This document shows, piece by piece, positions 1 through 64,000 of a stretch of 64,000 bases of DNA. The translations under genes were made by a program, and so were the position numbers. The DNA comes from Planctomycetota bacterium (lineage in GTDB: Bacteria > Planctomycetota > UBA1135 > GCA-002686595). Under the pieces are notes generated by a model. The model saw nothing but the letters and a program-made list of their open reading frames with translations. It did no database searches and was not told where the DNA came from. Where the stretch lies: positions 1-64,000 of the forward strand of contig JAPLOF010000055.1 in assembly GCA_026692665.1 (NCBI GenBank), in the 5' to 3' direction. The first letter of the stretch is position 1. Each line of letters begins with the position of its first letter.

Positions 1-57
1 CGAACTCGCGGGAAGTTAGCCAGGCACCGCGCAGCGAAGTTCAGAGTCACTCGCGGA

Positions 58-528
58 TCACTCGCATGGCTCCGAGCCGGTGGGCGGCGACCGAACCTCG
101 GCGACGATCGCGGCGCACTGCCTTGCGATGTCCGGGAGATACGTCTGGTCGATCTCGAACTCGAAGGAGTGCTCCTGCCTCCCGAGTTCCGGCGTGATCT
201 CGACGCGCAGGGTCAGGTGACCCAATCGATCGGCCGGTTCGATCGCGATGCCCAGGTAGGGTTCGACGGCCTGGAGCAGGACGGCTCGACTCTCTCCGCG
301 CACGAGACTCTCGCACTGACGACCGAGGTCAGCGATCTCCGCGAGCATCAGGATCTCGCCCTGGACCCAGACGCTCGCACCGGACGCTCCGCAGTGCGCG
401 GACACCCGCAGCCAGCTGTCGTACGGGTTGTCGATGGCCCCGGAGCTCGAGTGCGAGTGGACTTACAGTTGGAATCCGGCGATGCGCAGTGCCGGCTCGC
501 CGAGGTGCTCTAGCTCGCGCGGCCTCAT
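58..528 (-). pseudogene. WapI-like (DUF6228-like) protein gene interrupted by an in-frame TAA
   Basis: Read on the minus strand, an ORF starts at ATG 528 (MRPRELEHL...RIAGFQL), meets TAA at 463-465, and continues in the same frame to TGA at 58. The part after the stop contains NPYDSWLRV and ends with the family-like block FEFEIDQTYLP. Both sides look like one protein: RIAGFQL resembles the N-terminus of WapI-type immunity/DUF6228 proteins and the DQTYLP block resembles their C-terminus. A single CAA-to-TAA change would explain the break. A GTG at 403-405 could start a 115-residue remnant, but it would lose the NPYDSW segment. Alternatives are a sequencing error or a truly shorter protein. The family assignment is from recall of sequence patterns and the role is unknown. 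Confidence 0.5.
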
Positions 529-613
529 CTGCGGCCCCCAGGTGCTTCGGCTCGCGTTTCCACCGCACGCGCGAAGCAGGTCCGGACCGCTCGCGCGTTC
601 GTCGAGGAGCCCA

Positions 614-2023
614 TCAGTGCCCTCCGCCCGCCTTCGGCCGCGCGTTCCACACGCGCGTGCACAGGATCAGGCCCACGACCGCGACCGCCGTCATCCACAT
701 CGGCCACGCCACCCAGTTCGCCGGGTCCTTCTGCGCGTCTCCCGTCGGCAGCGACGCGGCGAACACCGCCGACTGCAGCGCGCCGCCCAGGTACACGAAC
801 CCGTCGATCACGCCCGTGACGACCCCGGCGTTCTTCGAGCCGCCGAAGTCGGCCGACGCCGTGCCGGAGAGCATCCCGTGCACGCCGATCACGCACAGGG
901 ACATGAACACGATCGACCAGCCCACTCCGGGCGAGCCGAGCAGCACCCAGCAGCCGATCGAGCCCGCGAGCAGGCCGGCGTAGAGGATCGAGGCGACGGG
1001 ACCGCGGCGGGAGCCGAAGACGTGGTCGCTGATCGTGCCGGCGAAGACCCCGCCGAGGATCCCGGCGACGCACAGCAGCATGCCCCAGTTCGCATAGACG
1101 AACGTCTCGCCCTGCTCGAGCGCCACGGCGTACGGCCGGAACTGCTTCATCGCAGCTTGTCGCAGGAAGCCGGAGCAGAACTCGATCGCCACCAGGATCC
1201 AGACGACCGGCTGGGAGAGGAGCTTCTTCAGGACGGCGCGCAGCGGATCGGGGGTGAGCTGCCCGCTGGTCGCGTCGCCCGTGTCGAAGTCCGTGAGCCC
1301 GGCGGCGGCGGGCGAGTCGCGCACGACGAGGAACGCGGCGACGAACATGATCCCGAGCACGACGGACGGAACCCAGAACGGCGCGACGACGTCGACGCCC
1401 TTCGCCAGCATCAAAGACCAGTCGTAGCTGAAGTAGAGGCCCAGAGAGATCAGGATCCCGAACAGTCCGCCGAGCACGCCGCGTTCGCGCACGTGGAACC
1501 AGTGCGCGTTGACCTTGACGATCGAGACGGCGCCGAACGACTGGAAGTACATGTTCGCGGCGTTGAGCCACAGGAGCGACGTCCGGAGCGTCTGATCGGC
1601 GCCTTCGCTCTGCACCCCGTTCGCGTGGTGCGCCATCGCGAAGGCCATGCCGGCGTTCATCACGGCCGATCCGCCCGCCGCGAGCAGGATCGTCACCCGT
1701 CCACCCCACCGGTCCGTCAGGGGGCCGTTCAGGAGGAATGCGATCCCGTAGACCGCCAGGCCCACGCCGTCGATCTCGTTGAACTGCTTGCGGGAGAGGT
1801 AACCGGCCTTGTCGAGCTCGCCCGCGATCGCGGACAGGTTGTAGCGACCGAAGTAGAGGATCGAGTACGTGAGCCCCAGCACGATCCAGTTCCAGCGGCG
1901 GCGCTTCTTCAGGCGCTCGTCGTGCCCCAGATCCACGCGGGGCAGACGCGATACGACCACCGACACCGCCACCAGGAGGAGGAGGATCGGGAGCGAGTTC
2001 TCGAGCCAGGGGGGCAGGTGCAT
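614..2023 (-). CDS. MFS transporter, organophosphate:phosphate antiporter-like (GlpT/UhpT type)
   Basis: 469 residues, close to the usual 440-460 of the OPA family, with about twelve hydrophobic segments. The N-terminal cytosolic stretch is followed by YFGRYNLSAIAG in the first core helix, which resembles the conserved arginine-containing helix 1 of GlpT/UhpT. GPLTDRWGGR matches the loop 2-3 MFS signature, and a duplicate-like GTISDHVFGSRRGP lies in the second half. The protein would import or exchange phosphorylated compounds such as glycerol phosphate or hexose phosphate at the inner membrane; the substrate cannot be read from the sequence. It is divergent from the HAD hydrolase gene across 84 bases. 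The N-terminus is about 40 residues longer than in typical GlpT, with an extra predicted membrane helix. Confidence 0.8.
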   Translation of the reverse strand: MHLPPWLENSLPILLLLVAVSVVVSRLPRVDLGHDERLKKRRRWNWIVLGLTYSILYFGRYNLSAIAGELDKAGYLSRKQFNEIDGVGLAVYGIAFLLNGPLTDRWGGRVTILLAAGGSAVMNAGMAFAMAHHANGVQSEGADQTLRTSLLWLNAANMYFQSFGAVSIVKVNAHWFHVRERGVLGGLFGILISLGLYFSYDWSLMLAKGVDVVAPFWVPSVVLGIMFVAAFLVVRDSPAAAGLTDFDTGDATSGQLTPDPLRAVLKKLLSQPVVWILVAIEFCSGFLRQAAMKQFRPYAVALEQGETFVYANWGMLLCVAGILGGVFAGTISDHVFGSRRGPVASILYAGLLAGSIGCWVLLGSPGVGWSIVFMSLCVIGVHGMLSGTASADFGGSKNAGVVTGVIDGFVYLGGALQSAVFAASLPTGDAQKDPANWVAWPMWMTAVAVVGLILCTRVWNARPKAGGGH

Positions 2024-2093
2024 GCGCGGAGGTCTGGGAGGTGGCGAGGAGCGCAGGCTAGCAGCCCGCGCTGGAAGCGCGCGAATCCGCCGC

Positions 2094-2099
2094 TAAGTT
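2094..2099 (+). promoter_or_regulatory. TANNNT box 8 bases before the HAD gene start
   Basis: TAAGTT ends 8 bases before ATG 2108 and there is no Shine-Dalgarno sequence in the gap. It belongs to a recurring pattern in this window that suggests leaderless or very short-leader transcription. No convincing -35 element is visible. Confidence 0.4.
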
Positions 2100-2107
2100 C
2101 GGTGCCC

Positions 2108-2830
2108 ATGGGCTCCCCCCGACTGCGCGAGATCTTCCCCCGCATCGATGCGGCTCTCTCCCGGAACCGGCTGCCGATCGTGGTCTTCGACCTCGACTCG
2201 ACCCTGTTCTCCACCGCGCCGCGCAACCTGGCGATCCTGCGCGAGTTCGTCGACGAGAACGCCAGCATGCACCCGCACCTGGCCGACGTCGCCGAGCGGA
2301 TCGGCCTCGACGACATGGGCTGGAACGTGCACGAGGACCTGCGGCGCTTCGGATTCTCGGAGGCGGAGGTCCTGGCGCGCCTCAAGGGCTTCTGGTTCGA
2401 GCGCTTCTTCCGGGACGAGTACCTGGCGCACGACACGCCGGTCCTGGGCGCTGCCGCCTTCGTGCACGCCTGTCACGCACGGGGCGCCCTCATCTACTAC
2501 CTGACCGGGCGCCACGTCGGCGGGATGGAGATCGGGACCGTGCGATCGCTGCGCGAGAACGGTTTTCCGTTCTGGCGTGGGCGTTGCGTCCTGCACCTGA
2601 AACCGTCGTTCGAGATGAACGACTCGACGTTCAAGCAGGAGGCGGTGCTGGACGTGCGCTCGTACCAGGGCGAAGTGGTCGCGAGCTTCGAGAACGAGCC
2701 TGGCAATGCGAACATGTTCCTGCGCGCGTTCCCCGACGCGCTGCACGTCCTGCTCGAGACCATCCACTCGCCGAATGCGGAAGAAGGTTCCTCAGCGCTC
2801 GTGCGCACGGCCGACTTCGTCCTCCCCTGA
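2108..2830 (+). CDS. HAD-superfamily hydrolase
   Basis: 240 residues. Motif I is VVFDLDSTL, with nucleophile Asp28 and general acid Asp30. Motif II is the YYLTGR threonine. A lysine follows in FKQEA (motif III region), and FENEPGN near residue 200 is the expected acidic motif IV area. The cap lies between motifs I and II and is rich in aromatic and acidic residues (type C1-like). It is probably a soluble phosphatase of unknown substrate. The ATG at 2108 was chosen because the protein begins directly with a helix leading into motif I; the frame is open far upstream, but that stretch is arginine-rich antisense to the transporter gene and is not coding. Confidence 0.8.
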   Translation: MGSPRLREIFPRIDAALSRNRLPIVVFDLDSTLFSTAPRNLAILREFVDENASMHPHLADVAERIGLDDMGWNVHEDLRRFGFSEAEVLARLKGFWFERFFRDEYLAHDTPVLGAAAFVHACHARGALIYYLTGRHVGGMEIGTVRSLRENGFPFWRGRCVLHLKPSFEMNDSTFKQEAVLDVRSYQGEVVASFENEPGNANMFLRAFPDALHVLLETIHSPNAEEGSSALVRTADFVLP

Positions 2831-3774
2831 GGAAGTCCTTTCCGCTCGCGCGGCCGCGTACCTGCGCCCATGTTGGGCGTTGGTGAAATCGCCCGTGATC
2901 ACGCGATAAATCGCACGCGCGGGTGGCCGCAATGCAACTTCCTGTGTATCCTCTCTCGCTCCGAACGATGACACGATAAGGGCACACCGGTCGAGAGGCC
3001 GGGCCGCAAAGTCACGGGGCCGTCTCGCCGAAAACGCGAGCGGCTGGCTGGGCCGCCGAAGTCGTCGCTCCGATTCCACGGACGTCATCCGAGGGGCAGA
3101 CGGAACTCGTTCCGCCTTCGGGTTTGAGGTCTGGGATCGGGGACGTTTCTTCTCCCTCCCTTGCCCCGTCGCGCCTCCGGGCTCTTGCCGGTGGCGCGAC
3201 GGCCCTCTTCCCTCGAGGTCGGCGCGCGGTTCCACGGTGAACGCCGCGATGAAACAACGGGGAAGCAAGCTGACGACGAGGGTGCGGAGAGCGTGCGGGG
3301 AGAGTCCGCTCGTCCGCGGAGGGGCCCTTGTCGCGCGAGGCAGTGAGGGACGCGGCGTTCGCCCCTTCCACCTGCGCGACCGCGCTCGCTCGAGCGTGGA
3401 TGCGCAGTGGCCGACGGCCGGGCTCCAAGAGCCGGCGCTGAATGGCAGAGGCAGTGAGAGCTCTCCGCACCCTCTGGGTGCGGGGGCGGCGCGGATGTGC
3501 GGGACGGGGACCCCGCCTCCGCGCTTCAGGAAGGGGAGATGCACCCGCCGCTCCGTGGGGACGGGGTCGACGGGTGCTCGTTGGAGGAGAAGCGTTCGGC
3601 TGTCCGTGGGGACGGGCAGACGCGACGCTCTACCCGGCTCTTGGCCCGCGATGGGGAGTGCAATGGTCTAGGCCGTTGCACCGCGTGCCTGGGTCCCGGT
3701 TCGTCCGGGCCCATGCCGGGCTCCTTTGCGAGAGCACGAGGCCGCGCTTCGTGCTCTCGCTCTATTTGCGGGTG
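2831..3774. other. Gene-free GC-rich region with several hairpins
   Basis: About 940 bases with no convincing protein gene on either strand; the ORFs here are arginine/proline-rich and lack homology-like motifs. Structure is visible. A perfect 8-bp stem with 3-base loop lies at 3465-3483 (CCGCACCC/GGGTGCGG). The phrase GGCAGTGAG or GCAGTGAG recurs around 3341 and 3451. A 12-bp hairpin lies at 3728-3760. It could hold a long structured RNA. I looked for RNase P, tmRNA and cobalamin riboswitch signatures and did not find them. Confidence 0.4.
3728..3760 (+). terminator. 12-bp hairpin, possible terminator
   Basis: Perfect arms GCGAGAGCACGA and TCGTGCTCTCGC enclose a 9-base loop and are followed by a short TCTATTTG stretch, unusually T-rich for this region. 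It sits at the right edge of the gene-free region, immediately left of the giant inverted repeat, and could end a transcript coming from the left. Confidence 0.4.
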
Positions 3775-3893
3775 TGCGGCTGTACGGAGCCAGGCACGAC
3801 TCCGCCGTTTTCCTGCTGCTGCTGCTGCGCGCTCTGCGCGCAGCGGAAGCAGCAGGAAAACGGCGGAGTCGTGCCTGGCTCCGTACAACCGCA
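3775..3893. repeat. 119-base near-perfect inverted repeat (REP/MITE-like giant hairpin)
   Basis: Two 46-base arms (3775-3820 and 3848-3893) are reverse complements with a single mismatch. Each arm contains the phrase GTGCCTGGCTCCGTACA (in one orientation or the other). The 27-base loop holds a further perfect palindrome, TGCGCGC-TCT-GCGCGCA, so the whole element can fold as one long hairpin. It ends 5 bases from the stop codon of the M2 peptidase gene and could terminate transcription there. The length and single mismatch suggest a non-autonomous palindromic mobile element, comparable to elements mobilised by REP-associated tyrosine transposases. No transposase gene is in the window and no second copy was seen. 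Confidence 0.75.
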
Positions 3894-3898
3894 CGACC

Positions 3899-5716
3899 TC
3901 AGAGCGGCGGCAGCGTGCTCACGCGTCCGCGGTTCTGCTCGACGAGCCAGCGCCTCAGGGGCTCGAAGTAGTCGACCATCGGACGCGCCGAGAGCGGAGA
4001 GCCGGTCTTCTCGCGCAGGAGTTCGATCCAGTCGATGGTCGCCCCCGGGCGCATCATGGACTTGAGGAAGTCCCCCACCTCGCGGCGGCCGAAGTAGCAC
4101 GTGTCGTGCGGATCCTCGCGCAGGATGTTGTGCGCGATATGGTCGTGCAGCTGGAACAGCAGGACGTACGAGAGCGCGTAATCGTAGTAGGCCGCGGGAT
4201 CGTCGTTCACGTGCGTCTTCGTCGCCGGGTCGCACCAACGTTCGTCGCGGACGCCCGGCGGCGCGATCCCCTGGTACTTCTCGACGAGCTGCCACCAGCG
4301 TTGGTTCCAGCGTTCCGCCGGCAGGCCTTGGGTGTAGATCTCGCGCTCCCACTCGAACATCACCCCGGCGGACCAGGGCATGAACACGACGTAGTTCAGG
4401 GCTTCCTGCAAGAGGAGGCGCATCGGGTCGGGTCGCTGGGTCCCCACGTCGAGACCGACGGCCTGGATGAAACGCGGCTGCATCGCCGCGAGCCCCATCA
4501 TCGAGCCGAACGCCTCGTGACAGGCGCGCGAGGCGCCTTCGCGCATCAGGACCGGGATCTGCGGTGTCGAGTACTGCAGGTAGTAGTGGATGTGCCCCAG
4601 CTCGTGGTGGATGGTCTCGTAGTAGGACCCGGTGGGCACGACGCTCATCAGGCAGCGCACGTCGCGGTCCAGGTCCATGTGCCAGGCGGAGGCATGGTTG
4701 TTCTTCGAGAATCCCGCGTCGGCCGCCACGGGAAGGAGCGACGAACGCTCCCAAAAGGTGGGCGGCAAGGGCTCGAATCCCAGGCTCTGGTAGAAGCGAT
4801 CTCCCTGCTCGACGAGCCACTGCGGACTCTTGTCGTGCAGCGCGCCATCGAGGTCGAAGCCCTCGACCGGCGCGAGCGCCGACCACTCCTGCCCCCAGCG
4901 ATCCGGCAGCCAATGCGCGGGGATCAGATCCGGAACGGGCTGGCCATAGCGGCGGGCGAGTTCGTAGCGGGCCCAGGTGTGGAGCTCCCGGTACAAGGGA
5001 CGGAGCTCGCGCTGGATCCCGTCGATCTGCTGCGCGAGTTCGGCGGGCTTCATGCCGTACTCGCTCGCCATGTACGCGAAGTAGTCCGCGTACCCGAGGG
5101 CGCGCACGACTTCGTTGCGCAGGTTGCGCAGGTTCACGAGCCCCTCGCGCAGGGTCGGCCCGACGGCCTTCGAGGCTTCCCAGGCGCGGAGCCGGATCGC
5201 GGGATCGGCCTCCGTGCGCAGGATCGCGTCGATCTCCGTCGTCGTCGTGCGCTTGCCGTCGAGTTCGTACGCGAAGCCGTAGAGCTGCTCGGTCTGCTTC
5301 GTCTCGGCCGCGATGCGCTGCTGGACGAGCGTGCGAGCCGTCTGCGGGTTCCCTCCGGCCTTGCGCAGGATGGTCTCGAGCTCGCGGACCTGCAGGGTCG
5401 ACAGCTCGCGATTGCGCCGCAGGTAGGCGCGCGCGAGCTCGATGTTCTCCGTGCTGCCCGTGAACTCCGCCAGGGCCTCCTCGGCTGCGCGGACTCGCGC
5501 GCCCGCGGTCTCGTCTCCGGGCACGATCCTGGTCTGCGAGGCCCACTGTGCCTCCTGCGCGGCCAGCGTGAGCCGCTGGAACTCCGGCCCGTAGCGATCG
5601 AGGTAGCGCTGGACCTCCGCGCGCAGCGAGAGCTCCCCCGGGTCGCGGGACATGAAGCAGGCACCCCCGGCGAGGGCGGCGAGCAGGGCGATCGAGACGG
5701 TGATTCTGGTGCGCAT
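3899..5716 (-). CDS. M2-family metallopeptidase (peptidyl-dipeptidase A/ACE-like), lipoprotein
   Basis: 605 residues, the usual size of a single-domain bacterial M2 enzyme. Zinc motif HELGH lies at 371-375 and the third ligand is Glu401 in EGASRACHEAFG, matching the ACE pattern. Further family blocks include FWERSSLL and WHMD. It removes dipeptides from peptide C-termini. The start at ATG 5716 gives a signal peptide ending in the lipobox LAGGAC with Cys20, so it is probably anchored on the outer face of a membrane; the longer reading from 5854 would bury the signal peptide. It is divergent from the thioredoxin-like gene. The giant inverted repeat lies right after its stop. Confidence 0.9.
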   Translation of the reverse strand: MRTRITVSIALLAALAGGACFMSRDPGELSLRAEVQRYLDRYGPEFQRLTLAAQEAQWASQTRIVPGDETAGARVRAAEEALAEFTGSTENIELARAYLRRNRELSTLQVRELETILRKAGGNPQTARTLVQQRIAAETKQTEQLYGFAYELDGKRTTTTEIDAILRTEADPAIRLRAWEASKAVGPTLREGLVNLRNLRNEVVRALGYADYFAYMASEYGMKPAELAQQIDGIQRELRPLYRELHTWARYELARRYGQPVPDLIPAHWLPDRWGQEWSALAPVEGFDLDGALHDKSPQWLVEQGDRFYQSLGFEPLPPTFWERSSLLPVAADAGFSKNNHASAWHMDLDRDVRCLMSVVPTGSYYETIHHELGHIHYYLQYSTPQIPVLMREGASRACHEAFGSMMGLAAMQPRFIQAVGLDVGTQRPDPMRLLLQEALNYVVFMPWSAGVMFEWEREIYTQGLPAERWNQRWWQLVEKYQGIAPPGVRDERWCDPATKTHVNDDPAAYYDYALSYVLLFQLHDHIAHNILREDPHDTCYFGRREVGDFLKSMMRPGATIDWIELLREKTGSPLSARPMVDYFEPLRRWLVEQNRGRVSTLPPL

Positions 5717-5789
5717 GGAGCGGTGGGCGGCGGGGGCGGATGGACCGCGGTACAGTAGACGCATCGTTTTCCGACGCGAAGTTCCCGCC

Positions 5790-6860
5790 ATGCTATTCCT
5801 CCCCGCTCTCTGCGCCGCCTCGACGATCCTCCCCTTCCAGGAACCGGCTCCCAAGCCGACGCCCGCGCCCGCCGTCGCGGCCTCGCCCGAGGAAGCGGCC
5901 TGGACAGCCGCTCACGAGCTGAAGAAGAAGGCCGACTACGAGAAGGCCGGTCAGGCGTTCGCGGCCTATGCGCGGGACTTCCCCGACACGCCGCGCGGAA
6001 TCGAGGCGCTCGTCGAGGACGGCGTGTGCTGGTTCTCCATGGGCCGCGCGCGACAGCGCCTGCAGCAGAACAACCAGGACTCGCTCCAGGCTTTCGGCCG
6101 GGCGACGGCCCGCTTCCAGAGCGTCGTCAAGGAGCATGGCGCCTCCCCGGTCGCCGGTCGCGCGCAGTACATGCTGGGCACGGTCGCCATGTTCTCGGGC
6201 GACCTCAACCTGGCGGAGCGCGAGTACGGGAACGGCGTCGAGCGCTACGCCTCGGACGCGAAGTACCTGCCCAAGTCGCTCGAGCGGCGAGCCGCCGCTC
6301 GCCGTCACATGCTGAAGACGGCGGACGCCCGCGCGGACCTGTCGCGCTACGTGCGCGACTTCCCGAAGGGCGAGGACGTCGAGTCGGCCAAGCGCTACCT
6401 CACGATGCTCGACCAGTTCGAGAAGCCGGCGCCGGAGCTCGTGGCCGAGGCCTGGGTCCAAGGCGACGCCCAGAAGCTCGCCAGCCTGCGCGGCGACGTC
6501 GTGGTCCTCTACTTCTTCGCCACCTGGTGTGAGAACTGCGAGAAAGCCCGGCCTTTCCTGCTCGATCTCGAGAAGCGCTTCGAGGCGATGGGCGTGCGCT
6601 TCATCGGCGTCGTCGACCACAGCAAGGGGCAGACGCTGGAGTCGGTCCGGGCGTTCCTCGGCCCCAACGGGATCCATTTCCCGGTGCTGATCGACAACGG
6701 CGGGATGTCGGTCGCCTACCGCGGCCAGAAGATCCCCGACGTGGTGCTCCTCGACCGGCTCGGCCGCGTGCGCTGGCACGACAACCCGGCGAACCTGCAG
6801 GATGCGACGCTCGAGCTGCTCCTCACCGAGGATCCGGCGGCGGGTCCGGCCGCGAAGTGA
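5790..6860 (+). CDS. TPR-like protein with C-terminal thioredoxin (TlpA-like) domain
   Basis: 356 residues. A short hydrophobic N-terminus suggests export, followed by a proline/alanine linker. Residues about 35-210 are helical repeats of TPR character (YEKAGQAFAAYARDFPDTPRGIEAL and similar). The C-terminal 140 residues form a TlpA/AhpC-type thioredoxin fold with FFATWCENCEKARPF; the redox pair is CENC. It probably reduces or oxidises disulfides outside the cytoplasm, with the repeats recruiting a partner. The start at 5790 begins with the signal-like MLFLPALC. The next gene starts inside its stop codon (GTGA overlap), so the two are likely cotranscribed. Confidence 0.75.
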   Translation: MLFLPALCAASTILPFQEPAPKPTPAPAVAASPEEAAWTAAHELKKKADYEKAGQAFAAYARDFPDTPRGIEALVEDGVCWFSMGRARQRLQQNNQDSLQAFGRATARFQSVVKEHGASPVAGRAQYMLGTVAMFSGDLNLAEREYGNGVERYASDAKYLPKSLERRAAARRHMLKTADARADLSRYVRDFPKGEDVESAKRYLTMLDQFEKPAPELVAEAWVQGDAQKLASLRGDVVVLYFFATWCENCEKARPFLLDLEKRFEAMGVRFIGVVDHSKGQTLESVRAFLGPNGIHFPVLIDNGGMSVAYRGQKIPDVVLLDRLGRVRWHDNPANLQDATLELLLTEDPAAGPAAK

Positions 6861-7423
6861 GGCGGATCGCGCGCGTCTGCGTCTTCTGCGGCTCGGCACC
6901 GGGATCGCGACCGGCCTACGGAGCGGCCGCGTGCGAGCTCGGCACGCTGCTCGGCGAACGTGGCGTCGAACTCGTCTGGGGCGGCGGGAACGTCGGACTC
7001 ATGGGCATCGTCGCCGATGCGACGCTGGCGGCCGGCGGCCGCGCGATCGGGGTGATCCCGGCCGCGCTGGCGGATCGCGAACTCGGCCACGCGCGCGCGA
7101 GCGAGCTCCACGTCGTGCGCACGATGCACGAGCGGAAGGCCCTGATGGCGGACCTCTCCGACGCCTTCATCGCGCTCCCGGGCGGAATGGGGACCCTCGA
7201 CGAGCTGTTCGAGATCCTGACCTGGGCCCAGCTCGGATTTCACGCCAAGCCGGTCGGTCTCCTCGACGTCGAGGGGTACTACGCGCCGCTTCTCGCGTTC
7301 CTGGATCGTGCCCGCGACGAGGGCTTCGTCCGGCCCGGGGATCGCGCGAACCTGCTCGTGGACACGGACGTGACGAGCCTGGTGGACCGGCTGGCGCGCG
7401 GACCGGTTCCCCTGCGGCGCTGA
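6857..7423 (+). CDS. LOG family protein (TIGR00730; nucleoside 5'-monophosphate phosphoribohydrolase)
   Basis: 188 residues, standard for the family. It has VCVFCGSAPG at the N-terminus, GGGNVGLMG for the Rossmann-like phosphate site, and the catalytic signature PGGMGTLDE. Members cleave the N-glycosidic bond of AMP or cytokinin riboside monophosphates to give ribose 5-phosphate and base; in most bacteria the natural role is nucleotide salvage. The start is GTG at 6857, sharing four bases with the stop of the upstream TPR-thioredoxin gene, so translation is probably coupled. Confidence 0.9.
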   Translation: MRRIARVCVFCGSAPGSRPAYGAAACELGTLLGERGVELVWGGGNVGLMGIVADATLAAGGRAIGVIPAALADRELGHARASELHVVRTMHERKALMADLSDAFIALPGGMGTLDELFEILTWAQLGFHAKPVGLLDVEGYYAPLLAFLDRARDEGFVRPGDRANLLVDTDVTSLVDRLARGPVPLRR

Positions 7424-7479
7424 GCGCGCCGGCGGGTGTCGGGAGATTCGCCGCGGTGCCCGCGGGCCGAATCGGAGCG

Positions 7480-9390
7480 CTAGCGCGGAGTGAGCCCCGG
7501 CAGGAGCTCCACCTTCACCTTCTGGCTCAGGAAGTTCCGGTGCGAGTTCACCTGCAGGCCGCTCGGACGCATCGTCTTGAGCTCGTTCAGGAGTTCGCTC
7601 TCGACCTCGGCGAAGGTCACCTTGCGCCGGGCCGTGACCTGGAAGATCGCCCAGGCGTTGCCGTAGTCGAGCGGCTCGCTGACCTCGCCGACGGCGAGCT
7701 TCGAGACCACCGCGCCGAAGCCATCCGGGTAAGCGTCTCCCCGGAAGCGGCCTTCGATGCGTCCGCCAGCGGCACGCGTGGGCTTGTCGTCGCTCTGCTC
7801 CCGGGCCAGCGCGGCGAAGTCATCGCCCGCGCGGATCCTGGCCACGAGTTCCGCGGCGCGCCGCCCGCCGCGCTCGGAGGCGGCCATCATCGCCTTCGTG
7901 AGCTCCTCGCGCGTCCACTTGGGATCGACCGCGTCGAAGACGTTGACCAGCACGATCCAGCGCGCCTCGATCCGCTCGCCATCCGCGCCGTATTCGCTCA
8001 CGAAGCGCTGCTTGACCTCCTCGGGCGTCACCTTGCGCTCCCGCAAGTAGAGCTTTTCGGCCAGGAGGTCGGAGCGTGTGCGCGCGGCCAGCGTCCGGGC
8101 GAACGACTCCTCCGTACGGCCGTTCAGCGAGAGGAACGTGAGCCACGACTCGCGGCTGCCCTTGTGGGCCTCGTCGATCCGCGCCTTGAGCAGCCAGCGG
8201 ACGCGCTCGTCGATCTCGTCCTGGGTGACTGTGATTCCGGCTGCTCGCGCGGCGCGGTCGATGGCGAACTCCTCGACGAAGGGCTGCATCATGGACTCGC
8301 CCTGGATCGCGACGAGCCAGCGCGCGAACGTCTTCCGGGGGACCGGCTCGCCGTCGACCTCGAGGACGGGCTGGTTGGGCCCGTCCAACTCCGGATCCCC
8401 GCCCGATTCGTACATCGCGGGCAGGATGCGCACGGTCGTCGCCGCGCGGATCCGCTCGAGCACAGCGGCGACCTCGTCCGGCTCGGGTCCCTTCCGCTCC
8501 AGTTTCGCGCGCAGCGCGTCGCGCACCGACGCGAGCGGGGTCTCCTGCACGCCGTTGACGCGCAGGACCCACCAGCCGCCGCGCGCGAAGATCGGCTCGG
8601 AAACCTCGCCCACTTGGAGCTTCTCGAGCGCGTCGAGGAAGGTCGAGGGCCAGCCGAAGTGCGAGAAGCCCCGCGGCGGGACGCCCCGGCCGTCGCGCGT
8701 CTCGGGGTCGTCGCTCGTCTCGCGCGCGACCTTTCCGAAGTCCTCTCCGGAGAGGATCCGCGCGCGGACCGCGCGAGCTTTCTCCAGGCCTTCGGCCATG
8801 ACCTTCTCGCGGCCGGCCTTCCACTCGTCCCGGTTCTGCTTCTCGCCCGAGGGGACCACGACGAGGACCTTCGTCATCGACAGGTCGTAGTGGCGACCCT
8901 TGCGCCCGTACTGGAACTCCCAGTCGCGCTCGATCTTCTGCTCGGGCACGACGCGGTCGATCGCGACGATCTTCTCGGCCAGCACGAGGGGCCGCAGCTC
9001 GATCTCGTGCTCGAGTCGCACGCCGCTCTCCGTGCGCCGCGTGCGCTCGAGCTCCGCGAGCCACTCGCTCTTCTTGCCCAGGAAGGCCTTGTCGATCCGC
9101 TCCTCGACGTCGGCGTCGACCCGCCGAGCGCACTCTTCGTCCGTCACCTCCACGCCCAGCGCGCGGGCCTCGCGCTCGACCCCCCAGTACTCCTTCCCGA
9201 AGACCTGCGATTGACGCTCGCCGATGTTGCGCACCAGCCAGCGGGCGAACGCGTCGAGCGTGATCTCGGTGCCATCCAGCCGGATCGCCGGCGGCGGGGC
9301 CTCCGGGGCCTTCGACTGGGCCGTCGTGTTCGAACCGAGAGACAGCAATCCGAGGAAGAGGGCGATCGCGGCGGCGAGGGGTCGGGCCAT
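7480..9390 (-). CDS. Exported parvulin-type peptidyl-prolyl isomerase with two rotamase domains
   Basis: 636 residues with a signal peptide (MARPLAAAIALFLGLLSLGSNTTAQ). Two PpiC/rotamase domains are visible: near 205-300, with GEDFGKVARETSDDPETRDGRG and GEVSEPIFARGGWWVLRV, and near 495-590, with GDDFAALAREQSDDKPTRAAGG and GEVSEPLDYGNAWAIFQV. Each is preceded by a helical SurA_N-like chaperone segment, so the protein looks like an internal duplication of a SurA/PrsA-type folding factor. It would assist folding of exported or outer-membrane proteins. It is divergent from the DNRLRE gene. CATACT lies 6 bases before the start, a weaker form of the box seen at other genes. Confidence 0.85.
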   Translation of the reverse strand: MARPLAAAIALFLGLLSLGSNTTAQSKAPEAPPPAIRLDGTEITLDAFARWLVRNIGERQSQVFGKEYWGVEREARALGVEVTDEECARRVDADVEERIDKAFLGKKSEWLAELERTRRTESGVRLEHEIELRPLVLAEKIVAIDRVVPEQKIERDWEFQYGRKGRHYDLSMTKVLVVVPSGEKQNRDEWKAGREKVMAEGLEKARAVRARILSGEDFGKVARETSDDPETRDGRGVPPRGFSHFGWPSTFLDALEKLQVGEVSEPIFARGGWWVLRVNGVQETPLASVRDALRAKLERKGPEPDEVAAVLERIRAATTVRILPAMYESGGDPELDGPNQPVLEVDGEPVPRKTFARWLVAIQGESMMQPFVEEFAIDRAARAAGITVTQDEIDERVRWLLKARIDEAHKGSRESWLTFLSLNGRTEESFARTLAARTRSDLLAEKLYLRERKVTPEEVKQRFVSEYGADGERIEARWIVLVNVFDAVDPKWTREELTKAMMAASERGGRRAAELVARIRAGDDFAALAREQSDDKPTRAAGGRIEGRFRGDAYPDGFGAVVSKLAVGEVSEPLDYGNAWAIFQVTARRKVTFAEVESELLNELKTMRPSGLQVNSHRNFLSQKVKVELLPGLTPR

Positions 9391-9563
9391 GGCGGGAGTA
9401 TGGCACGCAGCGCGCCCGTTCGAAGCCCGCGCGGGCGCGCGGAACCCGCCGCGATCGGGGGGCCCGGTGCGGTTCGCGGCTACGGACCTCGAAGTGCACG
9501 AATCCAGGCAGCCGATTCCGTGCGAAACTGCAGGAGTCGAGCGCGCCTCCCGGACAAGAGCCC

Positions 9564-10649
9564 ATGAACCCGATCCAAATCCTCACGGTCGCCGTCCCCC
9601 TGTTCGTCCTGACTCCCGCGGCCACGGCCAGCGAGGTCATCCTCGGAGCCAATCGGGACAACACCCTCTACGGCGAGTCGGGCAGCGAGAGCAACGGTGC
9701 CGGTTCGCACTTCTTCGCCGGCACGACCGGCATGGGCCAGGTGCGCCGCGCCGTGCTGCGTTTCGACGTGGCGGCGGGCATTCCGGCGGGCTCCACGATC
9801 ACGGACGTCGAGCTGACGCTCTACATGTCCAAGACGAACGCCGGGGTGCGCGAAGTGCGGCTCCACCGCGTCCTCGCGGACTGGGGCGAAGGCACGTCCA
9901 ACGCGGGCAGCGGCGAGGGCGCGGGAACGGCGGCGACGACGAACGACGCCACCTGGACGCGACGGTTCTTCCCGGGGATCTCTTGGACGACCCCGGGCGG
10001 CGACTTCAACCCGGTCGCCAGCGCCACCAAGGCGATCGACCAGATCGGCTACTACAAGTGGACGGGCGCGGGGCTCGTCGCCGACGTGCAGGCCATGCTC
10101 GTCTCGCCCGCCGCGAACTTCGGCTGGCTGCTCCAGAACGAGAACGAAGCCGACACGCCGACCGCGAAGCGCTTCGACTCGCGCCAGAACACCGACCCGA
10201 ACTTCCGGCCCAAGCTGCGGATCGTCTACGACCCGCCCTGCACGGCTTCCGCGGCGAACTACTGCGTCGGGGCGCCGAACTCGACGGGCTTGGGAGCCGT
10301 GATCGGCTGGAGCGGATCGCTGTCGGTCGCGGCGAACAGCTTCACGCTCACCTGCGCGCAGCTGCCGCCGAACTCCTCGCACCTCTTCTACTTCGGGACC
10401 CAACAGTCCCAAACCCCGTTCGGCAACGGGTTCCGCTGCGTGAGCGGTTCGGTGGTCCGCCTGAATCCGCCGCTGCCCGCGAGCCCATCCGGTTCGACAT
10501 CGCGCGCCGTGGACCTGGCCACGGCTCCCGCGGCCGGAATCCTGGTGCCCGGGGCGACGATCGCCTTCCAGTGCTGGTACCGCAATCCCGGCGCGGGCGG
10601 CGCGGGGTTCAATCTGTCGGACGGCCTGAGCGTGACGTTCTGCAACTGA
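9564..10649 (+). CDS. Secreted DNRLRE-domain protein with Planctomycetota-type C-terminal module
   Basis: 361 residues with a signal peptide ending near ATASEV. Residues about 25-225 match the DNRLRE fold: DNTLYGESGSESNGAG, then RRAVLRFDVA..IPAGSTITDVELTLY, and FGWLLQNE. After PPCTASAANYCVG the last 130 residues form a separate module, with FYFGTQQSQTPFGNGFRCVSG and FQCWYRNPGAGGAGFNLSDG. The same module ends the protein at 26672-28114. It is probably extracellular, of structural or binding type, and no enzyme motif is seen. A long perfect hairpin lies 10 bases after the stop. Confidence 0.75.
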   Translation: MNPIQILTVAVPLFVLTPAATASEVILGANRDNTLYGESGSESNGAGSHFFAGTTGMGQVRRAVLRFDVAAGIPAGSTITDVELTLYMSKTNAGVREVRLHRVLADWGEGTSNAGSGEGAGTAATTNDATWTRRFFPGISWTTPGGDFNPVASATKAIDQIGYYKWTGAGLVADVQAMLVSPAANFGWLLQNENEADTPTAKRFDSRQNTDPNFRPKLRIVYDPPCTASAANYCVGAPNSTGLGAVIGWSGSLSVAANSFTLTCAQLPPNSSHLFYFGTQQSQTPFGNGFRCVSGSVVRLNPPLPASPSGSTSRAVDLATAPAAGILVPGATIAFQCWYRNPGAGGAGFNLSDGLSVTFCN

Positions 10650-10659
10650 CCGCGGTCGC

Positions 10660-10712
10660 GGATGCAACCGAGGGCTGACGTACGCGCCGTACGTCAGCCC
10701 TCGGTTGCATCC
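10660..10712. terminator. Perfect 25-bp hairpin between convergent genes
   Basis: Two 25-base arms are perfect reverse complements around a CGC loop. It lies between the convergent DNRLRE and radical-SAM genes, 10 and 11 bases from their stops, so it can act as a bidirectional terminator. No T-tract follows on either side; the stem is much longer than usual intrinsic terminators. Confidence 0.8.
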
Positions 10713-10723
10713 GGCTTCGGCGA

Positions 10724-12385
10724 TCAGCCCGCCGTCGTCTCGGTCATCGCCTCGCGGCTCTTGCTCGCGGCATTCGAGCTCGTTCCGGTCTTGTGGCCCG
10801 GATCGACCCACGAGCGGGAAACGTCCTGGCGCGGGAAGAGCTTCCGCTCGACGCGGTTGTACAGGTCGAACGCGCGCGCTTCCCACAGGCCGCTCGGGAA
10901 GCCGCCGGTCAGCTCGCCGCGCGCCAGGCGCTGTTGCGCGCGCCTCTCCCAGAAGCCGCGCTTGCCGCGCGCCAGGCCGTAGTCCAGCGTCACGTAGTGC
11001 TGGTACATCTTGCGCGCCAGCGCGACCTCGGGCGGGATCTTGCCCGGCCAGGTCTCCTCGAGGTGGTACTCGCCGATCGAGCCCCATTCCTCGAGCTTCT
11101 GCGGCGGCTGATACCCGAGCTCGATCGCCTGGTCCCACATCGCCGTGCCCGGGATCGGCCGGTACGGCCACACCGTGGGACGCGCCAGCGGAGCCGCGAC
11201 GTGCAGACGACGGCACTGGTCGATGGTCGCGAGCATCGAGTCGCGCTCCTCGCCCGGGTACCCGATGATGTAGGTGACGGACGCGCAGATGCCGCGCTTG
11301 TCCATCTCCACGGCGGCGTCCACGTTGTCGTCGCCGTGGATCGGCTTGCCGATCTTCTCCATCATCTCGTCGGTGCCGGCCTCGGCGCCGATTTCGGCGA
11401 TGTACATGCCGGATTCGGCCAGGAGATCGAGCGATTCGGGGTCCTTCTTCTTGGCCTCGAGGATCGTGTGCGTCTCGATGAACGCGTTCCACCAGAACGG
11501 CAGCTTGCGCTCGATCTTGCCCTTGGCGAAGTCCTTGAAGCGCTTGCGCAGCACCCCGAAGTTCGCGTCGTGGAAGCGCACGACGTCGAAGCCCCAGCGC
11601 TCGTGCAGGCCCTGCAGGTCGTCGAGCATCCGTTCCGAGGGGATCGCCTTCCAACGCCGGTCGGTGACGATCGGCGAGCAGCAGAAGGTGCACGGCTCCG
11701 GGCAACCGTAGCTCGAGAAGTACGTGATGCCGAAGTACGGCTTGCGGTCGCCCATCGCGGGCGGCGTGGGCATGCGCAGCACGTCCTTGTGCGAGTTCGC
11801 CCGCAGCTGAGCCGCCTTGTAGGGCTCGATGTCGATCAGGTGCCAGGGGCAATCGAGGAGTTGGTCCCACCCGACCGCGCCGCGGCGCTCCGTCCGGACG
11901 ACCTGACCGTCGCGCAACAGCGCCAGCCCGGGGATGTCGTCGAGCTTCAGGCCCGAGTCCACGGCCTTCACGAGGTCGCGGAAGGTCAGCTCGCCCTGCC
12001 CGCACACGACCGCGTCGTACAGGCCGCTGCCGAGTTGCAGGTCCGGCCGCACGCTCGCGAACCAGCCGCCGATGAACATGGGCAGGCTCGGGAAGCGCGC
12101 CTTGACCCGCTTCGAGCAGGCCAGGCCGTCGGTCACCATGTAGCCCAGGATGCCGGTGGTGGCGTACAGCAGCGCGCCCTCACAGGCCTCGAGGACCCGC
12201 CGGTACCCCTCGTCCGCCGTGTACAGGCTTCCGTCCACGATCACGACCTCGTAGCCGTCGTGCAGGGGCCAGGCCGAGATGGTCAGCATCTCGAGCGGCA
12301 GCATGTCCTTGCTCGAAGCGAGGCCCAGGCTCTCGTCCACCTGCTTGGGCTGGTAGAGCACGATCTTCTTCTTGCGACCGATCAT
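10724..12385 (-). CDS. B12-binding-domain radical SAM enzyme
   Basis: 553 residues. The N-terminal 170 residues look like a cobalamin-binding Rossmann domain (EVVIVDGSLY, FIGGWFASVRPD, AVVCGQGELTF), though the DxHxxG histidine motif is not obvious. The radical SAM core has SSYGCPEPCTFCCSP, a C-x3-C-x2-C cluster for [4Fe-4S], followed by AEIGAEAGTDEMM and YIIGYPGEERDSM typical of the BchE/hopanoid-type class. Chemistry could be a methylation or rearrangement; the substrate is unknown. No pathway partner is adjacent: pdxA follows upstream on the same strand 107 bases away. A 12-base element shared with the fhs upstream region lies at 12451-12462. Confidence 0.85.
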   Translation of the reverse strand: MIGRKKKIVLYQPKQVDESLGLASSKDMLPLEMLTISAWPLHDGYEVVIVDGSLYTADEGYRRVLEACEGALLYATTGILGYMVTDGLACSKRVKARFPSLPMFIGGWFASVRPDLQLGSGLYDAVVCGQGELTFRDLVKAVDSGLKLDDIPGLALLRDGQVVRTERRGAVGWDQLLDCPWHLIDIEPYKAAQLRANSHKDVLRMPTPPAMGDRKPYFGITYFSSYGCPEPCTFCCSPIVTDRRWKAIPSERMLDDLQGLHERWGFDVVRFHDANFGVLRKRFKDFAKGKIERKLPFWWNAFIETHTILEAKKKDPESLDLLAESGMYIAEIGAEAGTDEMMEKIGKPIHGDDNVDAAVEMDKRGICASVTYIIGYPGEERDSMLATIDQCRRLHVAAPLARPTVWPYRPIPGTAMWDQAIELGYQPPQKLEEWGSIGEYHLEETWPGKIPPEVALARKMYQHYVTLDYGLARGKRGFWERRAQQRLARGELTGGFPSGLWEARAFDLYNRVERKLFPRQDVSRSWVDPGHKTGTSSNAASKSREAMTETTAG

Positions 12386-12450
12386 CCAGGCTGTCTCAGG
12401 TGCGTGTCGCGGGGTGTGGCGGGACCAGGATCGGGCCCAAGTCTACCCGC

Positions 12451-12462
12451 GAACCTCACGTA
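12451..12462 (-). promoter_or_regulatory. 12-base element shared with the fhs upstream region
   Basis: On the minus strand this reads TACGTGAGGTTC, 65 bases before the radical-SAM start. The identical 12-mer lies at 30848-30859, 52 bases before the fhs start, in the same orientation. It may be a shared regulator site; coincidence cannot be excluded. Confidence 0.25.
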
Positions 12463-12492
12463 GGGTGGAGATTGCGGGCTCGTCCGGGAAGT

Positions 12493-13479
12493 TCATCGAC
12501 CGGTTCGCGCCGTCCGCCGAAGTCCGCCCCACAGAGCCGCCTGCTGCAGCGCCGCGATCAGGTTCGCGGGGCTCGCGGTGCCCTTCCCGGCCAGGTCGAA
12601 CGCCGTGCCGTGGACCGGGCTGACGCGCAGGTAGGGCAGGCCCAGGATCACGGTGATCCCACCGTCCGCCGACAGGAGCTTGATCGGGATGAAGGCCTGG
12701 TCGTGGTAGAGCGCCAGGACGCCGTCGTAGCGCCCGCGCGAGCCCTGCAGGAACACCGAATCGGGCGAGACCGGTCCCTCCACGTCGAGACCCTCGGCGC
12801 GCGCGATCCGCACGGCCGGGCGCAGCAGGTCGTCCTCCTCGCTCCCGAGCAGACCGTTCTCTCCGGCGTGCGGGTTCAGCCCCGCGAGGGCGATCCGTGG
12901 ATGCGCCAGGCCGAAGCCGCGCAGCCCCTCGTCGAGGAGGCGCAGCCGGTCCAGGACGCGCTCCGTGCTGACGAGCGAGAGAGCGCGCACGAGCGGCATG
13001 TGCCGCGTCAGGAGCAGCACGCGCAGCGAACCCGCGATCGCGAGCATCTCGAAGCGCGTCGCGCCGCACCAGCGCCCGAGGAGTTCCGTCTGACCCTCGA
13101 CCTGCTCGCCGCCGAGGTGGAGCGCCTCCTTGCTGACCGGCCCGGTCACGAGCGCGTCGACGCGGCCCGCGAGAGCCAGCTCGTGGCCGGCGCGCAGGGC
13201 GGCCAGCGCGGCGCGTCCGGCGGATTCCTGCACGCGACCGAGCTGCCAGGCTCCGAAGGTCGGCGTCTCGATCCACGCGTGACCGCGCTCGGGCCAGCGC
13301 GGGTTCGCGAGAATCCCGGGCACACGGGGCGGCCGCAGTTCGGCGGGGCCGATCGCGACGATCCGCGCGCTTTCGGCCAGCTCGCGGTCCGCGAGCGCGG
13401 CGAGCGCGATCTCGGGCCCGATGCCGGCGGGATCGCCGGTCGTGAGCGCCACGACGGGCAGCGGCGGCGAGGGTTCCAT
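12493..13479 (-). CDS. pdxA: 4-hydroxythreonine-4-phosphate dehydrogenase
   Basis: 328 residues, the family length. Signatures are TTGDPAGIGPE at the N-terminus, GPVSKEAL, TELLGRWCGA, the metal-site block ALYHDQAFIPIK and HGTAFDLAGKG at the C-terminus. PdxA oxidises 4-phosphohydroxy-L-threonine with NAD(P)+ in the DXP-dependent route to pyridoxal 5'-phosphate, in the cytosol. Other pdx genes are not in the window. A TACACT box lies 8 bases before the ATG, suggesting its own promoter with a leaderless or very short transcript. Confidence 0.95.
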   Translation of the reverse strand: MEPSPPLPVVALTTGDPAGIGPEIALAALADRELAESARIVAIGPAELRPPRVPGILANPRWPERGHAWIETPTFGAWQLGRVQESAGRAALAALRAGHELALAGRVDALVTGPVSKEALHLGGEQVEGQTELLGRWCGATRFEMLAIAGSLRVLLLTRHMPLVRALSLVSTERVLDRLRLLDEGLRGFGLAHPRIALAGLNPHAGENGLLGSEEDDLLRPAVRIARAEGLDVEGPVSPDSVFLQGSRGRYDGVLALYHDQAFIPIKLLSADGGITVILGLPYLRVSPVHGTAFDLAGKGTASPANLIAALQQAALWGGLRRTARTGR

Positions 13480-13487
13480 CGGCGCGG

Positions 13488-13493
13488 AGTGTA
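13488..13493 (-). promoter_or_regulatory. TANNNT box 8 bases before pdxA
   Basis: TACACT on the minus strand, 8 bases before the pdxA ATG. There is no Shine-Dalgarno in the gap, consistent with leaderless transcription. Confidence 0.45.
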
Positions 13494-13564
13494 CGCGACG
13501 CCGAGCCTGCTTCCGCGCGACGGTGGGCGGTCTGGATTGGGCTCAAGCGGCCCGGGGAAACGAA

Positions 13565-13600
13565 GGCGCGCCGCGGTCCCGGGCGGGACGGCGGCGCGCC
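13565..13600 (-). terminator. Hairpin after the sigma-factor operon
   Basis: GGCGCGCCGC pairs with GCGGCGCGCC, with inner GTCCC/GGGAC pairing. It lies 15 bases after the stop of the last gene of the sigma/anti-sigma operon and before pdxA. It is GC-rich and has no T-tract. Confidence 0.6.
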
Positions 13601-13614
13601 CGATCGAGCTGCGA

Positions 13615-14271
13615 TCAGCGCCGCTGCGTGAGCGTCACGAAGTCGACGCTCGCCTGCGCGCGGACCGACGTCGCGCCGTGAGCCGTCGCCACGCCGGCGA
13701 GGACCGGAGCCTGATCGAGCAGCCCAGCCGCCTCGAACTGGGCGATGGGCAGTTCGTAGACGTAGGTCCACGTACCGATCGACTGTCCGTTCCAGGCCGC
13801 CGCGGAGCGCAGGACCGCGTGCCCGTCGGGCACCGTGACGCCCACTTGCAGCTGGGCCGCATGGAAGGCGTTGCGGTCGAAGCCGATCTGCGCGTCCCCG
13901 AGGAACACGAGGCGCAGCTGGCCGCCGGGCATCGGTTGCGCCAGGACGCGCCGATCGCCGCGCACGACCACGGCGGAGGAGAGCACCTCGTCGACCGAAC
14001 CCTGCACGTAGAGCGAGGGGCGCGTGATGCGTCCCCGGCGCTGGACGTCGAGGGTCGGGCCGCCGTCGAAGGCCGGCAGGGTTCCCACCGTCTCGTCGTC
14101 GCCGCCGCCCGCGCCGAAGGAGTTGGCGCCCGCTCCACCGGGAGTGGTGGGAGCGTCGCCGCCGAACCCGCTCAGGGCACCGGCCCCGAGCAGCACGAAC
14201 GCCAGGACAGCGACGCTGGAGAGGCCCCTGCCGGAGGCCCTGCCGCGCGCGCATCGAAGGAAGGTCTTCAT
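13615..14271 (-). CDS. Exported protein of unknown function in the sigma-factor operon
   Basis: 218 residues starting at ATG 14271, one base after the stop of the upstream anti-sigma gene (TGACATG), with GAGGAG as Shine-Dalgarno inside that gene. A basic start followed by SSVAVLAFVLLGAGALSGFGG looks like a signal or anchor segment, then a Gly/Thr-rich linker, then a beta-rich domain of about 150 residues (SLYVQGSVDEVLSSAVVVRG, GTWTYVYELPIAQF). No family recognised. Its position as third gene after a sigma factor and a zinc-finger partner suggests it is a target or sensor of the same regulon. Confidence 0.65.
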   Translation of the reverse strand: MKTFLRCARGRASGRGLSSVAVLAFVLLGAGALSGFGGDAPTTPGGAGANSFGAGGGDDETVGTLPAFDGGPTLDVQRRGRITRPSLYVQGSVDEVLSSAVVVRGDRRVLAQPMPGGQLRLVFLGDAQIGFDRNAFHAAQLQVGVTVPDGHAVLRSAAAWNGQSIGTWTYVYELPIAQFEAAGLLDQAPVLAGVATAHGATSVRAQASVDFVTLTQRR

Positions 14272-14272
14272 G

Positions 14273-15346
14273 TCAGGACTCCTCGGAGCCACTGCCCTGG
14301 GAATCGGTGCTCTGCGCATCGTTCCCAGCGGCCCCGGGCAAGGAAAAGAGTTCAGGAACGGCCCCCACCAGGGCCTCGGCGAATCCCGGTTGCGCGTCGA
14401 TCGCCTCGCGCAGCCGTGGCGAGCGCGAGAACAGGTCGGCGACCTCGGTCGCGCGGTCGGGATGGTGGTCGAGCAACGAACGGAAGTAACCGAGTGACCG
14501 GGCCCGGTTGCGCGTCAAGGCGTAGACCATGCCCAAGTTGAACCTGGCGACGAAGAACCGGTCGTCCTCGTCCGCCAGGCCGCTGATGGTGACCCAGCGC
14601 CAGCAGGCGATCGCCTTGCGGTAGTTCTTCTCGGAGGAGTGCAGGCGACCCAGTTGGATGGCCGCGTGGCCCCGGTTCGCGGGGCTCATCGCCGTCTGGA
14701 AGATCCGCCGGTATTCCTCGGCGGCCGTCAGGCGCTTGCCCTCGTGCCCGTGGAGGAACGCCAGGTAGAGCTGCGCTTCCTCGTGCGAGGGATCGGTGGA
14801 GATCGCCTCCTCGAGCAGGCGGCGGCCCTTCTCGAGCGGGCTCTCGATCTTCTCGAGCTTGCCGTTCAGCATCGCCCGCGCGCGCTTCCAGTCCAGACCG
14901 CCCGCGCTGGCCTTGCCGTCGAGCAGGACCCCGTCCACGAACCCGCGGCCGCGCGTCTGCACGTCGCCGACGGGCACGGCCGTGTCGAACACGCGCTCGC
15001 GGTATCCGGGGTCGATCGCGGCCAGGACGTAGGCCTTGCCGAGCTGATAGAAAACGGTCGCCAGGCGGTGGACGAGATCGATGCCCTCGGCCGCGGCCGT
15101 GGCTTCCGCGCCGGTCAGGATCGCGATGCGCGCGAACAGACGGTCCGGCGTGGCCATGTCCTTGTGCAGGCGCACCTGGCCGCGCACGTCCTCGAAGAAC
15201 CCGCGACAGCACGTGCACGCTTCCATGTGCATCATCGCGCGCCCGGCCGCGCTCTCGTCGATCTCGCCGTCGACGAGCGCCGACAGGTCCACCTGGAAGG
15301 TGGTGCACACGTCGGACTCTTCGTGCTTCCAGAATTCAGGTCCCAT
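14273..15346 (-). CDS. Zinc-finger anti-sigma-like protein with TPR region
   Basis: 357 residues. Near the N-terminus is the zf-HC2 anti-sigma signature H-x3-C-x2-C (His40, Cys44, Cys47). The remainder is helical with TPR-like repeats (EGRRLLEEAISTDPSHEEAQLYLAFLHGHEG; NRGHAAIQLGRLHSSEKNYRKAIACWRWV). No clear membrane helix is seen, unlike most ECF anti-sigma factors, so it is probably cytosolic. It would bind and hold the sigma factor encoded just upstream, with release controlled through the repeats. Its ATG overlaps the sigma gene's stop by one base (TGATG), giving translational coupling and matched amounts. Confidence 0.75.
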   Translation of the reverse strand: MGPEFWKHEESDVCTTFQVDLSALVDGEIDESAAGRAMMHMEACTCCRGFFEDVRGQVRLHKDMATPDRLFARIAILTGAEATAAAEGIDLVHRLATVFYQLGKAYVLAAIDPGYRERVFDTAVPVGDVQTRGRGFVDGVLLDGKASAGGLDWKRARAMLNGKLEKIESPLEKGRRLLEEAISTDPSHEEAQLYLAFLHGHEGKRLTAAEEYRRIFQTAMSPANRGHAAIQLGRLHSSEKNYRKAIACWRWVTISGLADEDDRFFVARFNLGMVYALTRNRARSLGYFRSLLDHHPDRATEVADLFSRSPRLREAIDAQPGFAEALVGAVPELFSLPGAAGNDAQSTDSQGSGSEES

Positions 15347-16248
15347 CACTCGACCTCCGAGGCGTCCGCCTCCGGATCCTCGTCCTGGCCGAGGAACTCG
15401 GCCCGGCCCGCACCCGCCGCCAGAGCTCCGGCTCCGGCCCCCAGACCGCGCGGATCGCGCGCGGGTCGACAATCCGCCGAGAGCCCGTCGAAGACGCGGC
15501 GCATGGCGCGATGGATCTTCCGGCGTGCCCGGAAGATGACCATCTTCAGGTTCTCCAGCTTGATCCCGAGCGCCTCGGCGGCGGCCCGGTAGCTCGTCTC
15601 CTCGACCTCGACCATGTGCAGCGCGGCGCGCTCCCGCTCGGAGAGCATCCCGTAGAAGTGCAGGTAGAGGTGCAGGTAGGTCAGGTAGACACGTGCGCAC
15701 TCGCCCTGGCTCTCGGCCTCGATCGCTCCCGACAGGGGGCTCGCGGACGTGACGGCCGGCTGGACGAGGAGGTCGTCGGCGGCGACGTGGTTCTTCGACG
15801 CGCGGCCCAGGCTGCGCAGGTGCTTGAGGACGGTGTTGCGCACGATCATCGCCGACCAGACGCGGAAGGCGTCCTCGCGCTCGGCGTTGAAGCGGTGCGG
15901 GTAGCGGTAGATGTTGAAGAACACCTCCTGCAGGACGTCGCGCGGGTCCGAGCGGCTCGCGAAGCGGCGCAGCCGGCCGGCGACCTGGAGCAGGATGTGG
16001 TCCGCGTTCAGCTCGTAGAGCAGGCCGAAAGTCGCCCTCCCGCTGCGCGTCCGAAAGGACTCCATCAGGCGCGTCGACACGCCGTCGCGGACGCTCTCGA
16101 TGTCGCGGGCCGGGTCCGCGGCCAGGGCGAGGCAGCGTGCGTGCTCCTCCCCCTCGAGCTCCGTCGACAAGTCCGCCAGGCGCGCCTGCAGACGGGCGCG
16201 TGCCGCATCGCCGCCGAGGGCGAGGCCGTGGGGATCGGTCACCTGCAT
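15346..16248 (-). CDS. ECF-type RNA polymerase sigma factor
   Basis: 300 residues from ATG 16248. Region 2 is near 95-160: DPRDVLQEVFFNIYRYPHRFN then VWSAMIVRNTVLKHLRSLGR. Region 4 is near 205-255: LSERERAALHMVEVEETSYRAAAEALGIKLENLKMVIFRARRKIHRAM, a helix-turn-helix. An N-terminal extension of about 85 residues and an acidic Gly/Ala-rich tail of about 40 residues exceed the usual ECF length of about 190. It is first in an operon with a zinc-finger partner and an exported protein. The start was chosen over the much longer open frame because the upstream part is low-complexity antisense sequence. Confidence 0.8.
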   Translation of the reverse strand: MQVTDPHGLALGGDAARARLQARLADLSTELEGEEHARCLALAADPARDIESVRDGVSTRLMESFRTRSGRATFGLLYELNADHILLQVAGRLRRFASRSDPRDVLQEVFFNIYRYPHRFNAEREDAFRVWSAMIVRNTVLKHLRSLGRASKNHVAADDLLVQPAVTSASPLSGAIEAESQGECARVYLTYLHLYLHFYGMLSERERAALHMVEVEETSYRAAAEALGIKLENLKMVIFRARRKIHRAMRRVFDGLSADCRPARDPRGLGAGAGALAAGAGRAEFLGQDEDPEADASEVE

Positions 16249-16604
16249 GGAGCCGTGCGCCGGGAGGGATCGGAGGACCGTGGCTGCCGGGGAGGCCGCC
16301 GGGGAGGTTCCAGGGGGGTGTCCGCACCAGGCGGGGCTTCCCCTCAAGAGCGATTCTAGACCGGTCTGGCCGAAGGGTAACGCACTTCGAACGGAGAGTT
16401 CATCGAAACTCTGCCGGGCGGGAGTACGGGCCCGAACTGCCGGCGGGCGGGGATCTTCGGCAGCGGCACGGATCCCGGAGCGGGCCTGTGGCCGCGGAGC
16501 CCATGCACGGCCCCCCCCCGCCTGGCCCTGTACCACGCCCCTCGAGACCTCCGGGCCGAGACCCGCCCTTGCCGTGAAGGCGGCCGACCGGGATCCTCCC
16601 CCGC
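16249..16604. other. Divergent intergenic region between sigma factor and queG
   Basis: 356 bases without a gene. It must hold the promoters of the leftward sigma operon and the rightward queG. A G-rich stretch with runs of four to six G lies near 16292-16320, and a perfect 10-base palindrome AGACCGGTCT near 16357. A GAAC and a CGTTA occur in the sigma direction, but their spacing is shorter than usual for an ECF promoter, so I do not call one. Confidence 0.4.
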
Positions 16605-17780
16605 GTGTCGCGCGCAGAAGAAGTCGTCTTCGAGATCGCGAGCGAGCTGGGCTTCGACCTGTGCGGGATCGCACCGGTGGCGCCGCCGCCCGCCGCCGCC
16701 CGATTCGAGGCCTGGCTCGACGCCGGCCGCCACGCGGGCATGGACTGGCTCGAGCGCGACCGGGAACGCCTCGTGGACCCGCGGCGCGTGATGCCCGAGG
16801 GCGGCAGCATCGTGGTCCTCGGCCTGGCGCACGCGCGCGCCGCGGTCGAGTTGGAAGGCGGCGGACGGGTCGCCCGCTACGCCGCCGGACGCGACTACCA
16901 CAACGTCGGGAACCACAAGCTGCGCCGCTTCGCGCGGCGACTGGCCGCGGCCGGGTTGGGCGGGCGGAATCGGCGGATCGTGGATGCCGGGCCCCTGCTC
17001 GAGCGGTCCCACGCGGCGCGGGCCGGGCTGGGCTTCGAGTCCAAGGCCGCGAACCTGCTCCATCCGCGATTCGGCCCGTGGTTCTTCCTGATGGAGGTGA
17101 TGATCCCCCACGAGCTCGAGCCGACGACCGAGCCGCCGGCGGGCTCGTGCGGCACCTGCCGCGCCTGCCTCGACGCGTGCCCGACGCAGGCCATCGTCGA
17201 GCCGGGGGTCGTGGACGCGGGGCGCTGCATCTCCTACTGGACGATCGAGCACCAGGGTCCGATCGCCCCGGAGGTCCGCGAGCGGATGGGTCCGTGGGCC
17301 TTCGGCTGCGACGTGTGCTCGGAGGTCTGTCCGTGGGGAGCGCGGGCTCCCGATCTGGCGGAGCGCTTCGGGACGCACGCGGCGGTCGCGTCGAGCAGCC
17401 TGGTCGCGTGGCTCGAGGCGGGCGACGCCTTCACCGACCAGTTCGCGGCCTCCCCCCTCGACCGGCCGGGGCGCGCGGGAGTGGCACGCAACGCGGCGAT
17501 CGCGCTGGCCTCGGCGCCCAGCGACCTGGGCCGGCGGGCGCTCCTGCGCGCGCTCTCCTTCGATCCGTCGGCGGTCGTGCGCGAGGCCGCGGGCTGGTCG
17601 CTGGCCCGTACGCACGCCGCCGACGACGGCGTGCGGCCGGCCCTCGAGAGCGCCGCCGCACGAGAAAGCGATCCGCAGGCGAAAGAACTTCTCGCACGCT
17701 GGGCCGAATCGGCTTCCGAACGCGGGGCGCAGACGGAGTCGACGGATCGCAACACCAGCGGCCCGGCGTCGAAGAGTTAG
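16605..17780 (+). CDS. queG: Epoxyqueuosine reductase
   Basis: 391 residues, close to the family's 370-390. Two ferredoxin-type cluster motifs are clear: SCGTCRACLDACPTQAI and FGCDVCSEVCPW. Upstream, GLGFESKAANLLHP and GPWFFLMEVMI match the cobalamin-binding reductase core, and the C-terminal 100 residues are HEAT-like (REAAGWSLARTHA). QueG reduces epoxyqueuosine to queuosine in the wobble position of tRNA using B12 and two [4Fe-4S] clusters. The start is GTG 16605; no in-frame ATG is suitably placed. No other queuosine genes are adjacent. Confidence 0.93.
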   Translation: MSRAEEVVFEIASELGFDLCGIAPVAPPPAAARFEAWLDAGRHAGMDWLERDRERLVDPRRVMPEGGSIVVLGLAHARAAVELEGGGRVARYAAGRDYHNVGNHKLRRFARRLAAAGLGGRNRRIVDAGPLLERSHAARAGLGFESKAANLLHPRFGPWFFLMEVMIPHELEPTTEPPAGSCGTCRACLDACPTQAIVEPGVVDAGRCISYWTIEHQGPIAPEVRERMGPWAFGCDVCSEVCPWGARAPDLAERFGTHAAVASSSLVAWLEAGDAFTDQFAASPLDRPGRAGVARNAAIALASAPSDLGRRALLRALSFDPSAVVREAAGWSLARTHAADDGVRPALESAAARESDPQAKELLARWAESASERGAQTESTDRNTSGPASKS

Positions 17781-18114
17781 GACATCGCATTTTCGCCGGG
17801 ACGGAGAACCCCGCGCAAGCTGAGGAGCCTGCCCAGGTTGCGCCCACGCACAGAGCTCGATTCCCCGCCCACCGAGGCGAACTTCCAGACGCCGGGATTC
17901 GTCCTAGAAGCATGGGGTAGCGTTGAGAGCGGGAAGCAGCGTCGAAATCCATCGACACCTCGGAGCGGAGGCCGCGGGGGCGGCCGACGCGGTCAGGCGA
18001 CGGAAGTCCCGACGCACTAAGAAGTTGCAATTTCGCCCGGAGCTCGGCACGGCTCCTGGCCCGCCGCTTGCTCTACCGCTGTCCAGACCCGAGAGGCCAC
18101 AGGAAGACGACGCG
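17781..18114. other. Intergenic region upstream of the zinc-ribbon gene
   Basis: 334 bases between queG and the zinc-ribbon gene, with no protein gene supported. It contains GAAC at 17879-17882 followed after 17 bases by CGTC at 17900-17903, a spacing like ECF-sigma promoters, and reads toward the zinc-ribbon gene. The remaining sequence shows no repeat or RNA signature that I recognise. Confidence 0.3.
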
Positions 18115-18333
18115 ATGGAAAGCCCCGACTACTACAGCGACCACAAGTTCTGCGCGACCTGCCAGAAGTACGTCTCCTACCTGATGAGCATGGACCACTC
18201 GTACTGCACCGAGTGCGGCCAGCGCGTGAAGCTCTTCTCCCAGGCCGACTGGACCGACTTCCACGAGAACCTGAAGAACAACAAGCCCAAGGGCGGCCGC
18301 CCGCGCAAGCAACGCGGCCGCGAGTCGGCCTGA
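18115..18333 (+). CDS. Small zinc-ribbon protein
   Basis: 72 residues. Two CxxC knuckles, Cys13/Cys16 (CATC) and Cys31/Cys34 (CTEC), predict one zinc site. The C-terminal tail is basic (KNNKPKGGRPRKQRGR), as in nucleic-acid-binding proteins. Function is unknown; a role with RNA, DNA or ribosomes is a guess. An AGGAAG-type Shine-Dalgarno precedes the ATG. The frame is open further upstream, but that part has no recognisable features. Confidence 0.7.
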   Translation: MESPDYYSDHKFCATCQKYVSYLMSMDHSYCTECGQRVKLFSQADWTDFHENLKNNKPKGGRPRKQRGRESA

Positions 18334-18486
18334 TCGGCCGACGCATCCCGACCCGCATCCGATCCGCTTCGCGCTTCTCTCTCCGACCCGCCCGCGTCTG
18401 TTCGTGTCACCGCGCCCGCGAATTCTTGCCGAGTTCGCGGGCTTCTTCGTTCCGACGGACGTCCCAGGTCCGGCGGCGAGCGCGCT

Positions 18487-20073
18487 TCAGATCGCGTCCA
18501 TCGCCACCCGCAGGAGGGCCAGTGCCGCGGATTCGGGGCCCGTCAGCAGGTGCGGCGCCGCCAGCAGGTCGAGCGATTCGCAGGGATCGCTGGGCAGGTG
18601 GTACAGCCGCTCCGACATGACGCCCGCGTCCGAGTAGATGCGCATGTAGCGGTAGGCGCCGTCGGTGATGCCGCGCAAGTACGACGCGCTCGCCGGCGGC
18701 GGCGCGCCGTTCGGGAACGCCTCCGAGTACGCCGTCGCGCGCGCGAGCGTGCTCGTCGGCCGCGTGATGCCGTCGAGGAAGCTCTCCGCGTCGACGGCGG
18801 TCCCGCCCATCGCGGCATCGATGTCCGCCGAACGGAGGCCCGTGAGCTCCGCGATCGTGCGCCACAGGTCCACCAGGCCCACGAGCGACCGGCACGTGCC
18901 GCCGGCCGGCGCGATCGGGCCCTGGACGATCAGCGGGACGCGCGTCCCGAGCTCGTAGAGCGTGCGCTTGCCGTGTCCGACGAGCGCCGGATCGCTGATC
19001 ATCGTCCCGACGGTGCCATTGTCCCCCACGACCAGGACGACCGTCTGCGCCAGCACGCTGGCGGGAATGCCGGCGAGGAGTTCGCCGACCTCGTGGTCGA
19101 GGGCCTCGATGTTCGAATGGTAGATGAGCCGCTCGTCGTCGGCCTCGCCCGATCGCGCCGTGTCGCCGGCTTCGTAGCCCAGGAACGAGAGGCGCGCCGC
19201 CGTGCGCCGCGACAGGGTGGAGTAGGGCGGAACCTCGAACGGGGCATGAGGCGGGCTGAAGGCGACGTAGGCGAAGAAGCGCTCGCTCGAGGAGAGGCCC
19301 TGGATCCACGCCAGCGCGTCGGCGCGCGTCACCGCCGCGTCCCAGGAATCCGTCGACGGCGGGAGTCCCGGCACGGCGGGCACCTGCGCGGACGAGGACG
19401 ATCCGCAGCCGAGCGCGGTCCCGCCGAGCGCGGTGACCTTGCGCCAGTCGTAGTGGCTCGTGGGGTTGCCCATGAGCCCGTCGAAGCGCTCGAAGCCGCA
19501 CTCGGCCGGATGACAGTCGTCGGCCTCGTAGTCGGCGAGGTGCCACTTGCCGAAGGCGCCGCGGCGGTACGGGAACGTGTTCACGTCGCGAATGAGCTCG
19601 GCCACCATCGTCTCGCTGGTCGGCAGCCGGTAGCCCGGATCGTCGCTCGGGTTCACGGCGTGCCCCATGCCGGTCCGCATCCCGTAGCGCCCGGTCAGGA
19701 GCGCGGCGCGCGTCGGACTGCACGTGGGGTTCGCGTAGCAGCGCGTGAAGAGCACGCCGTCGCTGCGCAGCGCGTCGAGGTTCGGCGTCGGGATGGCCGA
19801 GACCTGCGGCGAGCTGCAGGCGACGGGCGGACCGCCATCGGCAGCGTAGATGCCGAGCTTGTCCGTGCCCAGGTCGTCGAGCACCACGACGAGCACGTTG
19901 AACTCGCCCGGCTGGGGCAGGCGACGGGGCGAGACGCGCGTGCGCGCTCCGACCTGCACCGCGTTCACCACCGGCCCACCGGGCGCGGCCGGACGGGACT
20001 CCGCGACGACGCCGAGGACCGAAGCCGCGAGGAGGAGGTGCCCGAGGAAGGAGAGTCTGCGTGCGCTTTTCAT
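18487..20073 (-). CDS. Exported sulfatase (type I, formylglycine)
   Basis: 528 residues with an N-terminal signal peptide. Metal-binding LDDLG lies near 65-69. The formylglycine motif is CSPTR at 118-122 (C-x-P-x-R; Thr in place of the more common Ser), followed by ALLTGRYG. GKWHLADYE supplies the second signature, and VVGDNGT the late metal-site block. It hydrolyses sulfate esters, probably of polysaccharides, outside the cytoplasm; the activating FGE is not in this window. Its start lies 19 bases after the stop of the propeller-like gene, with AGGGGA as Shine-Dalgarno, so the two form an operon. Confidence 0.92.
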   Translation of the reverse strand: MKSARRLSFLGHLLLAASVLGVVAESRPAAPGGPVVNAVQVGARTRVSPRRLPQPGEFNVLVVVLDDLGTDKLGIYAADGGPPVACSSPQVSAIPTPNLDALRSDGVLFTRCYANPTCSPTRAALLTGRYGMRTGMGHAVNPSDDPGYRLPTSETMVAELIRDVNTFPYRRGAFGKWHLADYEADDCHPAECGFERFDGLMGNPTSHYDWRKVTALGGTALGCGSSSSAQVPAVPGLPPSTDSWDAAVTRADALAWIQGLSSSERFFAYVAFSPPHAPFEVPPYSTLSRRTAARLSFLGYEAGDTARSGEADDERLIYHSNIEALDHEVGELLAGIPASVLAQTVVLVVGDNGTVGTMISDPALVGHGKRTLYELGTRVPLIVQGPIAPAGGTCRSLVGLVDLWRTIAELTGLRSADIDAAMGGTAVDAESFLDGITRPTSTLARATAYSEAFPNGAPPPASASYLRGITDGAYRYMRIYSDAGVMSERLYHLPSDPCESLDLLAAPHLLTGPESAALALLRVAMDAI

Positions 20074-20092
20074 GGTCCGTTCCCCTGGAGGC

Positions 20093-22396
20093 TCAGTTCG
20101 AGCGCGCGAACCGCGCGGAGTGCCGACCGTCGATCACCGTGAACGCCCCGCCGACGAAGAGACCTTCGCCGGACGGGAAGGCGGGCTTCGCGAGCAGCGC
20201 GTTCACCACGTCGTCCGCGCCGGTCCCGATCGGGTTCCAGGCGCCGTTCCGGAAGACCGCCAGGTTGCGCGCGCCGACGCCGCTCGCCGCGCCGAAGTCC
20301 CCGCCGACGACGAGCCCGGCCGGGCTGCCGACGTTCCAGCTCGCGAGCGCGCGCACGGTCGTCCCGCGACCGCCGGAGAACCCGGTGCCCACGGCGGTCC
20401 AGCTCTGCGACTGCGGATTCCAGCGCGCCACACCGTCCACGTCGCCGTCCCCGTCGAGATCGAAGTCGCCGCCCGCGTAGAGCTGCGAGCCCGTACCGTC
20501 GTCGTGCACCGCGAGGTCGTTCACGCTGCCGCAGCACAGCCCGCCGCCAGCCGCGGACCACTGCGCGCCGTTCCAGCGGGCCACGCCCGAGGCGCCCGCT
20601 CCGCCGGCGCGCGTGAAATCGCCCGCGGCCCACAGGCGGGGCCCCGCGCCGTCGTCGAATTCGACGAGGGCCCGGACCGCGTCGTCGGGACCGTTCGGGA
20701 GCGGGATCCAGCTCGCGCCGTTCCACAGCGCGACCGGCCCGGTCGGCAGCCCGCCGGCGCGGCGAAAGTCGCCGCCGACCGCGAGCTGGCCCTGCCAGGT
20801 CGCGAGCGCGAGGACGGGCCCGTCCGTCCCTCCGCCGACGTCAACCCAACTCGATCCCTGGAAGCGCGCGAGGTGTCGCAGCGGCGCGCCGGCCGAGCTC
20901 CGGAAGTCGCCGCCGGCCCAGAACGAGCCGGCATGGACCTGCACGGCGCGCACGACGTCGTCGACGCCCGCCCCGAGCGGGTTCCACTGCGCGCTCACGT
21001 CGTTCCACAAGGCGACGCGGTTCACGATCTGCGCGCCCGCGGTGACGAAGGCGCCACCGACCAGAACCGGAGCCCCCGGCGCCGGCTGCGCCGCGATCGA
21101 GTGGATCTGCGCGTCGAGTCCGCGACCGGTTCCGAGCGGCTGCCAGCTCGCGCCATTCCAGCGTGCCACCCCCGCCGTGCCGAGCGGACCGGAGCGCGCG
21201 AAGAATCCGCCGACGAACAGGCTGTCGATCCCGTCGCCGTCGTCGTCGACGGAGGCCAGCGCGCGGCCGATCGCGTTCGTGTTGCTGGCGGATGGCGCGC
21301 CCAGCGAAGTCCACGCGCCGCCGTCCCAGCGCGCGACGGAGAGCAGCGGCGCGGAGTCGAACGCGTCGGCGTTCGCGGTCACGCCGCCGACGGAGCGCAC
21401 GAGGCCCGTCGCGTAGAGCTTGGCCCCCGAGCCGTCGTCGAACGTCGTGAAGGCACGCAGGGCCGGGAAGGAACCGCCGGCCGAGACCCCCGTGGCGAGG
21501 TTCGAGAACCCCGAGCCATCCCAGCTCGCGACGCCGTTCGCCGGCGCGCCCCCGGCGTTCGAGAACGAGCCGCCGACGAAGAGACGCGGCGGCTGCGGGC
21601 CGATCCCGTCGGGATCGAAGCTCGCGAGGGACTGCACGGACGACACGCTCGCCGAGCCGGAGACGCCGATCCCGAGCGGCGACCAGCCCAGTCCGTTCCA
21701 GCGCGCTACGCCATGGACCTGCACGCCGGAGGCGCGCTCGAAGAAGCCGCCGACGACGAGTTCCTCGCGGGCCGGACCCGCTCCGTCGGGATCGTACGTC
21801 GCGAGGGACGTCGCGGGCCCGTCGAGGCCTCCGGCGAGTGGCTCCCATCCCGCGCCGTTCCAGCGCGCGATGCCGTTCACCGCGAGGCCGCCCGCGCTCG
21901 AGAACGCGCCGGCTGCGTAGAGCGCGCGCGGCCGCGGCCCCGGACCGTCGTCGTCGAACGCGGCGAGTGCCGCGACCGTGCCGTCGAGGCCCGCTCCGAG
22001 CGGATTCCAGGAGACGCCATCCCAGCGCGCGACGTGGCGCGCGGACACGAGGCCGGCGCGCAGGAAGTCGCCGCCGGCGAAGAGCCGCGCCGGCTGCGGA
22101 CCCGCGCCGTCCTCGTCGAACGAGAGCAGCGTCCCGACGCGGCCGTCCGTCCCTTCGCCGAGGGCCGTCCAGACCCCGGAGCGCCAGCGCGCGACGTGCG
22201 CCGCCAGGGCCGTCCCGGCCGCATCGAACTCTCCGCCCGCGTAGAGCGCCCGACCGAGGCCGTCGTCGTGGGCGACGAGGGCATACACGCCGCCCGAGGT
22301 GCCCGGCGCTTCGAGACCAGGTCGGAAGGCCTGCGCGCTCGCGGCCGGGACGGCGAGCGCCGCGAACAGGAACTGGAACGGTGCGCGGGATGCCAT
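20093..22396 (-). CDS. Secreted repeat protein with about 14 propeller-like units
   Basis: 767 residues. A signal peptide (ending near ASAQA) is followed by 13 full units and a partial fourteenth of about 52 residues. Each unit has the pattern LYAGGDF..AGG...VARWNG..W..LG.G....V.AL..FDDDG. The core marks are GG[DEA]F, ARWNG and a terminal W..LG. Such units form beta-propeller blades; 14 would fit two seven-bladed propellers. FDDDGPGPRP-type loops resemble calcium-binding turns. It probably binds extracellular polymers, and the downstream sulfatase in the same operon suggests a sulfated glycan. GGAGAT precedes the start as Shine-Dalgarno. No enzymatic motif is seen. Confidence 0.8.
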   Translation of the reverse strand: MASRAPFQFLFAALAVPAASAQAFRPGLEAPGTSGGVYALVAHDDGLGRALYAGGEFDAAGTALAAHVARWRSGVWTALGEGTDGRVGTLLSFDEDGAGPQPARLFAGGDFLRAGLVSARHVARWDGVSWNPLGAGLDGTVAALAAFDDDGPGPRPRALYAAGAFSSAGGLAVNGIARWNGAGWEPLAGGLDGPATSLATYDPDGAGPAREELVVGGFFERASGVQVHGVARWNGLGWSPLGIGVSGSASVSSVQSLASFDPDGIGPQPPRLFVGGSFSNAGGAPANGVASWDGSGFSNLATGVSAGGSFPALRAFTTFDDGSGAKLYATGLVRSVGGVTANADAFDSAPLLSVARWDGGAWTSLGAPSASNTNAIGRALASVDDDGDGIDSLFVGGFFARSGPLGTAGVARWNGASWQPLGTGRGLDAQIHSIAAQPAPGAPVLVGGAFVTAGAQIVNRVALWNDVSAQWNPLGAGVDDVVRAVQVHAGSFWAGGDFRSSAGAPLRHLARFQGSSWVDVGGGTDGPVLALATWQGQLAVGGDFRRAGGLPTGPVALWNGASWIPLPNGPDDAVRALVEFDDGAGPRLWAAGDFTRAGGAGASGVARWNGAQWSAAGGGLCCGSVNDLAVHDDGTGSQLYAGGDFDLDGDGDVDGVARWNPQSQSWTAVGTGFSGGRGTTVRALASWNVGSPAGLVVGGDFGAASGVGARNLAVFRNGAWNPIGTGADDVVNALLAKPAFPSGEGLFVGGAFTVIDGRHSARFARSN

Positions 22397-22578
22397 GGGG
22401 ATCTCCGGACCGGGCGGTCGGGCCCGGATCCGTGGCTCCGTGCCCCGCGGGTCCGCGCCGTGGAAGGAATTCCCGAGGATCTCGGCCCGCTTCCCGCGCC
22501 CGGGTCGTCGCAGCGCATCCGCCGTGGCCGCGGTCCCCGGCCACGGCTATCCTCCGCGCACGCCGCGGCCCGGCCTCC

Positions 22579-24003
22579 ATGATCCTCTCCACCGTCCTCG
22601 CCCTGAGCGCAGCGCACTCGCTCGCCGGCTTCACGCCGTCGGTCGTGCTCGCGGCCAGCGCGGTCGTGCGGGCCGCCACCGGCGCGGTCCCGGCGCGCGG
22701 CGAGATCGTGGCGCAAGCGCTCGACACGACGCTCTCCGCCGAGGAGCTCGAGGACATCCTCTACATCCGCCGCGCGGCGAGCGAGGACGGGCGGGCGGCG
22801 CTGCGCCACCTCGCCGAATCCAAGCTCCTCGAGCGGCTGGCGCGCGAGAACGGGATCCAGCCCGACGATGCCGAACTCGAGAAGCGCATCCGCGCTTTCG
22901 ACCAGGACATCAAGAAGGGTGGCGACGGCGAGGGCCTGGCGGGACACCTGAAGAAGGCCCGACTCTCGCGCGACGACTTCAAGCGCTTCCTCGCGCTCGG
23001 CCTCGTGCAGGAGGCGCTGACGCGGCGCGCGCTGGGCCTCGGCGACGACAAGCCCGTGACCGCCGACCAGCAGAAGATCTGGATCGAGGAGGAGCTCTCG
23101 AAGCGCGGCTTCCAGGCGTTCACGCCGCCGTGGAAGGACGGGATCGCGGCGCGCGCGTCGGACTACACGGTCACGAGCACGGAGTTCCTCGACTACCTCC
23201 GGAAGCGCCTTTCGGCGGACACGCTGCGCGAGGACTGTTACCAACTGCTGCTGCAGAAGCGGATGCTCGCGCGCATGCCGGACCTCGCGCCCGAGAAGCT
23301 GCAGAAGGCCGTGAACGACGAGCTCCAGCGCCGGCGCGACGAGGCCAAGCTCGACCCCAAGAACCGCGGCATCCCGCTGGACCAGATCCTCGCGGCGCAG
23401 GGCATCGTCGTCGACCGGCTGGCGGACGACCCGGCCGTGCGCATCTCGGCCCTGTCCAAGCTGTGGGTCGAGCGCTCCTACGATCCCGAGACGCTGAAGC
23501 GCACGTACCAGAACGAGCGCGAGCTCTTCGACGGCCTGTACGGGCCGGCGCACGAGGTCGGCTTCCTGTTCCTGCGCGCCGCGGGCTTCAAGAACCAGCT
23601 CAACCCGCGCACGTTCGAGGAGGCCGAGCGCGAGCTCGGCGGCTACGTCGGGCGCGCGCGCTCGCGCGAGGAGTTCCGCGAGCTCGCGAAGCAGGTGAGC
23701 GAGGACGCCGACACGAAGGCCGCCGGCGGCGAGATCGGCTGGGTTGGTCCGCTCACGCCCAAGGTGCCGCGGGAAGTGCGCGACGAAGTCGTGCGCCGGC
23801 TGGCGCTCCCGGAAGGCAGCGCGCAGGGCTTGGCCGGCCCGCTGCGCCTCCCGAACGGCGTGTGCCTGGCCTGGATCGGCCGCCGCCGTCCCGTGCCGAC
23901 CTGGGAAGTCATGTCCGGCTACGTGAGGGCCGAGTTGCGGCGCCGTTTCGTCGAGGATGTCCTGCCGCGCTCCGCGGTCGTCACCGTGTTCGAGGGTTCC
24001 TGA
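22579..24003 (+). CDS. Exported parvulin-type peptidyl-prolyl isomerase
   Basis: 474 residues. The N-terminal hydrophobic stretch suggests export. A long helical SurA_N-like chaperone region follows, and a rotamase domain lies near 360-455, with FRELAKQVSEDADTKAAGGEIGWVGPL and LPEGSAQGLAGPLRLPNGVCLAWI. The start at ATG 22579 is the first in frame after the divergent promoter region; the frame is open further upstream only as antisense of the propeller gene. A TATCCT box lies 27 bases upstream. The stop is followed after 3 bases by the first microcompartment pentamer gene, so it appears to lead that operon; whether it helps shell assembly or is there by chance is unknown. Confidence 0.8.
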   Translation: MILSTVLALSAAHSLAGFTPSVVLAASAVVRAATGAVPARGEIVAQALDTTLSAEELEDILYIRRAASEDGRAALRHLAESKLLERLARENGIQPDDAELEKRIRAFDQDIKKGGDGEGLAGHLKKARLSRDDFKRFLALGLVQEALTRRALGLGDDKPVTADQQKIWIEEELSKRGFQAFTPPWKDGIAARASDYTVTSTEFLDYLRKRLSADTLREDCYQLLLQKRMLARMPDLAPEKLQKAVNDELQRRRDEAKLDPKNRGIPLDQILAAQGIVVDRLADDPAVRISALSKLWVERSYDPETLKRTYQNERELFDGLYGPAHEVGFLFLRAAGFKNQLNPRTFEEAERELGGYVGRARSREEFRELAKQVSEDADTKAAGGEIGWVGPLTPKVPREVRDEVVRRLALPEGSAQGLAGPLRLPNGVCLAWIGRRRPVPTWEVMSGYVRAELRRRFVEDVLPRSAVVTVFEGS

Positions 24004-24006
24004 ACC

Positions 24007-24300
24007 ATGTTGATCGGAAAGGTCGTCGGCTCGGTCGTCGCCACGCGCAAGGACGAGAAGCTCGAGAATCGCAAGCTGCTGGTCGTGCAAGTGCACGACC
24101 AGAACAACAAGCCCAAGGACCAGTACGTGGTCGCGGTGGACTCGGTCGGCGCCGGCAACGAGGACATGGTGCTGTACGCGACGGGCTCCAGCGCGCGGCA
24201 GACCACCTTGACCGAGAACCGGCCCTGCGACGCGGTCATCATGGCGATCGTCGACTCGTGGGATCTCGGCGGCGCGAACGTCTACGAGAAGTGGTCCTGA
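24007..24300 (+). CDS. Bacterial microcompartment pentamer protein 1 (EutN/CcmL, BMC-P)
   Basis: 97 residues, the exact family size. MLIGKVVGSVVATRKDEKLENRKLLVV-type opening, VAVDSVGAGNEDMVLYATGSSARQT and AIVDSWD are the EutN/CcmL landmarks. BMC-P proteins assemble as pentamers that cap the vertices of protein-shelled organelles. It starts 3 bases after the PpiC stop and is followed, one base after its own stop, by a second BMC-P gene. Of the three copies it is the closest to canonical. Confidence 0.93.
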   Translation: MLIGKVVGSVVATRKDEKLENRKLLVVQVHDQNNKPKDQYVVAVDSVGAGNEDMVLYATGSSARQTTLTENRPCDAVIMAIVDSWDLGGANVYEKWS

Positions 24301-24301
24301 C

Positions 24302-24607
24302 GTGTACCTCGCGCGCGTGATCGGCCGTGTCGTGGCGACGACGAAGTACCCGGGCCTCGAGGGCGTTCCGCTGCAGTGGATCCAGCCGCTCGACGAGCAC
24401 GGAGCCGCGATGGGCGACGCGCTCGTCGCCTGCGCGGTCGTATCCACGGGACCGGGCGACCTCGTGCACTTCGTCGACGGCCGGGAGGCCGCGCTGGCCT
24501 GCCCCGAGACGTTCGTCCCGGTCGATGCGGCGATCCTCGGCTACGTCGAGCAGGCCTATGCGAACGGGAAGTTCCTGGGACGCGAAGTGGACACGGCGCG
24601 CCGATGA
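24302..24607 (+). CDS. Bacterial microcompartment pentamer protein 2 (EutN/CcmL, BMC-P)
   Basis: 101 residues from GTG 24302. The N-terminus (RVIGRVVATTKYPGLEGVPLQ) and C-terminus (PVDAAILGYVEQ) match BMC-P, but the central GxGxxV.....SSAR block is altered to STGPGDLVHFVDGREAAL, so it is a divergent paralogue. In Planctomycetes-type BMC loci several pentamer paralogues occur together, and mixed vertex types are thought to tune shell closure. Its stop overlaps the start of the third BMC-P (ATGA), indicating coupled translation. Confidence 0.88.
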   Translation: MYLARVIGRVVATTKYPGLEGVPLQWIQPLDEHGAAMGDALVACAVVSTGPGDLVHFVDGREAALACPETFVPVDAAILGYVEQAYANGKFLGREVDTARR

Positions 24608-24921
24608 TCCTCGCCGAAGTCGTGGGCACGATCGTCGCGCCGGTGCAGATCCCCGTGCTCGACGGCGAGACGCTCTTGATCCTGCGCCCGATCACGCCCG
24701 ACGGACGTCCGTCGGGCAAGACGCGCATCGGCGTCGACCGCGCCGGCGCCGGCGTCGGCGATCGCGTCCTGATCCTCGACGAAGGCAATTCCGCACGGCA
24801 GATCCTGGGCGATCCGAAGGCCGCGGTGAAGACGATCGTGATCGCGGTCGTGGACTACGTCGAGACGGGCGGCAAGCTCGCCTACGACCACCGCGAACCA
24901 AACGGGACGACACGACGATGA
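24604..24921 (+). CDS. Bacterial microcompartment pentamer protein 3 (EutN/CcmL, BMC-P)
   Basis: 105 residues from ATG 24604, which overlaps the upstream stop. The opening MILAEVVGTIVAPVQIPVLDG, then GVDRAGAGVGDRVLILDEGNSARQ and IVIAVVDYVETG are typical BMC-P. Its C-terminal tail beyond VDYVE is about 15 residues and basic/polar. Its stop overlaps the aldolase start (ATGA), placing shell protein and enzyme under linked translation. Confidence 0.92.
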   Translation: MILAEVVGTIVAPVQIPVLDGETLLILRPITPDGRPSGKTRIGVDRAGAGVGDRVLILDEGNSARQILGDPKAAVKTIVIAVVDYVETGGKLAYDHREPNGTTRR

Positions 24922-25649
24922 GCACGGTCGAAGAGTTGATCAAGGCGCGCGGCTGGACCGACGAGGAAGCGCGCCTGCGCAGCGCGATCTGCGAGATCGG
25001 ACGCTTGTGCTACTCGCGCAACTACATCGTCGGCGCGGACGGCAACATCTCCGGCCGCCTGGCCGACGGGACGATCCTCATCACGCCGGCCGGCGCGATG
25101 AAGGGCTTCCTCGCGCCCGAGCAGATCGCGCACGTCGACATGCAGGGCCGCACGGTCGACAACGGCCCGAAGGCCTCGACCGAAGTCGGCATCCACCTCG
25201 TGTGCTACTCCGAGCGCGCCGACGTGCGCGCCGTGCTGCACTGCCACCCGCCGCACGCCGTCGCGATGACGATCGCGGGCTTCGACATGCAGTGCCCGGT
25301 GATCCCCGAGATCATCGTCACGATCGGCGGCATCCCGACCGCGCCGTTCGGCACGCCCGGGACGCCCGAGCTGGCCGCGTCGATCCAGAACATCGTGCGC
25401 TGCTCCGACACGGTCGTGATGCAGAACCACGGCTCGGTGACGATCGGCCCCAACCTGCTCGACGCGTACAAGAAGCTCGACATGCTCGAGCACACGGCCA
25501 AGATCCTGTGGATCGCGAGCTGCATCAGCACGGTGAAGCCGCTCGATCCCGAGTACGTGGCGAAGCTGCTCGGAACGCGCGAGAAGCTCGGCATTCGCAC
25601 GCTGAACACGCTGGAGAACCAGTGCGGACGCGGCGGCGCATCGCGCTGA
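24918..25649 (+). CDS. Class II (zinc) aldolase, fuculose/rhamnulose-phosphate aldolase family
   Basis: 243 residues. Phosphate-site block GNISGR is at 42-47. Zinc-ligand pattern: Glu89 (catalytic), His108 and His110 in HCHPPH, and His171 in QNHGSV, with the same spacings as in FucA. Such enzymes split L-fuculose- or L-rhamnulose-1-phosphate into DHAP and L-lactaldehyde, the aldehyde that Planctomycetes-type microcompartments contain. Immediate linkage to three shell pentamers supports this role here. A paralogous decarboxylase or ribulose-phosphate epimerase function cannot be excluded. The C-terminal tail after RTLNTLENQ could be an encapsulation region, but it is short. Confidence 0.88.
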   Translation: MSTVEELIKARGWTDEEARLRSAICEIGRLCYSRNYIVGADGNISGRLADGTILITPAGAMKGFLAPEQIAHVDMQGRTVDNGPKASTEVGIHLVCYSERADVRAVLHCHPPHAVAMTIAGFDMQCPVIPEIIVTIGGIPTAPFGTPGTPELAASIQNIVRCSDTVVMQNHGSVTIGPNLLDAYKKLDMLEHTAKILWIASCISTVKPLDPEYVAKLLGTREKLGIRTLNTLENQCGRGGASR

Positions 25650-26602
25650 TCGCGGGCGCGTCGGCGATCCTCCTCCTGGCGCTCGAGGTCTCCGCGCGGA
25701 TCTACGCGCAGGCCAGCGGCAGGGAGCGGGGTCTGGCCCTCGACGACCAGCTGGGGTGGCGCCCGCTGGCCGGGATCGAGAAACGCGGCGCGTTGTGGGG
25801 CGCCAACCTGCCGGCGCGCACGAACGCGCTCGGTTGGCGCGACAAGCCGCGCGAGACAGCGAAACGCCCGGGCACGCGACGCGCACTGCTCCTCGGTGAT
25901 TCCTACGTGTTCGGCGTGGGCGTGGACGACGGTCTGCGCGTCTCCGAGGCGCTCGAGCGTGAGGTCCCGGGCCTCGAAGCCTGGAACCTGGGCGTGACCG
26001 CGTACGGACCGGACCAGGAGCTGCTCCTTCTCGAGTCGGTGGCCGATGCGTACGCGCCCGACGACGTCGTCTGGTTCGCGTGCCTCTCCAACGACGTCGA
26101 GGACGTGCGCTACGAGCGACGCTACGGCCATGCGAAACCGTGGTTCGAACTCGCGGAGGACCGACTGGTGCCGCACCCGCCGACCCCCTCGCTCCTCGAC
26201 CGGCTTCGAGATGCGAGCTACCTGGCGGAATTCGCGCTCGCGCCGCTCGACTCGCGACGCCTTGCGCACCGCTACGCGGCACCCTGGGTGGAGCGCGACG
26301 GGCTCGTCTTGTTCGGACGCATCGCCGAGCGCCTCGCCGCGACCGCGCGCGAGCACGGGGCCCGGTTCGTGTGCGTCGCGATCCCCTCGCAGTCCTCCGA
26401 AGCCGACGCGGCTGCGCTCGCGGAGTTGCGCGCGCGCGGGCTGGAGCCTCTCGACCTCACGGCCGCCTTCCGCGATGCCGACCGGCCGGCCAGCGCGCTG
26501 CACCTGCCCGACGGACACTGGAACGCCGCCGGCCACGCGCTCGCCGCGCGCGAGGTCGCACGGGAACTCCGCCAACCCGAGCGGGCCGGAACGCCGCGCT
26601 AG
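25622..26602 (+). CDS. Membrane-anchored SGNH/GDSL-type hydrolase
   Basis: 326 residues. An N-terminal basic segment and hydrophobic helix (RRIALIAGASAILLLALEVSA) suggest an anchor. SGNH blocks: LLGDSYVFG (nucleophile Ser94), the Gly block LGVTAYGPDQE, the Asn block FACLSNDVEDV, and DGHWNAAGH with the catalytic Asp/His. It probably acts as an esterase or carbohydrate O-acetyl hydrolase outside the cytoplasm. The start is GTG 25622, inside the last 28 bases of the aldolase gene; there is no later start before the helix. This makes it part of the microcompartment operon by position, but a functional link is unclear. Confidence 0.78.
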   Translation: MRTRRRIALIAGASAILLLALEVSARIYAQASGRERGLALDDQLGWRPLAGIEKRGALWGANLPARTNALGWRDKPRETAKRPGTRRALLLGDSYVFGVGVDDGLRVSEALEREVPGLEAWNLGVTAYGPDQELLLLESVADAYAPDDVVWFACLSNDVEDVRYERRYGHAKPWFELAEDRLVPHPPTPSLLDRLRDASYLAEFALAPLDSRRLAHRYAAPWVERDGLVLFGRIAERLAATAREHGARFVCVAIPSQSSEADAAALAELRARGLEPLDLTAAFRDADRPASALHLPDGHWNAAGHALAAREVARELRQPERAGTPR

Positions 26603-26671
26603 GCGATCCGGAATGCGCGTCGCGGGGTTCCCTCTACGGCGCTTCGGACGCCGGAGCGGGTTCTCCACGGC

Positions 26672-28114
26672 CTACGGCAACCACGTCGCCGCGAGCCCGT
26701 TCGAGAGGTTGTAGAAGGCCGGGGTGCAATACGTGGGATCCGAGTTCCGGTACCACACCTGATACACGCGCGATCCGCCGAGAGACGGGATCAGGCCACG
26801 CACCGAGATCGGAGGATCGCCGGCCCCGGGATACTGCGAGCCGCCGCCGAAGTTCGTCTTCGTCTTCAGCCGCAGGACGACGCCGCCGGCGCAGCGCAGA
26901 CCGTCGCCGAAGACCTGACCGTTGCCCCCCGCGAAGGCGCTGGTGCCTTGGAAGTACAGCGCGGACGAGACCGGCATCCCGCTTCCCGTGAGGAGGAAGC
27001 TGTCGCTCGAAACGCTCGCCAGACCCGTGGCGACGAGCAGGGCCCCAGCCGCTGTGATCGAGTTGCCGCAGCCATGGCCGGGCATTCCGGTGTTGCCGCA
27101 GGGGCACGCGGTCCCGGTCCCGTCGCCCAGGCACACGGGGATCACCGCCGGAGGCGGATCCGTGACGGTGATGCGCGTCCAGGACAAGTCGAACGGCTCG
27201 GGCGCGAGTTGGGCCGCGATGGGGATCGTGCCCTGCGAGTCCGTCACGGCGAACGAGACGTTCGAGCCCCCCGACGGACTCCACGACAGGATGCAGTCGT
27301 CGAAATCGAGCACGGGTGCGAGCTGGTACGCGTCGTCGACTCCGCTCAGTCCGGAGTCCGCGATGTTGAAGCGTCCCACGGCGAGGTAGTAGACGCCCGG
27401 CGAAAACGAGCGGGTGAGCCGCGACTGATTCGTCGCGCCGCCGGGCTCGTCGTCGTTGCGGAAGCCCGGGATCGCGACGAAGTTCCCGTCGAGGACGAAG
27501 ATCTCGGTGTCCGTGCTGTGGCCCTGCCCGGCGGTCGTGATCTCGATCGTTCCGGAGCGCAGCGCCCCGGGCAGTTGTCCGACGGAAATCGGCACGGACA
27601 CGAGTTCGATCGCGTACGGGAGCACCGTGTTCGCGGTGCCGGTCACCCTCACGAAGAGCTCCTCGCGCTGGCCGAACCCGTACCACTGGACGTAGTTGGG
27701 CTGGCCGTTGCCGCCGACCGAAACTTGCAACGCCACGTCGGTACCGAGTGCGATCGAGGGCGACGAGGGCGGCCCGTTCACGTTGAGGCCGCGCAGCGAG
27801 ATCGTGTGCTCGTCGGCTCCCGAGGTCGTCACGACGAGGCGGTGCTGCCAGATCCCGGGCGGCAGCGGACAGATCTCGACGTGGAACGAGTCCGCGCTGT
27901 CGAGCGCGACATCGCCCGCGAGCGTCCCCGAACCGGTGGTGACGCCCTGAATCTGCACGCCCGGCCCGAGGCAGAACACGGGGTTCGCTTCGAGTTTCGT
28001 GCCGTTCGGCTCCACCTCGGAGACCACCGACGCGGCGGAATGGCGCGCGTTGGCAGCCGAAGCGCAGAGGGCGAGGATCGACGCGCACGCGCGGCGTGCT
28101 CGTAGGGAGGACAT
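26672..28114 (-). CDS. Secreted multidomain protein with Planctomycetota-type C-terminal module
   Basis: 480 residues from ATG 28114, giving a signal peptide (SILALCASAANA). Beta-rich repeats follow, resembling pre-peptidase/DVUA-like exported domains (VSEVEPNGTKLEANP; DDEPGGATNQSRLTRSFSPGVYYLAVGRFN). Near residue 350 a Cys/Gly-rich link reads CLGDGTGTACPCGNTG and ends GHGCGNS. The last 130 residues (FLLTGSGMP, YFQGTSAFAGG, GLRCAGG, YQVWYRNSDPTYCTPAFYNLSNG) repeat the module found at the end of the DNRLRE protein. It is extracellular with no catalytic motif. A longer reading from 28222 has no signal peptide and was rejected. Confidence 0.75.
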   Translation of the reverse strand: MSSLRARRACASILALCASAANARHSAASVVSEVEPNGTKLEANPVFCLGPGVQIQGVTTGSGTLAGDVALDSADSFHVEICPLPPGIWQHRLVVTTSGADEHTISLRGLNVNGPPSSPSIALGTDVALQVSVGGNGQPNYVQWYGFGQREELFVRVTGTANTVLPYAIELVSVPISVGQLPGALRSGTIEITTAGQGHSTDTEIFVLDGNFVAIPGFRNDDEPGGATNQSRLTRSFSPGVYYLAVGRFNIADSGLSGVDDAYQLAPVLDFDDCILSWSPSGGSNVSFAVTDSQGTIPIAAQLAPEPFDLSWTRITVTDPPPAVIPVCLGDGTGTACPCGNTGMPGHGCGNSITAAGALLVATGLASVSSDSFLLTGSGMPVSSALYFQGTSAFAGGNGQVFGDGLRCAGGVVLRLKTKTNFGGGSQYPGAGDPPISVRGLIPSLGGSRVYQVWYRNSDPTYCTPAFYNLSNGLAATWLP

Positions 28115-28223
28115 GACGTGCCGGGCCGAAGCAGGGATCCCAGCGAGCCGATTCGGTGTCCGAGGCCGGGGGGCGAGCCTCGTGCGGCTCCCAGGAGGGC
28201 CGCGGGTTGCATCGTCATCCAAG

Positions 28224-28254
28224 ATCCCGGGTTCCGCGAGGCGGAACCCGGGAT
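28224..28254 (-). terminator. Perfect 14-bp hairpin
   Basis: ATCCCGGGTTCCGC and GCGGAACCCGGGAT enclose a GAG loop. It lies 31 bases after the stop of the YugP-like gene and upstream of the next leftward gene. It is likely the terminator of the YugP-like gene; no T-tract follows on the minus strand. Confidence 0.65.
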
Positions 28255-28285
28255 TTCGAGGAGCGGTCCGGTCGGCGCGGGCCCC

Positions 28286-28975
28286 CTATTCGCGGCGACG
28301 CATGAGCAGGTAGACGAGCGTCATGATCGAGCTCAGGGCACCGGCGACGTAGGTCATCGCGGCCGCGCCGAGGACCTTGTTGACGCCCAGCGCCTCCTCC
28401 TGGGTCGTCACGATCCCGCTGGAAGCGAGCACGGCTTTCGCGCGCGCGCTGGCGTCGAATTCGACCGGCAGGGTGACGAGTTGGAACACGACCGTGATCC
28501 CGAACAGCAGGATGCCGACGTTCACGAGCATCGGCTGCTGCATGAACTGGCCGGCGATGAACACCCACACCCAGGCCATCGAACCGATGTTCGTGACCGG
28601 CACCATCTGCGAGCGGAAGTTCAGCCAGGCATAGCCGCGCGCGTGCTGGATGGCGTGTCCGGCCTCGTGCGCCGCGACCGCGATCGACGAGATGGACCGC
28701 CCGTCGTAGACGTCCGGCGAGAGCCGCAGGGTCTTCGAGCGGGGGTCGTAGTGGTCCGACAGGAACCCCTCGTGCCGCTCCACCGTCACGTCGTTGGCGC
28801 CGCCGGCGCGCGCGACGGCCATCGCGGCCTCGGCGCCGGTCATCCCGGTGCGGACGCCGACCTCGGCAAAGCGGTGGAACGTGCTCTTGACGCGGAACGA
28901 GCACCAGATGGCCAGGACGAACGTCGGGCCGACGAGGAGCCAATACAGCGGGTCGAACGTGATGAAGGCGATCAT
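28286..28975 (-). CDS. YugP-like membrane zinc metallopeptidase
   Basis: 229 residues, the family's usual length. An N-terminal helix, then VGVRTGMTGAEAA, then LSPDVYDGRSISSIAVAAHEAGHAIQH with the HEAGH zinc motif, then three more hydrophobic segments and a basic end (LLMRRRE). PVEFDASARAKAVL supplies the late conserved block. Members are inner-membrane peptidases of largely unknown substrate. It stands alone, with fhs upstream on the same strand 116 bases away. Confidence 0.9.
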   Translation of the reverse strand: MIAFITFDPLYWLLVGPTFVLAIWCSFRVKSTFHRFAEVGVRTGMTGAEAAMAVARAGGANDVTVERHEGFLSDHYDPRSKTLRLSPDVYDGRSISSIAVAAHEAGHAIQHARGYAWLNFRSQMVPVTNIGSMAWVWVFIAGQFMQQPMLVNVGILLFGITVVFQLVTLPVEFDASARAKAVLASSGIVTTQEEALGVNKVLGAAAMTYVAGALSSIMTLVYLLMRRRE

Positions 28976-29091
28976 GGGTGGGGGCTTTCGGATGCCCGCG
29001 GGCGAGCGGCGGGCGCGAACCTATACGCCAGGAAGCGGGAACCTTGGAAGGGAAACCGGAGCCGGCGTCGTGGACACCGGATCCATCCGTC

Positions 29092-30795
29092 TCAGAAGAG
29101 GCCGTGGATGCGCCCTTCCGCGTCCATGTCGACCTTGCGGAAGCCCGGAACGCGCCCCAGGCCGGGCATGGTGAGGATCTCGCCGGCGTAGACGACCACG
29201 AAGCCGGCGCCGGCCGCGACGCGCACGGCGCGCACCGGGAAGACATAGTCCCGCGGGCGGCCGACGAGCGCCGGATCGTGGGACAGGCTGTACTGCGTCT
29301 TCGCGATGCAGATCGGGAGCTTCCCGAAACCCTGCGCCGTGAGCTCGGCGATCGCGGCCTTGGCCGCCGGGCTGTACTCGACCCGCCCCGCGCCGTGGAT
29401 GCGCGTGGCGACGGTCTCGATCTTGGACTCGATCGACGACTCGAGCCCATAGAGGGGCTGGAACTTCGCACGGCCCGACTCGGCTGCCGCGACGACGGCC
29501 TCGGCGAGCTGGAGCCCGCCCTCGCCGCCCTTCGCGAACAGGTTGCTCTCGACGGCCGCCGTCGCCCCGGCCTCGAGTGCGCGCTCGCGCACGAGCGCGA
29601 TCTCGGCCTCCGTGTCGCTCGGGAAGCGGTTGATCGCGACGACGACGGGAATGCCGAACGCCAGCACGTTCTGGACCTGGCCCGTGAGGTTCGAACAGCC
29701 CGCGGAGAGCGCCTCGAGGTCCTCGTTCGAGAGCTCCTTCGGCAGCGGAGTGCCCGGCTTCACCTGGAACTTGCCCGAGTGGACCTTCAAGGCCCGCACC
29801 GTCGCGACGAGAACGGCCGCGTCGGGCGACTGCCCCGAGGCGCGGCATTTCACGTCGAAGTACTTCACCGCGCCCATGTCGGCGCCGAAGCCGGCTTCGG
29901 TCACCACCCAGTCGCAGAAGCGCGCCGCGACGCGGTCGGCGACGATCGACGAGTTCCCGTGCGCGATGTTCGCGAACGGCCCGGCGTGGACGAAGGCCGG
30001 CGTCCGCTCGCTCGTCTGCATGAGCGTCGGGTGCATCGTCTCGCGCAGGATCGCGGCCATCGCGCCCGCGACGCCCAGGTCCTCGCACGTGATCGCCTTC
30101 CCCTGCGCGTTGCCCGCGACGACGATGCGACCGAGCCGCGCGCGCAGGTCGCCCCAGCCCGTCGCGAGGCCGAGGACCGCCATGACCTCCGACGCGGGCG
30201 TGATCTCGAAACCGCTCGCGCGCGGCACGCCGTTCAGCGCGCCGCCGAGCCCGACTTCGATCTGTCGCAGCGCGCGATCGTTCACGTCGAGCACGCGCTT
30301 CCAGGTGATGCGCGCCGGATCGACGCCCAGCGGGTTGTCGAGGAGGAGCGACGTGTCGAGCGCCGCGGCCGCCAGGTTGTGGGCCGCGCCGACGGCGTGC
30401 ATGTCGCCGGTCAGGTGGAGGTTGAAGTCCTCCATGGGCACGATCTGCGAGGCTCCGCCGCCGGCGGCACCGCCCTTCACGCCGAAGACCGGTCCCATGG
30501 AGGGCTGGCGCACGGCGCAAGCCGCCTTGCGGCCGATCCGGTTCAGCGCCAGCGACAGGCCGATCGTGTGCAGCGTCTTGCCCTCCCCCGCCGGCGTCGG
30601 CGAGACGGCCGTGACGAGGACCGACCGCGGGCGCGGTGCCCCGGCGGGCCGGGGCTGGTCCCCGAGCCGGTGGTCGACCTTGGCCTTCGTGGGGCCGTGG
30701 GCGAAGGTGGCCTCGGCCGGGATCCCCAGGCGGGCGGCGAGGCGGGAAATCGGTTCCAGGTCCATGGAACGCGCGAGCTGAGGATCGGTCTGCAT
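29092..30795 (-). CDS. fhs: Formate-tetrahydrofolate ligase
   Basis: 567 residues, the expected size. The P-loop-like TPAGEGKT is near residue 67, followed by RQPSMGPVFGVKGGAAGGG and HLTGDMHAVGAAHNL, all family hallmarks. FVHAGPFANIAHGNSS and EAGFGADMG follow in order, and MPGLGRVPGF is near the end. It makes 10-formyl-THF from formate, ATP and THF, feeding purine synthesis or C1 oxidation/assimilation. It is divergent from the MerR gene. A TACATT box 10 bases before the ATG and a 12-base element shared with the radical-SAM gene further up are candidate control sites. Confidence 0.97.
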   Translation of the reverse strand: MQTDPQLARSMDLEPISRLAARLGIPAEATFAHGPTKAKVDHRLGDQPRPAGAPRPRSVLVTAVSPTPAGEGKTLHTIGLSLALNRIGRKAACAVRQPSMGPVFGVKGGAAGGGASQIVPMEDFNLHLTGDMHAVGAAHNLAAAALDTSLLLDNPLGVDPARITWKRVLDVNDRALRQIEVGLGGALNGVPRASGFEITPASEVMAVLGLATGWGDLRARLGRIVVAGNAQGKAITCEDLGVAGAMAAILRETMHPTLMQTSERTPAFVHAGPFANIAHGNSSIVADRVAARFCDWVVTEAGFGADMGAVKYFDVKCRASGQSPDAAVLVATVRALKVHSGKFQVKPGTPLPKELSNEDLEALSAGCSNLTGQVQNVLAFGIPVVVAINRFPSDTEAEIALVRERALEAGATAAVESNLFAKGGEGGLQLAEAVVAAAESGRAKFQPLYGLESSIESKIETVATRIHGAGRVEYSPAAKAAIAELTAQGFGKLPICIAKTQYSLSHDPALVGRPRDYVFPVRAVRVAAGAGFVVVYAGEILTMPGLGRVPGFRKVDMDAEGRIHGLF

Positions 30796-30805
30796 GGTTC
30801 CCGTG

Positions 30806-30811
30806 AATGTA
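30806..30811 (-). promoter_or_regulatory. TANNNT box 10 bases before fhs
   Basis: TACATT on the minus strand, 10 bases before the fhs ATG. It fits the window-wide short-leader pattern, though the GGGAA in the gap could be a weak Shine-Dalgarno. Confidence 0.4.
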
Positions 30812-30846
30812 GCGATCCGGAATGGGGACGGCGTATCGACCCGACC

Positions 30847-30872
30847 GGAACCTCACGTAAGATTGATCCGTC
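30847..30872 (+). promoter_or_regulatory. Candidate promoter of the MerR-cysteine desulfurase operon
   Basis: GGAAC at 30847-30851 is followed after 17 bases by CGTC at 30869-30872, the layout of many ECF-sigma promoters. Within it, TAAGAT at 30858-30863 could instead be a housekeeping -10. Either would drive the MerR gene starting at 30922. The left part overlaps the 12-base element shared with the radical-SAM upstream region. Confidence 0.35.
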
Positions 30873-30921
30873 GTACTCCCTGCCGCCTTCCCGGCCCCGT
30901 TCCCGGTCCGACACGCCCGCC

Positions 30922-31398
30922 ATGCAACCGAATCACGAACTCCTGAAGATCGGCGACTTCGCCCGGCTCGCCGACACCAACCTCCGGACGCTCCGGTACT
31001 ACGAGGAGCTGGGGCTCCTCACCCCCGCTTCGCGCAGCCAGGGCGGATTCCGCTACTACCGCCGCACGGACATCAACCGGGTCCAGATGATCCGGGACCT
31101 GCAGGAGCTGGGCCTGCACCTGGACCGGATCCGCGAACTCATCTCGGCCCGCGCCGCCGAGGAGCCGCGCGACCAGTTCCTGGCACGCGTCCGGCTGGCG
31201 CTCGAGGAACAGGATCGGCTGCTCTCGATCCGGATGGCGGCGCTCGAGGAACAGCGCAAGAAGGTCGCGCAGGCGCTCCACAAGATCGGCGAGTGCCGGC
31301 ACTGCGTGCAGATGCCGCGCCTCGACAACAACTTCTGCGAGCCGTGCACGACGACCGGGGAGCGGCTGCCCGAGCACCTGAGCGCTCTCTATCAGTAA
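30922..31398 (+). CDS. MerR-family regulator with C-terminal four-cysteine motif
   Basis: 158 residues. N-terminal winged helix: KIGDFARLADTNLRTLRYYEELGLLTP, then GGFRYYRRTDINRVQMIRDLQELG. A dimerisation coiled coil follows (residues about 80-120). The effector end carries Cys125, Cys128, Cys139 and Cys142 (CRHC...CEPC), enough for a zinc or Fe-S site, so it may sense metal, redox state or cluster status. The cysteine desulfurase gene begins at the very next base after its stop, so it probably regulates cluster or sulfur supply. ATG 30922 was chosen because it starts right at the DNA-binding domain. Confidence 0.85.
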   Translation: MQPNHELLKIGDFARLADTNLRTLRYYEELGLLTPASRSQGGFRYYRRTDINRVQMIRDLQELGLHLDRIRELISARAAEEPRDQFLARVRLALEEQDRLLSIRMAALEEQRKKVAQALHKIGECRHCVQMPRLDNNFCEPCTTTGERLPEHLSALYQ

Positions 31399-32544
31399 TT
31401 GACCGGGCACCTGTACCTCGACCACAACGCCACGACCCCGGTGCTCCGGGAGGTCCTGGAGGCGATGCTCCCCTGGCTCGGCGCGCGCGCGGGCAATCCG
31501 AGCAGCGCGCACCCGGCCGGCGAGGAGGCCCGCGATCTCGTCGAGTCCGCGCGTTCCGAGGTCGCGCGGCTCGTGGGCGCCCGGGCCAAGGAGATCACCT
31601 TCACGTCGGGCGGCACGGAGGCGACGAACACCGCTCTGCGGGCCGCGCTCGCTGCACGCGCGGATCGCCGCGCGATCGTGACGTCCGCGGTCGAGCACTC
31701 CGCGACCTTGGAACCGCTGGCCGAGCTCGAACGCCTGGGCTACCGCGTCGTTCGCGTCGGCGTGGACGGCGAAGGCCGCCTCGACCGGGATGCGCTGTTC
31801 GCGGCGATCGACCAGCACGTCGCGCTCGTGACGCTCCAGACCGCGAACAACGAGACCGGTGCGCTGTTCGACCTGACCGGCGTCGCAGCCGCCTGCCGCG
31901 CGGCCGGCGCGATCCTGCACGTGGACGCCGTGCAGAGCCTGGGCAAGGTGCCGCTCGACCTGCGCGCTATCGGCGCCGACTTCGCCTCGCTTTCGTCGCA
32001 CAAGCTGCACGGCCCGAAAGGCGTCGGCGCGCTCTACGCCGCGGACGGGCGCGAGTTCGAGCCCCTCCTGCGCGGCGGTCCCCAGGAAAGTCGGCGACGC
32101 GCCGGAACGGAGAACGTTCCGGGCATCGCCGGTTTCGCGCGCGCGGCAGCCATGGCACGCACGGCGCTCGCGAGCGGCGATCTGGAGCGCGTGCGGGAGC
32201 TGCGCGACCGCTTCGAGTCGGCGCTCGCGGGGGCGATTCCGGGCGTCGTGGTGCACGCGCACGGAGCCCCGCGCCTGCCCAACACCGCGAACGTCGCGTT
32301 CCCCGGACTGGATGCCGAGGAGCTCCTGGGAGCGCTGGGCGCGCAGGGTTTGTGCGCGTCGGCCGGCTCCGCGTGCCACGCCGCGGCGCGCCAGCCCTCG
32401 CACGTGCTCGTCGCCATGGCGCTCCCCGAGGCGCAGGTCCGGAGCGCCCTGCGCTTCTCCCTGGGCCGGACCACGACCGCCGAGGAGATCGAGCGCGCCC
32501 TCGAGGTCGTCGTCGAGTCCGCCGCCGCCCTGCGCGGCCTCTGA
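31399..32544 (+). CDS. Cysteine desulfurase (NifS/IscS family)
   Basis: 381 residues. PLP-enzyme landmarks: YLDHNATTPV at the start, TSGGTEATNTAL, HVDAVQSLGKVPLD, the PLP lysine in SLSSHKLHGPKG, RRAGTENVPGIAGF, and the persulfide cysteine region LCASAGSACH. It takes sulfur from L-cysteine for Fe-S clusters or tRNA thiolation. The start is TTG directly after the MerR stop (TAATTG), with no spacer. No scaffold (IscU/NifU) gene follows; a GC-rich hairpin does. Confidence 0.93.
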   Translation: MTGHLYLDHNATTPVLREVLEAMLPWLGARAGNPSSAHPAGEEARDLVESARSEVARLVGARAKEITFTSGGTEATNTALRAALAARADRRAIVTSAVEHSATLEPLAELERLGYRVVRVGVDGEGRLDRDALFAAIDQHVALVTLQTANNETGALFDLTGVAAACRAAGAILHVDAVQSLGKVPLDLRAIGADFASLSSHKLHGPKGVGALYAADGREFEPLLRGGPQESRRRAGTENVPGIAGFARAAAMARTALASGDLERVRELRDRFESALAGAIPGVVVHAHGAPRLPNTANVAFPGLDAEELLGALGAQGLCASAGSACHAAARQPSHVLVAMALPEAQVRSALRFSLGRTTTAEEIERALEVVVESAAALRGL

Positions 32545-32549
32545 GCCCG

Positions 32550-32568
32550 GTCCGGCCCCGGGCCGGAC
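32550..32568 (+). terminator. GC-rich hairpin after the cysteine desulfurase gene
   Basis: GTCCGGCC and GGCCGGAC pair around CCG, 5 bases after the stop, followed by a weak GTTGCGCTTT stretch. It is a likely terminator of the MerR-desulfurase operon. Confidence 0.6.
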
Positions 32569-32670
32569 GTTGCGCTTTCCGGGCCGAAGGGTGAGACTTT
32601 TCCGCCGGTTGAAGCGCCGACGGCCCGCCTGCCGATCAGGAAGGTCCGCGGCCACAACCGACCGCACGGC

Positions 32671-33219
32671 ATGTCCGAACCGATCGCCACCTACCGCACG
32701 CGGCCCGCCGGCCTGTTCGCCCTCCGCCACGAGATCCTCGACGCGAACGGGCGGGTCGGCACCCTGCATGCCGAGCGCAACCGCTGGGGCCTGACGACGC
32801 GCGCGACCTGGCGCCCGGAGAAGGGCGAGGTGCTGACCTACCGTCGCGACCCGGGCCTCTTGCGCAGCCAGTTCTCGGTCTGGACCGACGGCCGCGAGTG
32901 GCTCGGCTCCTCCCTGCGCTCCAGCTTCTGGGCTCGCGAGATCGCCCTGTCGACCCCCAACAAGTCCCTGCGCATGCTGCCCGTGCCCGGTTTCCGCCGC
33001 GGCTGGCGGGTGCACGCCCCGAAGACCGGCGAACTGGCCCGGATCACGCCGGACGGGCTCGGGACGGCCTCGACGATCCAGGTCTACCGCCGGATCGACC
33101 TCGAGCTGGTCTTGTTCGCCTACTTCGTCGGGTCGCTGGTCTACGCCGAGTCGTTCTGGCCCGGCCCGGAGATCGTCGACGACCTCGAGAGCGTTCCCAC
33201 CGCCGCCTCGAAGGCCTGA
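32671..33219 (+). CDS. Conserved-looking protein of unknown function
   Basis: 182 residues, no family recognised. Beta-rich body (FALRHEILDANGRVGTLHAERNRWGLTTRATW, SVWTDGREWLGSSL) that could be a small beta-barrel or LURP/scramblase-like fold. A hydrophobic patch near the C-terminus (LELVLFAYFVGSLVYAESFW) may pack or insert in a membrane. No signal peptide. The G+C bias and regular amino-acid composition support coding. Confidence 0.6.
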   Translation: MSEPIATYRTRPAGLFALRHEILDANGRVGTLHAERNRWGLTTRATWRPEKGEVLTYRRDPGLLRSQFSVWTDGREWLGSSLRSSFWAREIALSTPNKSLRMLPVPGFRRGWRVHAPKTGELARITPDGLGTASTIQVYRRIDLELVLFAYFVGSLVYAESFWPGPEIVDDLESVPTAASKA

Positions 33220-33333
33220 GCACCGAGCCCCGGACGGGGCCGGCACAGCCGGACGCGGGACTCCGGGATGGGAGCGGCACCCGGAGGACTTTTCCGGACA
33301 CCGGGCGCTACCATCCGCGCTTCCCGGGAAGCC

Positions 33334-33352
33334 GGACGCGCCCAGCGCGTCC
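33334..33352 (+). terminator. 8-bp hairpin in the gap before the carboxypeptidase-regulatory-like gene
   Basis: GGACGCGC and GCGCGTCC pair perfectly around CCA, about 115 bases after the preceding stop. It could be a terminator or leader hairpin; no T-tract is present. Confidence 0.35.
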
Positions 33353-33461
33353 CTCGGGGCGCAGGACCGCTCCACCCGGACGCGGTCATCGTCCGAACAC
33401 TCTCCGGGCCCTCGGCAGACGCTCGTGATCCACGGGTGAGCCACCCAGGCCCCCACACCCC

Positions 33462-35429
33462 ATGCGACCTCTCCTCGTCCTCGTCCTGGTCCTCGCCGCC
33501 ATCGGCGCCCTCCTCTTCGCGGTCTTCGGGATCGACAGCGGCGGCAAGCCGCCCGAGGTCGCGCCCACCGTCACCGAGGCCCCGGTGACCCCGAAGAAGC
33601 CGGTGCAGCTCGACGGCGGCTCGACGAAGCAGCCCGACCGGGTCGCCTCGAGCGCTTCCAACGATCGCGCCGTGGCGGGCGGGCCGACGGCCATCGCGCT
33701 CGACAACCAGCTCACGGGCCTCGTGCGGAACCCGCAGGGAGCTCCGGTCGCGGGCGCCGAGGTGATCCTCAGCACGCTGAACGCCTCGGAGATGTTCTTC
33801 GTCAACGACCCGCTGCCCGACCACAGCAAGGAGCCGCGCGCGCGGACCAACGCGGAAGGCCGCTACACGTTCGCCGCGATCCAGCCGCGCGACCGGTACA
33901 CGCTGATCCTGTCGCACCCCGACTACTCGCGGAAGGAAGAGCCGACGATCCCCGTGGGCGAGACGGGCAGCGCGGAGATGCCGGTCATCACGCTGACGCC
34001 GGGCGCCACCCTCACGGGACGCGTGCGCAACGAAGCCGGCGATTTCGTCCAGGGCGCGACCCTGCACCTCGAGGGATTCAGCTACCAGGGCCTCGGCATC
34101 GTGGCTCCGGACCGCGTCACCTCGACGACGGACGCCGAGGGCAACTACCGATTCAAGAACGTCGCCTCCGGCCCGCGCTACCTCCAGGCGACCGCGCCCG
34201 GCTACGCGACGATGCAGGTCCTGAACCTCACCTTCGAGAAGGAGGAGGCGGTCGTGCGCGACATCACGCTCAAGATCGCCGAGGGCATCTGCGGCCGCGT
34301 CGTGGGCCCAGGCAACGTCGGGGTGCCGAACGCGCTCGTGATCGCGATCGGCGTTTCGAGCCTCAACCAGACCGGACGCGCGCAGACGACGACGAACGAG
34401 AACGGCGAGTTCTGCCTCGAGTCGCTCGCGGGCGGTGACTACAACCTGATCGCGAACGCCAAGGGTTGGCGCATGGTCGCGCGCGGCGGCGGCAACCGCG
34501 TCGCGACGAACACGAGCAATCACGTCGTCGAGATGCTGCCCGAGGCGACGCTCACGGGCCGCGTCACGGAGCTCGGCTCCGGCAAGCCGGTCACCTCCTT
34601 CACCGTGCGGATGCGCGTCCACTACGGACCGGGCACGCCCAGCGCGCCGTACAACGAGGAGACCTTCCCGCAGCAGCACCCGAACGGCGAGTTCTCCATC
34701 CCCGGCGTGCCGGCGGGCGACTTCGTCGTCGAGGCCTGGGCTCCGGGTCTGGCCCCGGGTTTCTCGCGGAATTTCACGATCGAGGCCGGGCAACCGATGT
34801 CCGGGATCCTGGTCCAGCTCGGCAAGGGCGGCAGCCTCTCCGGGCGCGTCGTCGACGCCCAGGGCAAGCCGATCGCGCGCGCCAAGATCACGACCCACGA
34901 CAACGAGTGGAGCGACGACGCGTTCACCCAGGCGATCGGGATCACGTACCCGACGAACGCGACCTCGGCCGAGACGCGCTCGGGCGACGACGGCCGCTTC
35001 ACGATCACCGGGCTCTCGCCCGAGGCCTACCAGATCAACGTGATCGCGCCCGGCTTCACCGGCTTCATGCGCCGCGACCTGCGCGTGACCGAAGGCGTCG
35101 ACACGCCCGTGGGCGACATCAAGCTGGGCCGCGGCGGGATCGTGCGCGGCACCCTGTACGACGCCTCGGGCAAGCCGCTCGTGGGCGGCAGCGTGGAATT
35201 GCGCATCGCCGACGGCGACGTGCCGCGCCAGTACCAGACGCGCACGTCGAGCGAGGGCAAGTTCCAGATCTCGAACGTCATGCCCGGCAGCTACATCCTG
35301 ACCGCGATGCGGCCGGGCGGCGCCGAGGCGAACCCGTTCTCCCAGGCCGGCGACGCGCGCAATTCCGAGACGCGCGTGAACGTCGACGAGGGCGGGACGA
35401 CGACGCAGGACCTGCATCTGACGGACTGA
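33462..35429 (+). CDS. Membrane-anchored protein with about six carboxypeptidase-regulatory-like repeats
   Basis: 655 residues. One N-terminal hydrophobic helix (LLVLVLVLAAIGALLFAVFG) followed by a low-complexity linker. Six units begin with the CarboxypepD_reg/CNA-B type turn: LVRNPQGAPVAGAEV, GRVRNEAGDFVQGATL, GRVVGPGNVGVPNALV, GRVTELGSGKPVTSF, GRVVDAQGKPIARAKI and GTLYDASGKPLVGGSV. Each continues with a GRYTF/GEF-type strand and AxxPGY-like end. The protein is probably a rod-like extracytoplasmic scaffold or adhesion element. No catalytic or receptor (TonB) domain follows. Confidence 0.8.
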   Translation: MRPLLVLVLVLAAIGALLFAVFGIDSGGKPPEVAPTVTEAPVTPKKPVQLDGGSTKQPDRVASSASNDRAVAGGPTAIALDNQLTGLVRNPQGAPVAGAEVILSTLNASEMFFVNDPLPDHSKEPRARTNAEGRYTFAAIQPRDRYTLILSHPDYSRKEEPTIPVGETGSAEMPVITLTPGATLTGRVRNEAGDFVQGATLHLEGFSYQGLGIVAPDRVTSTTDAEGNYRFKNVASGPRYLQATAPGYATMQVLNLTFEKEEAVVRDITLKIAEGICGRVVGPGNVGVPNALVIAIGVSSLNQTGRAQTTTNENGEFCLESLAGGDYNLIANAKGWRMVARGGGNRVATNTSNHVVEMLPEATLTGRVTELGSGKPVTSFTVRMRVHYGPGTPSAPYNEETFPQQHPNGEFSIPGVPAGDFVVEAWAPGLAPGFSRNFTIEAGQPMSGILVQLGKGGSLSGRVVDAQGKPIARAKITTHDNEWSDDAFTQAIGITYPTNATSAETRSGDDGRFTITGLSPEAYQINVIAPGFTGFMRRDLRVTEGVDTPVGDIKLGRGGIVRGTLYDASGKPLVGGSVELRIADGDVPRQYQTRTSSEGKFQISNVMPGSYILTAMRPGGAEANPFSQAGDARNSETRVNVDEGGTTTQDLHLTD

Positions 35430-35565
35430 GCGCGGCTCGCGCGCGCGCCCTGAATCGGGGGAGCGGCGGGAAAGGAGAGCGCCGAGTGCGACGCCTCCTC
35501 GTCTCGGACGCACGCTCCGCGTTCCGGACGCGATGTGGAGGGCTGCCTTCCTCGCCGGTGGCCGG

Positions 35566-35571
35566 TAGGAT
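35566..35571 (+). promoter_or_regulatory. TANNNT box 7 bases before the SprT-like gene
   Basis: TAGGAT followed by 7 bases and ATG 35579; no Shine-Dalgarno in the gap. Short-leader or leaderless transcription is likely. Confidence 0.45.
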
Positions 35572-35578
35572 CGCGCGC

Positions 35579-36457
35579 ATGGCCGATGCCGTGCGCGCGA
35601 TCGTTTCCAGCCCGGCGCCCGGAGCCCCGAGGACGGAGCACGACTGGTCCACGTTCCTCGCCGCCGAGCTGCGTGTCCCGGTCGGCGTGGTGTACACCCG
35701 CTCGCGCAAGACGCCGGTCGCGGTGCGAACCCTGCGCGAACCACGCGGCGCCCTCGAGGTCCGCCTGCACAAGCTGTTCGCCGACGCGCCGCCCGAGGTC
35801 CCGAGCGCCCTGGCGAGCTGGGTCCGCTCCGGCCGCCGCGCGCCGCGCGCCTGCGCGCACCTCGACGCGTACATCGCCGAGATCCTGCGACGTGCGCCGC
35901 CCTCCGCCGCGCGCCGCGCGCTCGTGCCGCGCGGCGACCACCACGACCTGGACCGGATGGCGCGCGAACTCCTGTCGAGCGAGCTCGCCGCCGAGTTCCC
36001 GGCGAGCACCGGTCATCCGCACATCGGCTGGGGGCGCCGCGCGCCGAGCCGCACGCGCCGCTCGCTGCGCCTCGGAAGCTACGACTCCGACGGCCACATC
36101 GTGCGCATCCACCCCGTGCTCGACCAGCCCGCGGTGCCCGACTGGTTCGTGCGCTACGTCGTCTTCCACGAGCTCCTGCACGCCGTCTTCCCGGTCGAGC
36201 GCGGCGCCGACGACCGCTGGATCCACCATGGGCGCGCATTCCGGCGGCGCGAGCGCGCCTACGCGGATCACCGCCGCGCTCTGGCCTGGGAACGGGCCCA
36301 CCTGAACGCGCTCATCCGCTCGGCGCGCACGGGCACGCCGCTCGCGATGCCGAAGGAAACGCGCCGCGAAGCGCGCGCGCACGAGCCGCAGGCCGCAGCG
36401 CCGCGGACGTCGGGCGTGCTGCGCGTCCTGCAGCAGCTCCTGTTCCCGGACCGCTGA
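35579..36457 (+). CDS. SprT-like metallopeptidase-domain protein
   Basis: 292 residues. The zinc motif is VVFHELLHAVF (HExxH) near 200, followed by HHGRAFRRRERAY, where a downstream His is the likely third ligand as in SprT/WLM-type proteins. The N-terminal half is helical with many Arg/Ala residues. No signal peptide, so cytosolic. Bacterial SprT-like proteins are poorly understood; relatives act on DNA-protein crosslinks, but that role is not shown here. It is convergent with the CpsD-like gene, with 3 bases between stop codons. Confidence 0.7.
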   Translation: MADAVRAIVSSPAPGAPRTEHDWSTFLAAELRVPVGVVYTRSRKTPVAVRTLREPRGALEVRLHKLFADAPPEVPSALASWVRSGRRAPRACAHLDAYIAEILRRAPPSAARRALVPRGDHHDLDRMARELLSSELAAEFPASTGHPHIGWGRRAPSRTRRSLRLGSYDSDGHIVRIHPVLDQPAVPDWFVRYVVFHELLHAVFPVERGADDRWIHHGRAFRRRERAYADHRRALAWERAHLNALIRSARTGTPLAMPKETRREARAHEPQAAAPRTSGVLRVLQQLLFPDR

Positions 36458-36460
36458 GCC

Positions 36461-37189
36461 TCAGCTCGTCGGTTCCTCGGGAAGCGCGCCCGTCAGCAGG
36501 GTGCCGAGGACGTTTCCGCCCAGCGACTCCAGCCGGTTGTACGTCTCCTCGACGAGGCTACGCGGCGTCGATCCGAGCTTCACGACCAGCACGATGCCGT
36601 CGGCCAGCGCGCCGAGCATGGACGCGTCGCTGATCGTGGCCGCCTGCGGCGTGTCGATCAGGATGTACTTGAAGCGCTGCTTGAACGAGCTGAGCACCAT
36701 CTTCACGCGGTCGCTGCCGAGCAGCTCCGAGGGGTTCTTGGGCAGCTCCCCCGGCCCGAGCACGGACACGCCCTCGACGCTCGTCGCGCGGATGGCGCGG
36801 TCGATCGGGCAGGTTCCGCGGATGACCTCGACGAGCCCCTGTCGACGCGGGAGACCGAGGTAACCCTCGAGCCCGGGTCGGTGCAGGTCGGCGTCCACGA
36901 GCAGGACGCGCGTGCCGGGCACCTCCGACATCGCGAGCCCCAGGTTGATCGTGGCGACGGTCTTGCCCTCGCCGCGCAGCGCGCTCGCCATCACCACCGT
37001 GCGCGGCGCGCCCTCGGGGTTCAGCGCCGTGATCGAGTTGCGCAGCTGCCGGAACTGCTCGGCGATCCCGCCGCGCGGATTGCGCGCGATCGCGATCTCC
37101 TCGCGATCGAAGCGCGCCTTGCGCGCTTCGTCGGGCTCGGCCTGCAGGAGCGGAGCGCTGGCTCCACCGGAACGTCGGAAGATGGACAT
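36461..37189 (-). CDS. CpsD/CapB-type P-loop ATPase (BY-kinase domain)
   Basis: 242 residues. IAEQFRQLRNSI opens the domain, Walker A is RGEGKTVATINL, Walker A' is VLLVDADLHRPG and Walker B is YILIDTPQA. This is the cytosolic half of bacterial tyrosine kinases that control exopolysaccharide chain length. The usual C-terminal tyrosine cluster is missing (the protein ends TGALPEEPTS) and no Wzc/Wzz partner or glycosyltransferase is nearby, so it may be a stand-alone ATPase. The ATG at 37189 fits the domain start; the longer frame is low-complexity antisense. Confidence 0.85.
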   Translation of the reverse strand: MSIFRRSGGASAPLLQAEPDEARKARFDREEIAIARNPRGGIAEQFRQLRNSITALNPEGAPRTVVMASALRGEGKTVATINLGLAMSEVPGTRVLLVDADLHRPGLEGYLGLPRRQGLVEVIRGTCPIDRAIRATSVEGVSVLGPGELPKNPSELLGSDRVKMVLSSFKQRFKYILIDTPQAATISDASMLGALADGIVLVVKLGSTPRSLVEETYNRLESLGGNVLGTLLTGALPEEPTS

Positions 37190-37269
37190 GGTCGGCACAG
37201 GATGCTGATCGGCGGGGCGCGGTGCACGCCCCAAGGCGGCGGGCGGGAAATCCCTTCCGGGGGCCAGGA

Positions 37270-39255
37270 TCAGCGCGGCCCGCGCGCCGGATCGCGATCC
37301 AAGGTGCGCAACGCTCGCGGGGTCGCGGTCGGCGGCGGCGGCCAGGCGTCCGCCCGGAAAGCGCGGTCGAGCGGGCTGCCGCGCTCCACGCGCACGGCGC
37401 CGCGCACCGCCTGCAGGAACGCGCGCTCGGCCGCGTCGTCCAGATCGGCGCGGATCGCGAGGACGGCGCGCACGGCCGCGAGGAGCGCGATGTCCGGGGT
37501 CGGCGTGGCCAGGTTCGAAACGAGGCGCGTGCGCGCTCCCTCCCCGGTCGCTCCGGCGCACAGTTCGGCCAGGGCCAGCCACTCGAGCTCCGAGACCGGC
37601 ATCCGCGCGGCCAGGTCGGCGAGCCGTGCGAGTCTCTCCTTCTCCGTGGCGACGCAGCACGCGACGAGCCAGGTCTGGGTCTCCTCCGCAGCGAGTCCGC
37701 GCAGGCTCGCCGCGCGTTCGATCGCCGCGCGCAGTCGCGGCTGCGATCCCGCCAGCGGACGCAGGCTCTCCGTCGCGCGCGGCGAGCTCGACACGAGCCG
37801 GGCGAGGACGCGCGCCGCCGGCTCGATCCCTCCGCCCGCGAGCCAGCCGTCGACGAGCGCGAGTCGGACGTCCGGCGCGCGCAGCACCGTCTCCAGCGCC
37901 GGATCCGCGCCGTCCTCGGCCCACGCCGCGGGCGGCCAGCCGGGCGCGCCGCGGAGCAGCCGCGTCAGCTCGGCCAGGTGACCGGACGCGTGGACCGACC
38001 GGAGCAGCGCCGCGGCATCGCTGGCCGGTGCTTCGACGATCCCGAGGCGCGCCGCGACGCGCAGAGCCTGGAACCGAAGGCCCGGCGCGAGCTCCGCGCG
38101 CGCGAGCAGGCCGCGGACCGCGGATTCCATCCCGGCCGGCGCGCGCGGACCGGCCCAGGCCTCGAGCACGACCAGCGCGAGCTCGGCGCGCGGCGCGTCC
38201 TCGGGCGTGAGATCCGCCAGCGCGCGCGCGAGCTCCGCGGCCGCGCCGTCCCCGCCCGGAGCGCCGACGGCGCCCAGCGCGATCGCCGTCTCGAGGCCGC
38301 GCGGGCCTTCCTCGTGCGCGGCCCGCTCGAGTTCGTCCCACAAGCGCGCGCGCGCGAACGGTTCCTGCAGCACCGCGTCCGCGTTGCCGCGGCGCGCCGC
38401 GAGGAGCAATCCGTCGAGCGCCGCGTCGTCGCGCTGTTCGCGGAATCGGCGTGCGATCCAGGCGACCGCGGTGGGAATTCCGTGCGCACAGAGGGCTCGC
38501 GCCGCCTGGGCGCGCACGGCGAATCCGCCCGGACGCGCGAAGTCCAGGCACCAGCGCTCCACGAGCGTCCCGGCGCGCAGGTCCTTCTCGTCGGTCTCCT
38601 GCGCGACCACGGCCAGCCAGCGCACGGCGTACGGCGACGGCTCGCGGCGCAGGCCGAAACCGACGAGCCGGCCGCCGGCCTGCTGGGCCGCGTTGCGGGC
38701 CAACTCGCGCCATGCGCCCACCTCGACGGGCCGGCGCGCGAGGGGCGACGTCGAGCCCGGGATGTCGAAGACGATGCGCGGGGACGCGGGCTGCGCCAGC
38801 GCGAGGAGGTCCGCGACCTCGGCCGGCGCGTAGCGCGGGACGGCCCGCGCGTCGATCAGAGCTCCGTCGTGCTCCGCGAGCGCGGACCACAGGTACTCGC
38901 GCGGAATCGGCACCGAATACGCGTAGGGCTCGAAGCGCTCGATCGCGAGGCGCAGCGCCGTCAGCCCGGTGCGCGCGACGACGTCGTCCGCGTCCACCGC
39001 CAGATCCGCGGCGGTGCCGAAGAGCCGATCCTCGTCGCCCAGGACGTGCGCGAGCCTCAAGCGCGTCTCCGGGCCACCCGCGACGATGGCCGCGCGCAGA
39101 CGGTCGACATCCCCCGGCGCGAGCGCCGCCGCGAGACGCCGCTGCGCGAGCTCGCGCTCGGTCCACGACTCGGCCTCGAGGCGCGGGAACCAGTCGCCGA
39201 CGGACTCCTGGAGCGCGGGCGCGAGACCCAGGACGAGGACGAGGAACGTCGACAA
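37270..39255 (-). CDS. Exported HEAT-like alpha-solenoid protein
   Basis: 661 residues from a TTG at 39255, beginning STFLVLVLGLAPALQ, which looks like a short signal peptide. The body is almost entirely helical with repeating Ala/Leu/Arg-rich pairs (RAQAARALCAHGIPTAVAWIARRF; ETAIALGAVGAPGGDGAAAELARALADL), consistent with HEAT or ARM-type repeats. No catalytic residues seen. Such proteins usually act as scaffolds. TAGGCT lies 8 bases before the TTG, supporting this start. It is divergent from accC, with only 62 bases between starts. Confidence 0.65.
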   Translation of the reverse strand: MSTFLVLVLGLAPALQESVGDWFPRLEAESWTERELAQRRLAAALAPGDVDRLRAAIVAGGPETRLRLAHVLGDEDRLFGTAADLAVDADDVVARTGLTALRLAIERFEPYAYSVPIPREYLWSALAEHDGALIDARAVPRYAPAEVADLLALAQPASPRIVFDIPGSTSPLARRPVEVGAWRELARNAAQQAGGRLVGFGLRREPSPYAVRWLAVVAQETDEKDLRAGTLVERWCLDFARPGGFAVRAQAARALCAHGIPTAVAWIARRFREQRDDAALDGLLLAARRGNADAVLQEPFARARLWDELERAAHEEGPRGLETAIALGAVGAPGGDGAAAELARALADLTPEDAPRAELALVVLEAWAGPRAPAGMESAVRGLLARAELAPGLRFQALRVAARLGIVEAPASDAAALLRSVHASGHLAELTRLLRGAPGWPPAAWAEDGADPALETVLRAPDVRLALVDGWLAGGGIEPAARVLARLVSSSPRATESLRPLAGSQPRLRAAIERAASLRGLAAEETQTWLVACCVATEKERLARLADLAARMPVSELEWLALAELCAGATGEGARTRLVSNLATPTPDIALLAAVRAVLAIRADLDDAAERAFLQAVRGAVRVERGSPLDRAFRADAWPPPPTATPRALRTLDRDPARGPR

Positions 39256-39263
39256 GCGCGGAG

Positions 39264-39269
39264 AGCCTA
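39264..39269 (-). promoter_or_regulatory. TANNNT box 8 bases before the HEAT-like gene
   Basis: TAGGCT on the minus strand, 8 bases before the TTG start at 39255. It supports the unusual start codon. Confidence 0.4.
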
Positions 39270-39302
39270 CCGTCTCGGATGGCCCCCCGCGGGATCGGCT
39301 GG

Positions 39303-39308
39303 TAGTCT
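39303..39308 (+). promoter_or_regulatory. TANNNT box 9 bases before the biotin carboxylase gene
   Basis: TAGTCT followed by 9 bases and ATG 39318, without Shine-Dalgarno. Confidence 0.4.
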
Positions 39309-39317
39309 CCGCCGCGC

Positions 39318-40688
39318 ATGTTCCGCACGCTCCTGGTGGCGAATCGTGGCGAGGTCGCCGTGCGCGTGGCGCGGGCGGCGCGCGAGCTCGGGATCCGCAC
39401 GGTCGGGATCCACTCGCAGGCCGACCAGGGCCTGTCCTGGACCCGGAAGTTCGACGAGACGGTCTGCGTCGGCCCCGGCCCGAGCCGCGACAGCTACCTG
39501 CGCCTGGAGCGCATCGTCCAGGTCGCGCTGCAGACCGGCGCGACGGCCGTGCACCCGGGCTGGGGCTTCCTGGCCGAGAATGCGCGCTTCGCGGCGCTGT
39601 GCGAGCAGCACGGGATCACGTTCGTGGGTCCGAGCCCGCGCTCCATGCAGGAGATGGGCCTGAAATCCCCGGCGAAACGCGCCATGCGCGCCGCGGGGCT
39701 GCCGGTCATCCCGGGGTCGGACGGGCCGTGCACGAGCGTCGAGGACGCGGTGCGCGCGGCCGACTCCGCGGGCTATCCCGTGATCCTCAAGGCCGACGCG
39801 GGCGGCGGCGGACGCGGCATGCGCTTGTGCGCCGACGCCGCGGCGGTGCGCGCCGCGTTCCCGCAAGCTTCGGCCGAGGCGTCGAGCGCGTTCGGCAACG
39901 GCGCCGTCTACGTCGAGAAGTACCTGACCGGCGGGCGCCACATCGAGGTGCAGGTGCTGGGCGACCGCTACGGCAACGCGGTGCACCTCTTCGAGCGCGA
40001 CTGCTCGGTGCAGCGCAACCACCAGAAGCTCGTCGAGGAGAGCCCGAGCCCCGCGCTGTCGCAGACGGAACGCCTCGAGCTGGGCGCGAAGGCCGCGGCT
40101 GCGTGCCGGGCGATCGGCTATCGCAACGCGGGCACGATCGAGTTCCTGCGCGCGGCGAGCGGCGAGCTCTACTTCCTCGAGATGAACACGCGCCTCCAGG
40201 TCGAGCACCCGGTGACGGAGATGATCACCGGCATCGACATCGTGAAGGAGCAGCTCGGGATCGCCGCGAATCGGCCGCTGTCCTTCCGCCAGGAGGACGT
40301 CGTCGCGCGCGGACACGCGATCGAGGTGCGCGTGAACGCCGAGGATCCGTCACAGGACTTCCGGCCGTCGCCGGGGACGCTCGAGCGCTTCGAGATCCCG
40401 GCGGACCGCGGCCCCGGCCGCGTGCGCGTCGAGACGCACGTCGAGACGGGCGACGAGATCCCGCCGCACTACGATTCGCTGATCGCGAAGGTGATCGCGC
40501 ACGGCTCGACGCGCGACGAGGCGATCGAGACGCTCGTGCGCACGCTCTCCGACGCGCGCATCGAGGGCGTCGCGACGACGATCCCGCTGCACCTCGCGGT
40601 GCTCGGATCGCGCGAGTTCCGCTCGGGCGATTACGACACGCGCGCGATCCCGGGCTGGGCGCCCGCGGCCCGCGCCGGGCACCGCTAG
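39318..40688 (+). CDS. Biotin carboxylase subunit of an acyl-CoA carboxylase
   Basis: 456 residues, AccC length. FRTLLVANRGEVAVRVARAA opens the N-domain, ATP-grasp lid KADAGGGGRGMRL, GGRHIEVQVLGD, the catalytic block FLEMNTRLQVEHPVTE, and the C-terminal FRPSPGTLERFEIP. It carboxylates the biotin on a carrier protein using ATP and bicarbonate. Likely partners lie downstream on the same strand: carboxyltransferase at 43517 and biotin carrier at 45760. The genes between them are unrelated, so the enzyme may be a dedicated acyl-CoA carboxylase rather than housekeeping ACC; the substrate is not determinable. Confidence 0.93.
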   Translation: MFRTLLVANRGEVAVRVARAARELGIRTVGIHSQADQGLSWTRKFDETVCVGPGPSRDSYLRLERIVQVALQTGATAVHPGWGFLAENARFAALCEQHGITFVGPSPRSMQEMGLKSPAKRAMRAAGLPVIPGSDGPCTSVEDAVRAADSAGYPVILKADAGGGGRGMRLCADAAAVRAAFPQASAEASSAFGNGAVYVEKYLTGGRHIEVQVLGDRYGNAVHLFERDCSVQRNHQKLVEESPSPALSQTERLELGAKAAAACRAIGYRNAGTIEFLRAASGELYFLEMNTRLQVEHPVTEMITGIDIVKEQLGIAANRPLSFRQEDVVARGHAIEVRVNAEDPSQDFRPSPGTLERFEIPADRGPGRVRVETHVETGDEIPPHYDSLIAKVIAHGSTRDEAIETLVRTLSDARIEGVATTIPLHLAVLGSREFRSGDYDTRAIPGWAPAARAGHR

Positions 40689-40747
40689 GGCCGGGCCTGA
40701 ACACGGTGTCCTGGCGTCCGAGGGCGGGCGCTGACATCCTGCGCGGC

Positions 40748-42373
40748 ATGCTGGCCCCCCACCTCCGCATCTCCGCAGTCGCATTCCTCGCGCTCGCCCA
40801 GGCAGCCTGCACGCGGTCCGAGTCCGCGCCGCCTCCTGTCAGCGCCACCGTCACCGCCACCGCCCCGTCCGCCGCGGACGCGAACGCCGACAAGCCGCCC
40901 GAGGACCCGCTCGAGCGCATCCGCTCGGCGATGTCCGAGGCCGAGTTCGCCGCGCTGAAGGGCGAGCGCGGCCTGATCGTCAACGCGCCCGGCGCGACGC
41001 CCGGGTACACGGTCGTCATGCCGCTCAACTCGACGAAGGTCCACCTCGTCGACCTCGCCGGCAAGGTCGTGCACACGTGGGAGACGGGCCTCGCGCCGGG
41101 CGGTTGGTGCTACCTGCTCGACGACGGGACGCTGCTCCACGCCGGGCGACAGGACAACGATCCGAAGTTCCGCGGCGGCGGCATCGGCGGCGTCATCCGT
41201 CGGCTCGCGCCGGACGGGACCGTGCTGTGGCGCTACGACTTCGCGAACGAGTCGCATTGCCAGCACCACGACCTCGAGCCGCTGCCCAACGGCAACGTGC
41301 TGTTCATCGCCTGGGAGCGCAAGTCGCGCGAGGACGCCATCGCGCGCGGCCGGAATCCGGAGGGAGTCGGCGCGGCCGGGCTGTGGCCCGACGCCGTCTT
41401 CGAGGTGAAGCCGAAGCTGCCCGAGGGCGGCGACATCGTGTGGGAGTGGCACGCCTGGGATCACCTCGTCCAGGACGTCGATACGGCCAAGCCCGACTAC
41501 GCCAAGCTCGCGGACCGGCCCGGGCGCATCGACGTGAACGCCGCGTTCGAGCCCGAGACGAAACAGACCGACGAGGAGCGCCAGAAGAAGGAGGATCGCG
41601 CGAAGCAGATGGCGGCGCTCGGCTACGGAGGCGGCGGCGATGCGCCGCCCGCGCACGACGCGCAGGCGAAGCCTCCGCCGAAGCCCAAGGACCGCGACAA
41701 GAGCGGCGACTGGATGCACACGAACGCGGTCGACCACCACGTGGGGCTCGATCTGCTCGTGCTCAGCTCGCCCGAGCTGTGCGAGATCTTCGTCATCGAC
41801 CACTCGACGACGACGGCCGAGGCGGCGAGCTCGCGCGGCGGCCGTTACGGCAAGGGCGGCGATCTGCTGTGGCGCTGGGGCAATCCGAAGAACCACGGCG
41901 CGGGCACGGAGGCGGACCGCAAGCTCTTCTACCAGCACGATCCGAACTGGATCGTGGGACCGGACCTGCGGCTCCTCGTCTTCAACAACGGGGGGGATCG
42001 CCCCGGCGGCGACCACTCGTCGGTCGACGAACTCGTCCTGCCCTTCGATCGCGAACGTGGATTCCTGGGCGAGGCGGGCAAGCCCTGCGGTCCTGCGGCT
42101 CCGGCCTGGACGTTCGCGGCGCCGGGCGAGTTCTACTCGGCGTTCATCTCGGGCGCGCGGCGCCTCGCCTCGGGCAACACGATCGTCGCGTCGGGCGCGC
42201 CCGGCCGCATCTTCGAGGTCACGCCCGCCGGCCAGGTCGTGTGGAACTACCTGAACCCGCACGGCGGCGATATCCAGCCGGCGGAGCACGCGGGCAAGGC
42301 TCCCCCGCTCGCCCTGTACCGGGCGGATCGGTACGCGCCGGATCATCCGGGGATCGTGAAGCTCCTGAAGTGA
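40748..42373 (+). CDS. Arylsulfotransferase (ASST)-family lipoprotein
   Basis: 541 residues. The signal peptide ends in lipobox LAQAAC. After a linker, the ASST-type propeller starts: NAPGATPGYTVVMPLNSTKVHLVDLAGKVVHTWE, then GWCYLLDDGTLLHAGR, SHCQHHDLEPLPNGNVLFI, VDHHVGLDLLVLSSPE, and late GNTIVASGAPGRIFEVTP. The histidines in QHHD and VDHH are positioned as in the PF14269-type family. It would move sulfuryl groups between phenols or act as a related enzyme at the cell surface. A charged insert of about 60 residues (near 290-345) separates blades. Confidence 0.8.
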   Translation: MLAPHLRISAVAFLALAQAACTRSESAPPPVSATVTATAPSAADANADKPPEDPLERIRSAMSEAEFAALKGERGLIVNAPGATPGYTVVMPLNSTKVHLVDLAGKVVHTWETGLAPGGWCYLLDDGTLLHAGRQDNDPKFRGGGIGGVIRRLAPDGTVLWRYDFANESHCQHHDLEPLPNGNVLFIAWERKSREDAIARGRNPEGVGAAGLWPDAVFEVKPKLPEGGDIVWEWHAWDHLVQDVDTAKPDYAKLADRPGRIDVNAAFEPETKQTDEERQKKEDRAKQMAALGYGGGGDAPPAHDAQAKPPPKPKDRDKSGDWMHTNAVDHHVGLDLLVLSSPELCEIFVIDHSTTTAEAASSRGGRYGKGGDLLWRWGNPKNHGAGTEADRKLFYQHDPNWIVGPDLRLLVFNNGGDRPGGDHSSVDELVLPFDRERGFLGEAGKPCGPAAPAWTFAAPGEFYSAFISGARRLASGNTIVASGAPGRIFEVTPAGQVVWNYLNPHGGDIQPAEHAGKAPPLALYRADRYAPDHPGIVKLLK

Positions 42374-42383
42374 GCGCCGGGAC

Positions 42384-43364
42384 GTGTCCGGCGTGAGGCT
42401 CGAGGTCCGATCCCGCGTGGACTCGGCGGGGTTTCGAGCGCTGCTCGCCGCCGTGGTCTGCGCGCTCGTCTCGGCCTGCGCCGCGGAGCGCGGCGGGTCG
42501 TGGACATCGGTCGCGGAACTCGACGCGCGCCTGCCCGCGTCGATCCGCGTGTTCCAGCGAGCCGAGAGCGACCCGACGCTGCAGGCCTGGCTCGTCGCCG
42601 CGGACCTCGCGGCGAGCGGCTGGGAACCACGCGCGCTCCTCGCCCGCGGCGCCCCGCCGCTCGAGACCGTCCAGGTTCTGGCCGGGCGGGCGGGCGCGCT
42701 GGTCGCCGTCAATGCCGGCTATTTCGGCGCATCGGGATCCCTGAGCCTCGTCGTGGACGAAGGGCGCGTGCTCTCGCCCGACGCCGCGGACGTCCAGCGC
42801 GCCGGGCACAGGCACCACCCGGCCCGGGCGGCCTTCGGGATCCGGGCCGACGGTCGCGCGGAGTGCGCCTGGGTCCGCGTTGTGGACGGGTCTCCGCGCG
42901 CGTGGCGCGAGCCGCCGCGCGATCGGCGCAACGAGCCGGCGGGCGAGCCCGAAGTGGGCGCGTCCAGGGCCTGGGACGTGCGCACGGCGGTCGGCTCGGG
43001 CCCGATGCTCGTGCGCGACGGCCGCTTCGTCGACACCTGGGAGGCCGAGGTGTTCTTCGACTCCGGCGTGGTCGGGCAGGACGAGCGCGCGCCGCGCACG
43101 GCGGTCGGAGTCACGCACGACCGGCGCCTCCTCCTGCTCGTGATCGACGGCCGCAGCACGGAGAGCCCCGGCGCCACGCTGGCGGAAACCGCGCGGATGC
43201 TGATCGAAGCGGGTGCGACGGACGCGATCAACCTGGACGGCGGCGGCTCCACGACCCTCGTCATCGCGGGGCAGGTCGTGAACCACCCCTCGGATCCGGG
43301 CGGGGCACGCCGGGTCGGATCGGCCCTCGGGCTGGTCGGCACGTCGGCGGCATCGGGGCTCTAA
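42384..43364 (+). CDS. Phosphodiester glycosidase-family (NAGPA-like) lipoprotein
   Basis: 326 residues from GTG 42384. The hydrophobic N-terminus ends in LVSAC, a lipobox. Domain marks are [75 protein letters not shown] and [16 protein letters not shown], the last being the family's core motif. NAGPA uncovers mannose 6-phosphate in animals; bacterial homologues cleave phosphodiester-linked sugars, for example on wall polymers. It starts 10 bases after the ASST stop, so the two are probably cotranscribed. Confidence 0.85.
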
Positions 43365-43516
43365 CGGGGTTGAGCGATCGGATCGGCGAACGCCGGCGAA
43401 ACGGGGCCGGCCGGCAGTCCTCGGGGCCGGTGGGCCACGGACCGCGCGGCGTCCGAAGCTGGAAAACGCCGTGGAAACGGGGCAGCGAAACCAACACACT
43501 CCGGCGTCCTCGCCCC

Positions 43517-45247
43517 ATGGCCAAGGTTCCCCTCAGCCCCATCGGTCGCCCGCGCGACGCGTTCCTCGACGACGCGTCGTTCGCGAAGAACCGCGCGTCG
43601 ATGCGCGAGCGCGACGGCGTTCTCGCCGAGCGCCGCGCCAAGGTCGCGGACGGCTGGGGTCCGGAGTACCTGGCGCGCGTCCACCAGAAGAAGAAGCTGT
43701 CGGGGCGCGAGCGCATCGAGCGCCTCAAGGACGCCGGCACGCGCGTCTTCGAGGTCGGCACGTTCGTCAACCACGGGCGCAAGTTCGGGAAGCTCGAGTC
43801 CCCCGCCGCCGGAGTCATCACCGTCTTCGCGAGGGTGCACGGCCGCTGGACGATCGTGATCGCGAACGACAACACGGTCGCATCCGGCTCGTGGTGGCCG
43901 CGGAGCCCGGAGAAGATCGAGCGCGCCCAGGAGATGGCTCTCCGCCTGCGCCTCCCGGTCGTCTACCTCGTCGACTGCTCGGGCCTGTACCTGCCGGAGC
44001 AGTCGCAGTCGTTCCCAGGCCGCACGGGCGCCGGGCACATCTTCCAGAAGAACGCGCTGCTCAGCGCGGCCGGCGTCCCGCAGATCGCGGGCGTCTTCGG
44101 CGACTGCATCGCGGGCGGCGGCTACATGCCGATCATCAGCGACCGCGTCGTGATGACGGAGAGCGCCTACATGGTCATCGCCGGCGCGGCGCTGATCCAG
44201 GGCGCGAAGAGCCAGTCGCTCTCCTCGCTCGACATCGGCGGGCCCGAGGTCCACGTCGGCATCTCCGGCTGCGCGGACGTGCGCGTGCCGGACGACGAGT
44301 CGGCGCTGGCGCTGATCCGCGCCGAGATCGCGCGACTGCCTTCGAGCGCCGTGCCCTACTACCGCGGCGGCGCGGACCCGGCGGAACCGCACCTGCCGCC
44401 CTTCGAGCTCGACGGGCTGTTCCCGCCCGACCATCGGCACACGTATCCGGCCGACGAGGTCGTCGCGCGACTCGTGGACCAGAGCTTCTTCTGGGAGCTG
44501 TGGCCCGAACGCGGCGTCGAGATGATGGTCGGCGTGGGGCGCGTCGCCGGCCTCTACGTGGGCTTCGTCGCGAACCGCCAGGGCGTGATCGACGACCCCG
44601 AGCACCGTGGAGCGAAGAAGCCCGCCGGGATCCTGTACCGCGAAGGGATCGCCAAGGTCGCCGCGTTCAGTCGCGCGTGCGAAGCGGACGGCATCCCGAT
44701 CGTGTGGCTGCAGGACGTGTCGGGCTTCGACATCGGCGTCGAGGCGGAGCGGCTCGGGCTGCTGGGATACGGATCGAGCCTCATCTACGCCAACAGCACG
44801 AACAAGGTGCCCATGTTCACCGTGCTGCTGCGCAAGGCGTCGGGCGCCGGCTACTACGCGCTCTCGGGCCTGCCCTACGAGCCCGTCGTGCAGCTATCCA
44901 CGACGATTTCGCGCCTCTCCGTGATGGAGGGCCGCACGCTGGCGATCGCCGCGTTCCGCACGAAGCTCGACGCGGACTTCCAGATCAGCGCCACCGACCC
45001 CGCGGAACGCGACAAGGTCGAAGCCGGCATGCGCGACACGGAAGCGCGCATCGAAGGCGACATGGACCCGTACAAGGCCGCGGCTCAGATGGACACGGAC
45101 GAGATCGTCCCGCTCCACGAGCTGCGCGACTGGCTCTCGCTGTTCGCCGAGGCGAGCTATCAGGCCATCGGCTACCGGACCGTGAAGAACCCGCGCATCT
45201 GGTCGTTGCACGACCTCGCGGCGCTCGACGGCTCGGTCGGACATTGA
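43517..45247 (+). CDS. Acyl-CoA carboxylase carboxyltransferase subunit
   Basis: 576 residues. Two crotonase-fold halves: N-half with [63 protein letters not shown]-half with [46 protein letters not shown]. The length and order are closest to the biotin-dependent glutaconyl/methylcrotonyl-type enzymes. It transfers CO2 from carboxybiotin to an acyl-CoA. A decarboxylase role, as in GcdA, is possible but no sodium-pump subunit is visible. The carrier gene is 0.5 kb downstream. Confidence 0.9.
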
Positions 45248-45273
45248 CTGCGCGATTTCCGAGGGGAAGCACC

Positions 45274-45741
45274 ATGAAGATTCGTTGGATCCTGGCTCTG
45301 GCACTGACCGCATTCGGCTCGACCGCCTGCGTCACGAGGAACGACACGTTGAAGCTCGACATCCCGGCCGAGAACAAGGCCACCGTCTACGGCCTGGCCG
45401 AGACGAAGGTGATGTTCGGGGTCGAGCGCGACCTGTCCATCACCGCGATCGACGGCGTGAACACGTTCCGCGGCTGGGGCAAGGGCTACCCGGTTTCGGT
45501 CGAGCTGACGCCCGGCAGGCACACGCTGACCGTGCTCTACCGCATCACGGACCAGGGCGCTCCGGGGCCGACCGGCGAGACGAAACTGGAGGTCGACGTG
45601 CGCGCCGGCCGCACGTACGTGTCCGACCTGGTGCTCGAGGACGGCCGCTGGACGCCCAGCATCCGCGAGATCACGGACGAGGAGATGCGTGTCGCCGAAG
45701 AGCGTCGCGCGAAGATCCGCGCCGAGCAGTTCGAGAACTGA
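45274..45741 (+). CDS. Small lipoprotein of unknown function
   Basis: 155 residues with a signal peptide and lipobox FGSTAC. The mature part is beta-rich (RDLSITAIDGVNTFRGWGKGYPVSVELTPGRHTLTVLYR), resembling PEGA-like surface domains, and ends in a charged helix (EEMRVAEERRAKIRAEQFEN). GAGGGGAAG precedes the ATG as a strong Shine-Dalgarno. It lies between the carboxyltransferase and the biotin carrier, 18 bases before the latter, so it is in the same transcription unit, but its relation to the enzyme is not obvious. Confidence 0.75.
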   Translation: MKIRWILALALTAFGSTACVTRNDTLKLDIPAENKATVYGLAETKVMFGVERDLSITAIDGVNTFRGWGKGYPVSVELTPGRHTLTVLYRITDQGAPGPTGETKLEVDVRAGRTYVSDLVLEDGRWTPSIREITDEEMRVAEERRAKIRAEQFEN

Positions 45742-45759
45742 TCGGAAGCCAGGCCAGCC

Positions 45760-46344
45760 ATGCACGACGCGTTGGAACTCCGGGTCGAGAGCGTTGGGGC
45801 GCGCGTGCGCCTCCTCGCGCCCGACGTGGGGTTCTACACGTCCGCTCTCGAGCCTGGCGGGCTCGTCGCCGGCGGCACGGTCGTCGGCGTGCTGACCCAG
45901 CTCGGCGTGCGCCGCCGGCTCGTCGTGCCCGACGGAGTCGAAGGGCGCGTCGTGAGCGAGGTTCCCGAGCGCGCTCACCACCCCGTCGGTTACGGTGACC
46001 TCGTGATCGAACTCGAGGAACTCCGTGGCGCGACTCGTGGCGCCGGCGCGCCGGGCGCGGCCGCATCGGCGACGGCCGACGGCCGGCTCGTGGTGCGCGC
46101 GACCACGAGCGGCCGATTCTGGCACCGCCCGACCCCCGCCGAGCCGGCGTTCGTCTCCCCCGGCGCGCTCGTGAAGGACGGGTCGCCGATCGGACTGCTC
46201 GAGGTCATGAAGACCTTCAGCCATGCGACCTACCGCGCGCAGAACGGCCTGCCCCGGGAAGCTCGCGTGTTGGCCGTGCTCGCCGCCGACGGCGCGGACG
46301 TGCGTCGTGGCGACGCGCTCCTCGCGGTCGAGGCGGTCTCGTGA
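45760..46344 (+). CDS. Biotin carboxyl carrier protein with tandem lipoyl-like domains
   Basis: 194 residues. The C-terminal domain (about 107-193) is a standard biotinyl domain: FWHRPTPAEPAFVSPGALVKDGSPIGLLEVMKTF, biotin site Lys151 after Met150. The N-terminal 90 residues have the same strand pattern (VGFYTSALEPGGLVAGGTVVGVL...VEGRVVSEVPE...VGYGDLVIEL), but the attachment lysine position reads LGVRRRL, so this copy cannot carry biotin. It shuttles CO2 between the biotin carboxylase and carboxyltransferase encoded upstream. The next gene overlaps its stop (GTGA). Confidence 0.88.
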   Translation: MHDALELRVESVGARVRLLAPDVGFYTSALEPGGLVAGGTVVGVLTQLGVRRRLVVPDGVEGRVVSEVPERAHHPVGYGDLVIELEELRGATRGAGAPGAAASATADGRLVVRATTSGRFWHRPTPAEPAFVSPGALVKDGSPIGLLEVMKTFSHATYRAQNGLPREARVLAVLAADGADVRRGDALLAVEAVS

Positions 46345-47231
46345 ACGTCCTCGTCACGGGCGGGACGGGGTTCGTCGGGAACATCCTCGTCAACCTGCTG
46401 TGCGCCCGCAGCGACCGCGTCACGGTCCTGACGCGCAATCCCGAGCGATTCCGCAGCGCGCGCGCCGGGATGAGTTACGTCGCGTGGCCGGTCGACGTTT
46501 CCAAGTTCGACGCGGTCGTGAACCTGGCCGGCGCGGGCGTGCTCGACCGCCGCTGGAACGACGCCTACAAGGCCGAGCTGCGGGCGAGCCGCGTCGACCT
46601 GACGCGCCGGCTCGTGGATGCCATGGCCGCGTCGCCGAAGCGGCCGCGCGCGCTGATCTCGGCCTCGGCGGTCGGCTTCTACGGCGATCGCGGCGAGGAG
46701 CTGTTGCCCGAGAGCTCCGCCCCGGCCGACGGATTCCTGTCGCAGTTGTGCGTCGACTGGGAAGCCGAAGCGAACAAGGCGACTCAGTACGGCGTGCGCG
46801 TGGCGACCGTGCGCATCGGCCTCGTGCTCGGCAGCCACGGCGGCGCGCTGAAGCAGATGACGCCGATCTTCAAGCTCGGCCTGGGCGGACCGTTCGGAAG
46901 CGGCCAGGCCTGGTTCCCGTGGATCCACGTGAACGACCTGTGCAGCCTGATGATCCACGCGATCTCGGGCGAGAACGTCTCGGGGCCGCTGAACGGCGCC
47001 GCGCCAGGCATCGTGCGCAACAAGGAGTACGTGCGGACCTTCGGTCGCGTCCTCTCGCGGCCCGCGTTCCTGCCGGTGCCGCCTTTCGCGCTGCGCATCG
47101 CGCTGGGCGAGGTCGCGAGCGTGTTGACCGCCAGCCAGCACACGGTGCCGGAACGGACGCTCGCAACGGGCTTCCGATTCCAGTTCCCGGAGCTGGAGCC
47201 GGCACTGCGGAACCTGCTGCACAAGAAGTGA
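46341..47231 (+). CDS. TIGR01777-family epimerase-like protein
   Basis: 296 residues. NAD(P)-binding Rossmann start MNVLVTGGTGFVGNIL, DAVVNLAGAGVLDRRWND, SASAVGFYGDRGEELLPESS and the C-terminal domain LPVPPFALRIALGE are diagnostic of this atypical SDR family. The usual Tyr-x3-Lys pair is absent, as in the family generally, and biochemical function is undefined. The start is GTG 46341 overlapping the carrier gene stop, and acpS starts 3 bases after its end, so the run carrier-epimerase-acpS is translationally linked. Confidence 0.88.
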   Translation: MNVLVTGGTGFVGNILVNLLCARSDRVTVLTRNPERFRSARAGMSYVAWPVDVSKFDAVVNLAGAGVLDRRWNDAYKAELRASRVDLTRRLVDAMAASPKRPRALISASAVGFYGDRGEELLPESSAPADGFLSQLCVDWEAEANKATQYGVRVATVRIGLVLGSHGGALKQMTPIFKLGLGGPFGSGQAWFPWIHVNDLCSLMIHAISGENVSGPLNGAAPGIVRNKEYVRTFGRVLSRPAFLPVPPFALRIALGEVASVLTASQHTVPERTLATGFRFQFPELEPALRNLLHKK

Positions 47232-47234
47232 CCC

Positions 47235-47615
47235 ATGGCTGTCGTCGCGGTGGGCCTGGATCTGACGCGGATCGACCGGTTGGAGGCGGCGTACGCGCGG
47301 CGCGGCGAGCGGCTCCTGGCGCGACTGTTCACCGCGGGCGAACGCGCCTACTGTGAAGCCAAGAAGGAGCGTTTCCAGAGCTACGCGGGACGATTCGCGG
47401 TGAAGGAGGCGGTCATGAAGGTGCTGGGGACCGGCTGGGCGCGCGGCGTGCGCTGGGTCGACATCGAGGTCGTACGCGAGCGCGGATCCGCGCCGCGGTG
47501 CGTGCTGCACGGCCGCTCGGCCGAGATCGCGCGGCAGCGCGGCATCGCCTCGATCCACGTGGCGATCACGCACGACGCCGGGATCGCGGCGGCGGTGGCG
47601 ATCGCGGAAGGCTGA
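47235..47615 (+). CDS. acpS: Holo-[acyl-carrier-protein] synthase
   Basis: 126 residues, the family size. Magnesium-site Asp in VGLDLTRIDRL, then FTAGERAYC and YAGRFAVKEAVMKVLGTGW with the second metal ligand Glu, and a C-terminal ITHDAGIAAAVAIAEG. It transfers the phosphopantetheine arm from CoA to acyl carrier protein, activating fatty-acid synthesis; this fits the acyl-CoA carboxylase genes upstream. It is the last gene of the rightward unit, followed by a short imperfect inverted repeat around GGATCC. Confidence 0.92.
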   Translation: MAVVAVGLDLTRIDRLEAAYARRGERLLARLFTAGERAYCEAKKERFQSYAGRFAVKEAVMKVLGTGWARGVRWVDIEVVRERGSAPRCVLHGRSAEIARQRGIASIHVAITHDAGIAAAVAIAEG

Positions 47616-47652
47616 GGCCCGGATCCTGCGCGCAGGGCGCGCCGGATCCCGG

Positions 47653-48078
47653 CTAGGCACGCGGAACGGAGCCTGTGTCCTCGCGGTAGCCCAGAGCGAC
47701 GAGCAGGCACGGGCCGCCGGCGATCACCGACATCCCGAGCTCGCGCGCACGCTCGACAGCCCGCGGGCTCTCGGCGCCGGGCTGCATCCAGAGGCGCGTG
47801 ATCCCCGCCGCGGCCGCGTCCTCGACGATGCGCTCGGTGATCGCCGGCGGCGTGATGATCGAGAGACCGTGGACGGGCTCTCGCAGGGCGAACAGGTCCG
47901 GGACGCACTTCTGACCTTCGATCTCCGCCTCGCGCGGGTGGATCGGGATCGCCCGGCGCCCTTTCTGCAGGTAGCAGCGCAGGACCTTGTTGCCGTACTT
48001 CGCCCGGTCCTTCGAGACGCCGACGACGGCGTACGCCTGTCCGCGCAGGAAGTCCTCGATCTGCTCCCCTGCATCCAT
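47653..48078 (-). CDS. CoA-binding protein (YccU/CoA_binding_2 family)
   Basis: 141 residues. YAVVGVSKDRAKYGNKVLRCYLQKGRRAIPIHPRE is the Rossmann/CoA-binding start; LSIITPPAITERIVEDAAAAGITRLWMQPGAES and GMSVIAGGPCLLV follow in the expected order. Members bind CoA, and their physiological role is unclear. Its ATG is only 20 bases from the divergent nth ATG, and TAGGAT lies 9 bases before it. Confidence 0.88.
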   Translation of the reverse strand: MDAGEQIEDFLRGQAYAVVGVSKDRAKYGNKVLRCYLQKGRRAIPIHPREAEIEGQKCVPDLFALREPVHGLSIITPPAITERIVEDAAAAGITRLWMQPGAESPRAVERARELGMSVIAGGPCLLVALGYREDTGSVPRA

Positions 48079-48098
48079 GGTGCGCGTATCCTACGCCC
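48079..48098. promoter_or_regulatory. 20-base bidirectional promoter region with one TATCCTA box
   Basis: The whole gap between two divergent start codons is 20 bases. TATCCTA at 48087-48093 reads TATCCT toward nth (6 bases before ATG 48099) and TAGGAT toward the CoA-binding gene (9 bases before ATG 48078). Both are TANNNT. Upstream promoter elements would have to lie inside the opposite gene. Both mRNAs would be leaderless or nearly so. Confidence 0.5.
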
Positions 48099-48755
48099 AT
48101 GAAGCGCGCCGAGAAGGCCGAGAGGATCCGCGCGATCCTGGACGAGCTGTACACGAACCCGCCGATCCCCCTGGATCACCGCGACCCGTTCACGCTGCTC
48201 GTCGCCGTCGTGCTGTCGGCCCAGACGACGGACGCGCGCGTGAACCTGGTCACGCCGGCGCTCTTCGCGCGCGCGCCGGACGCGGCCTCCATGGCGCGAC
48301 TGCCCATCCTGGAGATCCACGACTTCATCAAGACGTGCGGGCTGGCACCGGCGAAGGCACGCAACATCTCCGCCCTGTCGAAGCTGATCGTGGAGCGCCA
48401 CGGCGGGGAGGTCCCGCGGACGTTCGAGGAGTTGGAGGCGCTGCCCGGCGTCGGCCACAAGACGGCCAGCGTCGTGATGGCGCAGGCCTTCGGCGTGCCG
48501 GCATTCGCGGTGGACACGCACATCCACCGACTCGCACAGCGCTGGGGACTGTCCGACGGCAGCTCCGTCGAGCAGACGGAGCGCGACCTGAAGGCGCTCT
48601 TCCCACGCGAGGCGTGGATCCCGCTGCACCTCGAGATCATCCTGTTCGGCCGCGAGCACTGTCCCGCCCTGCGCCACGACATGACGCGCTGCCCGATCTG
48701 CTCCTGGGCCGCCACCAAGGCCGCTCGAGAGGCCAGCACGCCGAGGAAGAAGTAG
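48099..48755 (+). CDS. nth: Endonuclease III (DNA glycosylase/AP lyase) with atypical cluster motif
   Basis: 218 residues. Helix-hairpin-helix LPGVGHKTASVV, catalytic Lys in GHK and Asp in FAVDTHIHRLAQRWGL are all present. It removes oxidised pyrimidines from DNA and nicks the abasic site. The C-terminal cluster region reads HCPALRHDMTRCPICSW: three cysteines as C-x8-C-x2-C, where typical Nth has four as C-x6-C-x2-C-x5-C. The fourth is missing, so the [4Fe-4S] cluster may be absent or differently ligated. It shares a 20-base divergent promoter region with the CoA-binding gene. Confidence 0.88.
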   Translation: MKRAEKAERIRAILDELYTNPPIPLDHRDPFTLLVAVVLSAQTTDARVNLVTPALFARAPDAASMARLPILEIHDFIKTCGLAPAKARNISALSKLIVERHGGEVPRTFEELEALPGVGHKTASVVMAQAFGVPAFAVDTHIHRLAQRWGLSDGSSVEQTERDLKALFPREAWIPLHLEIILFGREHCPALRHDMTRCPICSWAATKAAREASTPRKK

Positions 48756-48801
48756 CCGGCCCCGGTCGACCGTGGCCCAGCAGGCGCGCCCAGCCGATCC
48801 C

Positions 48802-50526
48802 TCAGCGCGCGTCCACGTCGGCGCGCAGCGCGGCGAGCAGCTCGGTCCAGTTCGTGACCTCGACCAGCTTGGTCCGCACGTCGGGGTCCTTCAGCGTGCG
48901 GCTGATGTCGGCCAGGATCTCGAGCTGCGCGCCCGGCTGCTCGGCCGGCGTCAGGATCAGGAAGACGAGGCGCGCGTGCTTGCCGTCTGCGGCATCGAAA
49001 TCGATGCCCTGCGGTGCCACGCCGAAGGCGATCAGTGGGGCTGCCAGCCCGGCGATCCGTGCGTGCGGGATCGCGATCCCGTCGCCGATTCCCGTCGTGC
49101 CGAGCTTCTCGCGGGCCCAGACGGCCTCCTCGATGCGCCCCGCGTCGAGACCCGAAGCCGTCGCGAGCGCCCGGGAGAGTTCGCGCACGGCACCGCGACG
49201 GTCGGGACCCGCGATGCGGTCCACGAACGCCTTCGAGGAGAGCAGGCGCGCGAACCGCCGCGGGCGGGGTCGGCCCAGGACACGTTGGATGAACGGCCCG
49301 CTCATGACCGACGTCAAGAGGGCCATCACGACGAGCGCCACGAACATCCGCTCGTCGATGATCGCGTATTTCAGTGCCGTGAGACCGAGGACGATCTCCA
49401 TGCTGCCGCGCGCGTTCATCGCGAACCCGATGGCCCACGACTCGCGCGGGACCATGCCCGCCAGGCGAGCGCCCAGAGCGGCGCCCCCGATCTTCCCGAT
49501 GCAGGCGACGAGCATGACGACCGTGCACAGCAACAGGTCGAAGTTGGCCAGGAAATCGATCCCCACGCCGATCCCGGCGAAGAAGAGCGGCGCGAAGAAG
49601 CTCGACACGAATTCCCGGATCGTCGTGCGCGTGCGCTCGCGCAGGTGCGACGAATCGCCCAGCGCCACACCCGTCAGGAACGCGCCGAAGATGGCGTGCA
49701 ATCCGGCCTTTTCCGTCAGCGCGCCGCCGAACAGGGCCAGCGCGATCGCGAACACGAGGACGCCGCTCGGCCACGACGTGTGGGCCTGCACCCAGGGGAG
49801 GGTGCGGTGGATCGCCCAGCGTCCGACGGTCAGGATCAGGATCGTGAAGGCGATGATCGAAGCGACGACGCCCAACAACGCGTCGGGTGAGCCCTGGGCG
49901 CCGACCATGCCGAGGATCACGGCGAAGACCATCCACCCGACGAGGTCGTTGAAGATCGCGGAGGCGATCACGATCATCCCGAAGTCCGAGCGGTAGAGGT
50001 GGAGATCGATGAGCGTCTTCGCGATGACCGGCAGCGCACTGATCGAGAGCGCCGTCGCGAAGAACAGCGCGTGGGTGCCGCGGGGCACCTGGCCCGACCA
50101 GCCGACGAGCTCGGGGAACCTCCACGCGACAGCGAACCCGATCGCGAATGGCACCGCGATGCCGAGGATGCCGACCGACGAAGCGGCTCGCCCCTGCTTG
50201 AGCACGCGCGAGAAATCCACCTCGAGTCCGGCGACGAGCAGGAACAGGGTCACCGCGAGCAGGCGGATCCCCTCCAGCACGACCTTCGTCGGGCCTTCGG
50301 TCGGGAAGAGCCAGGCCTGCGCGTCCGGGAGGACGCGGCCCAGCAGAGCCGGACCGAGGAGCACGCCCGCGGCGAGCTCGCCCAGGACCGACGGCTGGTT
50401 CAGCTTGCGGGCCAGTTCCCCGAGGACCCGCGCGGCGACGAGCAGCACGCCCAGGGCGACGAGGAGTCGCGTGACCTCGCCGGGATCGAGCGCCGCGAGC
50501 GCCAGGTTGGGTACGTAGGGAAACAA
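48802..50526 (-). CDS. Cation:proton antiporter with C-terminal PTS EIIA domain
   Basis: 574 residues from a TTG at 50526. About twelve membrane segments follow the CPA2/Kef-NhaS pattern (LGELARKLNQPSVLGELAAGVLLGP, SISALPVIAKTLIDL, ASAIFNDLVGWMVF, GLHAIFGAFLTGVAL). After GRPRPRRFARLL the last 145 residues are a PTS_EIIA_2 domain with IGDGIAIPHARI containing the phosphoryl His. It would exchange Na+ or K+ for protons, with activity tied to phosphorylation state or nitrogen/PTS signalling. No PTS proteins are in the window. The start is inferred: the frame continues upstream, but only as antisense of the zincin gene. Confidence 0.85.
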   Translation of the reverse strand: MFPYVPNLALAALDPGEVTRLLVALGVLLVAARVLGELARKLNQPSVLGELAAGVLLGPALLGRVLPDAQAWLFPTEGPTKVVLEGIRLLAVTLFLLVAGLEVDFSRVLKQGRAASSVGILGIAVPFAIGFAVAWRFPELVGWSGQVPRGTHALFFATALSISALPVIAKTLIDLHLYRSDFGMIVIASAIFNDLVGWMVFAVILGMVGAQGSPDALLGVVASIIAFTILILTVGRWAIHRTLPWVQAHTSWPSGVLVFAIALALFGGALTEKAGLHAIFGAFLTGVALGDSSHLRERTRTTIREFVSSFFAPLFFAGIGVGIDFLANFDLLLCTVVMLVACIGKIGGAALGARLAGMVPRESWAIGFAMNARGSMEIVLGLTALKYAIIDERMFVALVVMALLTSVMSGPFIQRVLGRPRPRRFARLLSSKAFVDRIAGPDRRGAVRELSRALATASGLDAGRIEEAVWAREKLGTTGIGDGIAIPHARIAGLAAPLIAFGVAPQGIDFDAADGKHARLVFLILTPAEQPGAQLEILADISRTLKDPDVRTKLVEVTNWTELLAALRADVDAR

Positions 50527-50617
50527 GCTCTCGACGGCCGTGTCGGGCGAACAGGTTAGGTGCGGGCCCCGGTTCGAGCCATGCCCTTCTGGCGCGTGGG
50601 GCTCGCGGGAGGCGAGA

Positions 50618-51484
50618 ATGCCCGGCGTGGAGAACCAAGGAACGACGGGCGAGCCGAAGTGGAGCGGTTGGGACGAGGAGGAAGCCGGTCCCGAGGACGA
50701 GGCTCTGGATCGTGCCTGGACGGCGATCGACGCCGGCGATCCGGAGGCCGCGCTCCGCGAGCTCGAGAGCGTGGACGCCGACTGGCCGGACCGCTGGATC
50801 CCCGAGGGGATCGCGCGCACCGACCTCGGCGACCTGGCCGGCGCCCGGGCCGCCCTGGACCGCGTCCGCGAGGCGGCGGACGTCGACGACCATCCCGACT
50901 GGCTGTGGGCCGAGGGCTGCCTCCTCCTGGCCGAATGGCGCATCGGCGAAGCGCGCGCGGTGCTCGAGAAGCTCGCCGGCATCGAGCGCACGGTCGGGGT
51001 GCTCGAGCGCCTGTCGGTCGCGCACGAGATCCAGGGCGATTTCGCCGGCGCGGACCAGCTCGTGCGGGAGGCGCACGCGATCGACCCGGACGCGCTGCCC
51101 ATTCCGCCGCGCTTCGAGCACGCGGACTTCGAGCGCATCACGGCCGCGGCGGTCGAGGCCCTGCCCGCGGAGTTCCGGAGTTCGCTGGAGAACACCGAGA
51201 TCGTCGTCGAATCCGTGCCGTCCGAGTGGATGATCGACCTGGCCGACCCCGCCGGCACGCCGCCTGACCTGCTGGGCCTCTTCGTGGGCACGTCCCGCCT
51301 GGACGCGGCCGAGGACTCCACGGCCGAACTGCCCCCGCGCATCTTCCTGTTCCAGCGCAACCTGGAGCGCGCCTCCCGCGACGAGGCCGAGCTGGTCGAG
51401 CAGATCCGCACGACGCTCTACCACGAGATCGGGCACCTGCTGGGCTTCGACGAAGAGGGCGTCGCGGCGATGGGGCTCGAGTAG
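50618..51484 (+). CDS. TPR-domain protein with C-terminal minimal zincin (Zincin_1-like)
   Basis: 288 residues from ATG 50618, which has GGAGGCGAG as Shine-Dalgarno. N-terminal helices (ALDRAWTAIDAGDPEAALRELESVDADWP; ARAVLEKLAGIERTVGVLERLSVAHEIQG) are TPR-like. The last 120 residues match PF06262-type zincins: LPAEFRSSLENTEIVVESVPS, PDLLGLFVGTSRLD, PPRIFLFQRNLERA, TTLYHEIGHLLGFDEEGV with HEIGH. Proteolytic substrate unknown. It is 124 bases upstream of the bufferin precursor on the same strand, so a link is possible, but the gap has its own inverted repeat. Confidence 0.8.
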   Translation: MPGVENQGTTGEPKWSGWDEEEAGPEDEALDRAWTAIDAGDPEAALRELESVDADWPDRWIPEGIARTDLGDLAGARAALDRVREAADVDDHPDWLWAEGCLLLAEWRIGEARAVLEKLAGIERTVGVLERLSVAHEIQGDFAGADQLVREAHAIDPDALPIPPRFEHADFERITAAAVEALPAEFRSSLENTEIVVESVPSEWMIDLADPAGTPPDLLGLFVGTSRLDAAEDSTAELPPRIFLFQRNLERASRDEAELVEQIRTTLYHEIGHLLGFDEEGVAAMGLE

Positions 51485-51497
51485 GGCCGGGACGGCG

Positions 51498-51543
51498 GGA
51501 GGATCCCCGACGGAAATTCCAGTCCAAAGCCCTTGGATCCTCC
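51498..51543. promoter_or_regulatory. Inverted repeat upstream of the bufferin precursor gene
   Basis: GGAGGATCC at 51498-51506 pairs with GGATCCTCC at 51535-51543 across 28 bases; GGAAATTCC, itself nearly palindromic, lies between them. It may be the zincin terminator or an operator for the metallophore operon that starts at 51609. Confidence 0.35.
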
Positions 51544-51608
51544 GTAGGGCGGGAGCGTGGCTGGTGAATTCCACCGGCCGAGACACCGATCGACCGACTG
51601 GAGATTCC

Positions 51609-51971
51609 ATGAAGAACGTGACTCCCCTCCTGGCCGCCGCCATCGCGGCCCTTGCCGCCGGTGCGCCCCTCGCGGGCTGTCGCGCGGGCTCCGACAAGGA
51701 CGCCTCGATGAGCTCGATGGCCGAAGGCAAGCACGCCTGCAAGAGCATGAACGCGTGCAAGGGCCAGGGCGCCTGCAAGACCGCCAGCAACGCATGCGCC
51801 GGCCACAACGCCTGCAAGGGACAAGGCGGGTGCGCGACCGCGGAGCACCACTCGTGCAAGGGCCAGAATGCCTGCAAGGGCCAGGGCGGCTGCAAGTCGG
51901 GATCGAACGGGTGCGCGGGCAAGAACTCGTGCAAGGGCCAGGGCGGTTGCGCCGTCCCCGTCAAGCACTGA
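51609..51971 (+). CDS. Bufferin-type (BufA2-like) cysteine-rich RiPP metallophore precursor, predicted lipoprotein
   Basis: 120 residues. An N-terminal hydrophobic signal ends in lipobox PLAGC with Cys24. The mature part has four units, each C-x5-C-x5-C: Cys44/50/56, 63/69/75, 83/89/95 and 102/108/114. Units share the phrase NACKGQGGC or close variants and are rich in Lys, His, Asn and Gly. Including Cys24 there are 13 cysteines. KG-x-C repeats followed by DUF692 and DUF2063 genes are the hallmark of bufferins, in which cysteines are oxidised to metal-binding heterocycles that trap copper in the periplasm. The start at 51609 follows CTGGAG; a longer start at 51564 would precede the signal peptide with a polar tail. 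Confidence 0.85.
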   Translation: MKNVTPLLAAAIAALAAGAPLAGCRAGSDKDASMSSMAEGKHACKSMNACKGQGACKTASNACAGHNACKGQGGCATAEHHSCKGQNACKGQGGCKSGSNGCAGKNSCKGQGGCAVPVKH

Positions 51972-51984
51972 GAGCGGCTCCTCT

Positions 51985-52022
51985 GGGCGGGTCCACCGGC
52001 GCGCACGCCGGTGGACCCGCCC
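51985..52022 (+). terminator. Perfect 17-bp hairpin between precursor and maturase genes
   Basis: GGGCGGGTCCACCGGCG and CGCCGGTGGACCCGCCC enclose CGCA. It begins 13 bases after the precursor stop and ends 10 bases before the maturase start. It has no T-tract. It may act as an attenuator or processing site, so that much more precursor than enzyme is made. Confidence 0.65.
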
Positions 52023-52032
52023 GGTCCCTACC

Positions 52033-52890
52033 ATGAAAGCCCCGCGCTTCGATCTGCCGGCCCTTGGCGTCGGGATCGGACTGCGCACGACGCACTACGG
52101 GCGCGTGCTGGCCGAGCGCCCGGCGATCGACTGGTTCGAGGTCATCACCGAGAACTACCTCTCCACGGGCGGCCGGCCGCTGCGCGTCCTCGAGCAGGTC
52201 GCCGAGCGCTACCCGGTGGTCTTCCACGGGGTCTCGCTCTCGATCGGCAGCACGGATCCGCTCGATCGGAACTACCTGGCGCAGGTGAAAGACCTCGCCG
52301 CCCGCATCCATCCGCACTGGATCAGTGACCACCTCTGCTGGACGGGCGTCGCCGGCCGCAACGTCCACGACCTCCTGCCGCTGCCCTACACCGAAGAGTG
52401 CCTGCGACACGTCGTCGCGCGCGTGAGGCAGGTCCAGGACATCCTCGAGCGGCCGATCGCGCTCGAGAATCCGTCCTCGTACGTGCAGTTCCGCGCGTCG
52501 CAGATGAGCGAGGCCGAGTTCCTGGCGCGGATGGCCGAGGACGCCGATTGCGCCCTGCTGCTCGACGTGAACAACGTCTACGTCTCGAGCCGCAACCACG
52601 ACTTCGATCCCGTCGCCTACGTCGACGCGCTGCCGGCGGAACGCGTCGTGCAGTTCCACGTCGCGGGACACACGGACAAGGGCACGCACCTCCTCGACAC
52701 GCACTCCGGCACCGCGCGCCTGGAGGTGTGGGACCTCCTGCGCCACGCGCTGGAGCGCACGGGGCCGAGGGCGGTCCTCTACGAATGGGACGAGGACATC
52801 CCGGACCTGGATGTCGTGCACGCCGAAGCGCTGCGGGCGCGCGCTTTCCTCCAGCCTTCCACGCGCGGAGCCGCCCATGCCGCGCGGTGA
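52033..52890 (+). CDS. DUF692/MNIO-type oxidative RiPP maturase (BufB/MbnB-like)
   Basis: 285 residues, family length, TIM-barrel. Candidate iron ligands in conserved blocks: Glu40 in FEVITENY, His65 in VFHGVSLSIGS, Asp99/His100 in WISDHLCW, Glu145 in ALENPSSY, Asp178/Asn181 in LLLDVNNVYVSS, His209 and His213 in QFHVAGH, and the acidic YEWDED block near 250. Multinuclear non-heme-iron oxidases of this family convert precursor cysteines to oxazolone/thioamide or thiooxazole groups, and here would act on the CKGQGGC units. The ATG at 52033 precedes LPALGVGIGLR, the family's N-terminus. Its end overlaps the partner gene by 14 bases. Confidence 0.9.
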   Translation: MKAPRFDLPALGVGIGLRTTHYGRVLAERPAIDWFEVITENYLSTGGRPLRVLEQVAERYPVVFHGVSLSIGSTDPLDRNYLAQVKDLAARIHPHWISDHLCWTGVAGRNVHDLLPLPYTEECLRHVVARVRQVQDILERPIALENPSSYVQFRASQMSEAEFLARMAEDADCALLLDVNNVYVSSRNHDFDPVAYVDALPAERVVQFHVAGHTDKGTHLLDTHSGTARLEVWDLLRHALERTGPRAVLYEWDEDIPDLDVVHAEALRARAFLQPSTRGAAHAAR

Positions 52891-53689
52891 GCTCGACGAG
52901 ATCCAGACCTGGTTCCAGGCCGCCGTCGTGCGGCCGAGCCTTCCGCCCAGCCGCCGCGGAGCGAGCTCGGAGGCGGCGGAAGTCCATGTGCTGCATTCGC
53001 GCACGTTGACCGCACAGGAGCGGGTCGAGATCTACGCCGACATGCACGTGGCGCGGCTCGTGAACGTGCTGGCGGAGGACTACCCGGCCGTCCGCGCGGT
53101 CGCGGGCCATGACGACTTCGACGTCCTGGCGCGCGGCTACCTCGCCGACCACCCGCCACGGAGCTTCACGCTGTCCGTCCTGGGCCGACACCTGCCGGAG
53201 TGGATCGCGAGCAACGCGATCCTCCCGCGCCGCGAATTGCTGACCGACCTTGCGCGCCTCGAGCTCGCGATGACGCGCGTGTTCGACGCGCCGCGCGAGA
53301 GCGTCCTGGCGCCCGCGGACATCGCCGCGCTGCCTCCGAGCACGTGGGCGGACCCTCGTCCCCGTCTGATCTCCGCGCTCGAACTCCTGGAGTTCGAGCA
53401 CCGCGCGAACGCGATCGTGCGGGCGGTCCGGCAGGGCGAAGATCTGCCGCCCCTCGATCCGGCTCGGACACGCGTGCTCGTGTGGCGAAAGGACGACGTC
53501 GTGTGGCGCCAGGATCTCGATCCGGTGGCTTTCGCGGCGCTGCACGCCCTGTGGGAACGCGCGAGCCTCGCCGACGCGATCGCCGCCGCCGAGAAGGAGC
53601 ACGGCGGGGACCCGGCCGAGCTCGAGCCGCGCGTCGCGCAGTGGATGTCCGACTGGTCACAAGACGGGCTCTTCTCCTCGATCGAGTGA
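52877..53689 (+). CDS. DUF2063-family maturation partner (BufC/HvfC-like)
   Basis: 270 residues. The N-terminal DUF2063 part reads LDEIQTWFQAAVVRP, RVEIYADMHVARLVNVLAEDYPAVRAVAGHDDFDVLARGYLADHPP and SFTLSVLGRHLPEWI. The C-terminal half is winged-helix-like, with FAALHALWERASLADAIAAAEKE. In known bufferin and methanobactin-type loci, this partner binds the precursor leader and presents it to the DUF692 enzyme. ATG 52877 overlaps the last 14 bases of the maturase gene, indicating coupled synthesis of the complex. Confidence 0.88.
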   Translation: MPRGELDEIQTWFQAAVVRPSLPPSRRGASSEAAEVHVLHSRTLTAQERVEIYADMHVARLVNVLAEDYPAVRAVAGHDDFDVLARGYLADHPPRSFTLSVLGRHLPEWIASNAILPRRELLTDLARLELAMTRVFDAPRESVLAPADIAALPPSTWADPRPRLISALELLEFEHRANAIVRAVRQGEDLPPLDPARTRVLVWRKDDVVWRQDLDPVAFAALHALWERASLADAIAAAEKEHGGDPAELEPRVAQWMSDWSQDGLFSSIE

Positions 53690-53710
53690 GCCGAGCGGGC
53701 TGGCAGCGGC

Positions 53711-53716
53711 TATCCT
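53711..53716 (+). promoter_or_regulatory. TANNNT box 8 bases before cyaY
   Basis: TATCCT followed by 8 bases and ATG 53725, without Shine-Dalgarno. It suggests that frataxin has its own short-leader promoter in addition to any read-through from the metallophore operon. Confidence 0.45.
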
Positions 53717-53724
53717 GCCCGCGC

Positions 53725-54048
53725 ATGGACCGTCAGACGTATCTGAGCCTCGCCGACGCCGTCCTCGAGCGCGTCGCGCGCTGGGGCGACCAGTTCGATC
53801 CGGACGAGATCGAAGCCACGGGCACGGACGGCGTCGTGACGCTCGAGTTCGGGGATCGCGTGCGCTTCGTCCTGAACCGACAGACCGCCACGAACCAGAT
53901 GTGGTTCGCCGCGGGCGCGCGCGCGTGGCACTACGACTGGAACGCGGCGCGCGGCGTCTGGCTCGACGACAAGGACGGGCACGAGCTGCTGGCGCGCGTC
54001 GTCGAGGTCGTCGCGCACAAGGTCGGGCACGCGCTGCCGGCGATCTGA
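53725..54048 (+). CDS. cyaY: Frataxin-like iron-binding protein
   Basis: 107 residues, typical CyaY length. YLSLADAVLERVARWGDQFDPDEIEAT gives the acidic first helix, GVVTLEFGDRVRFVLNRQTATNQMWFAAGARAWHYDW the central sheet, and HELLARVVEVVAHKVG the last helix. Frataxins bind iron and modulate cysteine desulfurase and Fe-S assembly. It sits 35 bases after the bufferin partner gene, which is suggestive because the DUF692 maturase needs a multi-iron site. CyaY is best known from Proteobacteria and mitochondria, so its presence here is notable. Confidence 0.88.
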   Translation: MDRQTYLSLADAVLERVARWGDQFDPDEIEATGTDGVVTLEFGDRVRFVLNRQTATNQMWFAAGARAWHYDWNAARGVWLDDKDGHELLARVVEVVAHKVGHALPAI

Positions 54049-54056
54049 GATCGCGC

Positions 54057-57000
54057 TCAGCCGTCCTTTTTCTTCTTCTTGCCCCCCAAGAGGCCGTCGA
54101 GCAGGTCGTCGAGCCCCTTCTCGGCCGCCTTGCCAGCCGCGCTCTCGAGCAGGCCCTTCAGGAAGCCGTCCTGGAATCCGACACGCGGCTTGTTCCACGT
54201 GCCCGACAGCACGATCGGCACCGCGGTGTCGAGCGGCACGAACTCGCGGATCTTGCCCAGCTCCTTGTCGAACTTCTTGCCGAACATCGCGAGCGGCAAC
54301 TTCGTGGCGAGCGACATCTCGCCGTCGACTAGGCGCACCGAGCCGTCGAAGAGGATTTCGCGGCCGCCGAGCCGGATGGGCAGCTTGTCGTAGACCGCCA
54401 CGCCGTCCTTGATCGGAACCGAGAAAGCCGGCAAGCGCACGTCCGCGGCCTCGAGCGACACGCCCAGCTGCTCGAGCATCGGCAGGCCTTTGAACGAGAG
54501 AGTCCCGAGGTCGATGCGGAAGACGCCCGAGAGCTTCGAGACGTCGCTGCCCAGCGCGAAGTGCACGTCGCTCGAGTTCAGCAGGAACGGCTCGAATTCC
54601 GCGCTCGACGTGACCTGCTGCGCATCGACGGCGCCCAGGAAACTGGCCTTCTTCAGCATGGGCAGCAGGCTGCCCACGACGCGGTCCATGACGAGCGGCC
54701 CGAGCGCGACGTCCACGTCCAGACCGTCGGTCTTGTCGATGACGAGCGTCCCGTCCTCGAGGTGCGCGGCGAGCACGACTCGGTTCTTGCCGCTCTCGAC
54801 GCGCGCCTCGATCGTCCCGCGGTCGAACGCCACCTCGGGCGCCTGCACGTCGATCAGGATGCGGTCGCCCAGCGCCTCGACGAGCAGACCGTTCTGTCCC
54901 GCCAGCGCGTCGACAAGCGCGGTGGGCACGTTCTCGGCGTGGACGCGCGCGGACGCGCGAAACGTCTTCCAGGCTCCTTCGCCCTGGAGCTTCTCGAGCG
55001 GATCGAGGGCGACGAGGTCGAGCGCGAGCTCGCCCGGCGGCGTGTCCTCGACCTTGGCGCTGAAGCGCAGCGACGGCTTCACGGTCGGCGAGAGGGCGGC
55101 CGAGAGACGCGCGCCGCTCAGCACGACCGCGCGTTTCGCCGCGTCGGTCTTGGCGTCCGCGTAGGCGATCGACGGCAGAACGACCTCGAGCTTCGCGCTC
55201 GTGCCCGCGAGGCGTCGCGCGACGTCGGGCGCCTCGAGCGGCGTCGCGAACTCGCGCACCGAGATCGTGATCGCGCTCGGGCCCGTGCCGGCGAGTTCGA
55301 CGCGTGTGCCCGCGGGCAGCGAAGGTCCGAGCCGCGCGCGCAGGAGCTCCGGCGTCACCTGGATGTTGGCCTGGAGTCCTTCGTCGCCTGTCGCCACGAA
55401 CTGGCCGTCCGCGAGGCGGCCCTTCACACCGACGCGCCCCGAAGCACCGACGAGGGATACGTCGAGCGAACCCGACGTCGGCAGCGGCCCCTCCGCGCGC
55501 ACCACGAGGTCCAGCGCCGGTCCGAGGAGCGGCGCCAACTGGTCGGGCTGCCCGGCAAGCTTCTCGAGCGTCACGGTGTCGAGTCCGCGCAGCGTCAGGT
55601 CCACGGAGCCGGAAGGCGACGTGCCGGACCGCAGCGCGAGGAGCGGCTCGCGGGGACGTGCCTCGACCTCGAGTCGCGCCGCCGGTCGCGTCGGTCCGTT
55701 CAAGAGCACGTCCGCGCCGAGCTGAACACGCGGCGGCGCGCCGGCCGCGACTTGGAGCTCGAGCTTCGCCCCGCGCACCTCCGCCGGGGCACCCGCGGCG
55801 CGCGTTTCCGCCGAGTTCCAGGCCGCGTTCGGCAGGTTCACGTCGAGGCGGGCCGCGAGCCCGGCCAGGAGCGCGTCGACGCCCACGAACGCGCCCGACC
55901 GTGCGTCGCGGAGCGGCGCCGAGAGCGCGGTGAGCGACACCTGGAGCGGTCCGCTGAGCTCGATCGACGATCCCGAAGGCAGCCGCGGCCCGATCTCGGC
56001 CGCGACGAACTCGGGCGTGGGCTGCCACGAGACGAGCGTCGGCGCCGCGGGATGGCTGGTCAGCGCGCCGTCCACGATCCTGGCGTGCAGGCTCGCGTTG
56101 GCGTGCGCCGAGTTCAGCAGCACGCTCACGTCGCCGCGCTCGAGGTTCGCATCGCGCACTTCGATCGAGAGGCTCGCGACCGGACCGATCGCACTCGCGA
56201 TGCGCGCTCCCTGGCCGGAGAACTCGCCGAGCGCGAGCATCGACAGTCCATCGATGCGGGCGACCAGGTGGAGAGGCGGAACGGGCCCGCCCGCGAGCAT
56301 CCCGAAGGCGTCGGGCACGGTGGCATCGACGCGCATGCTACCCGGCGCACCGGCATCGAGGGCCGCTTCGAAGTGCGCGGCCAGAGGCTGTCCCGGCGCC
56401 GCGCGCGCGGTGAGCTTCATCGCGGAGATCCCGGCCGTGAGCTTCGCCGCCCGCAGCGCGTCCGTCTCGATCGTCGCGGAACCGGGCAGGTCGACCTCGA
56501 CGTCGATCTCGGCCTTCTCCAGCGCCGGACGCAGGCTGGCCATGTCGCGCGCCTTCGGATCCGGCAGCGGCAGCCGCAGCTTCGGCACGCGAACCGTCCA
56601 CGATTTCCCGGCATCCGCGAGCGTCACGCGCGCGTCCGGCGGCAGCTTCGCGCGCAGCACGCGCTCGAGGATCCCGCGCGGCATCGGCGTCGTCGCGGTG
56701 AGGAACGGCTGGTCGCCGCCCGTGATCTCGCCGCCGGCGAGCCGCGCGTGGATCGCGACGTCGGCGTTCGCGCCGTCGAGCTCGAGGTCGGCGGTCCCCT
56801 GCTCGGCCGACTCGGCCTTCACGTCGAAGCGCAGCGCGAACGTCGGCCCGAGGACTTCGACGAGGTCGCCCGACAGACCCGCGAGTCCATCGACGAGCGC
56901 CGTCGAGAAGCCCTCGATGCGCCCCTTCGCCTGCGTGCGTCCGAGCGGCCAGCGCGCGGCGGGATCGATCGGCCCGTCGACCTTCACGTCGACCTCGAGC

Positions 57001-57746
57001 GTGCCCGGCTTCTCGCCGGCGATCCGCCCGGTGACGAGCGCGACCAGCGGCGTCGAGGGCTTCTTGAAGGCGTGGAGGACGGCGTCCTCGATCACGAACG
57101 GCTTCCCGAGGCGCCGCGTGTCGGCATCCGACCAGGAGAGGTGCTTCACGTTCACGCGCACGTCGGCGTCGAGGTCGCGCACGAACGCGGCCGCGTCGAA
57201 CGGCGCCTCGTCACCGCCCGGCTGGCCCCCCGTCCCGCTGCTCGCCCCGCGCGGCGCGAGCGCACGCTGCAGATTCGTCGTGCCCGCCTCGTCGGCCGCA
57301 AGGGTCGCGTCCACGTCGAGCACGATCGTGCCGAGGCGCGTCCCGCCGGACCGGATCAGGCTCCACAGCGACGGCAGCGTCGCGTCCGCGCGCAGGACCT
57401 CCGCACCCGACGGATCGAGGAGGCGCACGCCGCGCACGGATTGCTCCCCGAACCACGCCAGCGACGCCGAGCCGATCTCGAGCCGGCCCTGGTAGCGCGC
57501 GTCGAACGCGGCGGCCCCGCGGCTCGTGGCGGTCCCCGCGAGGAGCGTGGGCAGGAGCAGGACGAGGACCAGGAGGCTCCCGAAGGCGAACGCCGTGCAG
57601 CCCAGGGTCGTCTTGAAGAGGAAACCCAGGAGGCTCCGCGGGCGGGGAGGCGTTTGGGCGGTCGGGTCGAGATGGGGCGTGCTCAAGGCGGGCTCTCCAG
57701 GCGGACGGGCGGCCGCATCGTGCAAGCCCCGGGCCGTCCGGTCCAT
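54057..57746 (-). CDS. Giant AsmA-like membrane-anchored protein with four internal repeats
   Basis: 1229 residues. A cytosolic N-terminus is followed by one membrane helix (TAFAFGSLLVLVLLLPTLLAG) and ARYQGRLEIGSASLAWFGEQSVRGVRLLDPSG, a typical AsmA/DUF748-like opening. The remainder is beta-rich with a unit of about 220 residues repeated from near 285, 505, 725 and 945: an LAGxxxxLxxxLGP-type opening, an AHARLxDG strand, then LxxxLPxGxxVEL. The C-terminus contains PIKDGVAVYDKLPIRLGG and LDTAVPIVLSGTWNKPRVGFQ, then a Lys-rich tail. Relatives of this class are thought to bridge inner and outer membranes for lipid transport. It is convergent with cyaY, 8 bases between stops. Confidence 0.75.
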   Translation of the reverse strand: MDRTARGLHDAAARPPGEPALSTPHLDPTAQTPPRPRSLLGFLFKTTLGCTAFAFGSLLVLVLLLPTLLAGTATSRGAAAFDARYQGRLEIGSASLAWFGEQSVRGVRLLDPSGAEVLRADATLPSLWSLIRSGGTRLGTIVLDVDATLAADEAGTTNLQRALAPRGASSGTGGQPGGDEAPFDAAAFVRDLDADVRVNVKHLSWSDADTRRLGKPFVIEDAVLHAFKKPSTPLVALVTGRIAGEKPGTLEVDVKVDGPIDPAARWPLGRTQAKGRIEGFSTALVDGLAGLSGDLVEVLGPTFALRFDVKAESAEQGTADLELDGANADVAIHARLAGGEITGGDQPFLTATTPMPRGILERVLRAKLPPDARVTLADAGKSWTVRVPKLRLPLPDPKARDMASLRPALEKAEIDVEVDLPGSATIETDALRAAKLTAGISAMKLTARAAPGQPLAAHFEAALDAGAPGSMRVDATVPDAFGMLAGGPVPPLHLVARIDGLSMLALGEFSGQGARIASAIGPVASLSIEVRDANLERGDVSVLLNSAHANASLHARIVDGALTSHPAAPTLVSWQPTPEFVAAEIGPRLPSGSSIELSGPLQVSLTALSAPLRDARSGAFVGVDALLAGLAARLDVNLPNAAWNSAETRAAGAPAEVRGAKLELQVAAGAPPRVQLGADVLLNGPTRPAARLEVEARPREPLLALRSGTSPSGSVDLTLRGLDTVTLEKLAGQPDQLAPLLGPALDLVVRAEGPLPTSGSLDVSLVGASGRVGVKGRLADGQFVATGDEGLQANIQVTPELLRARLGPSLPAGTRVELAGTGPSAITISVREFATPLEAPDVARRLAGTSAKLEVVLPSIAYADAKTDAAKRAVVLSGARLSAALSPTVKPSLRFSAKVEDTPPGELALDLVALDPLEKLQGEGAWKTFRASARVHAENVPTALVDALAGQNGLLVEALGDRILIDVQAPEVAFDRGTIEARVESGKNRVVLAAHLEDGTLVIDKTDGLDVDVALGPLVMDRVVGSLLPMLKKASFLGAVDAQQVTSSAEFEPFLLNSSDVHFALGSDVSKLSGVFRIDLGTLSFKGLPMLEQLGVSLEAADVRLPAFSVPIKDGVAVYDKLPIRLGGREILFDGSVRLVDGEMSLATKLPLAMFGKKFDKELGKIREFVPLDTAVPIVLSGTWNKPRVGFQDGFLKGLLESAAGKAAEKGLDDLLDGLLGGKKKKKDG

Positions 57747-57801
57747 GCCGCAACAGGTGAAGAGCGCGGGTCCTCGGAATCGACACCTCGACGGATCGAC
57801 C

Positions 57802-57815
57802 CACTACGGGTAGTG
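57802..57815. promoter_or_regulatory. 14-base palindrome between divergent genes
   Basis: CACTAC-GG-GTAGTG lies in the 93-base gap between the AsmA-like and kinase genes. TAGTGT at 57811-57816 could be a -10 for the kinase gene, in which case the palindrome would overlap the promoter and could be a repressor site. Confidence 0.4.
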
Positions 57816-57839
57816 TTCCCAGCCGGAGCACCCCCCCAC

Positions 57840-58481
57840 ATGCAGCCCACCGAGCAGCCCGCCGTCCGCATCTACCTCGTCGGCGCCCACGCGACCGGCA
57901 AGACCACCCTGGCCCGCTGGGTCCGCGACCGCTACGGCCTGCCGATGATCTCGGAGGTCGCGCGCGGGGTGCTGGCCGAGATGGAGGCGCAACTCGACGC
58001 GCTGCGCTCGAACGTCGATCTCGTCGACCGCTACCAGCGCCAGGTCTTCGAGCGCCAGATCGACGCCGAGTTCAAGCAGACCGGCTCGTTCGTGTCCGAC
58101 CGCGCGTTCTGCAACCTGGCCTACGCCGGCCACCACGCGACGATCCTGGGCGAGATCGCGACCGACCCGCGGCTCTCGACCTACCTCGAGTCCGTGCGCG
58201 GCGGCATCGTCTTCTTCCTGCGCCCGCACAAGGAGCTCGTCGTGGCCGACGGCGTGCGCGCCGGCGTCGAGTGGGAAGAGGTCGTGCGCATCGACGGCAT
58301 GGTGAAGCTCTTGCTCGAGCTCTTCCGCATCCCCTACATCCCGGTCGCCTCGCTGGCGATGCAGGAGCGCGTGCGGCTCATGGAGCGCGTGCTCGACCTG
58401 AGCGGTTTGCAGCCCGTCGGAGCCCACGGGCGCGACGAGGCCCCGTCGCGCCGACTGGCGACGAACGGCGCCACGAACTGA
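57840..58481 (+). CDS. NadR-like P-loop nucleotide kinase/ATPase
   Basis: 213 residues. VRIYLVGAHATGKTTLARWV gives Walker A at 15-23; ISEVARGVLAEM, VFERQIDAEFKQTGSFVSDRAFCNLAYA and the late RVRLMERVLDL match the AAA_28/NadR-kinase-like family, where the acidic and Arg residues bind nucleotide. It may phosphorylate nicotinamide riboside or a related nucleoside, though many family members are uncharacterised. The tail (residues about 195-213) is low-complexity. It is convergent with the GspE-N-like gene, 7 bases apart. Confidence 0.8.
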   Translation: MQPTEQPAVRIYLVGAHATGKTTLARWVRDRYGLPMISEVARGVLAEMEAQLDALRSNVDLVDRYQRQVFERQIDAEFKQTGSFVSDRAFCNLAYAGHHATILGEIATDPRLSTYLESVRGGIVFFLRPHKELVVADGVRAGVEWEEVVRIDGMVKLLLELFRIPYIPVASLAMQERVRLMERVLDLSGLQPVGAHGRDEAPSRRLATNGATN

Positions 58482-58488
58482 AGCCCCG

Positions 58489-58899
58489 CTACGACTCGGC
58501 CGGAGTGGCCGGGATCCGGGCCTCGAGGGCCCGGACGTAGCGGCTGAGTGCGCGCAGGATCCTGTCGGGATCGAGCCCCTGCGTGCCGGCGACGAGCTCC
58601 AGGATGTGCGGCGACAGATCGCTCTGGATGCGCAGGGCCTCCGCGAGCTGACTCGCGCTGCAGAAGCCGCGCTGGAGCGCGATCTCGCCCAGGCGCAACC
58701 CGGGGTGCCCGGCCTGGAGCTGCAGGACCTCCACCAGCTGGCCCATGCTGAGCCAGCCCTTCTGACGCAGGATCTTGCCCAGCGGGACCCAGGTCTCGCG
58801 GTGCCGTGTGCGGACGGCCTCGGCGACCGCACGATCGACGGCGCCCTCCTCGACGAGCAGGTCGAGCAGGGCCTCATGGGCCGGCTTCTGAGTTTCCAT
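58489..58899 (-). CDS. Stand-alone GspE/PilB N-terminal-like (MshEN-type) protein
   Basis: 136 residues. Two tandem copies of a helical motif, PLGKILRQKGWLSMGQLVEVLQLQ and RLGEIALQRGFCSASQLAEALRIQ, the pattern of type II secretion/type IV pilus ATPase N-termini. Some such domains bind c-di-GMP. No ATPase domain follows, so it may be a free regulatory or adaptor module. ATG 58899 begins at the first helix. Confidence 0.7.
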   Translation of the reverse strand: METQKPAHEALLDLLVEEGAVDRAVAEAVRTRHRETWVPLGKILRQKGWLSMGQLVEVLQLQAGHPGLRLGEIALQRGFCSASQLAEALRIQSDLSPHILELVAGTQGLDPDRILRALSRYVRALEARIPATPAES

Positions 58900-59067
58900 T
58901 CCCCCCCTCCAAGCGCGTTGGAACGCACCTCGGAGAGAACGACGCGCTCAACCCGAAGTGCGTGAGGATTCCGCAACCTCGGATCGGAGGGGGTGCGGAT
59001 TCCCCGGTTTCCGTCTGAGGGAAATGGGATTCCGGCCCCGCCCGGGCGAGAACACGCGGAGCGGGCG

Positions 59068-59637
59068 TCAGTTCCAGCTCACGTCCGGAGGCAGATCCTC
59101 CAGACCCGCGGCCGCCCCCCCGAGGGAGCGGACGACCTGGCGCCAGACCCCCTGGGAGTCGGGTGCGAAGACCCATTCGGGCTGGAGGCTGACCGGGATC
59201 CACGAGCCGCCGGCGAGCTCCTCCTCGAGCTGTCCGGCGCCCCAGCCGGCGTAGCCCAGGATCAGGCGCACGTCCTCGGCGGCGCTCTCGCCGCGCTCCT
59301 CGAGGAACTGGGCCAGCTGGTCGATGTCGCCGCCGAGGTGGATGCCCGACGAGAGCTCGACCCCGCCCGCGATGCGACCCGGGACGCGGTGGACGAACTG
59401 GAGGGTGTCGAGTCCCACCGGCCCCCCGGCATGGACCACGTTGTGCTGCCGGGCGAGCAGCGCGTGCGCCGGCATGAGCTTGTCGATCGTGATCGGCGAC
59501 GGGCGGTTGATCACGAGCCCGTGAGCGCCCTCGTCGCCATGCGCGCACATGAGCACGACCGTGTGCATGAAGTTCTCGTCGCGCAGGCTCGGAGCGGCGG
59601 CCAGGAGGCTCCCCGGGACCGTTCGCAGTGCCTTCAT
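59068..59637 (-). CDS. YqgE/AlgH family protein
   Basis: 189 residues. GSLLAAAPSLRDENFMHTVVLMCAHGDEGAHGLVINRP is the diagnostic N-terminal block; HAGGPVGLDTLQFVH, VRLILGYAGWGAGQLEEELAGGSWI follow as expected. Function is uncertain; AlgH has been linked to gene regulation in pseudomonads. ATG 59637 overlaps the stop of the small Cys-rich gene upstream (ATGA), making it the last gene of a four-gene coupled operon. Confidence 0.92.
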   Translation of the reverse strand: MKALRTVPGSLLAAAPSLRDENFMHTVVLMCAHGDEGAHGLVINRPSPITIDKLMPAHALLARQHNVVHAGGPVGLDTLQFVHRVPGRIAGGVELSSGIHLGGDIDQLAQFLEERGESAAEDVRLILGYAGWGAGQLEEELAGGSWIPVSLQPEWVFAPDSQGVWRQVVRSLGGAAAGLEDLPPDVSWN

Positions 59638-59846
59638 CGCGGGGGAACGTAGCACTCGAAACGGGGACAAGAAACGACCGGCTGCGGCGGATACTTGGGC
59701 CACAGGGGGTCGTCGACGCCGAGCCGGCACATCAGGAACGTCGAGCCCTTCGCGGATCGGATCCCCCGGACGTGCGCACATTCCTCGCAACGGCTGCCCC
59801 ACTGGCGCGGCGGGCGCTCTTCGGCCGGTTCCTTGGGCTCGTTCAC
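59634..59846 (-). CDS. Small cysteine-rich (zinc-ribbon-like) protein
   Basis: 70 residues from GTG 59846, whose codon overlaps the stop of the upstream methyltransferase gene; its own stop overlaps the yqgE start. Cys20 and Cys23 (CEEC) with Cys40, Cys60 and Cys65 suggest a metal site. An acidic N-terminus and an aromatic/proline C-terminus (LWPKYPPQPVVSCPRFECYV) surround it. Family not recognised. The four-base overlaps on both sides make it very likely a real gene despite its size. Confidence 0.72.
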   Translation of the reverse strand: MNEPKEPAEERPPRQWGSRCEECAHVRGIRSAKGSTFLMCRLGVDDPLWPKYPPQPVVSCPRFECYVPPR

Positions 59847-61378
59847 GGCGCGCGTTCGAGCGTGAGCACGGTTTCGACGTGCGGGGTGTGCGGGAACTGG
59901 TCGAACGGGCGGACGCGCGCGAGCCGCCAGCCGATCGCCGCGAAAGCCGCGACGTCGACCGCGGCGGCGGCCGGGTTGCACGAGACGTAGACGATGCGTC
60001 GCGCGGGCACCGCGGCGAGCGACGGGACGACGCGTGGGTGGAGCCCCGCGCGCGGCGGATCCAGCACGAGCACGTCGGGGACGGGCAGGCCCGACGTCGC
60101 CGAAAGGCCCGTGAGCACGTCGCCCTCGACGAAGCGGGCGTTCGCGATGCCGTTGCGCTCGGCATTCGCCCGCGCGTCGCGGATCGCGGAGGCGACCAGC
60201 TCGAAACCGACGACGGCGCGCGCGCCGCGGGCCAGCACGAGCGAGATCGTGCCGGTGCCGCAGTAGAGGTCCCACGCGACGCCGTCGGGTCCCAGCGCGG
60301 CTTCCTGCCGCACGGCCTCGAACAGGCCCTCGGCCGCCAGCGTGTTCGTCTGGAAGAACGAGCCGGCGGAGATCGAGAAGCGCAGGCCGCAGAGTTCCTC
60401 GGTGATCGTGCCCGGCCCGAGGAGGGTCCGCTCGCGCTCTCCGATCGCGGTCGTCGCTGCGCGCGAGTTCACCGTCTGGACGATCGTGGTGATGCCGGGA
60501 ACGCGCGCGGCGAGCTCGCGGGCGAACGGTTCGACCAGCTCGGGCGCGTCGGCCGAAGTGACGAGGTTCACGAGGACCTCGCCCGTGCGCTCGGCGCGGC
60601 GGATGACGAGGTGCCGCAGGAGGCCCGCGTGGAGCTTCAGGTCCCAGGCCGAGAGACCGCGCTCGACCGCGATCGCGCGCGACGCGGCCACGACCGCATC
60701 CGCGATCTCCGACTGGATCGGGCAGGCGCGCACGTCCACGACCTTCGAGTAGAGCCCCAGCGCGTGCATGCCCAGCGCGAACGACGCGTCGACGCCCTCG
60801 GGTTCGGCCGGCGCGATCCAGCGCCGGTTCGAGAACGTGAACTCCATCTTGTTGCGGTAGCGCCAGATCCTCGGCGCGGGGACGACTTCCTCGACGGCGA
60901 TGCCGTGCGCCAGCAGTCCGCGCGCGTGGAGCGCCGATTCGACGAGGCGCTTCTTGCCCGCGAGCTGCTCGGCGTAGGCCAGATCCTGGAACGAACAGCC
61001 CCCGCAGGCCCGGAAGTGCGCGCATTCCGGCCGCACGGCGTGCGGCCCCCCTTCGACGACGTCGAACGCCACGGCCTCGACTTCGTCGCGCCGCCGCCGC
61101 AGCACCCGGGCGCGGACGGTGGAGCCGACGGCGGCCCGTTGCACGCGGAAGCGGTAGGGCCCGGAACGCGCGAGGCCGTGGCCGCGCGCGTCGAACGCGT
61201 CGATCGTGAGCGTGAACTCGTCGCCCTGGCGCGGCTTGCGCTCCGTGGTGACGGCCCCCCCGGCGATCGGCTCCGTCCCGGAACCGAACGCCCCTTCCGC
61301 GATGCCACCCGGTGCGCTCGAGGCGTCCAGCTCGAAGTCGTCCGCACCGCCGTCGGCCAGCTCGTCGCCCGAGCTCAC
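59843..61378 (-). CDS. RlmD/TrmA-family 23S rRNA/tRNA (uracil-C5)-methyltransferase
   Basis: 511 residues. A TRAM-like domain lies near 50-110 (FTLTIDAFDARGHGLARSG), then four cluster cysteines (CAHFRACGGCSF plus ACPIQ), the SAM motif WDLYCGTGTISLVL, DVLVLDPPRAGLHP and the catalytic Cys in YVSCNPAA. It places a methyl group on C5 of a uridine in rRNA or tRNA; RlmD is the closest by the Fe-S motif. GTG 61378 overlaps the trmL stop. The first 40 residues are an acidic, low-complexity extension. Confidence 0.88.
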   Translation of the reverse strand: MSSGDELADGGADDFELDASSAPGGIAEGAFGSGTEPIAGGAVTTERKPRQGDEFTLTIDAFDARGHGLARSGPYRFRVQRAAVGSTVRARVLRRRRDEVEAVAFDVVEGGPHAVRPECAHFRACGGCSFQDLAYAEQLAGKKRLVESALHARGLLAHGIAVEEVVPAPRIWRYRNKMEFTFSNRRWIAPAEPEGVDASFALGMHALGLYSKVVDVRACPIQSEIADAVVAASRAIAVERGLSAWDLKLHAGLLRHLVIRRAERTGEVLVNLVTSADAPELVEPFARELAARVPGITTIVQTVNSRAATTAIGERERTLLGPGTITEELCGLRFSISAGSFFQTNTLAAEGLFEAVRQEAALGPDGVAWDLYCGTGTISLVLARGARAVVGFELVASAIRDARANAERNGIANARFVEGDVLTGLSATSGLPVPDVLVLDPPRAGLHPRVVPSLAAVPARRIVYVSCNPAAAAVDVAAFAAIGWRLARVRPFDQFPHTPHVETVLTLERAP

Positions 61379-61932
61379 GCGTCGACCCGTTCGACGCGCG
61401 AGGACGGCTTCACGTCCTCGGCCGCACGCGGATGCGCGACATAGGCGCCGTCGTTCTGCGGCAGCGGCACTCCGGCGCGCACCATCGCCGTGTACACGCC
61501 GAGGCAGGTCACGTTGGCCAGGTTCAGGCTCCGAACGCCGCTTCGGATCGGTACGTAGACCCGTCGGTCGGCGTGGTCCGCGAGAAGACGTGTCGGGAGT
61601 CCGCGGCTCTCCGAGCCGAACACGAGCACGTCGTCGGCCTCGAACGGGGTCTCGAAGAGGGACTGCCCGCCGCGTGCGCTGAAGAGTCGCAGACGCTCGA
61701 CGAACGGCCGGGCCGAGCCCGCCGCGAGCGCTTGCGACGCCGCGTTCCACGAGCGGTGGACGACGAGGTCGACGAGCGGCCAGTAGTCGAGCCCGGCGCG
61801 CTTCAGGTAGCGGTCCTCGAGGCTGAATCCGAGCGGTTCGACGAGGTGGAGACGCAGGCCGAGCCCGGCCGCGAGCCGGGCGGCGCAGCCCGTGTTGTGC
61901 GGGATCTCGGGGTGGACGAGGACGATTTCCAA
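61375..61932 (-). CDS. trmL: SPOUT tRNA 2'-O-methyltransferase (TrmL-like)
   Basis: 185 residues from TTG 61932. VLVHPEIPHNTGCAARLAA, KRAGLDYW, VLFV-type FGSESRGLP and VYVPIRSGVRSLNLANVTCLG are TrmL landmarks forming the deep-knot SAM site. It methylates the wobble nucleotide 34 of tRNA-Leu. The usual Asn after NTG is Cys here (NTGC). The C-terminal extension beyond GVPLPQ is about 30 residues longer than E. coli TrmL. TACACT 7 bases before the TTG supports the start. It leads the coupled operon trmL-rlmD-like-small gene-yqgE. Confidence 0.88.
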   Translation of the reverse strand: MEIVLVHPEIPHNTGCAARLAAGLGLRLHLVEPLGFSLEDRYLKRAGLDYWPLVDLVVHRSWNAASQALAAGSARPFVERLRLFSARGGQSLFETPFEADDVLVFGSESRGLPTRLLADHADRRVYVPIRSGVRSLNLANVTCLGVYTAMVRAGVPLPQNDGAYVAHPRAAEDVKPSSRVERVDA

Positions 61933-61939
61933 GCTGGCG

Positions 61940-61945
61940 AGTGTA
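61940..61945 (-). promoter_or_regulatory. TANNNT box 7 bases before trmL
   Basis: TACACT on the minus strand, 7 bases before the TTG start, with no Shine-Dalgarno. It would drive the four-gene RNA-modification operon. Confidence 0.45.
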
Positions 61946-62021
61946 GCGTCGCGCCGCGAGCCGTGGCGCCACGGGAATTCGACGCCAACTCGGCGCTCGC
62001 AGCCTGCGTAAACGCGTCCTC

Positions 62022-63761
62022 ATGCGCACTCCCACCCGGTTCGGACCCGCTGTCGCGCTCTTCGTTTCCGTCAGTGCGTGCGCCACGAACTCCGCGCGGC
62101 CCGAGGCCGCGATCGGTCCGCGCGCCGAGTACCGCGTGCGGCTCCTGGAACCGGCCGCGCGCGCGGTCGAGGTCGAATTGCGCCTCCGCGGGCTCGACCC
62201 CGGGGCGACCGAGCTCGCGCTGACTCTGCCCGAGGGCTACTCGTTCGTGAGGCTCGAGGCGCCGCTCCTCGCCGTGCCGCTCGCGGCCGCCACGCCGGCC
62301 GGCACGCCGCTCGCGCTCGAGTCCGACGGCCCCTACCGCTGGAAGCTCGCGACGGGCGGCGCGACCGACGCGATCGTGACCTGGACGAGTGCCTTGACCG
62401 CGCAGGATCGTCCCGAGGTCGCGGAGCGGGACTCCTTCGGCCACCCCTACGTGACGACCGATCACGCTCTGCTCATGACCGGCGCCATCCTCGTCGCGCC
62501 CGAGTTCGACGGCCGCGCGGAGGCGACCTACCGCGTGCGCTTCGAGGGCCCCGCGCACTGGCCGGTCCTGTGCTCGTGGCGCGAGGTCGAGCCGGGTACG
62601 TACGACCCCGGTTCAGAGCAGGCGCTCCAAGACGACCTCGTCGCGCTCGGCGACTGGAACCGACGCCGGATCCAGCTCGACGGGATGGAGATCGACGTCG
62701 GCATCGCCCCCGGCCAGGCTTCCCTCGAGGCTCTCGCCGTGCCCGCGATCGAGAAGATCTGCAGCGCGGAGCTGGCGTTGTTCGGGATGGTCCCGCGCGA
62801 ACGCTACCTGTTCCTCTTCGTCGCGCCGAAGCCCGTGCAGGGCTTCTCGTTCGCCGGATCCCCCAAGAACGGGGCCATGGTGCTGCAGGTCTGCGGCGAC
62901 CTCGGGAACCCGACCGCGAGCGAGATGATCGCGCACCTCGTCGCGCACGAGTTCCACCACCTGTGGGCCGTGTCGCGGCTCGATTTCGGCGACGACCTGC
63001 GTTTCGTCGGCGAGGGCTTCACGGACTGGTACGCGCACGTCGTCCCCGCGCGGCTCGGGTTGATGACGCGCGAGAAACTGGGCGAGAAGCTGGGCGAGAA
63101 GCTCGACGGCTGGAAGAGCCTCGCCGTGGGTCTCGACACGTCGCTCAGCCAGGCCGGAGGTCCGCGCTTCTTCGAGGGCCAGACCCACTACGACGCCACG
63201 TACACCGGCGGGCTCCTGGTCGCGGCGCTGCTCGACCTCGAGCTGCGCCGCGCGGGCCGCGCCGACGGCCTCGACGGCTGGCTGCGCGAATTCGTCAACG
63301 ACCCGCGCTGGCAACCGCGGAAGACCGGACCGGGCGTGGCCGATTTCCTGGCGGCGGTCGATCGGACGCTCGGGACCGCGACCCGCGAGCGCGTGTCGAC
63401 TTGGGTCGAACAACAGGGCGGTTTCGATCCGGACGCCGAGCTCGCGCGGCTCGGAGTCGCCGTCCAGAGGGAGCCGGTCGCCCGGCGGATGCGCGCGAAC
63501 TTCGAGGGTGCGCGCATCGTCGCCCTCGATCCCCGGTCCGACGCCGGCCGGCTGGGCCTGCGCGAGGGCGACACGCTCCTCGCCGTGAACGGTCGCGATG
63601 TGGCCGACGAGCGGTCCATCCAGGACGCGTGGAGCGAGCCCGTGGAGGGCTCCGTCCGCGTGCGCCTCGAGCGCGGCGGACAGCGTCTCGAGCTCAGCGG
63701 CTCGATAGGCGCCGCATCCGCGAAGTCCTGGGTGAATCCGAGCGCCTGGTCCGGCGGTTGA
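62022..63761 (+). CDS. M61-like zinc metallopeptidase lipoprotein with PDZ domain
   Basis: 579 residues. The signal peptide ends in lipobox SVSAC (Cys20). An N-terminal beta domain (about 30-190) precedes the catalytic part with HEFHHLW at about 309-315 and a downstream Glu in GEGFTDWYA, the gluzincin layout of M61 glycyl aminopeptidases. The C-terminal 90 residues form a PDZ domain (VALDPRSDAGRLGLREGDTLLAVNGRDV). It probably trims peptides on the cell surface. A small direct repeat, EKLGEKLGEKLDG, follows the active site. Confidence 0.85.
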   Translation: MRTPTRFGPAVALFVSVSACATNSARPEAAIGPRAEYRVRLLEPAARAVEVELRLRGLDPGATELALTLPEGYSFVRLEAPLLAVPLAAATPAGTPLALESDGPYRWKLATGGATDAIVTWTSALTAQDRPEVAERDSFGHPYVTTDHALLMTGAILVAPEFDGRAEATYRVRFEGPAHWPVLCSWREVEPGTYDPGSEQALQDDLVALGDWNRRRIQLDGMEIDVGIAPGQASLEALAVPAIEKICSAELALFGMVPRERYLFLFVAPKPVQGFSFAGSPKNGAMVLQVCGDLGNPTASEMIAHLVAHEFHHLWAVSRLDFGDDLRFVGEGFTDWYAHVVPARLGLMTREKLGEKLGEKLDGWKSLAVGLDTSLSQAGGPRFFEGQTHYDATYTGGLLVAALLDLELRRAGRADGLDGWLREFVNDPRWQPRKTGPGVADFLAAVDRTLGTATRERVSTWVEQQGGFDPDAELARLGVAVQREPVARRMRANFEGARIVALDPRSDAGRLGLREGDTLLAVNGRDVADERSIQDAWSEPVEGSVRVRLERGGQRLELSGSIGAASAKSWVNPSAWSGG

Positions 63762-64000
63762 TCGGCGGACCGGGATCGGCCTCGACCGTGGGCTCGCGCC
63801 CTGGGGCGCCGGGACGTCCGCGGAGGAGGTGGCGCGGGGATCGCGCTCCCCGGGCGCAACGGCGGGCGGGCGCGGACGCGAGGGAGGCCCTGCCGGCATC
63901 TCGTTCGACGCGGCCCGGACCGGGTCCCCGGAGAGCGCGGGCCTTTCTCGCTCGGAGGTCGGGACGGGGCGATACTGGACTCATGCCTCTCCAGCGGGAT
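63762..64000. other. Window end, possible start of a further gene
   Basis: No complete gene. An ATG at 63983 is preceded at 6 bases by GATACT, which resembles the short-leader boxes seen elsewhere, and could start a gene that runs off the window (first residues MPLQRD). The rest is GC-rich without recognisable signals. Confidence 0.3.

Follow-up and report, generated by a model that had tools for sequence, protein, structure and literature searches.

A probable REPIN-like element at planctomycete gene ends, with outer arms that at a few sites mirror the neighbouring gene

What is a 119-base palindrome with nearly perfect 46-base arms doing between two genes of a planctomycete, and where do such long arms come from? 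The question is raised by positions 3774-3894 of the window, i.e. of the whole 64,000-nucleotide stretch analysed here, which is part of contig 55 of a genome of 4.58 Mb (64 contigs, 89.96% complete). An earlier sequence-only reading had described 46-base arms with one mismatch and a second palindrome in the loop, and both descriptions proved correct: the arms (3775-3820 and 3848-3893) differ only at 3780 (C/T), and the 27-base middle between them is itself largely self-complementary. A repeat search stretches the palindrome to 66-nt arms (3767-3832/3836-3901, 91%). The window has one palindrome with exact 30-base arms and a gap of at most 60, and five mononucleotide shuffles have none; folded as DNA, the segment 3765-3903 reaches -85.4 kcal/mol (z -17.5), whereas 200 dinucleotide shuffles average -31.7 (sd 3.1). 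Rfam searches with the element returned miRNA-hairpin and other matches, all far below the gathering scores, which we attribute to the long hairpin. The layout is that of a doublet, O - REP - I - loop - I' - REP' - O', where REP is the conserved part and the two inverted REP-like units fold as one hairpin, placed between a T-tailed hairpin (3728-3766) and the stop codon of a convergent gene at 3899:

3728..3766, + strand: separate terminator-like hairpin, T-tailed, just upstream of the element; kept in the congener G001 (same genus)
3774..3782, + strand: left outer arm (O), GTGCGGCTG, private to the site; pairs with 3886-3894 with one mismatch; other copies are without it
3783..3812, + strand: left REP-like unit, TACGGAGCCAGGCACGACTCCGCCGTTTTC, the conserved repeated part; its first 25 bases have 43 matches genome-wide, the reversed control 0
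3813..3855, no strand assigned: inner private palindrome (I) with a TCT loop; copy-specific but largely self-complementary
3856..3885, - strand: right REP-like unit, the inverted copy of the left unit
3886..3894, + strand: right outer arm (O'), CAACCGCAC; the site is empty in the congener G001
3899..5716, - strand: convergent gene, HELGH metallopeptidase-like (label from sequence reading); stop codon and outer arm are 4 bases apart

The neighbourhood holds a further feature. A c-di-GMP-I riboswitch at window 2971-3060 is followed by ~670 bases without a predicted gene, up to the terminator at 3728-3766, and window 2813-3770 aligns with the congener at 81% identity over 965 columns. The riboswitch-headed stretch 2971-3727 may be a long riboswitch-controlled noncoding RNA.

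The sequence-only reading had staked its proposal on further copies with a recognisable common phrase. These exist in dozens: with up to 3 mismatches the core TACGGAGCCAGGCNCNACTCCGCCG has 43 matches in the own genome, and the reversed pattern has none. The exact 25-base pattern gave no match in the genome-contig search, and no second copy was found inside the window. For at least 25 of the 43 matches a contig end is no more than ~150 nt away; 24 different ends are involved (a lower bound, the length being known for part of the contigs only), and the repeat has evidently broken the assembly. A broader core pattern was run on ten chosen relatives, with the reversed pattern as control, and yielded (matches/reversed) 36/4 in G001, 63/1 in G007, 109/1 in G017 (Pla86, the complete genome CP036296.1 of a Planctomycetes bacterium in the family to which the window's planctomycete belongs), 12/0 in G005, 2/1 in G034, 1/1 in G044, 0/1 in both G072 and G022, and 0/0 in both G012 and G054. 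With the whole element as query, 15 of the 101 genomes, counting the own one, gave matches at E <= 0.001, of which many were weak. The bases flanking TACGG vary between copies of the own genome, and GTAG is readable at positions 11-8 in at most 20 of 37 Pla86 doublets; no GTAG or GTGG tetranucleotide is fixed at the REP foot, and the family is therefore not a GTAG REP. Larger versions also occur: at locus L034 two 193-bp versions of the element (1196-1388 and 4584-4776), with related and partly palindromic interiors, lie 3.2 kb apart, and the genes that they flank read as FMN oxidoreductase and sialate-esterase-like (names from sequence reading).

Comparison with the congener reveals sites that lack the element. 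Window segments 2000-3770 (82%) and 3898-5681 (72%) align to adjacent stretches of G001 contig C68, where 23 bases stand in place of 127 in the own genome. Among eight further own sites compared with G001, the element is absent from the congener at seven (C63, C17:52268, C15/C41, C1/C57, C59/C35, C20 and C56), and no REP was detected at seven G001 loci checked in the correct orientation. The C20 and C56 sites contain ~300 and ~110 unrelated bases instead; the latter adjoins rpsO- and pnp-like genes, one on each side (again named by reading). At the remaining site, C17:53195, G001 has an element whose inner and outer stems differ from the own ones and whose start falls on another base of the gene end. 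The contig-end pairs in this comparison were picked for matching flanks and are uninformative on how common the outer stem is. Target-site differences, which had been suggested as a check between strains, are thus present, the comparison being with a related species of the genus rather than with a strain.

A REP-associated tyrosine transposase (RAYT) flanked by the same sequence had likewise been anticipated. This part of the earlier reading stands in the congener, where an intact 364-aa ORF (L220, 1584-2678) lies between inverted and nearly identical REPs, TACGGAGTCAGACTCCACTCCGCCGTTCTC and TACCGAGTCAGGCTCCACTCCGCCGTTCTT; in the own contigs (~90% complete) no transposase with element-matching ends was found. 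A decayed homologue at G001 L221 is likewise enclosed by inverted REPs. The L220 protein matches the REP-associated tyrosine transposase model NF047646 with E 1.8e-14 (53.9 bits, curated cut-off 80) and PF01797 with E 1.3e-5, above the curated cut-off; a sequence search against solved structures gave nothing at E <= 1. Nine aligned members share an invariant THFH, in agreement with the HUH motif of Y1 transposases, and all nine match PF01797 with E values of up to 10; the match of P0001 exceeds the cut-off, and that of the Pla86 member falls short of it. Pfam detected no C-terminal HTH (DnaA_C-like, HTH_23/28) in the nine, the one HTH match being HTH_3 at E 0.18. The gene lies between inverted repeats at six of seven loci scanned; at L315 the stretch first scanned had none, and inverted ends were located further out. 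Ten homologues could be measured with both ends in view, out of 24 loci listed, and they have similar inverted ends beginning TAC-NGNG, except that the right end of L333 reads ...CACCTAT; several other listed loci have no such end pair. The motif GGGGWSAS is absent from both ends at all ten loci (~64 nt per end).

The closest homologue in the own genome, at C52, is intact (342 aa, 44% identical) and has different inverted ends, GTGCCTGGCTAACTTCCCGCGAGTTCG, and that of Pla86 is flanked by double palindromes of another sequence. Because these two homologues have other ends, the link between element and transposase, observed directly in G001, is one that we infer for the own genome. The Pla86 palindromes (L332, 1266-1421 and 2528-2683; 156 bases each) represent another repeat family on both sides of the RAYT homologue, and near the downstream one there is a further 25-base inverted repeat in another register. 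A Pfam Y1_Tnp probe at E <= 0.001 found nothing in Pla86 and missed the REP-flanked G001 gene; the absence of RAYTs to which it pointed was withdrawn once the G001 protein, used as a query, had detected homologues in 40 of 101 genomes, among them the own genome and Pla86. The own genome has six Pfam Y1_Tnp matches, which we take for candidates of another RAYT group: no core (up to 2 mismatches) lies nearby in the stretches read, except for two weak core matches near the C58 gene. In Pla86 the interval 707294-708897, between two REP-like sites, was considered as well, and by eye its ORFs are unlike a transposase. G061, a genome of the same order, has 52 Pfam Y1_Tnp matches, far above any other of the 61 genomes searched.

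Terminal inverted repeats around a short noncoding core are also what a classical MITE would show, i.e. a derivative of a DDE-transposase insertion sequence that duplicates its target site. Such an origin is disfavoured and seems to us hardly credible: by eye the flanks contain no direct repeats but pair inverted or not at all, and what such ends enclose is a Y1 transposase gene.

The two private parts of the palindrome behave differently across copies. In 33 Pla86 doublets of 95-112 bp the arms of the inner stem have a mean identity of 0.91 within a copy (minimum 0.25) and 0.40 between copies, in an ungapped comparison that indels disturb; the spacer is variable and yet pairs. The outermost bases of the arms are private to the site and lie outside the repeat, which the sequence-only reading had not foreseen. 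At positions 11-16 from the core, 62-89% of 37 Pla86 doublets are paired versus 29-40% with shuffled partners, and at least five of these six positions pair in 21 of the 37 (500 shuffles: mean 0.7, maximum 4). In 19 of the 21 doublets with an outer stem, that stem meets the core without an unpaired base. Single REPs of Pla86 lie in stems of at least 11 pairs counted from GGCG, one mismatch allowed, in 12 of 18 cases, the first 4-6 of these pairs being conserved sequence. L187 and L191 have nearly the same inner stem and different outer stems, so the inner stem travels with the element, whereas the outer one is a property of the site. Not all copies have an outer stem: at least nine of the first 12 outer positions pair in five of 16 fully read short copies outside Pla86, and in seven of 18 when two Pla86 copies are added (two rows of this set are nested, and copies with more than 2 core mismatches, e.g. 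C17:53195, are left out). In the ten transposase-bearing copies, whose ends are separated by ~1.1 kb, contiguous outer pairing does not go beyond about six pairs. Over outer positions 1-12 the mean pairing is 0.41 in these, 0.59 in the 18 short copies and 0.34 in shuffled ones, as would be expected if the short hairpin is needed.

The elements are concentrated at gene ends. Out of 47 in Pla86, 22 lie between convergent genes, 20 between tandem and four between divergent ones, and one inside a predicted ORF, i.e. 46 of the 47 dispersed elements are located between predicted genes. The nearest stop codon is within 50 nt for 41 of the 42 convergent or tandem elements. Intergenic spaces of at least 60 bp in the same loci comprise 34 convergent, 106 tandem and 48 divergent ones; the genes were predicted with our own codon-score script, and this background is neither de-duplicated nor element-free. 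This position, together with the very stable fold (calculated with DNA parameters) and with effects of REPs on termination and mRNA stability reported in passages of PMC6006769, would suit palindromes kept by selection at the RNA level, as terminators or protectors of mRNA 3' ends, rather than mainly as mobile DNA. We regard this as quite improbable. The mismatches of Pla86 inner stems show no excess of G-T (7 G-T versus 13 A-C of 66, with the transcript strand undefined and part of the mismatches due to shifted alignment); the near-identical inner arms of L187 and L191 within different outer arms point to movement, and the congener has empty sites.

At three places the origin of the outer arms can be read from the neighbouring genes. 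Contigs C15 and C41 end in the two halves of what is presumably one element. They share a 23-nt outer arm plus the core, and in G001 their outer genes adjoin each other; that the two contigs are adjacent is concluded from the matching ends and this synteny rather than from a single contig. The C15 arm consists of the last five codons and the stop (LKKLK-stop) of a gene ending ...VQAALKKLK (peroxiredoxin-like by reading), whose G001 orthologue ends ...IQAALKRLG and stop; the reverse complement of the C15 arm forms the C41 arm, noncoding and situated before the next gene. In G001 we found no inverted copy of the C15 gene end (best 12-base match 9/12, shuffles 8-10). At C63 the left arm contains the gene end LAPLPE-stop (LAPLSE-stop in G001), mirrored with one mismatch by a noncoding right arm, and again G001 has no mirror arm. 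In G007 a perfect 37-bp outer arm covers the CGC-TGA ends of both convergent genes, ...KTPQR-stop and ...LAVAKR-stop. The three cases favour the copying of one flank, and we infer that the hairpin templates an inverted copy of its own flank.

Alternatively, the same mobile element could insert into the loops of hairpins, such as terminators, that already stood at gene ends, so that the outer arms would be the older part. Perfect hairpins without the REP core do exist in the window, with arms of 26 bp (10659-10713, with a 3-base loop, filling most of a gap between convergent genes), 17 bp (51985-52022) and 14 bp (28224-28254), and some outer stems could therefore predate the element. Short palindromes are visible by eye in G001 at the C55 and C17:52268 sites, divergent intergenic spaces are avoided (4 of 46 intergenic Pla86 copies), and stop codons are close. 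Against this, one of the two arms at C15/C41 and at C63 is coding sequence with an orthologue in the congener, which has no counterpart of the other arm, and at C17:52268, where G001 does have a hairpin, the own copy pairs at only two of 12 outer positions. Stem and core join without unpaired residues in 19 of 21 doublets, contrary to what loop insertion would lead one to expect. The ten transposase-bearing copies have no more than about six contiguous outer pairs, and among element-free Pla86 gene ends only eight of 105 have a stem of at least 8 bp (loops 3-9). Older arms therefore seem unlikely to us as the general explanation.

The MITE/REPIN-like mobile unit at a gene's 3' end that the sequence-only reading had proposed gains support from the dispersed copies with inverted ends, the empty site in the congener and the Y1 gene between inverted repeats there. 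Adding the mirrored gene ends at a few loci, we consider the element to be, with good probability, a non-autonomous REPIN-like unit of the RAYT/TIRYT type whose hairpin has been lengthened at many sites by an inverted copy of the flank. Two inverted REP-like ends enclose a private hairpin, and the unit, tolerated at gene 3' ends, would presumably be mobilised in trans by a Y1 (HUH tyrosine) transposase while folded as a single-stranded DNA hairpin. Once folded back, the element could use its 3' end to prime synthesis along its own strand, at the time of insertion or afterwards at a replication fork, copying ~5-40 bases of flank before rejoining. The outcome would be an inverted copy of one flank on the other side, at some sites including the stop codon of the neighbouring gene. 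That the mirror-image flanks stem from insertion itself is a more tentative idea, which we put forward as possible and do not lean on: the hairpin would be joined to the target at one end, and its free 3' end would fold back and prime copying of the target strand, neighbouring stop codon included. If true, a REP-like element would insert by a self-primed mode in which only one end is joined. The mirror-image flanks at many sites offer a readable footprint of events at or after insertion, and point to a route by which gene ends, stop codons included, could be copied; the dissemination of REPs is called poorly understood in the abstract of PMC8266576.

Several known systems come close. REPINs, i.e. 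REP doublets that form hairpins, were described in Pseudomonas fluorescens and other bacteria (Bertels and Rainey 2011, PMC3116915), and according to the sections of that paper covered here their spacers vary yet keep folding through compensatory changes; the pairing of the inner stem is therefore the known part of our observations. The planctomycete element resembles REPINs in its two inverted conserved ends, variable but pairing spacer, extragenic location, many copies and link to a Y1 transposase, and differs from them, as far as those sections describe them, in the lack of a conserved GTAG tag and in the further site-specific outer stem, which is sometimes a mirror of the flank. It also resembles the TIRYT/TIRtrons (Di Nocera and co-workers 2013, PMC3733652) and TnpAY1 subclass 2.1 (PMC6006769), for which these sources describe, in the parts considered, RAYT-like genes between long inverted repeats, and repeat copies that form moderate dispersed families, often as dimers. 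Unlike in TIRYTs, GGGGWSAS, reported in the same parts for some or most of their ends, occurs in none of the ten homologues' ends, and the C-terminal HTH domain that characterizes subclass 2.1 (PMC6006769) was not confirmed by Pfam. The 'bizarre' units of P. putida and P. fluorescens, in which a degenerate GTAG-1 REP adjoins unrelated stem-loops (PMC3733652, in part), share the joining of a conserved REP to unrelated self-complementary neighbour sequence; they differ in forming inverted repeats that flank transposase genes and in their hundreds of copies, and the portions of PMC3733652 at hand do not link them to a copied gene end. Nor did a mirror-copied flank appear in the portions of PMC3116915, PMC3733652, PMC6006769 and PMC8266576 or in the open-access literature searched. 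The element is thus a variant of the REPIN / TIR-associated tyrosine transposase kind, and its new feature is the mirror-copied flank.

Follow-up and report, generated by a model that had tools for sequence, protein, structure and literature searches.

In the 64,000-nucleotide stretch of Planctomycetota DNA analysed here (the window), three forward-strand genes lie in the order bufA, bufB, bufC. The first, bufA (51609..51971), follows a ribosome-binding-like GGAG at 51600..51603 and encodes a precursor of 120 aa. Its N-terminal signal, MKNVTPLLAAAIAALAAGAPLAGC, is recognised by eye as that of a lipoprotein, with a Lys, a hydrophobic stretch and an LAGC lipobox at residues 21-24, in which the lipobox Cys is Cys24. 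In addition to this Cys, the precursor has 12 core Cys. These form two 34-residue modules with six Cys each, and the modules are identical to one another at 25 of 34 positions. The modules are of the Cys-Lys type (NACKGQGGC) and not of the EGKCG (Lys-Cys) type; CKGQGGC occurs exactly three times and CKGQGAC once. BufA scores 74.6 bits against the NCBIfam model NF050166, Cu_RiPP_BufA2 (cut-off 60, E = 5.2e-21). Bufferin 2 precursors have an export signal and either 6 or 12 core Cys, and BufA has 12 together with a signal judged by eye.

Within the order to which the window belongs, all 12 core Cys are invariant in 11 precursors (the window included), and the Cys at the end of the signal is aligned wherever the N-terminus is retained. 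In a sample across the phylum, precursor matches are found in 42 of 294 genomes. Two loci (L166 and L172) contain Buf2-like precursors that apparently have three 6-Cys modules, or approximately 18 core Cys, where the 2025 survey gives 6 or 12. Many Planctomycetota Buf2-like precursors (L048, L050, L054, L056, L063 and L178) also have a charged extension C-terminal to the Cys core, roughly W-K-x-x-R-x-x-F-E ... G-K-x-x-G-x-A-P, which the window BufA does not have.

The second gene, bufB (52033..52890), encodes a 285-aa bufferin maturase that is a multinuclear non-haem iron oxidase (MNIO, formerly DUF692). It matches NCBIfam NF050167 (MNIO_BufB) with 365.8 bits (cut-off 310, E = 1.1e-109) and PF05114 with 368 bits (E = 2.4e-110). 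The iron ligands of TglH are His71, His107, Glu151, Asp184, Asn187, His216, Asp229, His231 and Glu258 (PMC10880893), and these nine map to H65, H100, E145, D178, N181, H209, D222, H224 and E251 of BufB. All nine, together with D253, are invariant in an alignment of 99 homologues. When aligned to 3BWW, D253 falls at the position of the catalytic base reported for FonB. The adjoining position 254 is a Glu and not the Asp that is reported beside the catalytic base in Cys-Lys enzymes (PMC13097082); this site is variable among the homologues. The nearest MNIO relative from the same family is 69% identical and is encoded on a Planctomycetota contig.

The third gene, bufC (52877..53689), overlaps bufB by 14 bp (52877-52890) and encodes a 270-aa DUF2063 + RRE partner (PME type 1). 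BufC matches PF09836 (DUF2063) with 67.5 bits (cut-off 27.2, E = 1.3e-18), and a C-terminal match to NGO1945_C falls just below threshold (25.2 vs 27). A sequence-profile search for a solved relative of BufC returned none, but the fold search did find matches. The AlphaFold model (pLDDT 92.5) is similar to TglI (8hci, 1e-6) and NGO1945 (3dee, 1e-4) in Foldseek and, at weak E-values, to RRE domains of lasso-peptide enzymes such as 5v1u.

The gap between bufA and bufB is 61 bp long (MFE -47.2 kcal/mol, z -5.3) and contains a perfect inverted repeat at 51985..52022, which an earlier sequence-only reading of this DNA overlooked. The arms are 17 bp each (51985-52001 and 52006-52022) and the loop is 4 nt. 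There is no T-run 3' of the 17-bp stem, the hairpin is present as a single copy in the window, and no known RNA family was found at this site in Rfam. Of 67 related bufA-bufB gaps, 16 have a perfect stem of 9 bp or more, and two of these come from Legionella that are close relatives of one another. In 60 dinucleotide shuffles the mean was 0.53 such gaps and the highest count was 2. The 16 loci are the window, L013, L035, L040, L053, L063, L068, L081, L088, L094-L097, L103, L108 and L110. Their stems are 9-17 bp long with sequences that are unrelated between loci, and the L097 and L110 hairpins are among the terminator-like ones with A/T tracts. The nearest relatives of the window locus (L003 and L004) have perfect stems of just 5 bp; the hairpin is therefore recurrent but not universal.

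The hairpin 3' of bufA would probably lead to an excess of precursor over enzyme, either by a partial stop of transcription or by protection of the upstream mRNA. The best reading is that it serves to uncouple the amounts of precursor and enzyme. Hairpins, terminators and attenuation are not mentioned in the text of the 2025 survey (PMC12452194).

Because the BufA2 and BufB models score above their cut-offs and the fold of BufC is like that of TglI and NGO1945, bufABC is assigned to the bufferin-2 (captophorin) clusters. It is a genuine but ordinary member of these recently described clusters of copper-binding, modified Cys-rich proteins. The gene order agrees with that of described clusters, which is strictly bufABC (PMC12452194). 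The sequence-only reading is borne out in its main points: a signal-peptide protein with CKGQGGC repeats encoded at 51609, DUF692-like and DUF2063-like genes with a 14-base overlap, and a bufferin-type RiPP metallophore cluster in a planctomycete. The profile searches that it proposed place all three proteins above cut-off, and the product of 52033-52890 has both the DUF692 match and the nine ligands. That reading had also regarded the combination of repeat number, lipobox and frataxin neighbour as undescribed. These features are present, but the novelty of their combination is not supported. In the survey, 90% of Buf2 precursors have 6 Cys, the remaining 10% have 12 Cys in duplicated modules, and approximately 16% of Buf2 have lipoprotein signals (PMC12452194), so both the Cys number and the lipobox of BufA are within the described range. 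The frataxin neighbour is a matter of position, as set out below.

The most similar characterised system is bufferin 2 of Caulobacter vibrioides (BufA2B2C2; Buf_6/12Cys family). The two share a signal-bearing Cys-Lys precursor, an MNIO, a DUF2063 partner and the order A-B-C, and 12-Cys duplicated-module forms and lipoprotein signals occur in that family as well. The window locus differs in its Planctomycetota host, in its long bufA-bufB hairpin, in having no recognised DoxX gene and in Glu254. Captophorins are a grouping with 5-thiooxazoles in which a Cys-Lys precursor group, with NACKG-type motifs included, is named (PMC13097082). Fontiphorin, oxazolin (HvfABC) and gonophorin likewise combine an MNIO, a PME type 1 partner and a Cys-repeat precursor, and 5-thiooxazole chemistry is expected at the window locus as in these captophorins. 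Their precursors consist of EGKCG repeats, whereas the window precursor consists of Cys-Lys modules. Membership in the HvfA/oxazolin group is ruled out on these repeats and on the HvfB equivalog model, which gives BufB 266.8 bits (cut-off 360); BufC is also below the cut-off of the HvfC equivalog model (50.4 bits, cut-off 142). The methanobactin enzymes MbnBC and the TglHI pair share the iron ligands and the enzyme family, and BufC has a fold like TglI, but their substrates do not have a signal peptide, their products are different and the enzymes are more distant. Plasmid carriage was rejected, as there is just one weak plasmid record.

By analogy with characterised members, BufA would be synthesised with its lipoprotein signal peptide and then acted upon by a cytoplasmic BufB-BufC complex, in which the RRE domain of BufC would grip the precursor. 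The iron cluster of BufB and O2 would oxidise the core Cys, probably to 5-thiooxazoles (-4 Da each). Export by Sec would follow, and the modified protein would be lipidated at Cys24 and held in a membrane, where its two 6-Cys modules may bind excess Cu(I)/Cu(II). A metal trap at the membrane or periplasm, probably mainly for copper, is, on family analogy, a well-founded interpretation of BufA. Caulobacter Buf2 is reported to behave like Buf1, with copper protection, an equal loss of mass per Cys and a band at 305 nm (PMC12452194). Taken as a whole, an explanation that combines a bufferin-2 cluster, a modified, lipidated and copper-binding BufA, a hairpin that sets stoichiometry and a frataxin that is an older neighbour is very probably correct. 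Glu254, the sub-threshold NGO1945_C match and a signal peptide recognised by eye count against it.

The copper role is drawn from family analogy, since the immediate neighbours examined include no recognised regulator or pump for copper, and no recognised sigma factor or DoxX gene. A search for a sigma-70 consensus promoter found none; this consensus is uninformative for the organism. The lack of a recognised copper-specific gene beside bufABC would also fit a cluster of the same type whose physiological role concerns a different thiophilic metal or oxidative stress, and the survey includes MerC-bufferin fusions and gold-induced bufferin operons (PMC12452194). The characterised bufferins and captophorins, however, bind copper (PMC12452194, PMC13097082), and a target other than copper is unlikely. 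It is much less likely again that BufA is an unmodified, metallothionein-like Cys-rich lipoprotein beside a degenerate or unrelated MNIO. Some Buf2 precursors are known without an MNIO (PMC12452194), but at this locus the MNIO ligands are intact and invariant, the partner fold of BufC is intact and the trio stays together in relatives.

The gene 3' of bufC is cyaY (53725..54048, forward strand), which encodes the iron chaperone frataxin (TIGR03421, 70.2 bits, cut-off 53.25) and is probably not part of the system. Upstream of bufA, and outside the system, is a conserved neighbour that encodes a TPR + zincin-like protein (50624..51484, forward strand; PF06262, 73.5 bits). A reverse-strand Na+/H+ exchanger-PTS EIIA ORF (48802-51411), listed as 869 aa, overlaps this gene; its exchanger domain begins at residue 329, so the true start is probably further in. 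On the other side of the site, a 1229-aa reverse-strand protein (54057-57746) has no Pfam match and is AsmA-like by appearance only; it adjoins cyaY in several relatives too.

The arrangement around cyaY could be read as an operon in which frataxin is a functional part and supplies iron to the MNIO. MNIOs require iron, cyaY is on the same strand as bufC after a 35-bp gap with no terminator-like site, and the order zincin-bufABC-cyaY is repeated in a second genome (G007, locus L143). In a congeneric species (G001, locus L142), however, bufABC is absent from the site: just 20 bp separate the end of the zincin/TPR gene from cyaY, and no MNIO was found in that genome. Its gene order (epimerase, acpS, CoA-binding, nth, antiporter, zincin, cyaY, AsmA-like, AAA) is that of the window around the site. 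Of 37 genomes from the window's family, 31 have cyaY; in the other bufB-containing genomes of this family it is at another site (for example, G031, G032 and G033) or not detected. Among 61 genomes, cyaY is found in 12 of 19 with bufB and in 30 of 42 others, which is no co-occurrence beyond chance (Fisher p = 0.56); several of the seven bufB genomes without a detected cyaY are incomplete drafts. Frataxin as a part of the system was rejected on the same-genus arrangement and the absence of co-occurrence, and the comparison within the genus makes an attractive operon idea very improbable. The narrower proposal, that bufABC precedes cyaY so that co-transcribed frataxin can act as an iron donor devoted to loading the MNIO cluster, is slightly less credible still; if true, it would connect frataxin with RiPP maturation for the first time. 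As the zincin-cyaY arrangement occurs with and without bufABC, the three genes are a cassette that has either come in or dropped out between two neighbours of older standing. Frataxin is the older neighbour, and bufABC is present or absent before it depending on the species.

Outside the window, many related precursors have a different type of signal. In the set of genome contigs, a precursor was recognised at 16 Planctomycetota loci, and in 15 of these an RR-x-F-type motif precedes the hydrophobic stretch (for example, MNDSELNRRDFERLAMAALGGMLAG in L050). The exception is the family of the window; the window BufA contains no RR motif. The motif is present in 7 of 13 loci from Acidobacteria and in 1 of 25 from Proteobacteria, where it is doubtful. 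In the phylum sample, about half of the precursors contain an RR motif, some with a lipobox as well (L160). The twin-arginine form NRRDFxK is seen in L038, L043, L048, L050, L054, L056, L063, L071, L075, L032, L036, L073 and others. Against the NCBIfam BufA2 model (cut-off 60), six of the Planctomycetota Tat-like precursors score just 19-32 bits. The general Tat model stays below its cut-off, although near it in 2 of 10 precursors, and the precursors are thus Tat-like by motif only. These motifs suggest that twin-arginine Buf2-like precursors, which make up most of the Planctomycetota and about half of the Acidobacteria loci, are exported by Tat rather than Sec. Tat exports finished proteins. 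The survey asks how too-early Sec export before modification is prevented (PMC12452194), and Tat would be one natural answer. No paper linking MNIO precursors to Tat was found in the literature searched.

The window locus adds a clear lipoprotein 12-Cys bufferin from the Planctomycetota to a family known mainly from Pseudomonadota. The recurrent hairpin between the precursor and enzyme genes, and the Tat-like signals on many related precursors, may matter more than the locus itself.
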